Origin: Prevotella sp.
GTDB taxonomy: Bacteria > Bacteroidota > Bacteroidia > Bacteroidales > Bacteroidaceae
NCBI GenBank assembly: GCA_017619275.1
Contig: JAFZSR010000047.1
Location: 1-48,859 of the forward strand
Length of the DNA stretch: 48,859 nt
Direction: 5' to 3'
Part shown: positions 1-48,859 of the stretch, piece by piece
Layout of the letters: every line of letters starts with the position of its first letter
How positions within the stretch are numbered: the stretch's first letter is position 1
Notes under the pieces: generated by a model
Database searches by the model: none
Told to the model about the DNA's origin: nothing
What the model saw: only the letters and a program-made list of their open reading frames with translations
Made by a program: the position numbers and the translations under genes

Positions 1-46
1 GGGCCTGCAGCAAGGGATAGACTCTTGGGCCTCCAAGGGCGGATAG
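1..46 (+). CDS. Possible 3' end of a truncated gene
   Basis: The second forward frame is open from the window edge to a TAG at 44-46 and would end in GLQQGIDSWASKGG. The Gly-Ile-Asp-x-Trp pattern faintly recalls the end of rhodanese domains, but 14 residues cannot support an assignment. The same bases also contain a 5-bp hairpin (CTTGG/CCAAG, 24-37), so this could instead be part of a structured RNA. Confidence 0.2.
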   Translation, partial: GLQQGIDSWASKGG

Positions 47-227
47 GGTGACCTCCGGCAGTTAATCCTTCCTTTCAACAACAAAGGTAAGGAAAAACCG
101 TGATATCTCTACATTTTTCTTCGATTATCTAGCGTTAAATAAATTAAGAGTTCGTAAGGACACTCTTAACAAGCCGCAAAGTTAAAGAAGGGAGGGGAGT
201 GGCTGCGCGACCAAATCATATCCCAAT

Positions 228-395
228 AATCAATAATCTATAGTTTACCGTCTAAAGTCTATAGTCTACCGTCTAAAGTCTATAGTCTACCGTCTAAAGT
301 CTATAGTCTACAGTCTACCGTCTAAAGTCTATAGTCTATAGTCAATCATCTAAAGTCTAAAGTCTACAGTCAATCATCTACAGTCAATAACCAAT
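228..395. repeat. Array of 24 tandem heptamers (consensus AGTCTAC)
   Basis: The segment reads in exact 7-base phase for 24 units. Units are variants of AGTCTAC, AGTCTAT, CGTCTAA, AGTCAAT and CATCTAA, and a 21-base superunit (CGTCTAA, AGTCTAT, AGTCTAC) recurs four times. The flanks decay into AATCAAT and AACCAAT. There is no open frame and no inverted partner. The same heptamer reappears in frame inside the GH92 gene at 9538-9586. Confidence 0.93.
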
Positions 396-428
396 CGGGA
401 GAAAGGAATTCAAAAAAAACGAGAATTG

Positions 429-460
429 CTTGTGGCTTCACTTCTTTTTTTGTACTTTTG
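429..460 (+). promoter_or_regulatory. Bacteroidetes-type promoter for hutH
   Basis: TACTTTTG at 453-460 matches the -7 consensus TAnnTTTG. CTTG at 429-432 lies 20 bases upstream, as expected for the -33 element. The hutH ATG follows 68 bases downstream. Confidence 0.75.
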
Positions 461-528
461 CAGCATACTTTTCGTAACGACGAAAGTAAACAGGTCTTAC
501 CACTAAACGCTACATAACCTTAAACATT

Positions 529-2013
529 ATGGAAACTCATCAGATCACAGCCGAACATCTTAGCATCGAGCGCATCGGCGACATCATCCGCAATGGCATG
601 AAAATAGAGCTGAGCGACGACGCCCGCCAGCGCATCCGCCGCTGCCGCCAATACCTCGACAAGAAAATCGCCTCCAACGGCGCCCCCATCTACGGCGTCA
701 CCACGGGCTTCGGCTCGCTGTGCAACGTCAGCATCGGCCGCGACCAGCTGTCGCAGTTGCAGGTGAACCTCATCAAGAGCCATGCCTGTGGCGTGGGCGA
801 GCGGGTGAGCAACGACATCGTGAAGATCATGCTGCTGCTGAAGATTCAGTCGCTCTCCTACGGCTATAGCGGCTGCAAGCTCGACACCGTGCAGCGGCTG
901 GTGCAGTTCTTCAACAACGATGTCTATCCCGTGGTCTATCGCCAAGGCTCGCTCGGTGCCAGTGGCGACCTGGTGCCGTTGGCCCATCTCTGTCTGCCGC
1001 TCATCGGTCTGGGCGAGGTGGAGTATCAGGGCAAGGTGATTAGTGGCCAGGAGCTGTGCCACAAGAAGCGTTGGAAGCCCATTGAGTTGGCTTCGAAAGA
1101 AGGACTGGCACTGCTCAATGGCACACAGAACATGAGCGCCCATGCCGTGTGGTGCCTGTTGGAGGCACAACGGCTGAGCGACTGGGCCGACATCATCGCT
1201 GCCATGAGCCTCGACGCCTTCGACGGTCGCATCGAGCCATTCCTCGATGCCGTGCAGCGCGTGCGTCCCCATCAGGGACAGATAGAAACGGCGCAACGCA
1301 TCCGCCAACTGCTGGAGGGCAGTCAGATTCTGAACAATATCAAGGCGCATGTGCAAGACCCCTACAGCTTCCGCTGCGTGCCACAGGTACACGGTGCCGT
1401 GAAGGACACCATCCGCTATGTGAAGAGCGTTATCGACACGGAAATCAACTCGGCCACCGACAACCCCACCGTGCTGCCCGACGACGACCTCATCGTGTCG
1501 GCCGGCAACTTCCACGGCGAACCCATCGCCCTGCCCATCGACTTCCTATCGATAGCCATGAGCGAGCTGGCCGACATCGCCGAGCGCCGCATCTACCGAC
1601 TGGTGAGCGGCACGCGCGGGCTGCCCTCGTTCCTCGTGGCCAACCCCGGCGTGAACAGTGGATTCATGATTACGCAGTACACCGCCGCCTCGTGCGTCTC
1701 GCTCAATAAAAGCCTGGCCATGCCCAGCAGCGTGGACAATATTCCCTCGTGCCAGGACCAGGAGGACTTGGTGTCGATGGGTGCCAATGCGGCCATCAAG
1801 CTGCAACGGGTGATTCGCAACACCGAGCGCGTGCTGGCCATCGAGCTGTTCAACGCCGCCCAGGCCCTCGACTTCCGCTTGCCCTTGCATTCCTCACCCG
1901 CCATCTGCCAGCTTCACCAGGACTTCCGCCGCGTGGTGCCCTTCATCCTCAACGACGAGCTGATGTTCCCCCACATCGAGCGCGCCATCGGGTTCTTGAG
2001 AGGTGAGAGGTGA
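529..2013 (+). CDS. hutH: Histidine ammonia-lyase
   Basis: Converts L-histidine to trans-urocanate and ammonia in the cytosol, the first step of histidine breakdown. The 494-residue protein has the signature GSLGASGDLVPLAHL, whose Ala-Ser-Gly cyclises into the MIO electrophile. The substrate-selecting position reads Ser-His (in IKSHACGVG), the histidine-lyase pattern rather than that of tyrosine or phenylalanine lyases. The late motif SCQDQEDLVSMG is also typical. Length is slightly below the usual ~505-510 residues. No other hut gene is adjacent, so it stands alone behind its own promoter. The last residues and the TGA stop are made by the first units of the TGAGAAG heptamer array at 1997, so the C-terminus may have been reshaped by the repeat. 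It converges on speA. Selectivity is inferred from motifs only. Confidence 0.92.
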   Translation: METHQITAEHLSIERIGDIIRNGMKIELSDDARQRIRRCRQYLDKKIASNGAPIYGVTTGFGSLCNVSIGRDQLSQLQVNLIKSHACGVGERVSNDIVKIMLLLKIQSLSYGYSGCKLDTVQRLVQFFNNDVYPVVYRQGSLGASGDLVPLAHLCLPLIGLGEVEYQGKVISGQELCHKKRWKPIELASKEGLALLNGTQNMSAHAVWCLLEAQRLSDWADIIAAMSLDAFDGRIEPFLDAVQRVRPHQGQIETAQRIRQLLEGSQILNNIKAHVQDPYSFRCVPQVHGAVKDTIRYVKSVIDTEINSATDNPTVLPDDDLIVSAGNFHGEPIALPIDFLSIAMSELADIAERRIYRLVSGTRGLPSFLVANPGVNSGFMITQYTAASCVSLNKSLAMPSSVDNIPSCQDQEDLVSMGANAAIKLQRVIRNTERVLAIELFNAAQALDFRLPLHSSPAICQLHQDFRRVVPFILNDELMFPHIERAIGFLRGER

Positions 2014-2125
2014 GAAGTGAGAGGTGAGAAGTGAGAAGTGAAAAATGAGAAGTGAGAAGTGGCTGCCGCGAAATCTTCAGGATATACGTGGCAGCCACTT
2101 CTCACTTTTCACCTCTCACTTCTCA
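1997..2125. repeat. Inverted heptamer arrays between convergent hutH and speA
   Basis: Nine heptamers of the TGAGAAG/TGAGAGG type run from 1997 to 2059. An inverted set (CTTCTCA-type units) runs from about 2098 to 2125. The inner junction is a perfect 15-bp stem (2053-2067 with 2090-2104) enclosing a 22-base loop. The position between two convergent genes suits a bidirectional terminator, although there is no strong T-tract. The array supplies the hutH stop codon. Confidence 0.88.
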
Positions 2126-2132
2126 CTTTCTT

Positions 2133-4025
<1,893 letters not shown>

Positions 4026-4117
4026 CTCTGTCGTTCAAAAAAGGGTTTGGGGCGACAAAGTTACAACAAAAAAGCGAATACGGTGCAGAAAAAGACCAAA
4101 ACTTTTCAATATAACAG

Positions 4118-4169
4118 AAAAAACACGTCGTCTCTCTGCATCCAACATGGATTACGAGAGACGACGTGT
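4118..4169 (-). terminator. Rho-independent terminator of nrdD
   Basis: A perfect 14-bp stem (4123-4136 with 4156-4169) encloses a 19-base loop. On the minus strand it is followed by a run of T. It begins 20 bases after the nrdD stop codon. Confidence 0.9.
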
Positions 4170-4188
4170 AGATTTCAGTAGCTTCGTA

Positions 4189-6441
4189 TCACTTAAAGAG
4201 TTGCTGCTCGCCGTCGTCGATGTGGGTCACGCGATCGTTCAGCTCGGCCAGCTTGCCGCTGTTCCATCGGTCGGTGGTTCCGACGAGGTAGCCAGTGATG
4301 CGCTGCAGGCGGTCGATGTTGTGGCTGTGGCAGCGGGGACATTCCTTCAGGTTTTGCGTGGCGTTCTCGTAGCCGCAGTCCATGCAGCGGTTGCGGTTGT
4401 GGTTCACGCTGCCGTAGCCCATGTCGAGGCGGTCCATCATATCGACCACACCCATGATGACCTGCGGGTTGTGGGTGGCGTCGCCGTCGATTTCTACGTA
4501 GAAGATGTGTCCGCCGCGCGTCAAGTTATGGTAGGGCGCCTCCACCTCGGCCTTGTGGCGAGCGGAGCATTTGTAATAGACGGGCACGTGGTTGGAGTTG
4601 GTGTAGTAGTCGCGGTCGGTAACGCCCGGGATGCTGCCGAAGTCCTTACGGTCGCGCTTGGTGAAGCGGCCTGCCAGTCCCTCGGCGGGCGTGGCCAGCA
4701 CGGAGTAGTTGTGGTGGTAGCGCTCGCAGAAGTCGTTGATGCGGTCGCGCATGTAGGTCACGATACGCAGTCCCAGCTCTTGTGCCTCTTGGCTCTCGCC
4801 GTGGTGATGGCCGATGAGGGCGACGAGACACTCGGCCAGACCGATGAACCCGATGCCGAGCGTTCCCTGGTTGATGACGCTCTCCACGGTGTCGTCGGGG
4901 TTGAGTTTGTCGCCGCCTATCCAGAGGCTCTTCATCAGCAAGGGGAACTGTCGGACCAGGGCGGTCTTCTGGAACTTAAAACGGTCGTCGAGCTGCTTGG
5001 CGGTCACCTCCAGCATGTGGTCGAGCTTGGCGAAGAACAGGCCAATGCGCTGCTCTTGCTCCTCCTGCCCCTCGCCACTTACCTCTTTCATGCTCTCGAG
5101 GGCCAGGCGCACAATGTTGATGGTGCTGAACGAGAGATTGCCGCGCCCGATGGAGGTCTTCGGTCCGAAACGGTTCTCGAAGACGCGTGTGCGACAGCCC
5201 ATGGTGGCCACCTCGTGCTCATAGCGCAGGGGGTCGTCGGGATGCCATTCGTCGGTCTGGTTGAACGTGGCATCGAGGTTGAGGAAGTTGGGGAAGAAAC
5301 GGCGCGCCGTCACCTTGCAGGCCAGCTGGTAGAGGTCGAAGTTGCGGTCTTCGGGCAGGTAGTTCACGCCGCGCTTCTTCTTCCAAATCTGTATGGGGAA
5401 GATGGCGGTCTCGCCGTCGCCCACGCCCTCGTAGGTGCTCAGCAGAATCTCGCGCATCACGCAGCGGCCCTCGGCGCTGGTGTCGGTGCCGTAGTTAATG
5501 CTGGAGAAGACCACCTGGTTGCCGCCGCGCGAGTGAATCGTGTTCATGTTGTGGATAAAAGCCTCCATGGCCTGATGAACGCGGCCCACGGTCTTGTTGA
5601 TGGCATGCTGGCGCACGCGGTCGACGCCCTTCAGGCCGTCGAGGGGTTGCTTCAAGTAGTCCATCAGCGGCTCGTCGTAAAGGGCGGAATAGTCTTCGCC
5701 GTTCAGGTCTTCCAGATATTTCAGCTCTTCCTTATAGGTCAGGCGGACAAAGGGAGCCAGGTAGAAATCGAAGGCGGGGATGGCCTGTCCGCCGTGCATC
5801 TCGTTCTGGGCGCACTCCATGCTGATGCAAGCCAGCACCGAGGCAGTTTCAATGCGCTTGGCGGGGCGGCTGGCGCCGTGGCCGGCAATGAAGCCGCAAT
5901 TCAGGATGTGGTCCAAGGGGTGCTGCACGCAGGTGAGGCTCTTCGTGGGGTAATAATCCTTGTCGTGGATGTGCAGCAGGTTCTGCTTCACGGCCTCGCG
6001 GGCGTCGTCGCTCAGCAGATAATCGTCGACGAAGGGCTTAGTGCTCTCCGAGGCGAACTTCATCATCATGCCGGCAGGGGTGTCGGCATTCATGTTGGCA
6101 TTCTCGCGGGTGATGTCGTTGCGCTCCACGTTCACAATGTCGAGGAAGATGTCGCGCGTCTTTGCCCGGCGTGCCACGCTACGCTGGTGGCGGTAGGCGA
6201 TGTACTTCTGCGCCACATCCTTGCGGCTCGACTTCATCAACTCCAGCTCCACGGCGTCCTGAATCTCCTCCACGCTCATCTGTGTCTTGCCGCGCTGGGC
6301 CACATGGTCGGTGATGACACCCACCAGCCGCTCGTCCTCGCCCTTGTCGGTGGCCATCATGGCTTTGCGGATGGCGGCCATGATTTTTTGTTCGTTAAAG
6401 CCGACAATACGCCCGTCGCGCTTTACAACTGTCTGTATCAT
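4189..6441 (-). CDS. nrdD: Anaerobic ribonucleoside-triphosphate reductase
   Basis: Class III reductase that makes dNTPs from NTPs without oxygen by glycyl-radical chemistry. The 750-residue protein opens with an ATP-cone allosteric domain (VVKRDGRIVGFNEQKI, about residues 4-90). It ends with a zinc site (C686, C689, C701, C704) and the glycyl-radical motif RITGYLVG with G717. The second residue after R714 is Thr where the E. coli enzyme has Cys, a tolerated variation. A promoter lies upstream and a strong terminator follows. The activase gene nrdG, often directly downstream, is absent from this window, so the activating radical-SAM partner must be encoded elsewhere. The presence of the enzyme agrees with a strict or facultative anaerobe. 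Confidence 0.96.
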   Translation of the reverse strand: MIQTVVKRDGRIVGFNEQKIMAAIRKAMMATDKGEDERLVGVITDHVAQRGKTQMSVEEIQDAVELELMKSSRKDVAQKYIAYRHQRSVARRAKTRDIFLDIVNVERNDITRENANMNADTPAGMMMKFASESTKPFVDDYLLSDDAREAVKQNLLHIHDKDYYPTKSLTCVQHPLDHILNCGFIAGHGASRPAKRIETASVLACISMECAQNEMHGGQAIPAFDFYLAPFVRLTYKEELKYLEDLNGEDYSALYDEPLMDYLKQPLDGLKGVDRVRQHAINKTVGRVHQAMEAFIHNMNTIHSRGGNQVVFSSINYGTDTSAEGRCVMREILLSTYEGVGDGETAIFPIQIWKKKRGVNYLPEDRNFDLYQLACKVTARRFFPNFLNLDATFNQTDEWHPDDPLRYEHEVATMGCRTRVFENRFGPKTSIGRGNLSFSTINIVRLALESMKEVSGEGQEEQEQRIGLFFAKLDHMLEVTAKQLDDRFKFQKTALVRQFPLLMKSLWIGGDKLNPDDTVESVINQGTLGIGFIGLAECLVALIGHHHGESQEAQELGLRIVTYMRDRINDFCERYHHNYSVLATPAEGLAGRFTKRDRKDFGSIPGVTDRDYYTNSNHVPVYYKCSARHKAEVEAPYHNLTRGGHIFYVEIDGDATHNPQVIMGVVDMMDRLDMGYGSVNHNRNRCMDCGYENATQNLKECPRCHSHNIDRLQRITGYLVGTTDRWNSGKLAELNDRVTHIDDGEQQLFK

Positions 6442-6486
6442 ACGGAAATGTTATTTAAGCTTTTAGTGTTATACGGAAAACAAGTG

Positions 6487-6494
6487 CAAAGATA
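6487..6494 (-). promoter_or_regulatory. -7 box upstream of nrdD
   Basis: Read on the minus strand, TATCTTTG fits TAnnTTTG. It lies 46 bases before the nrdD start. No clear -33 element is visible. Confidence 0.55.
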
Positions 6495-6709
6495 GCATAA
6501 ATTATCGGCAGTTTTTCGTTTTGGAAAACTTTTTTTCCGTTAAAAAACGTCAATCTGCTGGCACGCAACCCGTTGCGTTTCGGTTTTGGAAAACTTATCA
6601 TTTACGTGGTTTTCCCGGGTACTGATTGCATAGAAATGACACAAAACAAAAATCGGCAAGAAAATAGTATTTTTTTTCGTTTTAGGAGCATTATTTCCCT
6701 GAAAATGAT

Positions 6710-6717
6710 TACTTTTG
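6710..6717 (+). promoter_or_regulatory. -7 box upstream of gpmI
   Basis: TACTTTTG matches TAnnTTTG and lies 41 bases before the gpmI ATG. The -33 element is weak. The nrdD-gpmI spacer also holds two near-identical copies of GTTTTGGAAAACTT (around 6519 and 6583). Confidence 0.6.
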
Positions 6718-6758
6718 CAGGTGGAAACGAAACAAATCAAATCAACGGAATAATAAAC

Positions 6759-8279
6759 ATGGCAAAGAAAGCACTTTTGATGATTCTCGACGGATGGGGA
6801 ATCGGACAGCACGGAAGGGGCGACGTCATCTACAACACCCCGACACCTTATTTAGACTATCTCAGAGCCGTGAGCGCCCACTCGCAGCTGGCAGCCAGCG
6901 GCGAGGACGTGGGACTGCCCGACGGACAGATGGGTAACTCGGAGGTGGGACACCTCAACATCGGCGCAGGTCGCATCGTCTACCAGGATCTGGTGAAAAT
7001 CAACCGCGCCTGCAAGGACGGCAGCATCGTGGAGAACCCACAGGTGAAAGCCGCCTACACCTACGCCAAGGAGAATAACAAGAAGCTGCACCTGATGGGT
7101 CTGACGAGCGACGGCGGCGTGCATAGCAGCCTCGACCATCTGTTCAAGCTCATCGAGGTGGGCAAGCACTACGGACTGAAGAACCAGCTGTACGTGCACT
7201 GCTTCATGGACGGCCGCGACACCGACCCGAAGAGCGGCAAGGGCTTCATCCAGCAGGTGACGGATGTCTGCGCCGCCAACGACGCCGCCATCGCCAGCAT
7301 CGTGGGCCGCTTCTACGCCATGGACCGCGACAAGCGCTGGGAGCGTGTGAAGGAGGGCTATGACCTCGTGGTGAACGGTACTGGCAAGCAAGCTACCGAT
7401 ATGGTGGTGGCCATGCAGGAGAGCTACGACGAAGGCGTGACCGACGAGTTCATCAAGCCCATCCACAACAGCACTGTGAACGGCTGCATTGAAGAGGGCG
7501 ACGTGGTCATCTTTATCAACTTCCGCAACGACCGCGCCAAGGAGCTCACCATCGCTCTGACGCAGCAGGACATGCCAGAGCAGGGCATGAAGACCATCCC
7601 CGGCTTACAGTACTATTGCATGACACCCTACGACGCCAACTTCACGGGCGTGCACATCCTCTTCCCGAAGGAGAACGTGGAGAACACGCTGGGCGAGTAC
7701 CTCTCGCAGCAGGGCAAGAAGCAGTTGCACACCGCCGAGACGGAGAAGTACGCACACGTCACCTTCTTCTTCAACGGTGGTCGCGAGGCTCCCTTCAAGA
7801 ACGAGGACCGCATCCTCGTGGCCAGCCCGAAGGTGGCTACCTACGACCTGAAGCCCGAGATGAGCGCCTATGAGGTGAAGGACAAGCTGGTGGCCTCGAT
7901 CAAGACCCAGCAGTACGACTTCATCGTGGTGAACTTCGCCAATGGCGACATGGTGGGTCACACGGGTGTCTATAACGCCATTGCCAAGGCCGTGTGGGCC
8001 GTCGACCGCTGCGTGCGCGACGTCATCGAAGCCGCTAAGAAGAACGGCTACGAGGCCATCATCATCGCCGACCACGGCAATGCCGATAACGCCATCAACC
8101 CCGACGGCACGCCCAACACCGCCCACTCGCTCAACCCCGTTCCCTTCATCTACGTCACCGACAACAACTCGGCTACGGTGAAGGACGGTCGTCTGGCCGA
8201 CGTGGCTCCCAGCATCCTGCACATCATGGGACTGGAGCAGCCCAGCGACATGACGGGCGAGTGCCTTATCATCGATTGA
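6759..8279 (+). CDS. gpmI: 2,3-bisphosphoglycerate-independent phosphoglycerate mutase
   Basis: Interconverts 3- and 2-phosphoglycerate in glycolysis, using two manganese ions and a phosphoserine intermediate. I chose the ATG at 6759 because [16 protein letters not shown] is the conserved N-terminus; the frame stays open upstream to 6573 but that part is promoter DNA. The protein then has 506 residues, normal for the family. Visible motifs: metal ligand in LDGWG (residues 10-14), nucleophile S61 in [14 protein letters not shown], substrate-binding DGRDTDPKS, and C-terminal IADHGNADN metal ligands. The GH92 gene starts only 4 bases after the stop, so the two are probably cotranscribed even though their functions are unrelated. 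Confidence 0.96.
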
Positions 8280-8283
8280 CATC

Positions 8284-11079
8284 ATGAGCGGAAAGCCACA
8301 GAGAACACAGAGAACACGGAGCCTGACGATTGCTCTGTGTTCTCTGTGCTCTTTTTGGTTTTCTCTTTCCCTGCAAGCACAGTGCTGGCGCAGCGTCGAC
8401 GCGCGCATCGGCAGCGTGGGCGTGGGGCGCACCTTCCCCGGACCCGCCATGCCCTTTGGCATGGTGAAGCCCGGTCCCGACTGTGGCGTACTGCCCAACG
8501 CCGGTTGGGCGCCGATGCCCGAACGCGTGAGCGGATTCTCGCAGACGCACGTCAGCGGCACCGGCGGCGGACAGAAATACGGCAACATCCTCATCCAGCC
8601 TTTTACCGAGAAAAGCGCCGACATAGCACAACGGCGCACGAGCGAGACCATAGAACTAGGCTACTACGCCACCACCTACGAGAGTGGCATCCGCACCGAA
8701 ATCACCACCAGCGAGCGCTGCGCCCACTACCGGCTGCACTATCCCGCCCCCTCATCGGCTTCTCATTTCTCACTCCTTGTTGATGCCACCCATTTCCTGG
8801 GCAAGGACAGCATCCCCGACCTGCGCGAGCGCCAGCAGTTTGTGGGCGCCGAGGCGGAGGCCACCAGCGACCACGAGGTGGTGGGCTTTAACCGCGTGCG
8901 TGGCGGCTGGAACAACGGTGATGCCTACACGGTTTATTTCTGCCTGCAAACCGACAAGCCTTTTAAGCTGGAGAAACTAGATAAACTAGATGGACTAGCC
9001 AGGCTAGATAGACTAGATTATCTAGAAACCCCTGGTACTTTGGTCCTCTTTTTCGCCGACACGCTGGTGGGGGTGAAGGTGGGCATCAGCTATGTGAGCA
9101 CCATGCAGGCCCGCCGCAACATCGATGGCCATGGCTTCGATGAGCAGCTGGCACTCCTGCGCAATGCTTGGGAACAGCAGCTGCAGAAAATCCAAATCAC
9201 GGGCACCGACGCCCAGCGCCGCATGTTCTACACGGCGCTCTACCACACCATGCTGATGCCCATCGACAAGACGGGCGAAAACCCCAAGTGGACCGACGCG
9301 CCCTACTACGACGACTTTTATGCCATCTGGGACACCTACCGCACCTCGTCGCCCCTGCTCACGCTGCTTTGGCCCGAACGCCAGACGGCCATCGTCAATT
9401 CCTTGTTGAATATCTATAAACGCGAAGGCTACCTGCCCGATGCCCGCTCCGGCGATTGCAACGGGCGCACGCAGGGCGGCAGCAACGCCGAGGTAGTCAT
9501 CGCCGATGCCTTCGTAAAAGGTCTGGGAACACCCAACAATCTACAGTCTAAAGTCTATAGTCTACAGTCCATCGACTACAGTCTGGCCCTCGAAGCCATG
9601 CTGAAGGACGGCGACGTCGACCCAGGCGCCGACCAAGAGAAGCACGGGCGCGGCGGTCTGAACGAATACAAGCGTCTGGGCTACATTCCTTATGGTATCC
9701 CCCGCGCCGGCACCCGCACCATCGAGTACGCCTACAACGACTACTGCATCGCGCAGGTGGCACGCGGACTGGGCCGCAACGACGTTGCCGATGAGTACTT
9801 GCGTCGAAGCGGCAACTGGCGCAACCTCTGGCGCAGCGACTACGAGTGGGACGACGTGCGAGGCTACATCCTGCCCCGCGACGAAGACGGCCGCTGGCTC
9901 GACAGCGTGCCCTGGGGACATTCAAAAGTCTTCCATCCACTGATTCCCTACACGCCCGTGACGAAGGTGGCGCCCTGGTATCTGCCCTGGTGGGACACCT
10001 TCTTCTACGAAGCGCTCTCGGCCGAATACTCGCTGAGCATCCCCCACGACATTCCCGGACTCATCGAAGCCTGTGGCGGACCGGAGGCTTTCCGTCGCCG
10101 CCTGGACCTCTTCTTCGAGCGCGGCCGCTACAACGTGGGCAACGAGCCCTCGTTCCTCACGCCCTGCCTCTACCACTGGATGGGCCGCCCCGACCTTAGC
10201 ACGCAGCGCATCCACCAGATTATCAACGACAATTACAGCGATGCCCCCGACGGCTTGCCCGGCAACGACGATGGCGGCGCGATGTCGTCGTGGCTGGCGT
10301 TCCACATGATGGGCCTCTATCCCAATGCCGGGCAAGATTACTATCTGCTGAACGTGCCGATGCTCAATGAATATTCCTTCCGACTTCCCAACGACCGCAT
10401 CCTGCACGTCACCAAAAAAACCGCCAAAGCCTTTAAGGTCGTCCTCAACGGTCGCCAACTGAAGGATGCCCGCCTCACCCACAAGGAGCTGATGGAGGGT
10501 GGCGAACTGATGTTTCAGGCACCCACCCCCAACCCCTCCCGTGCGGGAGGGGCAACTGATTACACTCAAACCTCGATATTATCTGCAGCAAAAGTAACCG
10601 AACTCCCCTCCCATTCGGGAGGGGTTGGTGGTGGGTCTGTGGTTGGCGGGTATTCCATTTCCTTCACCCTCAACCGACAGTTCCGCACGTGGCCCCTCTC
10701 GTTCACTTGGCAGGGCGACACGCTCAACATCGTCTGCAAGCAGACCACCTATCGCATCCCACGCCACGAGGCAGTTCACGCCACGGGCTTCTGTTGGCTC
10801 AACCCCCAGAACGACGGCACCCTATATAATAATGTGCGTGGAACCTTCCTCTTCGTTTCTGCCGATGCCGTGCAACAGCTGCGCGCACAGGGTTTCTTCG
10901 TCTACGACGGCATCACTTGGCGACAAATGGGCGACAGCGAAAACCATGTACGGGCCGACATCGACGGCACGGAGCTGTGGATTGCCCACGACCCATCGAC
11001 AGGCTTGCATTTAGTGACCCAAATGCACCATAATCCATTGGGAATTGACTGGCAGTTGGAACCAGCTGCCGCCTTCTGA
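8284..11079 (+). CDS. GH92 family exo-alpha-mannosidase, exported, with repeat insertions
   Basis: Calcium-dependent glycoside hydrolase of family 92, which trims alpha-mannose from N-glycans or yeast mannan in the periplasm or at the surface. Family landmarks: GTGGGQKYGNILIQP near the N-terminus, DGDVDPG and HGRGGLNEYKRLGY in the middle, and GNDDGGAMSSWLAFHMMGLYP late. At 931 residues it is longer than usual (about 750). The excess matches five repeat-derived insertions: an inverted repeat encoding the signal peptide (8299-8348), heptamers at 8759-8779 and 9538-9586, six 9-bp repeats at 8977-9030, and a C-rich inverted repeat at 10521-10636. The family continuity KGL-IDYSLALEAML is interrupted by the second heptamer tract. 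All insertions keep the frame. Activity is likely but unproven, as the inserts could disturb folding. Confidence 0.9.
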   Translation: MSGKPQRTQRTRSLTIALCSLCSFWFSLSLQAQCWRSVDARIGSVGVGRTFPGPAMPFGMVKPGPDCGVLPNAGWAPMPERVSGFSQTHVSGTGGGQKYGNILIQPFTEKSADIAQRRTSETIELGYYATTYESGIRTEITTSERCAHYRLHYPAPSSASHFSLLVDATHFLGKDSIPDLRERQQFVGAEAEATSDHEVVGFNRVRGGWNNGDAYTVYFCLQTDKPFKLEKLDKLDGLARLDRLDYLETPGTLVLFFADTLVGVKVGISYVSTMQARRNIDGHGFDEQLALLRNAWEQQLQKIQITGTDAQRRMFYTALYHTMLMPIDKTGENPKWTDAPYYDDFYAIWDTYRTSSPLLTLLWPERQTAIVNSLLNIYKREGYLPDARSGDCNGRTQGGSNAEVVIADAFVKGLGTPNNLQSKVYSLQSIDYSLALEAMLKDGDVDPGADQEKHGRGGLNEYKRLGYIPYGIPRAGTRTIEYAYNDYCIAQVARGLGRNDVADEYLRRSGNWRNLWRSDYEWDDVRGYILPRDEDGRWLDSVPWGHSKVFHPLIPYTPVTKVAPWYLPWWDTFFYEALSAEYSLSIPHDIPGLIEACGGPEAFRRRLDLFFERGRYNVGNEPSFLTPCLYHWMGRPDLSTQRIHQIINDNYSDAPDGLPGNDDGGAMSSWLAFHMMGLYPNAGQDYYLLNVPMLNEYSFRLPNDRILHVTKKTAKAFKVVLNGRQLKDARLTHKELMEGGELMFQAPTPNPSRAGGATDYTQTSILSAAKVTELPSHSGGVGGGSVVGGYSISFTLNRQFRTWPLSFTWQGDTLNIVCKQTTYRIPRHEAVHATGFCWLNPQNDGTLYNNVRGTFLFVSADAVQQLRAQGFFVYDGITWRQMGDSENHVRADIDGTELWIAHDPSTGLHLVTQMHHNPLGIDWQLEPAAAF
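8299..8348. repeat. Inverted repeat forming the GH92 signal peptide
   Basis: CACAGAGAACACAGAG (8299-8314) is repeated as a perfect inverted copy at 8333-8348 with an 18-base spacer. The right arm is translated as LCSLCS within the hydrophobic stretch IALCSLCSFWFSLSLQA, so the repeat provides the core of the signal peptide. Confidence 0.85.
8759..8779. repeat. Short in-frame heptamer insertion in GH92
   Basis: Three consecutive heptamers (CTTCTCA, TTTCTCA, CTCCTTG) use the same unit as the inverted array at 2098-2125. They encode part of SASHFSLL between two conserved GH92 stretches. Confidence 0.55.
8977..9030. repeat. Six tandem 9-bp units (CTAGATnnn) in GH92
   Basis: CTAG recurs at 8977, 8986, 8995, 9004, 9013 and 9022, exactly every 9 bases. 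The array encodes alternating Leu-Asp/Glu residues (KLDKLDGLARLDRLDYLE), a low-complexity insertion in the N-terminal GH92 domain. CTAG is normally rare in bacterial coding DNA, which makes the array stand out. Confidence 0.88.
9538..9586. repeat. AGTCTAN heptamer tract inside GH92
   Basis: Seven heptamers in phase (AATCTAC, AGTCTAA, AGTCTAT, AGTCTAC, AGTCCAT, CGACTAC, AGTCTGG) share the unit of the array at 228-395. They encode NLQSKVYSLQSIDYSL. The insert of about 14 residues divides the otherwise continuous GH92 stretch before LALEAMLKDG. Confidence 0.88.
10521..10636. repeat. C-rich inverted repeat in the GH92 C-terminal region
   Basis: The outer arms 10521-10540 and 10617-10636 are complementary over 20 bases with one mismatch. 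Each arm also carries its own small hairpin (CCCCTCCC with GGGAGGGG). The 116-bp element is translated without a stop as a Pro/Ser/Gly-rich insert (APTPNPSRAGG ... GVGGGSVVGG). It resembles the ends of the larger elements at 30772 and 34670. Confidence 0.88.
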
Positions 11080-11080
11080 A

Positions 11081-11144
11081 ATTTTGGTAACGACTATTTG
11101 AAAAAAACTAACGACTTTTGAAAAAATCTCGTACGAGATTTTTT
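11081..11144. repeat. 64-bp dispersed element B with terminal palindrome, copy 1
   Basis: This segment is nearly identical (59 of 64 bases by eye) to 29693-29756. It contains two direct copies of a GTAACGA...TTTGAAAAA unit and ends in a perfect 24-bp palindrome (11121-11144, core ATCTCGTACGAGAT flanked by A6 and T6). It lies between the convergent GH92 and dusB genes and touches the dusB stop codon, so it should act as a bidirectional terminator. Confidence 0.9.
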
Positions 11145-12169
11145 TAGAGGGCGTTATCGTCTTTCCCCAACGTGTTTCTCAAGCCTTCCAAGATACCCAT
11201 CAGCTCGTCCATGGTGGTGGCTCGCAGCATGGCAATGCGCGTGGGTCGGAAGTTGGGAATGCCCTTGAAGATGGGCGTGGCGGCCAGGTGACGGCGGGTG
11301 TGGATGATGCCCCGCTGCTCGTCGATGCGCTCCACGTTCAGGCGCAGCAACTCTTCGAGGACGTCGAGCTTGTCGTTGAAAGATAATGGGGTTAATGGGC
11401 TGGATGGGGTTAATGGGCTTTGTGGGAGAGAGAGATTGAGCCCATCCTTGATTTCCTTGAAAATCCAGGGGCAGCCGAAGGTGGCGCGCCCAATCATCAC
11501 AGCATCCACGCCATAGCGCTCGAAAGCCTGGTCGGCATCGCTGGGCGAGGTGATGTCGCCATTGCCAATGATGGGGATGTGGATGCGGGGGTTGCGCTTC
11601 ACCTCGCCGATGAGCGTCCAATCGGCCTCGCCGGTGTACATCTGCGAGCGGGTGCGGCCATGGATGGTGAGTGCCTGAATGCCACAGTCTTGCAGTTGCT
11701 CGGCCAGCATGGTGATGATGAGCTGCTCGTTGTTCCATCCCAAGCGCGTCTTCACCGTCACGGGCAGCTTCACGGCATCCACCACACGGCGGGTGATGTC
11801 GAGCATCTTCGGGATGTTCTGCAGCATGCCGGCGCCTGCGCCTTTGCCCGCCACCTTCTTCACCGGACAGCCAAAGTTCAGGTCGATGACGTCGGGACCG
11901 GCCTGCTCCACCATGCGGGCCGCCTCTACCATGGCATCGGTGTCGCGACCGTAGATCTGTATGCCCACGGGGCGCTCCTCGTCGCTGATGGTCAGCTTCG
12001 CCACGGTCGACTTCACATCGCGTACCAGTGCCTCGGCCGACACAAACTCGGTGTAGACCATCGCCGCGCCAAAACGCTTGCAAAGCAGCCGGAAACCCAC
12101 GTCGGTGACATCCTCCATCGGAGCCAGAAAAAGGGGGCGAGGGCCAAAGTCTATGCTTCCTATCTTCAT
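11144..12169 (-). CDS. dusB: tRNA-dihydrouridine synthase, DusB-like
   Basis: FMN enzyme that reduces specific uridines in tRNA D-loops to dihydrouridine. The N-terminus MKIGSIDFGPRPLFLAPMED carries the FMN-binding start of the family. The catalytic acid is C101 in NFGCPVKKVAGKGAGAGML. TVKTRLGW, IHGRTRSQMYTG and GNGDI follow, and IGRATFGCPWIF closes the barrel. The C-terminal RNA-binding helical domain contains RRHLAATPIFKGIPNFR. A Pro/Ser/Leu-rich insert between the two domains is produced by an 18-bp tandem repeat (11388-11423). The TAA stop overlaps the last base of the palindrome of element B. A -7 box (12187-12194) lies just upstream. Subfamily assignment to DusB is by overall resemblance. 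Confidence 0.93.
   Translation of the reverse strand: MKIGSIDFGPRPLFLAPMEDVTDVGFRLLCKRFGAAMVYTEFVSAEALVRDVKSTVAKLTISDEERPVGIQIYGRDTDAMVEAARMVEQAGPDVIDLNFGCPVKKVAGKGAGAGMLQNIPKMLDITRRVVDAVKLPVTVKTRLGWNNEQLIITMLAEQLQDCGIQALTIHGRTRSQMYTGEADWTLIGEVKRNPRIHIPIIGNGDITSPSDADQAFERYGVDAVMIGRATFGCPWIFKEIKDGLNLSLPQSPLTPSSPLTPLSFNDKLDVLEELLRLNVERIDEQRGIIHTRRHLAATPIFKGIPNFRPTRIAMLRATTMDELMGILEGLRNTLGKDDNAL
11388..11423. repeat. Two 18-bp tandem repeats inside dusB
   Basis: The unit GGGTTAATGGGCTGGATG-like sequence occurs at 11388-11405 and 11406-11423 with changes only at the end of the second copy. On the minus strand it encodes SPLTPSSPLTP, a linker insertion between the catalytic barrel and the C-terminal helical domain. 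The period is a multiple of three and keeps the frame. Confidence 0.82.
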
Positions 12170-12186
12170 CGCTGTTGATTTTCGTG

Positions 12187-12194
12187 CAAAAGTA
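12187..12194 (-). promoter_or_regulatory. -7 box upstream of dusB
   Basis: Minus-strand TACTTTTG fits TAnnTTTG and ends 18 bases before the dusB start, so the leader would be very short. No convincing -33 element. Confidence 0.55.
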
Positions 12195-12302
12195 GTGAAA
12201 AGTTGGCACTTGACGGTGGGGCAACGACTGTTTTTTCTACAAAAAACGTTAAATCACTACATATTACTGCGCGCGCGTGATGTAGGAGTGCTACTTTTTC
12301 AT

Positions 12303-12310
12303 TAATTTTG
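12303..12310 (+). promoter_or_regulatory. -7 box upstream of the rpoN operon
   Basis: TAATTTTG matches TAnnTTTG, 22 bases before the ATG at 12333. The -33 element is not obvious. Confidence 0.6.
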
Positions 12311-12332
12311 CAGAATAAAACGAGAAACGACT

Positions 12333-12986
12333 ATGGCAAAGTACGCAGTCTGGCACGACGAGAATTGGCTGTTGCTGCTACAACTCTATCTGAGCCGCCC
12401 CGTTGGGCTGAAGCCCCTCTACAGCCGCAACATGGTAGACCTGAGCATGGAGTTGCACATACCCCCGCAGTCATTGCAGCGGCGTATGGAGCAGATAGCA
12501 CGCTTGCAAACGCCGAAGCTGGAGCGCATCTGGAATACTTACTCTGCCAACCCCAAGCGCCTGGCGCGTGTGGTGAGCCTGCTGCGCAGCATGAAGGGGT
12601 TTGGGGCTGCCGACGACTTCTATGAGGGCGTGGAGATGCAGGAGACGTTCGAACGCGACTTCCGCCCCCTGCCGGCCGACAAGCGTTTCATGCCAGTCAT
12701 GCTCATCCTCATCCTCGACCTTTATTTCCAGCTCACACCCTCTACCATGGTGGCCCAGACGCCTGAGGTGGAAGAACTGGCCGACCTCATCAAGCTGAAG
12801 CCTCAAGACGTGGTGGAAGTGCTCGAGGTGATGCAGATTTGCGACCCCTATCTGGGGCGCAACGAGGTGACGCTCTCGCCGCTGCTGGTGCCTTGTCAGC
12901 AAGTGTGGCAGCGCATGAGCGACCGCGAGCCTCAGCAACTGCACCAGCTGGCCGAAGAATTGAAAGAATACTTCAAGAGTAAGTGA
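12333..12986 (+). CDS. Uncharacterised protein coupled to rpoN
   Basis: A 217-residue protein with no motif that I can name. It is predicted soluble and mainly helical, with a Trp/Leu-rich start (MAKYAVWHDENWLLLLQLYL) and helix-turn-helix-like spacing around residues 30-60 (MELHIPPQSLQRRMEQIARL). The middle contains a hydrophobic helix (MPVMLILILDLYFQL). The C-terminal part (LADLIKLKPQDVVEVLEVMQICDP) resembles a small winged helix. Its stop overlaps the rpoN start (TGATG), so translation is probably coupled and expression matched to sigma-54. A regulatory or accessory role for sigma-54 is inferred only from this coupling. Confidence 0.75.
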   Translation: MAKYAVWHDENWLLLLQLYLSRPVGLKPLYSRNMVDLSMELHIPPQSLQRRMEQIARLQTPKLERIWNTYSANPKRLARVVSLLRSMKGFGAADDFYEGVEMQETFERDFRPLPADKRFMPVMLILILDLYFQLTPSTMVAQTPEVEELADLIKLKPQDVVEVLEVMQICDPYLGRNEVTLSPLLVPCQQVWQRMSDREPQQLHQLAEELKEYFKSK

Positions 12987-14494
12987 TGCCACAAAGTCAG
13001 ATACAGGAACAACGGCAAGAGCAGCGGCAGGTGCAGACGATATCGGCACAGCAGCTGTTGCAATCGCAACTCATAGAATTGCCCCTGCAGCAGATGGTCG
13101 ACCGCATTGAAACCGAGCTGCACGACAACCCTGCACTGGAGAAGACGGTGGGCGAGGAGGAACCGGCTCCATGGGAGGCAACCGACATGGGCGACAACGC
13201 CGAAGCGACCGAAGGCGATGACTACGACACCCAACGCGAGCGCGAGGAGCGCAGCGATGCCCTTGATGCCGCCCTGGAGAACATCGGCCGCGACGACGAG
13301 GACTTGCCCGTGTATCAGGGCGGTCACCAGTGGAGCGAAGAGAAAGAGTCGGCCGTCTATGGCGAAGAGCGCTCATTCTACGACATGCTGATGGACCAAG
13401 TGGGCGAGCTGGAGCTGAGCGAGGGCGAGCGCTACGTGGTGGAATACCTGATACAATCGCTCGACGACGACGGACTGCTGCGCACGCCGCTGGCCGACAT
13501 CTGCGAGCAGCTGGCCATCTACCATGGCATCGACATCAGCGAGCAGGAGGCCGAGCGACTGTTGCACGTGCTGCAGCAGCTTGACCCAGCCGGTATCGGC
13601 GGTCGGTCGCTCAGCGAGTGTCTGCGGTTGCAAGTGGAGCGGCGCAAGCCATCGGAACTCACAACGTTGATGTTGCGCGTCATCGACGAACACTTCGACG
13701 AATTCAAGAAGAAGCATTGGACGCGCATTCAGCAGCAGATGGAACTCACCGACACACAGGCCGACATCGTGCTGGGCGAGCTGCGTCGCCTCAACCCCAA
13801 GCCTGGCTCGGCACTGGGCGACACCATGGGGCGCTCGATGCAGCAAATCACTCCCGACTTCATCGTCGACACCCACGACGACGGCTCCATCAGCTTCCAC
13901 CTGAACAATGGCGACACGCCACGGCTGGAAATATCACAGTCGTTTGCCGACCTGCTGAAAGACTTCCAAACCAACAGGGAGCGCATGAGCCGACAGCAAA
14001 AGGAGGCTTTGCTATATACCAAACAGAAGGTGGAGGCCGCACAGAACTTTATCGATGCGGTGGAGCAGCGGCGACAAACGATGACGCGCACCATGAAGGC
14101 CATCATCCAGCTGCAAAAGCACTTCTTCGAGGAGGGCGACGAGGAGCTGCTGCGCCCCATGATTCTGAAAGATGTGGCCAACCTGACGGGTCAGGACTTG
14201 AGCACCGTGTCGCGCGTGACGAACTCCAAGTATGTGCAGACGCGCTGGGGCACCTTCCCACTGAAGTTCTTCTTCAGCGACGGCTACGTCACCCAGAACG
14301 GCGAAGAACTCTCCACCCGCAAAATCAAGGCCGCCCTGCGCTCGCTCATCGAGGCCGAAGACAAACACAAGCCCATGAGCGACGACGCCCTGCGCAACGC
14401 CCTGGAGCAGCAGGGCTTCCCCATCGCCCGCCGCACCGTGGCCAAATACCGCGAGCAGCTGGGACTGCCGGTGGCAAGGCTGCGCAAATCGTAA
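12986..14494 (+). CDS. rpoN: RNA polymerase sigma-54 factor
   Basis: Alternative sigma factor that needs AAA+ activators and recognises -24/-12 promoters. The ATG at 12986 overlaps the preceding TGA; the GTG one codon earlier is a less likely start. The 502-residue protein has the Gln/Leu-rich region I (QQLLQSQLIELPLQQMVDRI), an acidic spacer (about residues 50-110), the core-binding domain, a helix-turn-helix (DLSTVSRVTNSKYVQ) and the RpoN box ARRTVAKYRE at 481-490. No bacterial enhancer-binding protein is encoded in this window, so its activators lie elsewhere. It sits in a plus-strand run with the upstream unknown gene and PAP2. Confidence 0.96.
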   Translation: MPQSQIQEQRQEQRQVQTISAQQLLQSQLIELPLQQMVDRIETELHDNPALEKTVGEEEPAPWEATDMGDNAEATEGDDYDTQREREERSDALDAALENIGRDDEDLPVYQGGHQWSEEKESAVYGEERSFYDMLMDQVGELELSEGERYVVEYLIQSLDDDGLLRTPLADICEQLAIYHGIDISEQEAERLLHVLQQLDPAGIGGRSLSECLRLQVERRKPSELTTLMLRVIDEHFDEFKKKHWTRIQQQMELTDTQADIVLGELRRLNPKPGSALGDTMGRSMQQITPDFIVDTHDDGSISFHLNNGDTPRLEISQSFADLLKDFQTNRERMSRQQKEALLYTKQKVEAAQNFIDAVEQRRQTMTRTMKAIIQLQKHFFEEGDEELLRPMILKDVANLTGQDLSTVSRVTNSKYVQTRWGTFPLKFFFSDGYVTQNGEELSTRKIKAALRSLIEAEDKHKPMSDDALRNALEQQGFPIARRTVAKYREQLGLPVARLRKS

Positions 14495-14517
14495 ACGACA
14501 AATAAACGTCAACAACA

Positions 14518-15138
14518 TTGACTCGCCAGAAAGGACTCATCATTGCGGCTAAGGTCATTAGCATGATCTTCACGCCGTTCTACCTGCCGCTGATAGGCAT
14601 TGCGCTGCTGTTCTCGTTGAGCTACATGAACATGCTGCCCATGAGCTATAAGCTGCTCGTGGTGACGATTGTCTATTTTCTCACCATCTTCTTCCCCACC
14701 TTCCTCATCCACCTCTACCGGCGCGCCAAAGGCTGGTCGCTGCTGCAACTGAGCCACAAGCGCCGCCGCATAGTGGCCTATGCCATCTCCATCCTTTGCT
14801 ATATTGCGTGCATCGAGCTGATGAAATATTACCACATCTATCATTTCATCATCAGCATTGTCATTGCAGCCCTGCTCATCCAGGCGGTGAGCGTGGTGGT
14901 GAACTTCTGGTGGAAGATTAGCACGCACACGGCAGCCATCGGTGGCGTGTGCGGGGCGCTGATGGCCTTCGCCGAGCTGTTCCGCTTCAACCCCGTGTGG
15001 TGGCTCTGCGTGGGAATCCTGGTCTCTGGCATATTGGGCACGGCACGCATCATCTTGCGCCAGCACACGCTGGGGCAGGTGGTGGCAGGCTTCGCCATTG
15101 GCGTGGTGTGCGCCTTCGTGGGAGTATTGTATATATAA
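14518..15138 (+). CDS. PAP2-like integral membrane protein
   Basis: About 206 residues with five or six membrane helices. The last part (GTARIILRQHTLGQVVAGFAIG) matches the third PAP2 motif, where the His is catalytic in lipid phosphatases. The usual following Asp is replaced by Gln, and the first PAP2 motif is not clear, so catalytic competence is doubtful. No ATG exists at the expected start: translation probably begins at the TTG at 14518, giving MTRQKGLIIAAKVISMIFTP; the alternative is the ATG of Met16. It follows rpoN by 23 bases and precedes purE by 12 bases, so it shares their transcript. A role in undecaprenyl or lipid phosphate recycling is possible. Confidence 0.72.
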   Translation: MTRQKGLIIAAKVISMIFTPFYLPLIGIALLFSLSYMNMLPMSYKLLVVTIVYFLTIFFPTFLIHLYRRAKGWSLLQLSHKRRRIVAYAISILCYIACIELMKYYHIYHFIISIVIAALLIQAVSVVVNFWWKISTHTAAIGGVCGALMAFAELFRFNPVWWLCVGILVSGILGTARIILRQHTLGQVVAGFAIGVVCAFVGVLYI

Positions 15139-15150
15139 AAGCATCATAGA

Positions 15151-15657
15151 ATGAAACCTATCGTTAGCATCATCATGGGCAGCACCAGCGACCTGCCCGT
15201 CATGGAGAAAGCCTGCAAGCAGCTCGACGAGCTGCAAGTGCCCTTCGAGGTGAACGCCCTGTCGGCTCACCGCACGCCGGCTGCCGTGGAGCAGTTTGCC
15301 AGCGAGGCAGCTGGGCGTGGCATCCGCGTCATCATCGCTGCTGCCGGCATGGCAGCCGCTCTGCCTGGTGTCATCGCCGCGCAAACCACCCTGCCCGTCA
15401 TTGGCGTACCCATCAAAGGCATGCTCGACGGCCTCGACGCCCTGCTCAGCATCGTGCAGATGCCACCGGGCATCCCCGTGGCCACCGTCGGCGTGAATGC
15501 CGCGCAGAACGCCGCCCTGCTGGCCTGCCAAATGATTGCACTGGGCGACGCCGAGTTGGCACAGCGCATGGCCAACCACAAGGAGGGTCTGAAGAGCAAG
15601 ATTGAAAAGGCCAACAAGGAACTGGCCGAGGTGAAATACGAGTATAAAACCAATTGA
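15151..15657 (+). CDS. purE: N5-carboxyaminoimidazole ribonucleotide mutase
   Basis: Class I PurE moves the carboxyl group of N5-CAIR to give CAIR in purine synthesis and normally works after PurK. The 168-residue protein has the expected length. [20 protein letters not shown] forms the nucleotide loop, and SAHRTP contributes the conserved catalytic His. [20 protein letters not shown] and PVIGVPIKG complete the active site. No purK is nearby. It lies 12 bases after PAP2, and trxA follows after 81 bases. Confidence 0.96.
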
Positions 15658-15738
15658 AATAGGCTGGCAGCAATTGGCATAGCTTTTGCTACAAATATTT
15701 TGACAACACGAGTATTAACCAAATAAAAGCAAGTAACA

Positions 15739-16053
15739 ATGGAAGTAACAATCACTAGCGAGAACTTTGAGACCCTGAAGAACGGGCAGAAGCCCTTGGT
15801 TATCGACTTCTGGGCAACGTGGTGCGGTCCCTGCCGCATGGTGGCTCCCATCATCGCAGAGATGGCCGAGAAATACGACGGACAAATCGTCGTGGGCAAG
15901 TGCGATGTGGAAGAGAGCGAAGACGTGGCTGCCGAGTTCGGCATCCGCAACATCCCCACGGTGGTATTCATGAAGAATGGCGAGGTGGTCGACAAGATTG
16001 TTGGCGCCGTGCCCAAGCAGAAATTCGAAGAGAAATTTGCGGCATTTGTCTGA
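15739..16053 (+). CDS. trxA: Thioredoxin
   Basis: Cytosolic 104-residue thioredoxin that reduces protein disulfides. [14 protein letters not shown] carries the redox pair C29 and C32. The cis-proline motif is RNIPTVVFM. There is no signal peptide or extra domain. The upstream 81-base spacer contains degenerate promoter-like sequences (TAGCTTTTG near 15680) but none is exact. A small acidic gene follows after 3 bases. Confidence 0.95.
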
Positions 16054-16056
16054 GCC

Positions 16057-16377
16057 ATGAGTATCGACGACGAACTGCTGCAAGACGAGCAGGAGATGCA
16101 GCGCGAGATGGCGTTCATCCGCCAGCAGCTGCCCGCCGACGCCAACGCCCACTTCGACAGCGACGAGCTGTTGCAGTGGGTGCTGGAGGCTGTGGCCACC
16201 TATTACTTCGAGAGTGGCGTACTGGAGAGCGAGGCCGACGAGGTGAACATCGACATGGAAGCCGTGGCTCGCTATGTGTGCGCCATGGCCGAACAGGAAG
16301 GCCAACCAAAGCTCGACGTTGACGAGGTGAGGCTCATTGCCGAGGCCGATCTGGATTTCCAGGAAAACAACCTGTAG
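16057..16377 (+). CDS. Small acidic uncharacterised protein
   Basis: A 106-residue, strongly acidic, probably helical protein ([20 protein letters not shown]). It has no signal peptide, membrane segment or recognised motif. Its start lies 3 bases after the trxA stop and its end is 33 bases before murF, so it is probably part of a trxA-murF transcript. I do not recognise the family; nothing in the sequence tells its role beyond the conserved-looking spacing. Confidence 0.75.
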
Positions 16378-16410
16378 GGTGATGCACTCAATATTTATAT
16401 ACGCACGCGC

Positions 16411-17766
16411 ATGAATATCCAAGACCTCTACCGTCTCTACCAGCAGCACCCCTGCATCACCACCGATAGCCGCCAATGCCCCGAAGGAAGCATCTTCCTG
16501 GCGCTGAAGGGCGAGAGCTTCGACGGCAACCAGTTTGCTGCGCAGGCGCTGCAAAAGGGTTGCGCCTACGCCATCGTGGAAAAGCCCGAAGGTGGCACTG
16601 AGGGCATCAGCGGTCAATACATCTATGTGGACGACACACTGCAGACCTATAAGGACCTGGCCCGCGAGCACCGCCGACAGTTTAACATCCCCGTCATCGC
16701 CATCACCGGCACCAACGGTAAGACAACGACGAAGGAGCTGGTGAAGGCCGTGCTCAGCGAAAAATACAACGTGCTGGCCACCGAGGGCAACTTCAACAAC
16801 GACGTGGGTGTGCCCAAGACGCTCTTCCGTCTGCGCCCCGAGCACGAGATTGCCATCATCGAGATGGGGGCCAGCCACCCCGGCGACATCAAGACGCTGG
16901 CCGAGACCGCCGAGCCCACCTGCGGACTCATCACCAACGTGGGCTGCGCCCACCTGCAGGGATTCGGCAGCTTCGAGGGCGTGAAGAAGACGAAGGGCGA
17001 ACTCTACGACTTCCTCATTCAGCACCATGCCGACGGCCCCATCTTCATCAATGCCGACAGCGACGACCTGGTGGATATGATTGGCGACGAGGAGGACATC
17101 TGGCTCACGCCCTACAGCGCCGACCCCGAAAAGCAGTATGTCTGCATCTCGGCCGAGGTGGTAAGCTGCGACCCGCTGCTGAAGATTCGCTGGCGCCGCC
17201 CACTGATGGAGCTGGAAGAAACCGGGGCCTCGCAGAAGTGGCACAAGGTGCAGACCTACCTTATTGGAGCCTACAACATCTACAATCTGCTCGCGGCCAT
17301 CGCCGTGGGCATCAACTTCGGCGTCGACCGCAAGGCCATCTGCCACGCTTTGGAGAGCTACGTGCCCACCAACAGCCGCTCGCAGCTGGTGCAGACACCG
17401 CACAACCGCCTCATCGTCGACGCCTACAACGCCAACCCTTCGAGCATGATGGCGGCGCTGGAGAACTTCCAGCAAGTGGCCACCCTTGAGGGCGAAGAGA
17501 AAATGCTCATCCTTGGCGACATGCGCGAACTGGGAGCCGCCAGCGCCGACGAGCACCAGAAAATTGTAGATTTACTGAAGGTGACGGGCCTGCAGCGCGT
17601 GTGGCTGGTAGGCTCGGAGTTTGGCCGCACCCAAAGCAACTTCCGCAAATTCAAAGATGCCGACGAAGTGAAAGCCGAGCTGCAAATCAACCAACCCACG
17701 GGACGCCTCATCCTGATAAAGGGAAGCAACGGCACACACCTCTACGAACTGCCTCCGCTACTGTGA
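16411..17766 (+). CDS. murF: UDP-N-acetylmuramoyl-tripeptide--D-alanyl-D-alanine ligase
   Basis: Adds D-Ala-D-Ala to the UDP-MurNAc tripeptide, the last cytosolic step of the peptidoglycan precursor. The 451-residue protein has the N-terminal substrate domain (TTDSRQCPEGSIFLALKG), the ATP P-loop ITGTNGKTTTK at 98-108, the family sequence NFNNDVGVPKTLF, and EMGASHPGDI. The C-terminal domain contains VDAYNANPSSM and LGDMRELG. It lies apart from the dcw cluster, as is common for Bacteroidales genes of this family. The next gene begins 170 bases downstream behind its own promoter. Confidence 0.95.
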   Translation: MNIQDLYRLYQQHPCITTDSRQCPEGSIFLALKGESFDGNQFAAQALQKGCAYAIVEKPEGGTEGISGQYIYVDDTLQTYKDLAREHRRQFNIPVIAITGTNGKTTTKELVKAVLSEKYNVLATEGNFNNDVGVPKTLFRLRPEHEIAIIEMGASHPGDIKTLAETAEPTCGLITNVGCAHLQGFGSFEGVKKTKGELYDFLIQHHADGPIFINADSDDLVDMIGDEEDIWLTPYSADPEKQYVCISAEVVSCDPLLKIRWRRPLMELEETGASQKWHKVQTYLIGAYNIYNLLAAIAVGINFGVDRKAICHALESYVPTNSRSQLVQTPHNRLIVDAYNANPSSMMAALENFQQVATLEGEEKMLILGDMRELGAASADEHQKIVDLLKVTGLQRVWLVGSEFGRTQSNFRKFKDADEVKAELQINQPTGRLILIKGSNGTHLYELPPLL

Positions 17767-17890
17767 CACCACAGCACGGGGGCAGTTTCCGTTATACGCA
17801 GGCGAAGGCCTCCCATCTTGATACATCAGAGAAACGCGGTTTATTTAGAAAATAATTGCAAGAAAAATGCAATGTTTCGGTTTTTTTAAT

Positions 17891-17898
17891 TAATTTTG
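17891..17898 (+). promoter_or_regulatory. -7 box of the TonB receptor/OmpA gene
   Basis: TAATTTTG fits TAnnTTTG, 38 bases before the chosen ATG. Its position inside an open stretch from 17856 argues that translation starts at 17937 and not earlier. Confidence 0.65.
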
Positions 17899-17936
17899 CA
17901 AACAAATTGCACAATCAACTAATTAAAAATAATCTT

Positions 17937-20900
17937 ATGCAAAAGAGACTCTTTCTAATGGTTGCCATGCTGCTCATGCTAACGCTGGGCGCTATGGCAC
18001 AAGTCACCACGTCGAGCATGGCGGGCAAGGTGACGCTCGAAGGCTCTGACGATGAAATCATCGGCGCCACAGTGGTGGCCGTGCACGAGCCGTCGGGAAC
18101 ACGCTACACTGCCGTGACCAACGTGAAGGGTATGTTTGCCATCCAGGGCATGCGCTCGGGAGGGCCGTACAACGTCACCGTGAGCTATATCGGCCACCAG
18201 ACGAAAACCTTCCGCAACATTACGCTGCAGCTGGCCGAGACCTACAACCTGCCCGTGTGGCTCAGCGAGAACGTGAACGACATTGCTGAGGTGGTGGTCA
18301 CTGGCAACGCTTCGAAATTCGCACAGGAGAAGACGGGCGCCTCGACCAACATCAACAATCAGCAGATTATCAACATCCCAACGGTGAACCGAAACATCAC
18401 CGACGTGACGCGCCTCTCGCCCTATGGCGGCAATGGCATGAGCTTCGCCGGTACCGACGGACGTCTGGGTAACTTCACGGTGGATGGTGCCAACTTCAAC
18501 AACAATTTCGGTCTTTCCAGCGGACTGCCCGGCGGCGGCACCCCCATCTCCATCGATGCCATCGAGGAGATGCAGGTGGTGATCTCGCCCTACGACGTGC
18601 GCCAGACCAACTTCATCGGCGGTGGCGTCAATGCCATCACCAAGAGCGGTACAAACACCGTCAAGGGCAGCGCCTACATCTACTACAAGAACGAGAACAT
18701 GCAGGGTGACGCCATCGACCGCGAGCAGATTTCAGGCGCTCGCGAAAAGGACCAAAACACCATCTATGGCTTCACGCTTGGCGGTCCCATCATCAAGAAC
18801 AAGCTCTTCTTCTTTGTGAACGGCGAGATGGAGAAGACTCCGAAGGTGGTGACCCGCTGGCGTACCAGCGAGGACGGCGTAGCCGACCCCGACAGATACA
18901 TCTCACGCACCACCTATACCGACATGGAGACGGTGTCGAACTTCGTGCGCAGCCGCTACGGCTACGATACCGGCTCGTGGACCAACTTCCCTGCCGAGGA
19001 CAGCAACAAGAAGATTCTGGCCCGTTTGGATTGGAACATCACCGACAAGCACCACCTGGCACTGCGCTATAATTACACCAAGAACATGGACTGGCGCACA
19101 CCTAACGCCTCGTCGATGGACGGTGGCCCGCGCAAGGCCAACGCTCGAGTGTCGAAGTCGTCGATGGCCTTTGCCAACTCCTTCTATTCGCAGGACAACG
19201 AGGTGCATTCATGGTCGGTAGACTTGAACAGCCGATTCTCCAACAGTCTGTCGAACCAGTTCTTGGTCACCTACTCCAAGCTCGACGACGTGCGCGGCAG
19301 CAATTCCTCGGAGTTCCCCTTCATCGAAATCTTGAAGGACGACGACAACTACATGTCGCTGGGCTACGAGCTCTTCACCTGGAACAACGGTGTGCACAAC
19401 ACGGTGTGGAATGCCAAGGATGACATTACCTATTACTATGGCAAGCACAAAATTATGGGTGGTCTGAGCTTTGAGCACCAGATGGCCGACAACGCCTATC
19501 AGCGCAACGGAACGGGCTACTTCCGCTTCAACAGCCTCGACGACTTCCTCAGCGGAGCAGCACCCGAAACGGTGTGCCTCACCTACGGTTACGGCGGCGA
19601 GACCAACCCCGCTGCGCGCGTCACTTATAACAAGGCCAGCGCCTACGTCCAGGACGAGTGGAACGCTACCGACAAGCTGAAACTCACCTACGGTCTGCGC
19701 GTCGACGGACTCTTCTTCGACAATGGCGACCTGATGACCAACAATGCCATCAAAAACCTCGATTATGACGGACGCCACATCGACACCGGCAAATGGCCCG
19801 ATTCCAACTTCACCCTCTCACCCCGCGTGGGCTTCACCTACGATGTCTTTGGCAACAAGTCGCTGAAGGTGCGTGGTGGTACCGGTCTCTTCTCGGGCCG
19901 TCTCCCATTGGTGTTCCTCACCAATATGCCCACCAACGGCGGTATGGTGCAGTATCAGGCACAGATCACCGCCACCGATGCCTCCTATAAGAAACTCCCC
20001 GCTGCCGTGAAGGCTAAGTACGCCAACATCAGCGAAGTGATGCAGCAGTTCAGCCAGGCCAATGGAGGCATTACCACCAGCATCACCCAATTGCAGCAGA
20101 GGCTTTTCGACATGGGCTTCCCGAAGACAGTGAGACCCGAGGACGGCACCGTGCCCAGCACCATCTCTGCTGTGAGCAGCGACTTCAAGATGCCGCAGGT
20201 GTGGAAATCGTCACTGGCCGTCGACTACCGCTTCCCCATCAGCTTCCCCCTCAACATCACGGGCGAATTCATCTTCAACAAAACTGTGAACGCTGTCTAT
20301 ATCTCCGACTGGGCCACGCCCAACGTGGGTGGCTTTGCCCGCTTCAATGGCATAGACAACCGTCCCATTTATCCTGAGGGATACCGCACCAACACCAAGG
20401 CCTTCGTGCTGGAAAACACTGCCAAGGGCTACGGATGGAGCGCCAACGTGACGCTGACGGCTCAGCCCACAGAGCGCATCAGCCTGATGGCTGCCTACAC
20501 ACACACGGTGAACAAGGAGCTGACGGGCATGCCTGGCAACGATGCCGAATCGGCATTCTATTATGTGCCCACCATCGAGGGACCAAACAACATCAAGCTG
20601 CACAACTCGATGTGGGTCACCCCCGACCGCTTCGTGGCCAGCGCCACCATTCACGACAAGTGCCACAACCACTACTCCTTCATCTACGAGACCTGGCGCG
20701 GAGGCTATAACACCTCCTACATCATGGCCAACGACATGAACGCCGACTCGTACAACTACGACCTCATCTATGTACCTACCGACCAGCAGGTGGCCAGCAG
20801 GGAGTTCCGCTTCGTCAGTACCGACGATGCCGTGCGTTTCCTCGACTTCGTGCACCACAACAGCTACCTGAAGAAACATCAGGGCGAATATGCCGAGGCT

Positions 20901-21770
20901 TATAGCGCCTACAGCCCATGGGTACACCGCCTGGACTTCGGCTACAAGCACGACTTCTGCGTAAACGTGGGCAACACCTCGCACGATTTGCAGCTGAGCT
21001 TCGACATGAAGAACGTGCTCAACTTCTTCAAGTCGAGCTGGGGCGTAAGCAAGATTGCCAACCTCGACTACAGCACCAACCCCAACAACAGCGGACAGTA
21101 CTCGGCCATCTTGAAGTACGAGGGCGTGGATGCCTATGGTTACGCCACCTTCTCCACCCCCAAGACTGTCGACGGCAACGCCAAGGAGTGGCAGAGCTAC
21201 CACTCGCTCGGACAGTGCTGGTATGCCAGCGTGGGCGTGAAATACATGTTTGAAGGAAAGAAGCGCAACGACTGCGGATGCAACAACGACGGCGACACCA
21301 AGGAGAAAACCGTGTACGTGAAGGACAACCGCGAGCTGAACCGCCTGAACGACGAAATCAACCGTCTGCGCGCCCAGGTCACCGACCTGAAGAACCGCAA
21401 GCCCGAGAAGGAAATCGTCACCGTCGACAACAGCCGCGTGGTCACCTTCCCCTATCTGGTCAACTTCGCCGTAAACAACACCTCCGTGGAGAACCGCGAC
21501 AAAGTGAACCTGGAGTCCATCGCCAAGATGATCAAGAGCACGCCCGAGAAGAAATACAACGTCATCGGCTACGCCGACAAGCAGACCGGTACGCCCGAAG
21601 GCAACGCCAAGCTGGCCAGCGAGCGCGCACAGAATGTCTACGACATACTCATCAATCAGTATGGCGTGCCTGCCAAGCAGCTCGTGAAGGATTCGAAGGG
21701 CGGCGTCGACTACATGTACATGAACGACGAGCAGCTCTCGCGTTCCGTCATCATCACCGAAGTGAAGTAA
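17937..21770 (+). CDS. TonB-dependent receptor fused to an OmpA-like domain (Oar-type)
   Basis: Outer-membrane protein of 1277 residues. The start MQKRLFLMVAMLLMLTLGAMAQ is a clear signal peptide, and the promoter just upstream supports it. Domains in order: carboxypeptidase-regulatory-like beta-sandwich (about 25-110), TonB plug (VNRNITDVTRLSPYGGNGMS to VNAITKSGTN), a long beta-barrel, a short coiled coil (about 1145-1170, NRELNRLNDEINRLRAQV), and a C-terminal OmpA/MotB-like domain (last ~110 residues, with ASERAQNVYDIL). The last would bind peptidoglycan. No TonB box is obvious. This layout is that of Oar-like proteins in Bacteroidetes. A lipoprotein with BACON and OB-like domains follows after 18 bases and is probably its partner. 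The substrate is unknown. Confidence 0.88.
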   Translation: MQKRLFLMVAMLLMLTLGAMAQVTTSSMAGKVTLEGSDDEIIGATVVAVHEPSGTRYTAVTNVKGMFAIQGMRSGGPYNVTVSYIGHQTKTFRNITLQLAETYNLPVWLSENVNDIAEVVVTGNASKFAQEKTGASTNINNQQIINIPTVNRNITDVTRLSPYGGNGMSFAGTDGRLGNFTVDGANFNNNFGLSSGLPGGGTPISIDAIEEMQVVISPYDVRQTNFIGGGVNAITKSGTNTVKGSAYIYYKNENMQGDAIDREQISGAREKDQNTIYGFTLGGPIIKNKLFFFVNGEMEKTPKVVTRWRTSEDGVADPDRYISRTTYTDMETVSNFVRSRYGYDTGSWTNFPAEDSNKKILARLDWNITDKHHLALRYNYTKNMDWRTPNASSMDGGPRKANARVSKSSMAFANSFYSQDNEVHSWSVDLNSRFSNSLSNQFLVTYSKLDDVRGSNSSEFPFIEILKDDDNYMSLGYELFTWNNGVHNTVWNAKDDITYYYGKHKIMGGLSFEHQMADNAYQRNGTGYFRFNSLDDFLSGAAPETVCLTYGYGGETNPAARVTYNKASAYVQDEWNATDKLKLTYGLRVDGLFFDNGDLMTNNAIKNLDYDGRHIDTGKWPDSNFTLSPRVGFTYDVFGNKSLKVRGGTGLFSGRLPLVFLTNMPTNGGMVQYQAQITATDASYKKLPAAVKAKYANISEVMQQFSQANGGITTSITQLQQRLFDMGFPKTVRPEDGTVPSTISAVSSDFKMPQVWKSSLAVDYRFPISFPLNITGEFIFNKTVNAVYISDWATPNVGGFARFNGIDNRPIYPEGYRTNTKAFVLENTAKGYGWSANVTLTAQPTERISLMAAYTHTVNKELTGMPGNDAESAFYYVPTIEGPNNIKLHNSMWVTPDRFVASATIHDKCHNHYSFIYETWRGGYNTSYIMANDMNADSYNYDLIYVPTDQQVASREFRFVSTDDAVRFLDFVHHNSYLKKHQGEYAEAYSAYSPWVHRLDFGYKHDFCVNVGNTSHDLQLSFDMKNVLNFFKSSWGVSKIANLDYSTNPNNSGQYSAILKYEGVDAYGYATFSTPKTVDGNAKEWQSYHSLGQCWYASVGVKYMFEGKKRNDCGCNNDGDTKEKTVYVKDNRELNRLNDEINRLRAQVTDLKNRKPEKEIVTVDNSRVVTFPYLVNFAVNNTSVENRDKVNLESIAKMIKSTPEKKYNVIGYADKQTGTPEGNAKLASERAQNVYDILINQYGVPAKQLVKDSKGGVDYMYMNDEQLSRSVIITEVK

Positions 21771-21788
21771 CCTAATTTATTGACGATT

Positions 21789-23531
21789 ATGAACAAGATA
21801 TTGAAATATTTCTGTGCAGGTCTGCTGTGCTGCAACATCGTTGCAGCCCTCACAGCCTGCTCCGACGATAACGACCCAACCTATCTCGACGAGATTCGCG
21901 TGTCGTCATCCTACGTGGCCATACCGCAGAATGGCGGCTCCACCACCATCACCCTCACCACTACAGGCCAATGGATCTTCGAAAACCAGATGTGGATTGT
22001 CGGAAAGGACACCACGATTGCCCCCACCCCACAGTGGCTCACCGTCAGCGCCGTCAGCGGTGCAGCCGGACAGACCCAGCTCACATTCTCGGCCGAGGGA
22101 ACACTCGACGGACGCACCTGCGAGCTGATTATCAACTCGGGCAATAAGGGGCAGCGAATCAACGTCATTCAGGGACTCTCAACCGTTTCTGAGGTTTCAG
22201 TGGCCGAGGTGATGGCCGGACCCGAGAAGACCTATCGCGTCACAGGTACCGTCACACGCATTGCCAACACCACCTACGGCAACTGGTACATGAACGACGG
22301 CACAAGCGACACCGACCTCTACATCTACGGCACACTCGACAAGGCGGGCAAGGCCGGTGCCAATAACTCCATCGACGCTTGGGGTATCGATGTGGGCGAC
22401 GAGATTACCATCGAAGGTCCCAAGCAACTGTATAACGGCACCGTAGAGCTGGTGAACGTCACCGTCATCAACATCAACAAGTCGCTCATCAAGGTCGACG
22501 CACTCTCAACCACCGACCCGCTGCCCGCCGAGGGTGGCGAGGTGACGGCCACCATTAGTTGCAAGGGCGACGGCATCAGCGTTGTCATCCCCGACGAGGC
22601 CAAGGACTGGATCTCCATCTCAGCACTCAACGGCAGCGACATCTCCTTCCGCGTGCTGCCCAACAGTGGAGACTACCGCAAGGCCACCATCACCTTCATC
22701 ACCTACAGCGACGGCAAGCAGTACACCGCACAGGCCACCATCGCCCAGCAAGCCAAGGCCGACGCTCCTGGCTCCGAGGCTAAGCCTTTCACCGTGGCCG
22801 AAGCCATCGCCAAGTGCATCGAGCAGGGCAGTACCGCCAGCGACCAGACGTTCTATGCCAAGGGCATCATCAGCAGCATCAAGGAGGTCAGCACCAGCTA
22901 TGGCAACGCCACGTTCAACATCAGCGACAACGGGCAGGACGTGAACGCCCTCACCTGCTTCCGCGCCAAGTACGTGGGTAACGAGGCCTTCACAGCCGAG
23001 GACCAGATTGCCGTTGGCGACGAGGTGGTGGTTTGCGGCAAGCTGGTGAACTACACCGACAAGGACGGTAATACCACGCCCGAATTTACGCAGGGCTGCT
23101 ACATCGTCAAGCTGAAGAAGGGTGGCTCATCAGGCGGCACCGCCGGTACGCTGGCACAGCCCTTCACACCCGCCGAGGCCAACGCCTTCTGCCAGTCGCT
23201 GGGCGAGGGCAACACCTCCGACACCGACTACTACGTAAAGGGAAAGATCATCGAGATCACCGACAACAACCAGTTCGGCACGCAGTATGGCAACTGCACC
23301 TTCTACATCTCGACCGACGGCACCGACAGCGCCGAAAAGTTCTATGTCTTCCGCACCCTCTACCTGGGCAACGTGAAATACACCGACGACAGCTGGCTCA
23401 AACCCAAGGCTGGCGACGAGGTCATCGTCTGTGGCAAGTTCACCCTCTACAAAGACAAGAACGGCAACCTGGTGCCCGAAACCTCGGCCAACAACAGCTA
23501 CATCTACTCCCTCAACGGGAAGACAAACTAG
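21789..23531 (+). CDS. BACON/OB-fold lipoprotein
   Basis: Predicted exported lipoprotein of 580 residues. The lipobox LTAC places the acylated cysteine at residue 24. I chose the ATG at 21789; a TTG three codons earlier is also open. Two BACON-like beta-sandwiches are visible (around residues 35-125, PQNGGSTTITLTTTGQWIF, and around 245-320). Three OB-fold-like repeats alternate with them: one near 130-230 (YRVTGTVTRIANTTYGNWYM) and two in the C-terminal half with shared patterns (TFYAKGIISSIKE, DYYVKGKIIEITD; VGDEVVVCGKL, AGDEVIVCGKF). Such lipoproteins usually face the cell surface and bind glycans or other ligands. It lies just downstream of the TonB receptor/OmpA gene. A strong terminator follows. 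Confidence 0.82.
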   Translation: MNKILKYFCAGLLCCNIVAALTACSDDNDPTYLDEIRVSSSYVAIPQNGGSTTITLTTTGQWIFENQMWIVGKDTTIAPTPQWLTVSAVSGAAGQTQLTFSAEGTLDGRTCELIINSGNKGQRINVIQGLSTVSEVSVAEVMAGPEKTYRVTGTVTRIANTTYGNWYMNDGTSDTDLYIYGTLDKAGKAGANNSIDAWGIDVGDEITIEGPKQLYNGTVELVNVTVININKSLIKVDALSTTDPLPAEGGEVTATISCKGDGISVVIPDEAKDWISISALNGSDISFRVLPNSGDYRKATITFITYSDGKQYTAQATIAQQAKADAPGSEAKPFTVAEAIAKCIEQGSTASDQTFYAKGIISSIKEVSTSYGNATFNISDNGQDVNALTCFRAKYVGNEAFTAEDQIAVGDEVVVCGKLVNYTDKDGNTTPEFTQGCYIVKLKKGGSSGGTAGTLAQPFTPAEANAFCQSLGEGNTSDTDYYVKGKIIEITDNNQFGTQYGNCTFYISTDGTDSAEKFYVFRTLYLGNVKYTDDSWLKPKAGDEVIVCGKFTLYKDKNGNLVPETSANNSYIYSLNGKTN

Positions 23532-23557
23532 GGATTCCTCTTTCCCCCATCCTCTCC

Positions 23558-23599
23558 AATCCGGATTGCCTTGGCAGTCCGGATTTTTTTGTTTTTTTG
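23558..23599 (+). terminator. Rho-independent terminator
   Basis: Twelve-bp stem (from 23558, AATCCGGATTGC-type arm, with the complementary arm ending at 23585, one G-U pair), tight 4-base loop, then a long T-tract. It ends the TonB receptor/lipoprotein operon. Confidence 0.92.
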
Positions 23600-23738
23600 A
23601 ATTAATTCTTGATGGTTGCGCAGCCCTTATCCGGGGAATGGCTGCGCATTGTTCTTGTAATATATGGAAATAATATATTTTAACATTATGCAGGATGAAA
23701 ATATAAGGGAAAAAATTCGTAAATAAAAAATAATTTAC

Positions 23739-23746
23739 TACTTTTG
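23739..23746 (+). promoter_or_regulatory. -7 box of the DUF2795 gene
   Basis: TACTTTTG matches TAnnTTTG, 35 bases before the ATG. The 130 bases before it hold a 9-bp inverted repeat (TGCGCAGCC with GGCTGCGCA, about 23625-23650) of unknown role. Confidence 0.65.
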
Positions 23747-23781
23747 CGGCCTAATTTAGCAACACTAACAATTTAACCACT

Positions 23782-24003
23782 ATGTATTGGACACTTGAAC
23801 TGGCTTCAAAACTGGAAGACGCACCTTGGCCCGCCACCAAGGAAGAATTAATAGACTATGCCATTCGCTCCGGGTCGCCCCTCGAAGTGCTGGAAAACCT
23901 GCAAGAAATAGAAGACGAGGGCGACATCTACGAAAGCATCGAAGACATCTGGCCCGACTATCCCACCAAGGAAGATTTCTTGTTCAACGAGGATGAGTAT
24001 TAA
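23782..24003 (+). CDS. DUF2795 family small protein
   Basis: A 73-residue acidic cytosolic protein. It has the pattern of the DUF2795 family common in Bacteroidetes: WPATKEELIDYAIRSGSPLE in the middle, then a very acidic C-terminus rich in Asp and Glu with Trp and Tyr (DIWPDYPTKEDFLF). No catalytic residues are apparent and the function is unknown. It forms a single-gene unit with its own promoter and a strong terminator, and its length is normal for the family. Confidence 0.85.
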   Translation: MYWTLELASKLEDAPWPATKEELIDYAIRSGSPLEVLENLQEIEDEGDIYESIEDIWPDYPTKEDFLFNEDEY

Positions 24004-24025
24004 GCCTTAGGTTTTTTCTAGATTA

Positions 24026-24069
24026 AGCGAGACAAGCAAAATTCAACTGCTTGTCTCGCTAGTTTTTTA
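24026..24069 (+). terminator. Rho-independent terminator of the DUF2795 gene
   Basis: Perfect 13-bp stem AGCGAGACAAGCA (24026-24038) with its complement at 24048-24060, 9-base loop, followed by AGTTTTTT. Confidence 0.93.
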
Positions 24070-24094
24070 TAACCGCAAGTCATACGTCAACAAC

Positions 24095-24206
24095 GCTTCG
24101 GACACGCAGAAATTCTTCAAACTACGTCGTGGTTTTTATAAACTACGACGTAGTTTATAAAAACTGCGTCACGGTTTATATAGACCGCGTCGCAGTTTAA
24201 ACAAAT
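24095..24206. repeat. 112-bp dispersed element A, copy 1 (four palindromic units)
   Basis: Shares its whole 112-base length with 42430-42541. After a leader (GCTTCGGACACGCA) it contains four imperfect palindromes of about 17 bases on the plan AAACTACG-N-CGTAGTTT, spaced about 22 bases apart by AT-rich linkers (TATAAA type). The second unit here is a perfect palindrome. It follows the terminator of the DUF2795 gene. Confidence 0.9.
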
Positions 24207-24361
24207 TAAAGACCGTTCAACACATTTACACATGCCATAGCCACGGTTGTCTTGATGGTCTTATAAGTCTTTGACTGCCCCGTCAATGTGACGAGGACGA
24301 GCAGAAAGGCTACGGGTAGGCGAGCTATGCTCGGGAATGCGGTAATGACGGTTTGCTTCAT
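24206..24361 (-). pseudogene. 51-residue remnant of a TlpA-like family gene
   Basis: The minus-strand frame starts MKQTVITAF and continues into LLVLVTLTGQS. This is the signal peptide of the neighbouring gene (MNKKIIITALLALVTLSGQAQ) with 11 extra residues (FPSIARLPVAF) inserted at the ITA junction. After the signal peptide there are only about 20 unrelated residues before a stop, so the mature protein is lost. It looks like the start of a third paralogue of the two thioredoxin-fold genes upstream. It could still encode a tiny exported peptide. Confidence 0.55.
24305..24339. repeat. Dispersed repeat E, copy 1, inside a signal peptide
   Basis: The sequence AAAGGCTACGGGTAGG, then CGAGCTATGCTCGGGAATG, accounts for a 33-base in-frame insertion in the signal peptide of the remnant gene. 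Shorter versions occur at 27644-27667 and 35420-35445. The core CGAGCTATGCTCG is nearly palindromic. Confidence 0.7.
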
Positions 24362-24376
24362 TGTTCTTATTATTGT

Positions 24377-26326
24377 TTATTTTAAGAGTTTTTCTACAGC
24401 CTCGCGCAAAGCCTCCAGATCGTAGGGCTTGTATTCTTCAGGCTGACGATTGCCTTGCGGGTCGAAGAGGAAATAGGTGGGGTAGTGTTTAACGCCAAGA
24501 TATTCTTCGACAGCGGCTTGCTGGGCAATGGGCAGATTGTAGTGGATACTGTTCTCGCCTGTCAGCTTATATTCACCGATGACGCTGCGCCAGGCATCGT
24601 CGCTCGAATTGTTGCATAGATAGAGATAGGTGACGGGCAGGCCATTAAGGGCTTCGTGTATCGGCTTCGCATAATGCTTTAGATTCGATTTGCAGGGGAC
24701 GCACCAAGTGCCCCAGATGTCAAGATAGACCACCCGACCCCGATATGGCTCCAGAATTTTTCCGAGGATTTCCTTCCCGTCGGTTAGCCCTTCAAGCGGC
24801 TCATTGGGCATCAGGCATCCGTTGCCTCGTTGAAGCTTAGCAGCCAAGGTGGCAAAATAGTCGCTTCGCTGCTCAATGCGCTGGCGATAGTAAGGATTAT
24901 CAACGACCTCTTTCATCACCTTACGGAGCGCATCCGAAAGTGGGGCGTGTTTATTCTCCAACTGTGCGTTGATGGCAATGGCTTGCGACAAGTCTTTCAG
25001 CTCATCACTCAAGCTGAGACTGTCTATCCGGCCTAAGTTCTGCAGCAGGACGCGCTCTTCTGGTTCCGATGACTTGATGGTCTGCATCAACAGGGAACCT
25101 TTGGCAAACATCTGCTCTATCATAGTTGTAAAGGGATGGTCAGTCAGCAGCGAGTCGGGTGTGCCGCTTTCCGTCTTCGCCCGATAGTCGTTCATCTGCT
25201 GCCGAAGTGTGCGTAGGCTGTCCATATAAGCCACACCCATCTTTCCTTTTTCCTCCACGATGTCGATAGCTGCTTCTATATAATCGAAGGAGTATGCACT
25301 ATGCTGACGTGGGCGCAACAGCTCTGTCGTGTAGTTGTCGAGCGTATAGCCCAACGAATTCTGTACAAGGGTATAGGGCTTTGCCATATCGTCGAACACA
25401 TTCTCACGAAGCCACTGCCAGAGCAGTCCGTCCTCATTCTTTCGAATGTCAGGATTGGCATAGCGGCGCTGCACCAGCGAATTGGCCGCTCCCATCTTCC
25501 AATGCCAACGGCTCAACTGACGATAGCGTTTTGAGAGCATCGGGGAGGACTGTTCCATCTTCGTCCACACAGCCTGCACTTGCTGCATATCCTTGTTGAC
25601 GGCCTCCAAGAGTTCTGCATCCGTCTTATTTTCAAAGTCCGAACGTCTAACATTGTAATATGGTGTGCCGTGCGCCTGAAGTTCGTTCGAGAGACGGGCA
25701 TCACGTCCCATCACGTAAGTCCGTCCCGTGGCGCCGTCCATCAGTATGTAATAGGTGTTGCCAGGTGTCAGAATCAGTTCGGCCCACAGAAGGGACACCT
25801 CACACGTATTGGCCAGCTCTATGGTGAATTCGAAACGTCCTGAACTGTCGCGGTCTATGTTGCGTTCATCGTCGAATATGGTCTGCAACGGATCTGGTAT
25901 ATGCAGCTTCGCGCGGTCTTCGTGGTCCTTGGGCACGTTCGTGAGCCTTCCGCGTAGTATTGCTTTTCCACCCTGATAGCCATTATCGACAAAGTCGCTT
26001 TCGTCTTTGATTGGATAGTCAGGTAGTGTTCGTTCTGTCAGTTTCGTCACCCGATGCTTCTTCTTATTGATTTTGAGAACGCCATCCTTCAGCTTCAGGT
26101 CTAGCCGTTCGCAGCCATTCACCAGTACGAAGTTGCCTTTAACTGTATCGACCTTGGCATAGTTCCAATATTCACAGTCATAAACAGCATACTCATCGAA
26201 TAGTCCGACAATCCATTCGCCTGTTGCCTCGTCCCTCAGACAGAGGTCGAGGCCAGATTTCACTTGCGCCTGCCCCGACAATGTAACGAGGGCGAGCAGT
26301 GCGGTAATGATGATTTTCTTGTTCAT
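24377..26326 (-). CDS. Exported TlpA-like thioredoxin-fold protein
   Basis: A 649-residue exported protein. Signal peptide MNKKIIITALLALVTLSGQAQ. The C-terminal ~150 residues form a TlpA/AhpC-type thioredoxin fold with DIWGTWCVPCKSNLKHY, a redox CxxC pair, and a cis-proline segment HYPTYFLFD. About 400 helical residues of unknown role lie between, preceded by a beta-rich domain (about 120-200, ILRGRLTNVPKDHEDRAKLH) like those in Bacteroidetes periplasmic thiol proteins with a DUF4369-like region. A periplasmic disulfide-reduction or thiol-transfer role is likely. The AT-richer upstream 297 bases hold an HTH-like remnant but no clear promoter. Related copies at 26624-27643 and 24206-24361 suggest local duplication followed by decay. 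Confidence 0.85.
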   Translation of the reverse strand: MNKKIIITALLALVTLSGQAQVKSGLDLCLRDEATGEWIVGLFDEYAVYDCEYWNYAKVDTVKGNFVLVNGCERLDLKLKDGVLKINKKKHRVTKLTERTLPDYPIKDESDFVDNGYQGGKAILRGRLTNVPKDHEDRAKLHIPDPLQTIFDDERNIDRDSSGRFEFTIELANTCEVSLLWAELILTPGNTYYILMDGATGRTYVMGRDARLSNELQAHGTPYYNVRRSDFENKTDAELLEAVNKDMQQVQAVWTKMEQSSPMLSKRYRQLSRWHWKMGAANSLVQRRYANPDIRKNEDGLLWQWLRENVFDDMAKPYTLVQNSLGYTLDNYTTELLRPRQHSAYSFDYIEAAIDIVEEKGKMGVAYMDSLRTLRQQMNDYRAKTESGTPDSLLTDHPFTTMIEQMFAKGSLLMQTIKSSEPEERVLLQNLGRIDSLSLSDELKDLSQAIAINAQLENKHAPLSDALRKVMKEVVDNPYYRQRIEQRSDYFATLAAKLQRGNGCLMPNEPLEGLTDGKEILGKILEPYRGRVVYLDIWGTWCVPCKSNLKHYAKPIHEALNGLPVTYLYLCNNSSDDAWRSVIGEYKLTGENSIHYNLPIAQQAAVEEYLGVKHYPTYFLFDPQGNRQPEEYKPYDLEALREAVEKLLK

Positions 26327-26359
26327 TATTCTTTGTTTTATACGTTTTGTGCTGCGAAG

Positions 26360-26560
26360 TTACAAAAAGGCGCACAAATAAACCCTCGGCAAGCCCGAAA
26401 AACGGGTGCCGAGAGTGAAAGTCTTTACCCAGGTAAAGAGTATTTGCGAATTTTGTGGCAAATCTTTGCCGAAAGTGATGTTTTTGCGGGTTTTGCTGAT
26501 GGTTTTGGCGGTGACATTGAGGAACGAAGCGATGTCTTGCAAGTCGAAGTGATCCCTCAC
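26360..26560 (-). pseudogene. Fragment with helix-turn-helix-like sequence
   Basis: The minus-strand frame contains HFDLQDIASFLNVTAKTIS followed by KTRKNI. This resembles the recognition helices at the end of Crp/Fnr-type regulators, where residues of the form IASYLGITPETLSRIRK are usual. There is no sensor domain; the frame opens about 50 bases further upstream without a good start. It occupies the 297-base gap between the two thioredoxin-fold genes and is most likely a decayed regulator gene or a coincidental match. Confidence 0.3.
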
Positions 26561-26623
26561 TGGCGAGAGGGATGTTTCGTTTTGGCGAGATGGTGTCAGG
26601 TTTTCAATTCAGTAACCTTATGT

Positions 26624-27643
26624 TTATTTGATTTTTTCTTTTAACCGATTCAGTTCGTTGTTCATATTATATAAGCCGCTGATGCGGAGGTCATCGCGGA
26701 CGCGGCGACAGTCGGGGGTGATGGTCTCGTAGTGGGGGATGCCGTTGAATCGGAACAGCTCCTGCAGAAGGGCGAAGTCGGCATTGCTGACGCAGACCGT
26801 CTCCTCGTCGGCCACATATTTATGATAGGCGTCGCTGCCACTAGGAATCCGCTCGCCTGCGATGAATACGAGCTTCATGTCGTTGCGCTTGGCCACTTCG
26901 GCACGCTGGTTCTTGCTGTTCTGTATGGCAGCGCGACAGGGACCGCAGCCAATGCCCCAGAAGTCGATGACGAGGAAGCGGCCAGGATATTTGGCACAAA
27001 GCGAGCGGATGAGGTCGGCAGAAGCGTTGTCGGTAGGCAGGGGCGTGGTGAGTTCCGTCTGCGACATCTTAGCAGCATAGAACGCCTCCACCTTCTGGTG
27101 AATGTAGGGATGAGAGAATTCATCCAGATAGAGAGGCATCATCCTGCCTGGTGTCTGAATGGTGGCTGCTACCTCTTCGTGTCCAACAACAGTCTGCGTC
27201 GTGTCGGCAAGGATTTTGGTAATGGCAGCCTCAATGCCGCGCCAAGTGTTGAACGAACTGGTCATCTCCTTAAAGATGCACATTTGTGCCATGAAGTTAT
27301 CTCCTTCGCTCCCCATCAGCTCGCGGTAGGCCAAAATACCGTTCGTCAGAATCTTCTTGCCATTTTCCACATTGCTCTCATATCCGCCATACTCGTCGAG
27401 AAGCCCATCATACTGACGACTCCTGATAGGCTCGGAAAACTGAATACGGTTAATCGTGATGGGGTATTGGTTGCAGGTCAGCAGCAGGGGATTATCGAAA
27501 TCCACACGATGCAACGCTTGGTAGTTCTCCATCTTGTGCAACCCTTCCCATTCCACGCTGTCGAGAATCACCTGACGGTTGCCGTCGTCGTGCTGCTCAT
27601 ATTTCATGAAGGTTCCCTTATGATACATTGCGTAGTCCATCAC
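26624..27643 (-). CDS. Thioredoxin-fold protein lacking its signal peptide
   Basis: A 339-residue frame related to the neighbouring TlpA-like gene. The C-terminal domain has DFWGIGCGPCRAAIQNS, so the CxxC pair is intact, and IPHYETITPD stands where the cis-proline segment lies. The N-terminus (GTG or ATG at 27643/27640, MMDYAMYHKGTF) lacks a signal peptide. A signal peptide start, MNKQTIITAFPSIAR, is present just upstream (27618-27689) but in another frame. The family should be exported, so either this copy is frameshifted and inactive, or a sequencing indel is present. The last helices (MNNELNRLKEKIK) look complete. Confidence 0.65.
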   Translation of the reverse strand: MMDYAMYHKGTFMKYEQHDDGNRQVILDSVEWEGLHKMENYQALHRVDFDNPLLLTCNQYPITINRIQFSEPIRSRQYDGLLDEYGGYESNVENGKKILTNGILAYRELMGSEGDNFMAQMCIFKEMTSSFNTWRGIEAAITKILADTTQTVVGHEEVAATIQTPGRMMPLYLDEFSHPYIHQKVEAFYAAKMSQTELTTPLPTDNASADLIRSLCAKYPGRFLVIDFWGIGCGPCRAAIQNSKNQRAEVAKRNDMKLVFIAGERIPSGSDAYHKYVADEETVCVSNADFALLQELFRFNGIPHYETITPDCRRVRDDLRISGLYNMNNELNRLKEKIK

Positions 27644-27689
27644 GGCGAGCTATGCTCGGGAATGCGGTGATGATGGTTTGCTTGTTCAT
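27618..27689 (-). pseudogene. Out-of-frame signal-peptide start of the preceding gene
   Basis: Minus strand: ATG at 27689 gives MNKQTIITAFPSIARR and then runs to a stop at 27618, overlapping the thioredoxin-fold gene in another frame. It matches the signal peptide of the paralogue at 24377-26326 up to ITA and then repeat E (27644-27667). It marks a frameshift or deletion at the repeat. Confidence 0.55.
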
Positions 27690-27857
27690 TGTTTGTTTCT
27701 TTTTATGCCTATATATTATACACGTCGATTTCGTGGAAATATCACAGCTGAGGCGTTAAAATATCATAATTGTTGGGAACAATAGATGCGTGAACGTCTC
27801 GTAACTGTTATAAGAAATCGTCTGTTCATCACATTTCCATACTGAATATCCCAAAAA

Positions 27858-27889
27858 TTTGGCGTTGTCGGCAACTATCCGTACCTTTG
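27858..27889 (+). promoter_or_regulatory. Promoter of the GNAT gene
   Basis: TTTG at 27858-27861, a 20-base spacer and TACCTTTG at 27882-27889 match the Bacteroidetes consensus well. The ATG at 27933 follows 43 bases later. Confidence 0.8.
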
Positions 27890-27932
27890 CAGCGTCAAAC
27901 GATGGAGACCGAAGGTTAATCTAGAAAAAAAG

Positions 27933-28496
27933 ATGGAAACAGAAAGAACAGATGCAAGAATGGCCGAGTCGCAACAGATGTCGACAAAGTCAATCTTATT
28001 GCGCCCTTGGCTGGAGAGTGATGCCGAGACGCTGTTTAAATACGCCAGTGACCCGGAAGTAGGACCACGTGCCGGATGGCCACCACATAAGTCGGTGGAA
28101 GAGAGTCTGGAGATTATCCGAACTGTCTTCAACGCAGAAGGGATGTGGGCGGTAACATGGAAAGAGTCGGGTGAGGCCATTGGGTGTGTAGGCTACCTCC
28201 CGGCATCCGCATCGAACCTGAAGATTGCCGAAGATCATGCGGAGGTGGGTTATTGGATAGCCCGTCCGTTTTGGGGCAGAGGCATCTGTACGGAAGCACT
28301 TCAAATGGTCATCGACTATTGTTTCGAAGAAAAGGGCTTCACAATGCTTTGGGGCGACTACTTTCCATCAAACCCAGCGTCTGGTCGTGTGATGGAGAAA
28401 TGCGGATTCGTTGACACTGGCGAGGAAACACTCTGCCCCAATTTGGAAGTTGGCTCAGACCGTCCAGTAAGAGTAATGCAATTAAAACGCAACTAG
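27933..28496 (+). CDS. GNAT acetyltransferase, RimJ/RimL-like
   Basis: A 187-residue cytosolic N-acetyltransferase of the Acetyltransf_3 type. The domain starts at SILLRPWLESDAETLFKYA and includes AIGCVGY, the acetyl-CoA region EVGYWIARPFWGRGICTEA (with the Q/RxxGxG/A-like WGRGIC), and ASGRVMEKCGF in the last helix. The first 15 residues are not part of the fold, so Met16 (27978) may be the real start. Such enzymes acetylate protein N-termini, amino sugars or antibiotics, and the substrate cannot be read from the sequence. It has a good promoter of its own. A 49-residue exported peptide gene follows after 5 bases. Confidence 0.85.
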   Translation: METERTDARMAESQQMSTKSILLRPWLESDAETLFKYASDPEVGPRAGWPPHKSVEESLEIIRTVFNAEGMWAVTWKESGEAIGCVGYLPASASNLKIAEDHAEVGYWIARPFWGRGICTEALQMVIDYCFEEKGFTMLWGDYFPSNPASGRVMEKCGFVDTGEETLCPNLEVGSDRPVRVMQLKRN

Positions 28497-28501
28497 AAAA
28501 C

Positions 28502-28651
28502 ATGTTACGTATATTCCTCATCGTCATTGCACTTATATCCACCATCATTGTGGATGCCCAAAAAGTCACCAAGGTCTTCACACCCGATATCCAGTTGTCG
28601 TACGATGACTATCGCAAGTACAACTTCAGTAAGAATGCTGAATTGCTATAA
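28502..28651 (+). CDS. 49-residue exported peptide, possibly truncated
   Basis: Short frame MLRIFLIVIALISTIIVDAQ followed by 29 residues (KVTKVFTPDIQLSYDDYRKY is the start of the mature part). The hydrophobic start ending in DAQ is a typical Bacteroidetes signal peptide. It lies 5 bases after the GNAT gene, so it is probably cotranscribed. The mature part looks like the beginning of a larger secreted protein cut off by a stop. It ends 26 bases before the convergent yaaA stop. Confidence 0.5.
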   Translation: MLRIFLIVIALISTIIVDAQKVTKVFTPDIQLSYDDYRKYNFSKNAELL

Positions 28652-28677
28652 TGAAACAATACAGATTCGTTAAGAGC

Positions 28678-29505
28678 TCATTGCTTGATAAAATGCGGAT
28701 AATCTGGTTCTCCTAAAGTTGGTTCGTATGTAAATCCTTCGTAGCTGAATGCATTGAGATCTTCAGGATTGGTGATTCGTTTCTCAAGGATGAATCGCGT
28801 CATGGCTCCGCGGCAGGTCTTTGCCCATACCGCCTGGATCTTCAATTCGTTTCCCTTACGTACATAGAACAACGGCTGAATGATACGGACCTCTTGACGG
28901 ACGCGCTGCCAGTCGAAAAGATGCTGGTATTCTTCTGTGGCAAGATGTATCAGGATGCCGTCGTCTGCTTTCACGGCTTCAATCAGCATGTCTGTCAGGC
29001 GGCTCTTCCAGAAACCAAACATGTTCTGCCCCTCTCCGCTTGGAAGTTCCACATTCCCCTCCATCCTATACGGAAGAATGGCATCCAAAGGACGAAGCAA
29101 GCCATAGAGGAAAGAGGTGATCCATAGCTTCCCCTGTGAATAATTGAGGTCGTCAACAGTCAGCGTCTCAGCTTTCAAATGCTTGTAAGCCTGACCATGA
29201 TATGCCAAGATGGCAGGCAGCTTGGGCTTATCCTCAAAAAACTGCATAAATCTCAACCTGTTCTGGGCAGCAATCTGAAGGCTACAGCCCAACATTTCGG
29301 CAATTGTCTCCGCAGGATATTGAGCCATATCCTTTGCAAAAGCCTGTGCCTCATTCTGGAAACAAGGCGTTGATAGAGCTATAGAACTTAGCTTTTCATT
29401 CGATTTCATCCCATGTTTCTCACGCTCTGCAGAGCAAACAAGTTGACTCTGCTCTTGCTTTATCGAAACATTCATTATCTTTGCGGAAGCGAGTATGATC
29501 TGCAT
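28678..29505 (-). CDS. yaaA: Peroxide stress protein YaaA (UPF0246)
   Basis: DUF328 family protein; in E. coli YaaA lowers free iron during peroxide stress and has a DNA-binding cleft. The 275-residue protein opens with MQIILASAKIMN and contains LAYHGQAYKHL, WITSFLYGLLRPLDAILPYR and MFGFWKSRLTDMLI, then the late motif WAKTCRGAMTRFI. Between residues ~15 and ~42 lies a stretch unlike the family (IKQEQSQLVCSAEREKHG), which is encoded by dispersed repeat D (29419-29465) in frame. The protein is therefore longer than usual at the N-terminus. A divergent promoter pair lies upstream (29566-29602). It converges with the GNAT transcript. Confidence 0.9.
   Translation of the reverse strand: MQIILASAKIMNVSIKQEQSQLVCSAEREKHGMKSNEKLSSIALSTPCFQNEAQAFAKDMAQYPAETIAEMLGCSLQIAAQNRLRFMQFFEDKPKLPAILAYHGQAYKHLKAETLTVDDLNYSQGKLWITSFLYGLLRPLDAILPYRMEGNVELPSGEGQNMFGFWKSRLTDMLIEAVKADDGILIHLATEEYQHLFDWQRVRQEVRIIQPLFYVRKGNELKIQAVWAKTCRGAMTRFILEKRITNPEDLNAFSYEGFTYEPTLGEPDYPHFIKQ
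29419..29465 (+). repeat. Dispersed repeat D, copy 1, inside yaaA
   Basis: The plus strand reads CTCACGCTCTGCAGAGC, AAACAAGTTGACTCTGCTC, TTGCTTTATCG. It aligns with 44958-45007 over about 47-50 bases with scattered substitutions. A plus-strand -7 box, TATCTTTG (29476-29483), lies 10 bases further on. The repeat is translated within yaaA on the minus strand. Confidence 0.7.
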
Positions 29506-29565
29506 ATTTAATCCTTTTTTAAAGTCGTAGAGGCTATCATAAGCCTATTCTCTTAAACTTTGTTG

Positions 29566-29573
29566 CAAAATTA
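29566..29573 (-). promoter_or_regulatory. -7 box of yaaA
   Basis: Minus-strand TAATTTTG, 60 bases before the yaaA ATG. Confidence 0.6.
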
Positions 29574-29594
29574 GTCAATTCGTCGCTTTTTTGC

Positions 29595-29602
29595 TAACTT
29601 TG
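29595..29602 (+). promoter_or_regulatory. Orphan plus-strand -7 box
   Basis: TAACTTTG fits TAnnTTTG and lies 21 bases from the yaaA box, back to back. Downstream there is only an 11-codon frame (ATG at about 29624, MKKSSLYIGKL) before element B, so the gene it served is probably lost, or it makes a short RNA ending at the palindrome 29733-29756. Confidence 0.5.
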
Positions 29603-29692
29603 CACCGTAGATTTATGATAGTTTATGAAGAAAAGCAGTTTGTATATCGGAAAGTTATAAATGCTTTACGCAAGGGGAATGCGCCTTCCATA

Positions 29693-29756
29693 ATTTTGGT
29701 AACGATTTTTTGAAAAACGGTAACGACTTTTGAAAAAATCTCGTACGAGATTTTTT
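29693..29756. repeat. 64-bp dispersed element B, copy 2
   Basis: Same length and about 59 of 64 identical bases as 11081-11144, including the perfect 24-bp palindrome (29733-29756). Here it lies downstream of the orphan promoter and would end any transcript from it. Confidence 0.9.
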
Positions 29757-29783
29757 ACCAGCCCATCATGCCAGAAAATAAAG

Positions 29784-29860
29784 GAAAGAAATTATGGGAA
29801 ATTATGATTTATTCTTGCTGCCACCAGATAAATATCCCTTAATTTCCCATAATTTCTTTC
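29784..29860. repeat. Perfect 21-bp inverted repeat
   Basis: Arms 29784-29804 and 29840-29860 (GAAAGAAATTATGGG... and its complement) are perfect over 21 bases, with a 35-base loop. It lies 36 bases after the stop of the minus-strand six-gene operon and may serve as its terminator. Confidence 0.85.
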
Positions 29861-29896
29861 AAAAAATCGATTTTGGTTTACGCGCGGCATGCGATT

Positions 29897-31303
29897 TCAC
29901 TCAGGAAAAGCATATAGTAGATACTGCATGTTGCGCTCGGTAGGATAGTTGGTGAGTTGGCCAGAGCGGGTGACAAACGACAGGATGCCGTTATAAAGAC
30001 CATTGCCAAATGTGTATTGACCACCGTAGATGTTGATATAGTGAATGCGGCGGGCATCATAGTTCAGAAGGCGCTCAACGTCGTTGACGGGCATGCCGTC
30101 GATGAGCACCAGAGAAGGCAATGAGGTATTGAAGACTTCCTGCTCTTTACGGACAAGCAGCCGCGGCACTCCATTGATTTTCGTGTTTTTGACGCAAATC
30201 ACATATTCAAGGAGCACCTCCCTGACCGTGAGGAACTGGCGGTACTCGTCGAGATTATAGGATAGATCGGGCTTGGTGCCAAAGACGGTATCGTCATAGT
30301 CTAACATTGAACGTTCTTCGGCGAGCGAAGCGGCTGAGCCGAGCGGAGCGTTGGATAATGAACGTTGGCGGCGCTGCATCGCAATAGAGCGGGCTTCCAC
30401 CTCGATGCGATTATAATGGAACTCGAGATGCGGGAGTGTCTTAGGGATAAATGCAGCAAACGGACTTATCAACTCGATAGGCAAACTCTCGTCGGTGGAT
30501 GAGAGGGCAGAGAGAACCAACGGCAGCTTGCCATGAAGGCCGAAGGTGTAGAAGACGGCAATGGAGTCGTTGACCATCTTCCCCTCAAAAAAGTGTATCT
30601 GCTTCCCTATGATGCTCAAAGAAGGACGAATCTGGCTGGCAATGAAAGTTTGGCCTTCATGGACGTTCTTCACACGCGCCCGGATGATATGGCCTTCGAT
30701 TTCGGGCTCCTGCAGGCTCTCCCCCAGCAGGCTCTCCCCCAGCAGACCCACCCCCTGCCCCTCCCTGAAGAGAGAAGAAGACCCACCCCCTGCCCCTCCC
30801 TTGTAGGGAGGGGAGTATATAGACTTGCTATCGGAGGGCTTACAGTCGTTTGTGGAGTCAGCAGAACTATCTACTCCCCTCCCTACAAGGGAGGGGCTGG
30901 GGGAGGGTCTGCTGGGGGAGGGACTGCTGGTGGGGGCTTCCACCCATTCAATATCGTCGTCCACACTCTTGCGAAGGGGATTGATGACGGCAACATACTG
31001 TTGAGACACTTGAGCGTCGCTGCGCGTGTAGGCCGACAACAGATAGTAGCCGCTATGGAGGTCGGAAGGCAGTTCTATCAAGCCCTGTCCAGCTCCCCCT
31101 TTAAGCTCCACCATCACGCCAGCCACCAGTCCATGCGTATCACACAGTTCGGCGTAGGCTATCAAGGCATTGTCGGCAGTAATGCTGACCTTCATCGCCT
31201 CGCCGGCAACATACCATGCGCGGTCGGTCTCAACGTTTGCAGCAAAGCCGCTTAGGGCGAGCACCATCGCAGCTGCAAGTGATATTATTCTTTTCATCTT
31301 CAA
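29897..31303 (-). CDS. Exported MG2/plug-like protein with repeat insertions
   Basis: A 468-residue exported protein; signal peptide MKMKRIISLAAAMVLALSGFAA. The N-terminal ~120 residues resemble an alpha-2-macroglobulin MG2 beta-sandwich (DRAWYVAGEAMKVSITADNA; SGYYLLSAYTR). The C-terminal ~110 residues look like part of a TonB plug domain (VLIDGMPVNDVERLLNYDA, IHYINIYGG, GILSFVTRSG), but no barrel follows. Two repeat insertions lie between: element C with flanking repeats (about 30716-30940) and a 51-bp unit flanked by direct repeats (30308-30366). The start overlaps the DUF4249 stop by 4 bases (ATGA). It closes the six-gene operon; a role with the TonB receptor is inferred from position. Confidence 0.8.
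   Translation of the reverse strand: MKMKRIISLAAAMVLALSGFAANVETDRAWYVAGEAMKVSITADNALIAYAELCDTHGLVAGVMVELKGGAGQGLIELPSDLHSGYYLLSAYTRSDAQVSQQYVAVINPLRKSVDDDIEWVEAPTSSPSPSRPSPSPSLVGRGVDSSADSTNDCKPSDSKSIYSPPYKGGAGGGSSSLFREGQGVGLLGESLLGESLQEPEIEGHIIRARVKNVHEGQTFIASQIRPSLSIIGKQIHFFEGKMVNDSIAVFYTFGLHGKLPLVLSALSSTDESLPIELISPFAAFIPKTLPHLEFHYNRIEVEARSIAMQRRQRSLSNAPLGSAASLAEERSMLDYDDTVFGTKPDLSYNLDEYRQFLTVREVLLEYVICVKNTKINGVPRLLVRKEQEVFNTSLPSLVLIDGMPVNDVERLLNYDARRIHYINIYGGQYTFGNGLYNGILSFVTRSGQLTNYPTERNMQYLLYAFPE
30308..30366. repeat. 51-bp in-frame insertion flanked by TGAACGTT direct repeats
   Basis: TGAACGTT occurs at 30308-30315 and 30359-30366, a period of 51 bases (17 codons). The intervening GC-rich sequence (CGAGCGAAGCGGCTGAGCC, then GAGCGGAGCG) is self-complementary in parts. 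It is translated as SNAPLGSAASLAEE between two copies of an Arg-Ser-Leu/Met motif, which looks like an insertion with duplicated target. Confidence 0.75.
30772..30911. repeat. Dispersed element C, copy 1, inside the MG2/plug gene
   Basis: About 140 bases, nearly identical to 34670-34808. Each end has a G/C-rich hairpin (CCCCTCCCTTGTAGGGAGGGG-type, shown here only in part), and the centre holds GACTTGCTATCGGAGGGCTTA-like sequence. In the host gene it encodes LVGRGVDSSADSTN, KPSDSKS and SPPYKGGAGGG. The opposite strand is also open throughout. The end beyond 30911 and the start before 30772 carry further C-rich repeats, including a 15-bp tandem unit (CAGGCTCTCCCCCAG) near 30710-30740. Confidence 0.92.
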
Positions 31304-32463
31304 TATTCAATAATCCAAAAATCTGGTTTTTCTGCTTTCGCACCCCATAACCTGACATCGAGTTGAAAGTCGTATGCCCATGCCGTGCGCAACTTCCCCC
31401 CAGGCCTATCTCTTTCATCTACCCATTCACACAGGTACATGCCTTGGTCCACCGCCATTCGGTAGCAATCCAGTTCGCTACAGTCTTTGAGCCAGATGCG
31501 GGCGTCTTTTTTTACAGGATGGTAGATAGAGAAATCCACGGCTCTGAGGAAGAACCTGTGTTCGCTTGTGTTTAACGAGCATCCCACGAATCCAATCACG
31601 CGCTTGTGCGACGTGAGACAATGGATATTGGTGGGCAGGGCCGACGGTAGCGGCGTGAACAGGCCGCCCATCTCCGAGCTTGCCTGATGCCGTGCAAGCT
31701 CATATTCGTACTCGGCCTTTGAGATGGCCCGTTGCTGTATCAGACCGCTATAGTTGTAATACATACGCTCGTCGATACGGCTAATGTCGTAGAGTTTGAG
31801 GTTGCGGATGTGCTGCCCTTCGTAATTCAGGCTCGACCCAACCAGGATCTCCGAACTTGTCGCATTCTTCCATCCACGCGTTGGGAACTGGTGGGGATCG
31901 AAGACGGGTGACGACGTTTTTGTGTCGAAATAGATGACGGTGGTGTAGTCGGGATGCACTTCCCATGTCTCAACGTATGTCCATGAGTAGTAATTCGCCT
32001 TGTCGGGATTGAGAGGAGCATCGGGCGTAACGAACACGTCGATGTCACTCTCCGGTGTGCTCTGCACCACGTCCACATCGGCTATCTTCTCTGTAGGAAG
32101 AGGTTTCTGAGGTTCCGATTCGTAGACCTCCCCGTCGGTCTCGATATGTAAATAATACTCCACATCGGGGGCGAGGGCGTCAATCCAGCAAGCGTAATAA
32201 TCATCGGTTGCCTGCGCTATATATTCCGAGCCGTCGCTCCCGCGCACAGCGACTTTTGCCCCCGTCACCATCTGGGGGTTATAGGAAGTGTTGACGGGCT
32301 GCGTGCGCGACAAGATGAACTTATTTAATTGGGAAGAGCAAATCGAACCTTCAACAACGAGCAAGTCGGAATCCTCCGACGGGATGTCTGCCTCGTATTC
32401 TTCAATACAACCCGACAGGAAGCTTACGCCCACCACAAAGCATAACAATGAAAGTATCTTCAT
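31300..32463 (-). CDS. DUF4249 family lipoprotein
   Basis: Exported lipoprotein of 387 residues with lipobox LSGC (Cys at residue 19). The body matches the Bacteroidetes DUF4249 pattern: VVEGSICSSQLNKFILSRTQ near the N-terminus, AKVAVRGSDGSEYIA, and the DAL-PDVEYYLHIETDGEVYESE strand pair. Such proteins are typically encoded with TonB-dependent receptors that have no SusD and probably sit on the outer membrane. The start lies 2 bases after the receptor stop, and the end overlaps the next start by 4 bases, so translation is tightly coupled. The ligand is unknown. Confidence 0.87.
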   Translation of the reverse strand: MKILSLLCFVVGVSFLSGCIEEYEADIPSEDSDLLVVEGSICSSQLNKFILSRTQPVNTSYNPQMVTGAKVAVRGSDGSEYIAQATDDYYACWIDALAPDVEYYLHIETDGEVYESEPQKPLPTEKIADVDVVQSTPESDIDVFVTPDAPLNPDKANYYSWTYVETWEVHPDYTTVIYFDTKTSSPVFDPHQFPTRGWKNATSSEILVGSSLNYEGQHIRNLKLYDISRIDERMYYNYSGLIQQRAISKAEYEYELARHQASSEMGGLFTPLPSALPTNIHCLTSHKRVIGFVGCSLNTSEHRFFLRAVDFSIYHPVKKDARIWLKDCSELDCYRMAVDQGMYLCEWVDERDRPGGKLRTAWAYDFQLDVRLWGAKAEKPDFWIIEY

Positions 32464-32465
32464 AT

Positions 32466-35400
32466 TTAGTTGAATCGAATGTTAAGTGAAACAAAAGGAA
32501 TGGCAGTGCCAAACACCGACAACTTATACCCTTTCACCCTACTCCCTTCGTTGACATAATAGATGGTATAGGCATTTCTGCGTGCAAGGGCATTGTAGAC
32601 ACCTAAAGAGAACGACGTGTGAAGGAAGCTCGTCAGCCGATGGGTCGGCTCAATGTTGAACGCCAGGTCCAGGCGCATATAGTCGGGAATACGATAGGTG
32701 TTGCGGTCGGTATAGTACGGCCTGTATTTCTTGTTATATGAGTCGTAATACTGTCCGGCTGGCAACGTCGTCGGTCGACCTGTGGCATAATTGAAATTGC
32801 TCGAAAGGCTATACCGCTCGGTAAACTTGTAGTTCACCACAGCCTTTACCTCGTGAGGCCTGTCGTATTCCGTGGGGTACCAGTCGCCGTTGTTCAAAGG
32901 TATTGACACGCGCTCGTCGTCTTGACGGACCAAAGAGCGCGAGAAGGTGTAACTCACCCATCCATTCATCTTTCCTATCGGTTTCTTTGCCTGCAGTTCT
33001 ATGCCGTATGCCCGCCCCTTGGTCGAGATGACGTCGGTCTCAAGGTGGTGGTTCATCAGCAGGACTGCGGAACTGCGATAATTCAGATAGTCGCTGATAT
33101 GCTTGTAGTAAGCCTCGGCCGAGAACTCGTAGGCTTTGTTGGCAGTCTCATGATAGATGCCAGCAGCCAACTGCCAACCGCTCTGGGGCTTGATGTTAAG
33201 GTCGGAAAGCTTCCAGATATCAGTAGGCGACATAATCAGCGTGTTCGACACTTTGTGGATATACTGGTGCATGGTGTTGAATCCGGCCTTCAACGAGAGG
33301 TTCTCCTGCAGCGTATAGCGGGCCGACAGGCGTAGCTCGGGAGCGTGATAGGTCTTGATGACGCCCGTTTCATGACGCGTCTCCAACAGCGTACCCTCGG
33401 CTGGCAGCTCACCGTCGTGATAATAATTCACGTCGCGAGGACCAAGTGCATTGAACATGGAATAGCGCAAACCGGCAGCCACCGACAGCTTTTCGGTGAG
33501 CGAGCGGTCGTAGTCGATATAGGCGGCGCTCTCCAACGCCTTTTCCCTCTGCAACTGGTCGGTCGTTACGCACGACAGCTCACCCACCGGCTCATACTTG
33601 CCAGCCTGCACATTGTAGTGCTGCATGGAAAGTCCGTATGAGAGGGTCTGCGCTTCGGAAAGACGTTGACGGATGTGCAGCTTACCCCACAGCTGGTCGA
33701 TGCTGAAACTCAATCGGGCAGCCTCGGTAGCAATGTTCCTGTCCTCATTGAAATAGCCGTAGTGGTCGAGTCCGGCAGAAAAAGTAGCCGTCACTTTCTC
33801 ATTCAGGATAGAGCGCCACTCTGCCGAGAGGTTGCGGTTTTGATACCCATAATTATCTTTCGAGCTGAACGAGAACTTGTCGTTACTCCAATAGCCATAA
33901 AGCTTGAAGCGGTGCATGTCGTTGATTTTCCACGTCAGCACGCCACCCACATCCTGGAAGTTTGCGCTGCCGTTTTTGTAGCCACTCTTCTCGGGCAGCT
34001 TCTTCAGAATCCAGTCGCTATAAGTGGTACGACCATTCAACAGCAGCGACACCCGCTCCTTAACAATGGGCAGCTCGATATTCGCCTTGCTGGTAAGCGC
34101 ACCAATACTGGCCTGACCGGTAAGCTTCTGCATATTCGCCTCCTTCGAAGCCACTTTCAGCACGCTGCTTATCCTGCCTCCATATTCTACAGGAATACTC
34201 GACTTGAACAGCTCTACGTCCTCTACCGCATCCGAATTGAACGAGGTGAAGAGCCCGAACAGGTGCGACGGATTATACACCGTTCCTCCATTCAGAAGGA
34301 TGAGGTTCTGGTCGGTAGCACCTCCTCGCACGTTATAGCCGCTCGAGGCCTCGCCAACGGTAGTGACGCCTGGCAGGGTGAGCACTATCTTCATGATATC
34401 CGACTCGCCAAAGGCCGACGGGATATTCTTCAGCACCTGGGGCTTGAATTTCTCGGAACCAATCATCATATTGTTCACAGCCGACTGGCGCCCACCTACA
34501 ACCACAATCTCGGCCAGTTCCTGGTCATCGGCAACACTTGCCTGTGCCTTCTGCACGCCCGGCACCACATAGACCTTTGTTCCTGTCGAACCCGTCACCG
34601 TAACCGTGTCGCTATCAAGGACAGGGATGCCAGTGATAAAAAGACCCTCCCCCGACCCCTCCCTAGAGGGAGAAGAAGACCCACCCCCATCCCCTCCCTT
34701 GTAGGGAGGGGCGCAATTAGACTTGCTATCAGAGGGCTTACTGTTGTTTGTGGAGTCAGCAGAACTATCTACTCCCCTCCCTCCAGGGAGGGGCCGGGGG
34801 AGGGTCTGGAGGGGCTGGGGGGTGGGTCTGCTTTCAACCAGCTTCACAAGGCTCATCTCACGCTCCTTCTTTGAAAAGGAAAGGTGGTTCTTCTTCGCGA
34901 ACTGTTTAATTTGCTTGCTCTGCTCGGGGAATATTTTTGCCACATCCGAGGCACGCTTCACATGATGCATTTCGCCGTCTGCAGTGATGAGCGTATAAAG
35001 TTCTTCGGTACTAAGGGTCCTGAGGTATCTTCTTCCTCCAAAAGTACCTTCACGGCTAATCACTTTCCACACACTATGATAAAGACGGATGCCGTTGGTG
35101 CTTCCATCGCAAAGCAGCGACGCATATCGCGAGCCGTCCTCCGGATCGTGCACATATCTGTGACCATCCATCTCGAACCAGTCGACAAATTCCTGCTCGG
35201 GCAGACAAATCACCCTCCTCCCAGGAGGGAAAACAACAACACACTGCTTCAATTGGTCGAAACGCAGCTGCACATCGTCGTAAACCACGCCGTGATAGCT
35301 GATACGGCCTTTATACATATCAGTAGTGCCTTTATAGTAAGGCAGGTCGTGCCACAACGATATGGGATATTGAGGCTCAACGGCCCCCACATACAGGCGA

Positions 35401-35531
35401 GCGAAATCGGAAGCAGAGGAAAGGCTACGGGTAGGCTCGGGAATGAAATACTCCTGAGCTTTAGCATTCTGTATGACAATCAGCATACAGGCAATCAGCA
35501 ACAAATACTTTTTCATGCGCCATCCATTCAT
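32466..35531 (-). CDS. TonB-dependent receptor with an unusual N-terminal domain
   Basis: Outer-membrane receptor of 1021 residues. The frame starts MNGWRMKKYLLL; Met6 gives a standard signal peptide (MKKYLLLIACMLIVIQNAKA). About 180 residues of unrecognised sequence follow (EYFIPEPTRSLSSASDFARL; later LRTLSTEELYTLITADGEMH) instead of the usual carboxypeptidase-like domain. Element C is inserted after this domain (34670-34808). The plug (VLTLPGVTTVGEASSGYNVRG; VYNPSHLFGLFTSFN) and a full barrel complete the protein, which ends SLNIRFN. The start overlaps the retropepsin gene stop by 4 bases. No SusD homologue is present. The operon partners suggest uptake of a carbohydrate or esterified product, but this is inference. 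Confidence 0.88.
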   Translation of the reverse strand: MNGWRMKKYLLLIACMLIVIQNAKAQEYFIPEPTRSLSSASDFARLYVGAVEPQYPISLWHDLPYYKGTTDMYKGRISYHGVVYDDVQLRFDQLKQCVVVFPPGRRVICLPEQEFVDWFEMDGHRYVHDPEDGSRYASLLCDGSTNGIRLYHSVWKVISREGTFGGRRYLRTLSTEELYTLITADGEMHHVKRASDVAKIFPEQSKQIKQFAKKNHLSFSKKEREMSLVKLVESRPTPQPLQTLPRPLPGGRGVDSSADSTNNSKPSDSKSNCAPPYKGGDGGGSSSPSREGSGEGLFITGIPVLDSDTVTVTGSTGTKVYVVPGVQKAQASVADDQELAEIVVVGGRQSAVNNMMIGSEKFKPQVLKNIPSAFGESDIMKIVLTLPGVTTVGEASSGYNVRGGATDQNLILLNGGTVYNPSHLFGLFTSFNSDAVEDVELFKSSIPVEYGGRISSVLKVASKEANMQKLTGQASIGALTSKANIELPIVKERVSLLLNGRTTYSDWILKKLPEKSGYKNGSANFQDVGGVLTWKINDMHRFKLYGYWSNDKFSFSSKDNYGYQNRNLSAEWRSILNEKVTATFSAGLDHYGYFNEDRNIATEAARLSFSIDQLWGKLHIRQRLSEAQTLSYGLSMQHYNVQAGKYEPVGELSCVTTDQLQREKALESAAYIDYDRSLTEKLSVAAGLRYSMFNALGPRDVNYYHDGELPAEGTLLETRHETGVIKTYHAPELRLSARYTLQENLSLKAGFNTMHQYIHKVSNTLIMSPTDIWKLSDLNIKPQSGWQLAAGIYHETANKAYEFSAEAYYKHISDYLNYRSSAVLLMNHHLETDVISTKGRAYGIELQAKKPIGKMNGWVSYTFSRSLVRQDDERVSIPLNNGDWYPTEYDRPHEVKAVVNYKFTERYSLSSNFNYATGRPTTLPAGQYYDSYNKKYRPYYTDRNTYRIPDYMRLDLAFNIEPTHRLTSFLHTSFSLGVYNALARRNAYTIYYVNEGSRVKGYKLSVFGTAIPFVSLNIRFN
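34670..34808. repeat. Dispersed element C, copy 2, inside the TonB receptor
   Basis: Aligns over its full length with 30772-30911; the differences are a few substitutions and a 1-base difference in a hairpin. It encodes GGRGVDSSADSTN, KPSDSKS and APPYKGGDGGGSSS, the same reading frame as copy 1. It lies between the N-terminal domain and the plug. Another C-rich flank follows up to about 34830. Confidence 0.92.
35420..35445. repeat. Dispersed repeat E, short version, in the TonB receptor
   Basis: AAAGGCTACGGGTAGG followed by CTCGGGAATG is the sequence at 24305-24339 without 9 central bases. Here it encodes IPEPTRSLS right after the receptor signal peptide. Confidence 0.55.
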
Positions 35532-36076
35532 TTACCGCCCAGCTTGTCTTTGGCGAGAAAAAGCTTCTGTTGGGCGTAGTCAATCACTGCCCCATATTTG
35601 TCGAGGAAGTCGGTGCCAAGCACGCCGTCGACCTGCTTGGCACGATTCTTACGGAACTCTGAGTTGATGTAGGAGATGTCCATCAGATACAAATCGTCTA
35701 CCTTGATGTCCTGCCCATCGATTTGAAGGGTCGCCTCGGTCTTCACCAACGACGAACGGGAGCCGATGCCAGCCGCATAGTCGACGGTCTTTGATGCTTC
35801 GAGGCCGAATTTGCGCTTCTTCGACTTGTCAATCAGCGTTCCTCCGCCGCCCGTATCGACGAGGAACACGCACGGCGTTCCGTTGACATCTATCGTAACG
35901 GTGATGTGTCCTGTCCGCGTCTTTGTCAGTTCGAGCGTGGTATAGCCGTCGTCGAGTTGGGTGCTGTCGGCGTCGATTTCCACAGCATCTTCCACTGCCT
36001 CATCCACAACCTTAGGCTTGCCTCCTGAGCATCCAAGGCAGAAAACAGTGGCCAGTAGTATCAGGACTCGCTTCAT
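35528..36076 (-). CDS. Retropepsin-like aspartic protease lipoprotein
   Basis: Exported lipoprotein of 182 residues. Lipobox LGCS (acylated Cys16). The catalytic motif is VDTGGGGTLID with D74, followed by the flap region and the second conserved stretch VDGVLGTDFLDKYGAVIDY, where the Gly-Thr-Asp turn replaces the second Asp-Thr-Gly, as in clan AA single-domain proteases that act as dimers. It lies 7 bases after the carboxylesterase gene and overlaps the TonB receptor start. The substrate is unknown; processing of an operon product or of host protein are options. Confidence 0.83.
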   Translation of the reverse strand: MKRVLILLATVFCLGCSGGKPKVVDEAVEDAVEIDADSTQLDDGYTTLELTKTRTGHITVTIDVNGTPCVFLVDTGGGGTLIDKSKKRKFGLEASKTVDYAAGIGSRSSLVKTEATLQIDGQDIKVDDLYLMDISYINSEFRKNRAKQVDGVLGTDFLDKYGAVIDYAQQKLFLAKDKLGGK

Positions 36077-36083
36077 TCTCCAC

Positions 36084-37424
36084 TTATTTGATATTAAACG
36101 TCATGACGAAGGGATTGGCAAGCGTGAAGGGGTGCCAACGCTCGCTGCTCCGTCCGTTAGGATTGCCATACTTTACGAAGTTCGTCCAGCAGTCCATCAC
36201 TTCATCTGCCAGTTTGTAGTCGGCCGCTGTCATGGGGCGCCAACTGCGATCGAGCGTGTGGAACATATACCACAGTTCGGCGGAATGGAAAGCCCCGTCG
36301 TGAGTGCCGGGCAGTTTGCGAGCGAAAAGATACTGATAGGCTGGGCGATGGTCGATGGAATCGCGCAAAAAGCAGAACTCATCAATCTGCTTGCCCATGG
36401 GGCGGATATCGTCGAGCGTGCAGCCAATCATATATTCGGCATCGGCCAGATGCTGGTTTCGGGCAGCATCGTCGAAGCTCTCCTTCAGCAAGATGCCGTC
36501 GATGTGTGGCCTGAAGAGACCCATGCCCTCGGCCTTGAAATGATTGAGCAGTTCCTCGGCCGATGCAGCACGCATCTTTTTCAGCGAGGTATAGCCAAAC
36601 TTGTCCATAAACGTCTTTCCCGTCTCCTCGGCCTGCTGCTGTCCTGCTTCCGAGCCTGAAGACTCGCTGATGCCGCCACCGCTCTGGATGACCGCGTTAC
36701 GGATGAGACCTTTAGACAACGGCGACGAAACCAGATTCTTGATGCTCGCAGCCCCCGCACTCTGTCCCAGGACGGTGATGTTGCTGGGGTCGCCGCCAAA
36801 CTGAGTAATATTATCATGCACCCATTTCAGGGCGGCCACCTGGTCGTAGGTGCCATAGTTGCCCGACGTGCCATCCTGCGTCTCTGCCGACAGTTCTGGA
36901 TGGGCGAGGAAGCCGAAGATGCCCAGACGATAGTTGATGGTGACGAGAATCACGCCACGAGTGGCCCAAGCGTCGCCGTCCATCGTGATTTCATGCCCGT
37001 AGCCGTTGAAATAGGCGCCACCATGCACCCAGAAAGCCACAGGGAGCTTCTTTTCTCGTTGGCCAATGGCATCGGCAGGTGCCCAGATGTTCAGATACAG
37101 GCAGTCCTCGCTTTGCACGGTTTGCTCCTTCCAATAGAACTCATTGCCATAGAACGTACCCACGGCATTGCCAGGCTGCCAGCAGATGTTGCTAAACGTG
37201 TCGGCCAGTCTCACGCCCTCCCATTTCACGACGGGCTGCGGCCGCTTCCAGCGGAGATTACCCACAGGAGGCGCGGCATAGGGGATGCCCCGGAACACGG
37301 TTACGCCACTCGATGCAGAGGCTACGCCCTGCACCAGTCCGCCCTCCACTTCGACGATGGGACTCTGTCCCCAAGCAAGAGCCACCACCAGGCTCACTGC
37401 CAATAAAGTAAATAGCTTTTTCAT
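36084..37424 (-). CDS. Exported type-B carboxylesterase
   Basis: Alpha/beta hydrolase of 446 residues with signal peptide MKKLFTLLAVSLVVALAWGQ. The family signatures are EDCLYLN (106-112), the oxyanion sequence HGGAY (134-138) and the nucleophile elbow GQSAG with S222. A late His (GAFHSAELWYMF) completes the probable triad. At 446 residues it is shorter than most type-B esterases (about 500-550). It lies 13 bases after the GH5 gene in the operon, so removal of acetyl or feruloyl-type esters from plant polysaccharide is a reasonable inference, but the specificity is not visible. Confidence 0.9.
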   Translation of the reverse strand: MKKLFTLLAVSLVVALAWGQSPIVEVEGGLVQGVASASSGVTVFRGIPYAAPPVGNLRWKRPQPVVKWEGVRLADTFSNICWQPGNAVGTFYGNEFYWKEQTVQSEDCLYLNIWAPADAIGQREKKLPVAFWVHGGAYFNGYGHEITMDGDAWATRGVILVTINYRLGIFGFLAHPELSAETQDGTSGNYGTYDQVAALKWVHDNITQFGGDPSNITVLGQSAGAASIKNLVSSPLSKGLIRNAVIQSGGGISESSGSEAGQQQAEETGKTFMDKFGYTSLKKMRAASAEELLNHFKAEGMGLFRPHIDGILLKESFDDAARNQHLADAEYMIGCTLDDIRPMGKQIDEFCFLRDSIDHRPAYQYLFARKLPGTHDGAFHSAELWYMFHTLDRSWRPMTAADYKLADEVMDCWTNFVKYGNPNGRSSERWHPFTLANPFVMTFNIK

Positions 37425-37437
37425 CTTTGAAATCCGT

Positions 37438-38790
37438 TCAGCGTCTGATTGTTTTTTTCACGGTTCCGTTGCTCATCCTAACGATGTTCAGTCCCCGTTG
37501 TGGTTCGCGAAGTTGATGTCCTTGCACATCGTAACAGCCAGTCAGCACTGCAGGTTCTGTGCTCTCGGCTGCCGCGATGCCTGCATAGCCTCCTTCCCCG
37601 TAATAGCCCTTGATGATGGCATCCTTCAGGTCGGCCTGGTTGAATTCTGGCACACTGCGATGCTCCGCGTCCGAGAGCCCCATCCAGTAGAAGGTCGCCA
37701 TGCCGTTGGCCTTGGTCTGCTCTACGAAATAGCGGGCAAAGGCAAGCATGTTGCTGCGATAGTTGTCGTAGGCTCCGTCGGTGCTGGTGCCCCATTCGCC
37801 GAAAATGACGGGTGCCCCTTTCGAGGCTAGATTGTTCTTGGCATCGCGAATCATCTGGTTGACCTCGTTCTTGGCGTTGTTGATGTTCTTGACATCCGGA
37901 TACGAGTGAATTTCGAAGATGAGATGGTTTTCCACGTTGTCGGTGGGAAGCTTCATCTGCTTCAGCGGATCTTGCAGGTGCGAGCTCCACGTGCCACTGC
38001 CACTACAAGCGCCGTATGTGCTCACGATGAGATTGCGCTGGGCATTGTTGCCCCCAGTGCTACGAACGGCATCCACAAAACTCTGGGCATAGCTGTTGAT
38101 GGCTTTATAGGCAGAAGCAGCCACAGTGGCGTTGTAGTTCGACGGGGTGCCAAACGAGGCGAAGCACCAAGAGTCGTAAGGGTCGAGCATCTCGTTGTAG
38201 CCTTCGAAGAGCAGGTGCTCGTCGTAGTCCTTGAATTCCTCGGCAATCTGCTTCCACACGGCTTCGAAGCGCTCCTTCTGCTTGGCATAGTCGTCCTCGC
38301 TGGCCACCAGCCAGGCGGTGCTGGCAGCCCCCGTGTCGTGATGGATGTTGAGGATGCAATACATGCCTTGGTCGATGACGTAATCCACCACCTCGTGCAC
38401 GCGCTTCATCCATGCCCTTTGAATCTGCGTTCCAATGTCGTCGTTGGCCATGTCCCACACCGTACCGTTCAGGTTGAACTTGGCCTCCATGTGTGGATAC
38501 CAGGTCACGGGCACGCGGATGGCGTTGAATCCAGCCTCTTTAAACATCTTCATCAGTTCGGGCTTGGTGATGGGCTGTCCCCAGGCCTTCTCATAGTCAG
38601 CCGGTGTGCGACCCGTCCATTTCTCAATCCACATGTTGTTCACATCACCCGAATTGCTGTCGAGCGTATTGCCCAGATTCCACCCTACCCGCATGTGGGC
38701 CACGGCCGAGGAGGCCGTCTCGAAATCCTCCGCCCACGCAGCCTGTCCGCACACGGCGAGCAGGGCTGCCAAGAAACACTTTTTTATCAT
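37438..38790 (-). CDS. GH5 endoglucanase-type glycoside hydrolase
   Basis: Secreted 450-residue enzyme; signal peptide MIKKCFLAALLAVCGQAAWA. The barrel begins at VGWNLGNTLDSNSGD, as in subfamilies of GH5 that act on beta-glucan, xyloglucan or mannan. The acid/base is E200 in FEGYNEM and the nucleophile E332 in IFGEWGTS; ILNIHHD and EIHSYP are further conserved points. The last ~40 residues (TGCYDVQGHQLREPQRGLNI) look like the beta-rich C-terminal tail found in secreted Prevotella proteins, which may serve as a sorting tail. It is the first gene of the six-gene operon, with a promoter at 38821. Confidence 0.92.
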   Translation of the reverse strand: MIKKCFLAALLAVCGQAAWAEDFETASSAVAHMRVGWNLGNTLDSNSGDVNNMWIEKWTGRTPADYEKAWGQPITKPELMKMFKEAGFNAIRVPVTWYPHMEAKFNLNGTVWDMANDDIGTQIQRAWMKRVHEVVDYVIDQGMYCILNIHHDTGAASTAWLVASEDDYAKQKERFEAVWKQIAEEFKDYDEHLLFEGYNEMLDPYDSWCFASFGTPSNYNATVAASAYKAINSYAQSFVDAVRSTGGNNAQRNLIVSTYGACSGSGTWSSHLQDPLKQMKLPTDNVENHLIFEIHSYPDVKNINNAKNEVNQMIRDAKNNLASKGAPVIFGEWGTSTDGAYDNYRSNMLAFARYFVEQTKANGMATFYWMGLSDAEHRSVPEFNQADLKDAIIKGYYGEGGYAGIAAAESTEPAVLTGCYDVQGHQLREPQRGLNIVRMSNGTVKKTIRR

Positions 38791-38820
38791 ACTTTTGTTC
38801 GGTCTAATTTATTTCAACGG

Positions 38821-38828
38821 CAAAATTA
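38821..38828 (-). promoter_or_regulatory. -7 box of the GH5 operon
   Basis: Minus-strand TAATTTTG, 30 bases before the GH5 ATG. A CAAA at 38851-38854 is a possible -33 element at 22-base spacing. Confidence 0.65.
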
Positions 38829-38870
38829 CTCTTTTTTTTACGAACATCGGCAAAATTCCGCAAAAATCGT

Positions 38871-38878
38871 TACCTTTG
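38871..38878 (+). promoter_or_regulatory. -7 box of the lactonase gene
   Basis: TACCTTTG, 47 bases before the ATG at 38926 and divergent from the GH5 promoter. Confidence 0.65.
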
Positions 38879-38925
38879 CACTCATAATTCCTATGTATTT
38901 CAAACATACGACAAAAACTACACTT

Positions 38926-40023
38926 ATGAGACAGAGACTAAAAACCTTTTTCGCCCTGTTGTTGTGCGCTGGCAGTATGCAGGCGCAGGAAAGAGTGACG
39001 ATGCTCGTAGGCACCTATACCGACGGCGGCAGCAAGGGCATCTATTCCTATCGCTTCAACCAGTTGACGGGTGAAGCCGAGGCGTTGCACGCGATAGAAG
39101 TGAAGAACCCGTCGTACCTGACCCTCTCGCGCGACGGGCGGCTGGTGTATGCGGTGAGCGAGACGAACGACGACAAGGCCTCGCTCAATACCATCCGACT
39201 GAATCCCACGACGGGCGACATGCAACTGCTTCATTCGGTGACGGTGAAGGGCGGCGACCCTTGCTATGTGGCTACAAACGGAAAGACGGTCCTGACGGCC
39301 AACTACTCTGGTGGTTCCATGAGCGTGTTCAGCTTGACTGAGCAGGCGACAAAGCCGGAACTCATCACCCGTTTCCTCGGAGCCACGGGTGGGCCCGACC
39401 TTTCGCGACAGAACTCTCCCCATGTGCATTGTGCCTGCTTCACGCCCGACGGTAAGTATGCGCTGGCAACAGACTTCAGTGCCGACAGGATTCTGTCGTA
39501 TCGTCTGATGGGGCAAAACGTGGTGGCCAACGGCGTCGCGGCCAGCGTCAGCGCCGACTCTGGTCCACGCCATCTGGTGTTTAGCAACAACGGCCGCTAC
39601 GCCTATCTCATGAGTGAGCTCTCGGGAAAGGTCACAGTGTTCAGCTATGAGGACGGACGGCTGGAGCGGCTTCAGGAAATCGTCTCCGACAGCGTGGGAG
39701 CACGTGGCGGGGCCGACATCCATCTGAGTCCCGACGGCAAGTTCCTTTATTCCAGCAACCGACTGAAAGCCGAAGGCATCGCCATCTTTGCCGTCAACAG
39801 CCAGACAGGGCTGCTCACGCGCATCGGCTATCAGCCCACTGCCGCCCATCCCCGTCAGTTCAACATCACGCCCAATGGCCAGTATCTGCTCTGTTGCTGT
39901 CGCGACAGCAACAAAATACAGGTGTTCCGGCGCGACATGAAGACAGGCTTGCTCACCGACACCCACAAAGACATATCGGTGAGCAAGGCCGTTTGTGTGC
40001 AGTTTATTAGCAACCCGAAATAA
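38926..40023 (+). CDS. Exported lactonase-family beta-propeller protein
   Basis: A 365-residue seven-bladed propeller of the 6-phosphogluconolactonase (Pgl) type. The open frame extends far upstream, but the promoter at 38871 and the signal peptide MRQRLKTFFALLLCAGSMQA place the start at 38926. Repeated blades carry motifs such as NPSYLTLSRDGRLVYAVSE, SPDGKFLYSSNRL and TPNGQYLLCCCRDSN; SPHVHCACFTPDGKYALATD contains the His/Asp area typical of the family. A signal peptide argues against the cytosolic pentose-phosphate role, so a periplasmic lactonase or sugar-binding role is more likely. A large inverted repeat follows at 40055-40118. Confidence 0.87.
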   Translation: MRQRLKTFFALLLCAGSMQAQERVTMLVGTYTDGGSKGIYSYRFNQLTGEAEALHAIEVKNPSYLTLSRDGRLVYAVSETNDDKASLNTIRLNPTTGDMQLLHSVTVKGGDPCYVATNGKTVLTANYSGGSMSVFSLTEQATKPELITRFLGATGGPDLSRQNSPHVHCACFTPDGKYALATDFSADRILSYRLMGQNVVANGVAASVSADSGPRHLVFSNNGRYAYLMSELSGKVTVFSYEDGRLERLQEIVSDSVGARGGADIHLSPDGKFLYSSNRLKAEGIAIFAVNSQTGLLTRIGYQPTAAHPRQFNITPNGQYLLCCCRDSNKIQVFRRDMKTGLLTDTHKDISVSKAVCVQFISNPK

Positions 40024-40054
40024 ACAACCAAATGATAACAATTATCTTTTATCA

Positions 40055-40118
40055 ACAACGGATTAAAACGGATTAAACGGATGATTGCCGATCCGTGAAA
40101 TCCGTTTTAATCCGTTGT
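40055..40118. repeat. Inverted repeat of ACGGATTAA units after the lactonase gene
   Basis: Perfect 18-bp arms (40055-40072 and 40101-40118) enclose a second small hairpin (ACGGAT 40077-40082 with ATCCGT 40091-40096). The arms consist of repeated ACGGATTAA-like units. A terminator role is possible, although there is no T-tract. Confidence 0.88.
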
Positions 40119-40151
40119 GGAAAAATTAATTCATTTGTATAAATTAAATTT

Positions 40152-41003
40152 ATGGGAACAAATCATACAGACGTACAGGACCAGAATTTCTGGGTCTTCC
40201 TGTGCTTTGGACAATCGAACATGGCAGGCCAGGCGCCTATAGAAGCGCAAGACCTGATGGTAAGCGACCGCTTCCTGAGTATGGCTACCACCAATGGTGG
40301 CGACGGACGCGTGCTCGGCAAATGGCGCAAGGCCGTGCCGCCCCTCTGTCGGGCTGACGCCCATCTGGGCCCTGCCGACTGGTTCGGTCGCACCCTGCTC
40401 GACGTGGTGCCCGACGATGTGCGCATCGGCATCGTTTCGGTGGCCGTGGAGGGCTGTCCGATTACTTTCTTCGACAAGGACCAGCTGGCGCCTCTCATTG
40501 CCCAAGAGGAACAAGACTGGATGAACGACATCCTCGACCAGTATGGCCGCAACCCTTACGAGCGACTGCTGAGCATGGCGAAGATTGCTGCCAAAGATGG
40601 CGTCGTCAAAGGCATCCTGCTGCATCAGGGCGAGACCGATGCCTATGACCACCTGTGGATCAAGACGGTGAGGAAGATTTACCGCGACCTGCAACAGGAG
40701 CTTCAGTTCGACCCAGCGGCTGTCCCCCTGCTCGTTGGCGAGGTGGTTCGCAGCGAATATGGCGGCATCTGCGGCCATGCCAACCCCACCATCAACGCCA
40801 TTGCCCACTCGGCTTCGCCGCATGACCCCTATCCCAACACGTATGTCGTCTCTTCCGAGGGTTGCCTGCCCTGCGACGACTATCTCCATTTCAGTGGCGA
40901 AGGCTACAGGCAGCTGGGCCGTCACTACGCCCTGCGCTATCTGGAGGCCACGAATCCTGCTTTGGCAGAAATCTGCCGCCAGCGGTTAGCCAAAACATTG
41001 TAA
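40152..41003 (+). CDS. SGNH esterase (sialate O-acetylesterase/acetylxylan esterase type)
   Basis: A 283-residue SGNH hydrolase. FLCFGQSNMAGQ has the nucleophilic Ser in GQSNM, KGILLHQGETDAYD carries the conserved Gly/Glu block, and CDDYLHFSGEGYRQLG contributes the Asp-x-x-His pair. This matches the SASA/CE6 family that removes acetyl groups from sugars. No signal peptide is visible (MGTNHTDVQDQNFWVF), so it may act in the cytosol on imported sugars. The ARH gene follows after 12 bases, suggesting a two-gene operon. Confidence 0.88.
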   Translation: MGTNHTDVQDQNFWVFLCFGQSNMAGQAPIEAQDLMVSDRFLSMATTNGGDGRVLGKWRKAVPPLCRADAHLGPADWFGRTLLDVVPDDVRIGIVSVAVEGCPITFFDKDQLAPLIAQEEQDWMNDILDQYGRNPYERLLSMAKIAAKDGVVKGILLHQGETDAYDHLWIKTVRKIYRDLQQELQFDPAAVPLLVGEVVRSEYGGICGHANPTINAIAHSASPHDPYPNTYVVSSEGCLPCDDYLHFSGEGYRQLGRHYALRYLEATNPALAEICRQRLAKTL

Positions 41004-41015
41004 GAAAGAGACGAT

Positions 41016-42353
41016 ATGTTAGGAGCAATTATTGGCGACATCGTCGGGAGCCGTTGGGAGTTCAATCCCACCAATGACTATCATTTTGAACTGTTCTCAG
41101 ATAAGAACGGCTTTACCGACGACACTATTTGTACCATCGCTGTGGCTGACGCTCTGCTGCACCATGACAGCGATTTCGGCAAGTATATCCACCGCTGGTG
41201 CCGCAAGTACCCACATCCGAAGGGCGGCTACGGTGGCCGTTTCGCCCAATGGGTGATGAGCGACAACCCCAAGCCTTACGGCAGCTTTGGCAACGGTGCC
41301 GCCATGAGGATAAGCCCCGTCGCTTGGTTCTCATTGAGTGCCACCGGGAAGATGGAAACGGCTGAAAAGGCAACCGCCTGTACCCACAACCATCCAGAAG
41401 GTATAAAAGGGGCTCAGGCCGTGGTCACTGCCATCCACGACTGTCTCGAAATGCACCATCTGTATGAGCATATCGGCCGGGACGAAATCATGAATCATGG
41501 ACTGAAAAGGGCTATCAATCATTTCGGCTATAGCATCGACATCAAGCTGGAGGATGTGCAGAACCGTTTTGACGAGACCTGTCAGGGCACGGTGCCTGTC
41601 GCTTTCTGGATTATCAGTCAGAGCGTTTCGTTTGAGGATGCCATCCGCAAGGCCGTCAGTCTCGGTGCCGATGCCGATACCCTCGGCGCCATCGTGGGCA
41701 GCATCGCCGAAGCCATTTGGGGAATCCCGGAATGGATGAAGAAGAAGGCCCTCTCCTATCTGCCGAAGGACATGCGCGATGTGCTGGCGGCCTTCCGCCA
41801 GATATGTCCGTGGAAGCTGACGGCGAAGATTGCCAAGAAACAAGCAGAGACCGAGCAAAAGCAGCATCTCGCGGACATCATGAAATGGAAACTGGGGCTT
41901 GGCAACCTTAACAAAACGCTAAACGGTGAAAGTCCTCTCCCTGAAAAGGTGAAGATTGCCACCGCCAAGGACTGGAAGACCACCCCGATGCCCGATGATC
42001 CTAATGAAGTGTCGGAACTGCCTTTCGACTTCGTTATTCCTGCGGAAGCGATGGACATCATCCGCAAAGGACATATCCCCGAGGCCATGGAAGACCACTG
42101 GTTCATGTATTGCGACGACGAGTACATCCGTTACTTCCGCAGTTGGTCAGGCATCTGTGCTTTCGAGGCCCACTACACGAAGAAAGGCGATGACTATCAA
42201 GTGGACAAGCTGCGAATCAACCATGCCCAAGCCAAATTTGGCACCAACGCCGATGAAGCTGGTGCAGCCCTATTCCGCCATCTTATCATTGCCGAATCGG
42301 GCGGTAATTCAGAAGCCTCATGGCAAAATTATCTCCAGGCATTGGATAAGTAA
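41016..42353 (+). CDS. ADP-ribosylglycohydrolase with an extra C-terminal domain
   Basis: The N-terminal ~260 residues belong to the ADP-ribosylglycohydrolase (ARH/DraG) family: MLGAIIGDIVGSRWEF, the magnesium motif FTDDTICTIA, GSFGNGAAMRISP and the second metal motif GADADTLGAIVGSIAEAIWG. Such enzymes remove ADP-ribose from proteins or nucleic acids. A linker (about 265-330) leads to a C-terminal domain of ~110 residues (DHWFMYCDDEYIRYFRSWSG; FEAHYTKKGDDYQVDKLRIN) that I do not recognise. The usual bacterial ARH stops near the end of the first part. The gene lies 12 bases after the SGNH esterase. Repeat A copy 2 follows. Confidence 0.87.
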   Translation: MLGAIIGDIVGSRWEFNPTNDYHFELFSDKNGFTDDTICTIAVADALLHHDSDFGKYIHRWCRKYPHPKGGYGGRFAQWVMSDNPKPYGSFGNGAAMRISPVAWFSLSATGKMETAEKATACTHNHPEGIKGAQAVVTAIHDCLEMHHLYEHIGRDEIMNHGLKRAINHFGYSIDIKLEDVQNRFDETCQGTVPVAFWIISQSVSFEDAIRKAVSLGADADTLGAIVGSIAEAIWGIPEWMKKKALSYLPKDMRDVLAAFRQICPWKLTAKIAKKQAETEQKQHLADIMKWKLGLGNLNKTLNGESPLPEKVKIATAKDWKTTPMPDDPNEVSELPFDFVIPAEAMDIIRKGHIPEAMEDHWFMYCDDEYIRYFRSWSGICAFEAHYTKKGDDYQVDKLRINHAQAKFGTNADEAGAALFRHLIIAESGGNSEASWQNYLQALDK

Positions 42354-42429
42354 ACAAGAAAGAAAAAACCACCGACCATTCATTTTCCATCCTTAGTGTC
42401 CAGGAAAAACAGCCTTCATCAGAACTTCT

Positions 42430-42541
42430 GCTTCGGACACGCAAACATTCTTCAAACTACGTCGCAGTTTTTATAAATTACGTCGTAGTTTATAAAAACC
42501 ACGTCACAGTTTATATAAACCGCGTCGCAGTTTAAACAAAT
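42430..42541. repeat. 112-bp dispersed element A, copy 2
   Basis: Same layout and length as 24095-24206: leader GCTTCGGACACGCA and four palindromes spaced about 22 bases (ACTACGTCGCAGTTT, ATTACGTCGTAGTTT, ACCACGTCACAGTTT, ACCGCGTCGCAGTTT). It stands downstream of the ARH gene and 86 bases before the promoter of the small winged-helix gene. Confidence 0.9.
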
Positions 42542-42627
42542 AAGGCAGAACTTGAATATTTATAAGTCAACTGCTATATCATTGCCTAAATTATTGGCTA
42601 ATTCTCTACTTTATCCAATATTTTTTG

Positions 42628-42635
42628 TAAATTTG
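42628..42635 (+). promoter_or_regulatory. -7 box of the winged-helix/HNH operon
   Basis: TAAATTTG fits TAnnTTTG, 18 bases before the ATG at 42654, so the leader is very short or absent. Confidence 0.55.
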
Positions 42636-42653
42636 CAGTCAAATACTGAGCTT

Positions 42654-42914
42654 ATGGCAAGTAATATAAAAGTGATGAATCTAGACCTGAAAGCAGAAGA
42701 CCCGATTAAAGCAGTTTCTGACCCGATAAAAGGGCGTGTTTATCAAGCTGTTCTCAGGGATAGTACTCTTAATTATGCTGAATATGCAGCTATCATAGGA
42801 GTTTCAGAAGCAACAGTAAAACGTCGCCTCGGCGAATCGAAAAAAGAGGGTGCCATTATTCGAGTAGGAAGCAATAAAACAGGACATTGGGAAGTAAAAA
42901 AAGAGCTTGTTTGA
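42654..42914 (+). CDS. Small winged-helix DNA-binding protein
   Basis: An 86-residue protein starting MASNIKVMNLDLKAED; the longer open frame starts upstream of the promoter box and was rejected. It carries a helix-turn-helix with wing: GRVYQAVLRDSTLNYAEYAA, VSEATVKRRLGESKKEG, then IRVGSNKTGHWEV. This pattern resembles the C-terminal winged-helix of RecG-like and ATP-binding (AlbA/DUF-type) regulators, here on its own. It lies 33 bases before the HNH gene with its own promoter, so it probably regulates that gene or is a recognition subunit. Confidence 0.72.
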   Translation: MASNIKVMNLDLKAEDPIKAVSDPIKGRVYQAVLRDSTLNYAEYAAIIGVSEATVKRRLGESKKEGAIIRVGSNKTGHWEVKKELV

Positions 42915-42947
42915 TTTGGTGGAGGAGGATATTAAATAGAATAGCGT

Positions 42948-43808
42948 ATGGACTACGACGGCAGATTTATCATGCAAAAAACGGTGGATTGGTCACTCTT
43001 GAATGACGGGATGACTATTCCCGTGTCGGCATGTGCGCTGCTAAAGGCTTGGGACGAGTCCATACTGACACATGGAGCGGGCAAAGACATCAAAGTATTA
43101 ATTGACGGCGAGTTCTTTGATGCTAAGCTAAAGAACCAGAACTTTGAACAGAGCAATTGGGCTGGTCATAAAGACGTAATTCAAATACGTTATGGGCGAC
43201 AGTCTGCACTGGCCTTAAAGTTGAGAGCAGTTTTCAAGAAGAGTTACGACTACCTATTTGCTCAAAAACAACTCTTGGGCAAGAGCAAGCGGCAGATACT
43301 CTTGCCTGATGACATCCACGAATATATCCGCCTATATTTGACCACATCGAGCGACGTGCTGTGCATAGAGTGTTGTGCTGATGCCGATTATCAGCAACTG
43401 GCGAACACCCTCAATGCTGTTCCTGAGGAGGTCTATGAGGCGAGCGACGATGACAAGTTTTTCATGGCCGACAAGACAGCCTCTGTAGTTCAGAAGGAAT
43501 TGCTGGTGAAGTACCGCAAGATTGACCACAGCATTATCCGCATGCTCAAGGAGTTCTACGGCTATCGCGACGAGATTAGTGGGGAAAAGATTGGAGAGCA
43601 ATATGGAGATAGCGTGGTAGAGGCACACCACATTGACTACTTTACGAAGTCGCAGAACAACGATTCTACGAATATCATAATTATTAGCCCCAACTACCAC
43701 CGTATCATCCACAAGAACAATCCGCACTTCAACCGCAAGAAATATCATTTTGAGTTTGCAAATGGTGAGGTGCTAAAGCTAAAGTTGTATGATCATTTGA
43801 AAGTTTAA
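42948..43808 (+). CDS. HNH endonuclease with unknown N-terminal domain
   Basis: A 286-residue protein. The C-terminal HNH fold has YGYRDEISGEKIG, EAHHIDYF (H227, H228) and ISPNYHRIIHKNN (N249, H251, H255), a complete ββα-metal nuclease motif of the kind in restriction enzymes. Residues 40-110 (KDIKVLIDGEFFDAKLKNQN; HKDVIQIRYGRQS) look like a separate beta-rich domain, possibly for DNA recognition. Met9 (42972) is an alternative start. A GGAGGAGG run lies about 20 bases before the start. No methyltransferase is nearby, so if it is a restriction enzyme it would be of the modification-dependent kind. The base composition is AT-richer than in the left half of the window. Confidence 0.78.
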   Translation: MDYDGRFIMQKTVDWSLLNDGMTIPVSACALLKAWDESILTHGAGKDIKVLIDGEFFDAKLKNQNFEQSNWAGHKDVIQIRYGRQSALALKLRAVFKKSYDYLFAQKQLLGKSKRQILLPDDIHEYIRLYLTTSSDVLCIECCADADYQQLANTLNAVPEEVYEASDDDKFFMADKTASVVQKELLVKYRKIDHSIIRMLKEFYGYRDEISGEKIGEQYGDSVVEAHHIDYFTKSQNNDSTNIIIISPNYHRIIHKNNPHFNRKKYHFEFANGEVLKLKLYDHLKV

Positions 43809-43979
43809 TTGGCTGTAAAAATCATGGAAGTCAAAAACATAAAACATATCTTAAAGTCCTATTTCGGGTAAGGTACATTCCGGCCAAGCGCTAGCTTCGC
43901 CTGCTCACGGAACTCAACTATATGGGGGACAACAAGAATAGAACAAAGAAATATGATAAGACAGGAAGGAGACAGAACA

Positions 43980-44471
43980 ATGCAGACAAATACAGATTTC
44001 ACTATCCGCAAGGCGGAACGGAAGGACGTTGGGTTGCTGCTGGAGTTTATCAGGGGCATAGCCAAATATGAGAAAATGGAGGACGAGGTGGTGGCGACGA
44101 CTGAGACGCTGGAGGCTGAGATGTTCGACCATCACAGGGCTGTGGCTGTGTTTGCGGTGGTCGATGGCAAGGAGGTGGGTTTCGCCCTTTACTTCTTCAA
44201 TTTCTCGACCTTCATTGGGCATTCTGGGTTGTATCTCGAAGACCTGTTCGTTTGGCCTGAATATCGTGGACGAGGATACGGCAAAGCTCTGCTATTGCAT
44301 TTAGCAGCCATAGCACGTGAGCGGCATTGCGGACGGATGGAATGGAGCTGTCTGAACTGGAATCAGCCCAGCATCGACTTCTACCTCTCGCTGGGAGCCG
44401 TACCCATGAACGAATGGACCGTCTATCGTCTTGATGCCAAAGCATTGGAGAAATTACAGGCAACAAAATAA
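43980..44471 (+). CDS. GNAT acetyltransferase, SSAT-like
   Basis: A 163-residue acetyltransferase; ATG 43980 is chosen because AAGGAG lies 9 bases upstream and the fold begins at FTIRKAERKDVGLLLEFIR. Conserved points: IRGIAKYEKMEDEV, EVGFALYFFNFSTFIGHSG, the acetyl-CoA loop WPEYRGRGYGKALL, and MEWSCLNWNQPSIDFYLSL. This pattern is that of the spermidine/thialysine acetyltransferase group. The 171 bases before it hold only a 15-codon frame and remnants. The substrate is most likely a diamine or a lysine analogue, by family. Confidence 0.85.
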   Translation: MQTNTDFTIRKAERKDVGLLLEFIRGIAKYEKMEDEVVATTETLEAEMFDHHRAVAVFAVVDGKEVGFALYFFNFSTFIGHSGLYLEDLFVWPEYRGRGYGKALLLHLAAIARERHCGRMEWSCLNWNQPSIDFYLSLGAVPMNEWTVYRLDAKALEKLQATK

Positions 44472-44657
44472 GGACGAAACAAAAACAATATTATGATATG
44501 AGCGACGAACAGAAAGTGAGAAGCATGACCTGAGGAACAGAATTAGGCATGTGATTTGGGGACTAATAGTATGCGGGATATCCAACCTTTCTTGGACAAA
44601 ATTGGCAGAAAATGCAAAAAAGATGCGAAAAAGTTTGGCTGTTTGTGAAAATATGTA

Positions 44658-44665
44658 TAATTTTG
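44658..44665 (+). promoter_or_regulatory. -7 box of the small transcription unit
   Basis: TAATTTTG fits TAnnTTTG. A transcript would start near 44671 and end at the terminator near 44947, about 275 bases. Confidence 0.6.
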
Positions 44666-44699
44666 CCGCCGATTTTCAAATTTATGTAAACAAAGAGCA

Positions 44700-44873
44700 A
44701 TGCTGCAACAAAGAATGAACATTTCAACACTGTTACCACTCCAGGGCAAAGAATGCTTTGGAGGCTCCTGCTATGTTCATACGACAAACTCGATGAGTAT
44801 TGCAGCACGTGATTGGTACACAAACACTTTCCAACGAACATCATCAGATAGAGAATCTGACTGGACGGCATAG
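44700..44873 (+). CDS. Possible 57-residue peptide
   Basis: Frame MLQQRMNISTLLPLQGKECF ending in a TAG at 44871. An internal ATG at 44715 would give 52 residues. It has two cysteines and no recognisable motif. It lies between a good promoter and a strong terminator, so it may be a real small gene, or the transcript may be a noncoding RNA with no translated product. Confidence 0.35.
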   Translation: MLQQRMNISTLLPLQGKECFGGSCYVHTTNSMSIAARDWYTNTFQRTSSDRESDWTA

Positions 44874-44908
44874 ATGCAGCCAACCATCAGAGCATAGAAG
44901 ATAACGAG

Positions 44909-44947
44909 ACCGTTGGAAAGAGCTTACCAAACTTTCCAACGGTTTTT
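44909..44947 (+). terminator. Rho-independent terminator
   Basis: Perfect 12-bp stem ACCGTTGGAAAG (44909-44920) with its complement at 44932-44943, an 11-base loop and a T-run. Confidence 0.9.
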
Positions 44948-44957
44948 GCATAATCCG

Positions 44958-45007
44958 CTCACGCTCGGCATTGCTCAAACAAGTTTGGCTCTCCACTCGC
45001 TTAATCG
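44958..45007 (+). repeat. Dispersed repeat D, copy 2
   Basis: CTCACGCTCGGCATTGCTC, AAACAAGTTTGGCTCTCC, ACTCGCTTAATCG aligns with 29419-29465. Its downstream counterpart of the -7 box reads TTATCTGTG (about 45019-45027), one base from TATCTTTG-like, so the promoter is degenerate here. Confidence 0.7.
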
Positions 45008-45125
45008 CGGATTTCGTTATCTGTGTGTCCATTATTGTACTTCTCCACTCCTTAGCTGGTGGGCACAACCTAAACATCAACAACAGTATTAACCGCGCAG
45101 CGATGCGCACAAAAAGAAAAGAACA

Positions 45126-46163
45126 ATGTTAGAATTCAAGAAGTACAGCTCTATCGAAAACTCCTTTAGCCGTGAGTTCATGGAGCACGTAGTGGCAGAG
45201 ATGCCACAGGATTTGGAATATGTGGTACAGGAGAAGGTACATGGTGCCAACACCAGCTTCCTTTGCGATGGTGAGACCGTGAGGTTCGCCAAGCGTACAT
45301 CGATGCTGGAGGACGGAGAGCAGTTCTATGACTACCCTGAGTTGCTTGAAAGATACAGGGACAGAGTGCTGAAGCTATTCGGTGTTATCAAGGCTAAGTA
45401 TCCCGAGGTAACTCATATCTCTGTGTTCGGCGAGATGTTTGGTGGTCTGTATCCTCATGATGGTGTCAAGGCAAAGCAGAAAGTCGGCCTTATCCAAAGG
45501 GGTGTCTGTTATACTCCCGACCATGAGTTTTATGGCTTTGACATCTACCTCTTTACTGAGGAGGGTGGAAGGTTTCTCCCTGTTGATGAGGTCAACGAGT
45601 TCTTTGAGACCTATGGTTTCTTTTATGCCAAGACTCTTTTCAGAGGGACTTTGACTGAGTGCCTGAAGCAGCCTAACGCATTCCAGAGCAAGATTTCTGA
45701 ATGGCTTGGTCTGCCTGCTATCGAGGACAATATCTGCGAAGGCATCGTCATCCGTCCAGTCACGCCAATGTATCTGAGGAACGGCTCTCGGGTGCTTATC
45801 AAGAGTAAGAACGAGCGGTTCGCAGAGCGGAAGAGCGCAAAGCGCCGCACCAAGCTCTTTGTCGAGCCAGTGCCTTACAGTGATGAATTGAAGGCTCTGA
45901 TTGTCGAGGGCGAAACCTACGTCACCGAGAACCGTCTGGCAAACGTGGTCAGCCATATCGGTGAGATACACTTCCCCAAGGACTTCGGCAAAGTGATGGG
46001 CTTGTTCTCCAAGGATGTACTTGAAGACTTCCTCAAAGAGCATGGCAACTTATATACCGCACTTGAAAAGAGCGAGCAGAAGCTGTTGAACAAGGAACTC
46101 AACAAGTTCTGTACAGCTCTTGTGAAACAGGTCTACATGTGTCAGGCCTATATCATAAAATAA
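45126..46163 (+). CDS. T4 Rnl2-type RNA ligase
   Basis: ATP-dependent ligase of 345 residues that seals 3'-OH/5'-phosphate nicks in RNA. It matches T4 Rnl2 in order: FKKYSSIENSFSREFME at the start, nucleotidyl lysine K37 in EKVHGAN, motif III FGEMFGG (E103), motif IIIa FYGFDIY, motif IV EGIVIRPV (E205) and motif V VLIKSKNERF (K226, K228). The C-terminal domain resembles the phage one too (NRLANVVSHIGEI; DFGKVMGL). The full set of catalytic residues is present. It is the first gene of a cassette with two metallophosphoesterases and two unknown proteins. A hairpin follows at 46177. Origin from a phage or plasmid is likely. Confidence 0.92.
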   Translation: MLEFKKYSSIENSFSREFMEHVVAEMPQDLEYVVQEKVHGANTSFLCDGETVRFAKRTSMLEDGEQFYDYPELLERYRDRVLKLFGVIKAKYPEVTHISVFGEMFGGLYPHDGVKAKQKVGLIQRGVCYTPDHEFYGFDIYLFTEEGGRFLPVDEVNEFFETYGFFYAKTLFRGTLTECLKQPNAFQSKISEWLGLPAIEDNICEGIVIRPVTPMYLRNGSRVLIKSKNERFAERKSAKRRTKLFVEPVPYSDELKALIVEGETYVTENRLANVVSHIGEIHFPKDFGKVMGLFSKDVLEDFLKEHGNLYTALEKSEQKLLNKELNKFCTALVKQVYMCQAYIIK

Positions 46164-46176
46164 TGTAAACAACCAA

Positions 46177-46206
46177 CTCTCCGCACTCCATAGTGGGTGT
46201 GGAGAG
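46177..46206 (+). terminator. Hairpin between the RNA ligase and phosphoesterase genes
   Basis: A 12-bp stem with two G-U pairs (46177-46188 with 46195-46206) and a 6-base loop. There is no T-run after it, so it may be an attenuator or an mRNA-stability element rather than a full terminator. Confidence 0.5.
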
Positions 46207-46226
46207 GTTAAAAGAAGAAAGTAACA

Positions 46227-46808
46227 ATGAATTACAAGTTTAATGCAGAACACACGTTCTTTACATCTGATACGCATTTCAACCACGCGAATATCGTCAT
46301 GTTTTGCAATCGTCCGTTTAAAGATGTGGAGCAGATGAATGAGATGATAATAGCAAATTGGAATAGTGTAATAGGAAAAACCGATACAGTTTTCCACTTG
46401 GGAGATTTCTGCCTGGGGGGAGCAGCTGAGTGGACCAAATTGCTTGACCGTTTGAACGGCAAAATCTATCTAATACTCGGCAACCACGACCTGAAGAATA
46501 TCCGTCAGGGGTTCATCTGTCGGTTTGAACATGTTGCTATGCAGATGCACATAGAGGTCGGTAAGCAGAGAATCTACCTAAATCACTATCCTTTCCTCTG
46601 CTTTGAAGGAGGATACAAGGAAGTATGGCAGCTATTTGGTCACGTCCATACCCGAAAGAACAACACGGGAATAGATGCCGGAAGGTTACAGTATCTCTAT
46701 CCAACACAGTACGATGTAGGAGTGGACAACAACGGCTTTGCTCCAATATCATTTGAGCAAGTTAAGAGAATTATAAATAAGCAAATAGAACATAGTAATA
46801 TGAAATAA
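46227..46808 (+). CDS. Metallophosphoesterase 1 of the RNA-ligase cassette
   Basis: Calcineurin-like two-metal phosphoesterase, 193 residues, cytosolic. The five motifs are visible: SDTHFNH (D15, H17), HLGDF (D60), LGNHD (N86, H87), LNHYP (H120) and FGHVHTR (H139, H141). This compact form, with the active site and little else, is common in phage genomes. It starts 63 bases after the RNA ligase stop. A role in removing phosphates or cyclic phosphates from RNA ends before sealing is a plausible inference but not shown by the sequence. Confidence 0.85.
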   Translation: MNYKFNAEHTFFTSDTHFNHANIVMFCNRPFKDVEQMNEMIIANWNSVIGKTDTVFHLGDFCLGGAAEWTKLLDRLNGKIYLILGNHDLKNIRQGFICRFEHVAMQMHIEVGKQRIYLNHYPFLCFEGGYKEVWQLFGHVHTRKNNTGIDAGRLQYLYPTQYDVGVDNNGFAPISFEQVKRIINKQIEHSNMK

Positions 46809-46810
46809 TT

Positions 46811-47392
46811 ATGGGAGTAGATATATCATTGCATATAGAAATCAGGCAGCAGAACCAATGGCACCTGATGAAGGTCACTTCCCCCCAATGGGAAGAACCA
46901 GACCACGGATATGAAATCTTTAATACAGAGGTTTTCAACTGCCGTTATCGTCATTTTAGTGATTTCTTGGCAGAAGCGAATACGCACAGGAATCGTAACA
47001 AAGACATCCTGAGTGAGGAACTTCAGAAAATACTCGACGATGATGATTACAACTCTGGATTCGGTGTTTTTATGTTCGACGAACTGGTGCATCATTGCGA
47101 TGTCCTAGAAAAGCAATTCATATCAGGCATATCTTGCGCTGGGATTTATTCCATCAAAGAACAATTGGACCGTATCGAAAAGAAACTGAACCATCCTGCT
47201 GCTGATGATGTAATGAAAGAGGTAAGCGAACACCCCTATGAGGAGACAACTCCCATCGAGCAGATGTATGAGGACTTTATGTGGGACTATGGGCGTATCT
47301 TTCGTTTCAGAGATACAGTTCAAGCACTTACGTCTTTTGGATACAACCACATTGATGAGTCGGATGTACGCATCTTCTATTTGGTATGCTAA
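46811..47392 (+). CDS. Uncharacterised protein of the RNA-ligase cassette
   Basis: A 193-residue protein starting MGVDISLHIEIRQQNQWHLM; the beginning has the look of a small protein that reads out a number of single amino-acid entries of the kind seen in phage proteins (the segment NCRYRHFSDFLAEANTHRNR). It is acidic and has no signal peptide. The start lies 2 bases after the preceding gene, so it is cotranscribed. I do not recognise the family. Confidence 0.72.
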   Translation: MGVDISLHIEIRQQNQWHLMKVTSPQWEEPDHGYEIFNTEVFNCRYRHFSDFLAEANTHRNRNKDILSEELQKILDDDDYNSGFGVFMFDELVHHCDVLEKQFISGISCAGIYSIKEQLDRIEKKLNHPAADDVMKEVSEHPYEETTPIEQMYEDFMWDYGRIFRFRDTVQALTSFGYNHIDESDVRIFYLVC

Positions 47393-47412
47393 CAAATTAA
47401 AACGTAAAAACA

Positions 47413-48180
47413 ATGAGAATACAATACATGAGTGATCTCCACATGGAGTTATACGATAATTCGCGGTATATAAAAGCGAAAGAGTTTGAGGCAAATGGTG
47501 ATGTGTTGGTGCTCGCAGGTGATACCTTCTACCTGCGAGACATCATCGCGCCACAGAAGAAGTTTTGGAACTGGGCCTCGCAGAACTTCCGTCAGGTGTT
47601 GATGGTGCCGGGCAATCATGAGTTCTATTGCAATGGCGACGTAACTGGACGTGGCGATAGTTGGCAATGGATGTTCCGTGAAAATGTCGGTTATTACTAT
47701 AATAAGGTGGTTCGCGTAGATGATGTGGATTTCATCCTGACTACGTTATGGTCAAGAATACCTGAGCAGGATATGTTCTACGTGTTGAGAGGAATGAACG
47801 ATTTCCACCAGATTATGTATGATGGCCGTCGGTTTATGCCCGAGGACTTCAATCTTGAACATGAGAAATGTCTTAGGTTCCTGAAACGAGCAGTCGAAGA
47901 AAGTACGGCTAAGCATATCGTTGTTGTTACTCACCACCTGCCAACGCTATCGGTTGTGGCTGCACGTCACATGGGTTCTGTCTTGAACGGAGCATTTGCG
48001 ACGGAACTTGGCAACTTCATTGCTGACAGCCGCATTGATGCATGGATTTACGGTCATTCGCATACGAACATTGATACCATTATTGGGAACACGAAAATCG
48101 TTTGTAACCAACTGGGGTATGTGTTCTCAAACGAGCACTTGACTAACGGATTTGAATCCGACAAAATAATAGAATTGTAA
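47413..48180 (+). CDS. Metallophosphoesterase 2 of the RNA-ligase cassette
   Basis: A second calcineurin-like phosphoesterase, 255 residues, only distantly similar to the first. Motifs: MSDLHMELYD (D8, H10), LAGDTF (D37), VPGNHEFYC (N68, H69), VTHHLPT (H174, H175) and YGHSHTNID (H215, H217). An insert between residues ~75 and ~160 (WQWMFRENVGYYYNKVVRVD) makes it larger than metallophosphoesterase 1. It is 20 bases after the unknown gene, on the same transcript. The substrate is unknown; an RNA or nucleotide phosphoester is inferred from the cassette. Confidence 0.85.
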   Translation: MRIQYMSDLHMELYDNSRYIKAKEFEANGDVLVLAGDTFYLRDIIAPQKKFWNWASQNFRQVLMVPGNHEFYCNGDVTGRGDSWQWMFRENVGYYYNKVVRVDDVDFILTTLWSRIPEQDMFYVLRGMNDFHQIMYDGRRFMPEDFNLEHEKCLRFLKRAVEESTAKHIVVVTHHLPTLSVVAARHMGSVLNGAFATELGNFIADSRIDAWIYGHSHTNIDTIIGNTKIVCNQLGYVFSNEHLTNGFESDKIIEL

Positions 48181-48228
48181 AAAAGGAAGAATTGATCTTG
48201 TTATCCAAAAAGAAGAAAGGAATTTATC

Positions 48229-48645
48229 ATGAGTGGAGGTGCATTTGATTATAGACAACACTTCATCGAGTATATGGCCGATGAGATTGAGCAAAGAATA
48301 TTGAAATCTGGCCGTGAAATACCCCAAGAGGTTATAAGAAGGAACCCTTGGATTGGATATTGGGACGATGATTTTGATGCTCCAAGGTTTTACCCCCAAT
48401 ACAACCGTAAGACAATAGACATTATGAAAAGGGCTGTCTATGTATTGAGAATGGCTTATATCTATGCCCAACGTGTAGATTGGATGCTTTCTGGTGATGA
48501 TGGGGAAGACAGTCTTGTTGAACGCCTAAAGGAAGAACTTGAAGAACTCAAGGCAAAATATCCAAGTGGGAAATTCACATTTAAGAAAAATAGAGTTCGG
48601 TATGATGATGACTACGGAGGCTTCCGTGAAATGCCGGACGTGTAA
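48229..48645 (+). CDS. Uncharacterised phage-type protein
   Basis: A 138-residue acidic protein with the start MSGGAFDYRQHFIEYMADEI, a type found in many phage and accessory proteins that begin MSGGAFDY. A predicted helical C-terminal segment (SLVERLKEELEELKAKYPSG) could form a coiled coil. No catalytic motif is seen. It is 48 bases after metallophosphoesterase 2, with AAGAAAGGA just upstream as a possible ribosome-binding site. Function unknown. Confidence 0.72.
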   Translation: MSGGAFDYRQHFIEYMADEIEQRILKSGREIPQEVIRRNPWIGYWDDDFDAPRFYPQYNRKTIDIMKRAVYVLRMAYIYAQRVDWMLSGDDGEDSLVERLKEELEELKAKYPSGKFTFKKNRVRYDDDYGGFREMPDV

Positions 48646-48668
48646 ACAACTAATAATATAGATAAAAG

Positions 48669-48740
48669 ATGAACAAAAATAATAAACAAAGTGACAGAGA
48701 AATATTAGAAGAGATACTTAACCCAACTTTGACACTTTGA
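48669..48740 (+). CDS. Possible 23-residue peptide
   Basis: A short frame (MNKNNKQSDREILEEILNPT) that starts 23 bases after the preceding gene and ends at TGA. It may be a small gene, a leader, or chance. The remaining bases to 48837 show no gene. Confidence 0.25.
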   Translation: MNKNNKQSDREILEEILNPTLTL

Positions 48741-48837
48741 ACTTTTTTCAAAAAATTTTCTTCTGTTTTTCAGGCAGTTATCCTTCGCAAGTGGTCAAAA
48801 CCGCGTTGTAGAACACAGTGGCTTGGAAAAAAATGCT

Positions 48838-48845
48838 TACCTTTG
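48838..48845 (+). promoter_or_regulatory. -7 box at the window edge
   Basis: TACCTTTG fits TAnnTTTG. It is 4 bases before an ATG (48850) that starts a frame cut by the window end, so the downstream gene lies outside. Confidence 0.45.
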
Positions 48846-48859
48846 CGGCATGAATTTCA

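Follow-up and report, generated by a model that had tools for sequence, protein, structure and literature searches.

The window (the whole 48,859-nucleotide stretch of Prevotella sp. DNA that was analyzed) contained three minus-strand genes of one apparent operon, coding for a 468-amino-acid protein without a Pfam match (29897 to 31303), a DUF4249 protein (31300 to 32463), and a 1,021-amino-acid TonB-dependent receptor with a matched Plug domain (32466 to 35531). The first and third of these genes each carried one in-frame copy of a type A element on the minus strand, and the DUF4249 gene between them carried none. The core of copy 1 (30779 to 30909; nhmmer, 112.8 bits, with copy 1 being one of the seeds of the model) had a tail-hairpin-spacer-hairpin-tail architecture and read PSPSPSLVGRGVDSSADSTNDCKPSDSKSIYSPPYKGGAGGGS. 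Including 15-bp tail repeats (GCAGGCTCTCCCCCA; GCTGGGGGAGGGTCT), the unit of which equals five codons, this copy extended from 30712 to 30930 (TRF and sequence). The core of copy 2 (34677 to 34806; 106.0 bits, also a model seed) read TLPRPLPGGRGVDSSADSTNNSKPSDSKSNCAPPYKGGDGGGS and, with partial extra hairpin/tail units, extended from 34641 to 34830 (TRF and repeat D2). Predicted RNA folds had energies of -110.9 kcal/mol (z = -6.5) for positions 30740 to 30920 and -117.3 kcal/mol (z = -8.2) for positions 34642 to 34822.

The ungapped repeat D2 (159 nt; 30744 to 30902 and 34642 to 34800) was 87% identical between copies, and BLAST gave 89% identity over query bases 9 to 181 of 181. An earlier note on this DNA had described a near-identical 140-bp unit; both copies were present on the coding strand, but "near-identical" is slightly generous at 87 to 89% identity, and the repeat is longer, its core of some 130 bp being extended by tails. 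The common reading frame that the note reported was confirmed, with both copies reading GRGVDSSADSTN..KPSDSKS..PPYKGGxGGGS, as were the open frames on the opposite strand through both copies (ORFs at 30533 to 31255 and 33666 to 34874) and the placement of copy 2 in a TonB receptor gene. The "MG2/plug" name given to the host of copy 1 had no Pfam match behind it. A third copy in the window, overlooked in the earlier note and related to copies 1 and 2, was a type C element (10520 to 10636, plus strand; 108.9 bits, also a model seed) reading APTPNPSRAGGATDYTQTSILSAAKVTELPSHSGGVGGG, in-frame in a gene for a 931-amino-acid GH92 glycosidase (8284 to 11076, plus strand; Pfam Glyco_hydro_92).

The hairpin pattern CCCTCCC-N2-10-GGGAGGG occurred 6 times in the window versus 0 times in 100 shuffles and 179 times genome-wide versus 0 times for the reversed pattern, and the repeat is therefore not due to chance. 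Its abundance was lineage specific, with 179 hairpins in this genome, 1 each in the relatives G013 and G018, 3 in G020, and 12 in G022. The window copies were members of dispersed double-hairpin families, comprising types A and C and a sister family B, and the same DNA element was present in unrelated genes. The fetched stretches yielded 47 full-length A/C-type elements, 45 of them judgeable. These stretches, 78 tracts that took in the window and totaled 376 kb out of 3.59 Mb, had been picked for repeat matches and not at random. The BLAST survey scored 40 of 124 candidates, and the hairpin-pattern places were listed to contig 28, so that type C is undersampled beyond it. For the comparison of A, C, and B, type A took in everything outside B and C, and three A, one C, and four B edge clusters were set aside. 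The assembly is probably a metagenome-assembled genome (completeness, 85%). Several repeats lay near contig ends.

Of the 45 judgeable elements, 25 were in-frame within genes, which differs from the nearly exclusive intergenic placement that the earlier note had named as contrary to insertion. The other 20 lay mostly at gene boundaries, including four ambiguous copies (C95:7564, C98, and, within overlapping ORFs, C6:3282 and C120:9943), and, in each of four gene pairs tested around not-in-frame copies, the two genes coded for unrelated proteins. By the same test, 0 of 34 copies of family B were in-frame, as were 1 of 33 copies in the relative G019; for G019 and G034, the stretches used were those at the head of the listing, and the codon model applied to them had been trained on the Prevotella genome under study. 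The in-frame test thus does not pass every hairpin, and the G019 count indicates that the in-frame habit is not general to GC-rich hairpins of the genus, G019 being rejected as a second case. Closed frames were ruled out as the cause of the intergenic position of family B, whose 12 complete copies had two or three open frames; 10 of the 12 were 122 bp (3n + 2) in length.

One orientation relative to the gene was shared by 24 of the 25 in-frame copies, and of the 17 in-frame A copies of full length, 13 used the same frame. If every open frame were equally likely, 8.33 reverse copies would be expected, versus 1 observed (P = 1.7e-4). The orientation bias is thus greater than open frames alone predict, and a stop-codon filter by itself does not fully account for it; proteins may tolerate the reverse peptide less well. 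Codon positions of genic copies varied alike in a small sample, giving no codon-position signature of peptide selection.

The element was absent from orthologues or solved homologues in all five hosts compared (UvrA, fumarylacetoacetate [FAA] hydrolase, DegT, the TonB receptor, and the MG2 gene). Insert borders were set by comparison with diverged orthologues, and, among named organisms, the closest relatives of the host gene came from Prevotella/Prevotellaceae. The two inserts of UvrA were missing in 19 same-genus orthologues and one solved UvrA, and homologues of FAA hydrolase and DegT aligned with the sequence flanking the insert but not with the insert itself. After exclusion of nine loci before counting, the TonB and MG2 orthologue linkers (70 and 68 compared, respectively) differed from those of the window, and no orthologue was seen with the same linker sequence, the finding that the earlier note had regarded as fatal to insertion. 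The Prevotella-type orthologues of the copy 1 host had a shorter linker at the site. Alignments of the CCA-adding enzyme and SDH_alpha with solved homologues ended before the insert or skipped a wider region. In-frame hosts also included DnaG, XseA, and, as above, UvrA, the CCA-adding enzyme, and DegT; the Pfam scan covered the hosts other than that of C27:3078.

Taken together, these results make it probable that a nonautonomous dispersed palindromic repeat spread in this Prevotella lineage and that stop-free, in-frame copies were kept. The element, two inverted GC-rich hairpins of about 100 to 135 bp plus tails, would be mobilized by an enzyme and land at many places, and gene-breaking insertions would presumably be lost. 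Surviving copies would be those that are intergenic or those that are intragenic where one orientation and frame are stop-free, with selection probably acting as the main filter. An intragenic copy, if translated, as the open frames suggest, would add approximately 30 to 45 Ser/Gly/Pro-rich residues in a putatively tolerant, flexible loop or interdomain linker. Much of the pattern is accounted for by the loss of harmful insertions, although not all of the orientation bias. The earlier note had proposed a mobile repeat that evolved to insert into genes; dispersal, in-frame placement, absence from the compared orthologues, and frame and orientation bias agree with the first part of that proposal, but "evolved to" is unsupported; no codon-position signature was seen in the small sample.

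That the element is kept as useful, with an mRNA hairpin, G-quadruplex, or spacer peptide at interdomain linkers slowing translation or adding a linker, appears unlikely. Several inserts did lie between domains (HATPase/receiver, PAS/HisKA, two ABC halves, RNA-binding/HD of the CCA-adding enzyme, and GH43/C2, the last hosting the only reverse copy), the folds are very stable, G4-type motifs occurred on both strands in 26 of 45 elements, some of the same linkers in other Prevotella species held other repeats, including other GC-rich palindromes, and the orientation bias exceeds the open-frame prediction. Against usefulness, at least six inserts fell within a domain matched by Pfam (FAA, PPDK_N, DegT, TerC, SDH_alpha, and UvrA_inter), codon positions varied alike in genic copies, and 20 of 45 copies were not in-frame in genes. 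Insertion oriented by transcription or replication before selection, such as by single-strand targeting, would account for the single orientation of 24 of 25 copies although many elements have an open reverse frame; among not-in-frame copies with both flanks coding on one strand, however, A elements ran against the genes in all 5 of 5 cases (C elements ran with the genes in 5 of 5), so that transcription alone does not set A orientation, and we consider this account quite improbable. That the insert is an assembly artifact, or a native linker altered by low-complexity drift, is extremely improbable: repeats near contig ends and the variable length and sequence of orthologue linkers are compatible with it, but for UvrA, DegT, and FAA hydrolase a single protein matched both insert flanks, and the same element recurs in unrelated genes.

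Movement as REPINs by a RAYT (Y1 HUH transposase) would fit the two REP-like hairpins in inverted orientation with tails, the high copy number, and the general lack of target duplication (no direct repeat of ≥3 bp at the ends of 36 of 45 elements; repeats of 3 to 6 bp in 9 of 45, with several end positions tried). A RAYT-like gene was also present in the genome (NCBIfam REP_Tyr_transpos, 75 bits versus a cutoff of 80), but it was flanked by a different palindrome family. A RAYT link for the A/C hairpins was sought in this genome and 59 relatives and not found in a search that covered Y1 transposases: of the Y1_Tnp matches listed, 51 loci were inspected (the genome's own, 30, and a further 20), and one of them, in G022, had a CCCTCCC hairpin in its flanks, at a distance of approximately 1.1 kb from a match that scored under the family cutoff, and G019, with 213 hairpins, had no Y1_Tnp match. 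This origin is accordingly rated as very unlikely. By eye, most A copies had inverted repeats at their ends (AGACCC..GGGTCT) and AGTAG immediately 3' of the left hairpin rather than at the 5' base of that hairpin. Several C copies had AACCCACC..GGTGGGTT ends, and no such tag was seen in C copies. Rfam returned only subthreshold microRNA look-alikes and one long noncoding RNA.

The preferred reading, spread of a nonautonomous repeat filtered by selection, permits a tentative and somewhat doubtful extension, in which coding sequence would be the main niche of several lineage-specific palindromic repeats across Prevotella, their arms would keep frame between hosts, the same linkers or loops (TonB, MG2, and UvrA) would be reinvaded in different species, and the elements would repeatedly supply housekeeping proteins with new peptide segments. 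The present case itself takes protein-coding palindromes beyond Rickettsiales and isolated REP examples and into common gut bacteria. With family B as an internal control and insertions polarized against dozens of orthologues, the input of short mobile DNA to protein evolution could be measured.

No Bacteroidales case of in-gene palindromic repeats appeared among the literature matches listed. The kind is already known from the RPEs of Rickettsia and from REPs inside genes, uvrA included, precedents against the earlier description of the frame tolerance as unusual. Like MITEs, the element has terminal inverted repeats (by eye), but target-site duplication is mostly absent. PMC2229807 describes, for the Correia/NEMIS repeats of Neisseria, a coding-competent form in genes and a related form almost only intergenic, which resembles types A and C versus family B, except that stop codons do not close family B. 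GTAG/CGTC REPs occur as hairpins and hairpin dimers inside ORFs, with many DNA repair hosts, and CGTC repeats are reported in the phylum Bacteroidetes, according to PMC3733652. They are described there as mostly intergenic, in contrast to types A and C, which also lack a clear GTAG/CGTC tag at the base of the hairpin and for which no linked RAYT was found. The same paper reports uvrA with two REP insertions in O. terrae and Thioalkalivibrio, as with the two inserts in Prevotella uvrA, raising the question of why DNA repair genes are targeted in unrelated phyla. The behavior of the element resembles that of the RPEs, which PMC2229807 describes as 105- to 146-bp palindromic repeats with an open frame, both intergenic and joined in-frame to conserved protein genes. 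The Prevotella element, in Bacteroidales and with two GC-rich hairpins and G-rich tails, is likened to them by kind, with no homology claimed, and would work in a similar way, being likewise dispersed, palindromic, in unrelated genes, stop-free in-frame, and absent from the homologues compared.

The two near-identical copies described in the earlier note are present, in the MG2 gene (copy 1, core 30779 to 30909, minus strand) and in the TonB receptor gene (copy 2, core 34677 to 34806, minus strand), with a mutual identity of 87 to 89%. On the coding strand, both consist of a tail, a hairpin (CCCCTCCC-loop-GGGAGGGG), a spacer, an inverted hairpin, and a tail, and RNA folding gave −110.9 kcal/mol for copy 1 (z = −6.5 versus shuffles) and −117.3 kcal/mol for copy 2 (z = −8.2). 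In a genome search they were each other's closest full-length relatives, and the next-best copy was 77% identical across most of the query; because of this mutual proximity, one copy was probably derived from the other, in either direction, or both from a common source. A GH92 gene holds a third element (10520 to 10636), which belongs to a related type.

Genome-wide, 179 hairpins of this kind were found and none with the reversed pattern. Loop sequence sorted them into type A (loop around TTGTA, including copies 1 and 2), type C (loop G..C, including the third window copy), and type B (loop CCCTCCCTTCAAGGGGAGGG, outer GCGCAGCC ends; 45 matches). Profile HMMs identified 29 full-length A, 18 full-length C, and 14 partial elements in 78 fetched tracts, with clearly different forward and reverse scores for most A copies. 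Family B is an inside-out sister element with inward-facing tails (e.g., C85:65236 and C72:69534 in the window's own genome, G000), and some of its hairpins carry an altered core, CCGTAAGGGCAGGGTTCAGG. Ten of its 12 complete copies were 122 bp long (3n+2), so their insertion would shift the frame; closure by stop codons was rejected as a property of B, each of the 12 having two to three open frames.

Reading frames were judged with a codon model for which long ORFs from the same 78 tracts served as the training set. Among 45 A and C elements (the 47 full-length copies minus 2 at contig ends), 25 were in frame inside genes (17 A and 8 C), and 24 of these shared a single orientation, a call that leans on host-gene orientation because most HMM seeds were oriented that way. 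One reverse insertion was observed versus 8.33 expected under equally likely open frames (P = 1.7e-4), and the frame GRGVDSSA...KSIYSPPYKGGAGGG was used by 13 of the 17 in-frame A copies. By a strict hairpin pattern, 19 of 38 A, 7 of 17 C, and 0 of 34 B elements were in frame. The remaining 20 A and C copies lay mostly at ORF ends or between ORFs. With four neighbor pairs tested, no gene was found to be plainly interrupted by one of these copies; each pair comprised different proteins (LptF/G versus RibBA, ABC-2 versus HlyD-like, acyltransferase versus fucosidase, and aldehyde dehydrogenase versus arginine deiminase). Four of the 20 were ambiguous: neither side of the C95:7564 copy had a Pfam match, and the C98, C6:3282, and C120:9943 copies lay either within an open ORF that had one weak flank or where ORFs overlap. 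A type C copy between convergent genes (G000:C59:19448-19551), preceded by an A-run and followed by a T-run, had a shape like that of a two-way terminator.

With partial elements included, 28 in-frame elements occupied 27 genes, 26 of which were covered by a Pfam scan. Hosts included UvrA, which carries two of the elements, DnaG, the large subunit of exonuclease VII, a nuclease of the PDDEXK type, a PIF1-like helicase, CCA-adding enzyme, DegT aminotransferase, FAA hydrolase, SDH_alpha, PPDK_N, glycosidases (GH2, GH43, and GH92), TerC, a TamB-like protein, an ABC ATPase, and a hybrid two-component regulator. Some inserts fell between domains, and six fell within a Pfam domain match.

Insertion versus ancestry was tested in five hosts. 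The element was absent at both UvrA sites in 19 same-genus orthologues (69 to 83% identical), although G012, G018, and G022 have different additional sequence at one site or at both, and alignment to a solved UvrA was gapped at the insert sites. Both flanks, and not the insert itself, aligned with solved FAA hydrolase and DegT homologues. For the window's own two hosts, 79 loci were fetched, mostly from Prevotella/Prevotellaceae MAGs, many of ruminant origin, with a few Bacteroides; the TonB and MG2 linkers varied from species to species. By eye, a GC-rich palindrome encoding other peptides was found in 9 of 70 TonB orthologue linkers (L174, L194, L198, L199, L206, L207, L218, L232, and L243), and in both genes at L194 and L243. 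Because the peptide pattern SRYSQDEL..TTPLPHREG is common to L194, L199, L206, and probably L198, these four may represent one inherited insertion. Hairpins of at least 7 bp (window counted in) occurred in 18 of 71 TonB linkers, above the background of 59 in 700 random 150-nt stretches, and in 7 of 69 MG2 linkers, which were not above it. The L215 and L219 TonB linkers carry another repeat, unlike the GC-rich elements and read as MDNGQWTMDNGQL and similar.

Other repeats were also seen in the window. A 112-nt repeat (24095 to 24206 and 42430 to 42541; 91% identity) is a further dispersed palindrome, itself composed of inverted repeats centered on AAACTACG..TTTATAAA, and a 75-nt repeat (11070 to 11144 and 29682 to 29756; 89% identity) contains the palindrome AAAAAATCTCGTACGAGATTTTTT. 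Arrays of 7-bp-type units (TCTANAG; GTGAGAAG) lie at 209 to 397, 1997 to 2128, where they have inverted partners, and 9526 to 9595; as a guess, they might be linked to the repeat-like peptides KSEELRTKSEELR and SERLEVRSERSEV in the TonB linkers of other species (L036 and L033).

The hairpin was present in 29 of 60 genomes (own included) and, by genus, in 3 of 25. Counts were low in the near relatives G013 (1), G018 (1), G020 (3), and G022 (12) and high in G019 (213) and G034 (148). Since 1 of 33 clusters in the sampled stretches was in frame in G019 versus 6 of 17 in G034, coding-compatible elements are recurrent in the genus but not universal there.

These elements are best explained as dispersed, non-autonomous palindromes whose surviving insertions lie between genes or, within genes, where one frame and orientation does no harm; variable element and tail length, 15-bp tail units included, may let A and C meet the frame. 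Variation in genic copies was similar at all codon positions, and thus no selection on the peptide was seen among these few sequences. Direct repeats of at least 3 bp at the element ends were absent in 36 of 45 elements. The CCCTCCC hairpin was near Y1_Tnp at 1 of 51 loci examined (G022, a sub-cutoff match), 1.1 kb distant. The only Y1-type match in the window's own genome was a RAYT-like gene adjoining a different palindrome. This gene (141 amino acids; contig C62, L031:950-2060) has a repeat family of its own on its flanks, made up of GGATTTGYAATCC palindromes together with GCAGTGAGTATAAGG, and likely belongs with these repeats to a separate REP/RAYT system.

The literature searched, with subscription papers outside its reach, yielded no Bacteroidales case of in-frame insertion, which is weak evidence. 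REPs inside genes are known, including in uvrA, with two insertions, and in many repair genes, and the same source reports CGTC repeats in Bacteroidetes and lists intragenic cases (PMC3733652). The Prevotella element is of the same kind as these intragenic REPs and the RPEs of Rickettsia (PMC2229807). It differs in its bacterial order, in the slight in-frame majority among judged copies, in the fixed frame of most A copies, and in that no linked RAYT was found among the 51 Y1_Tnp loci examined.
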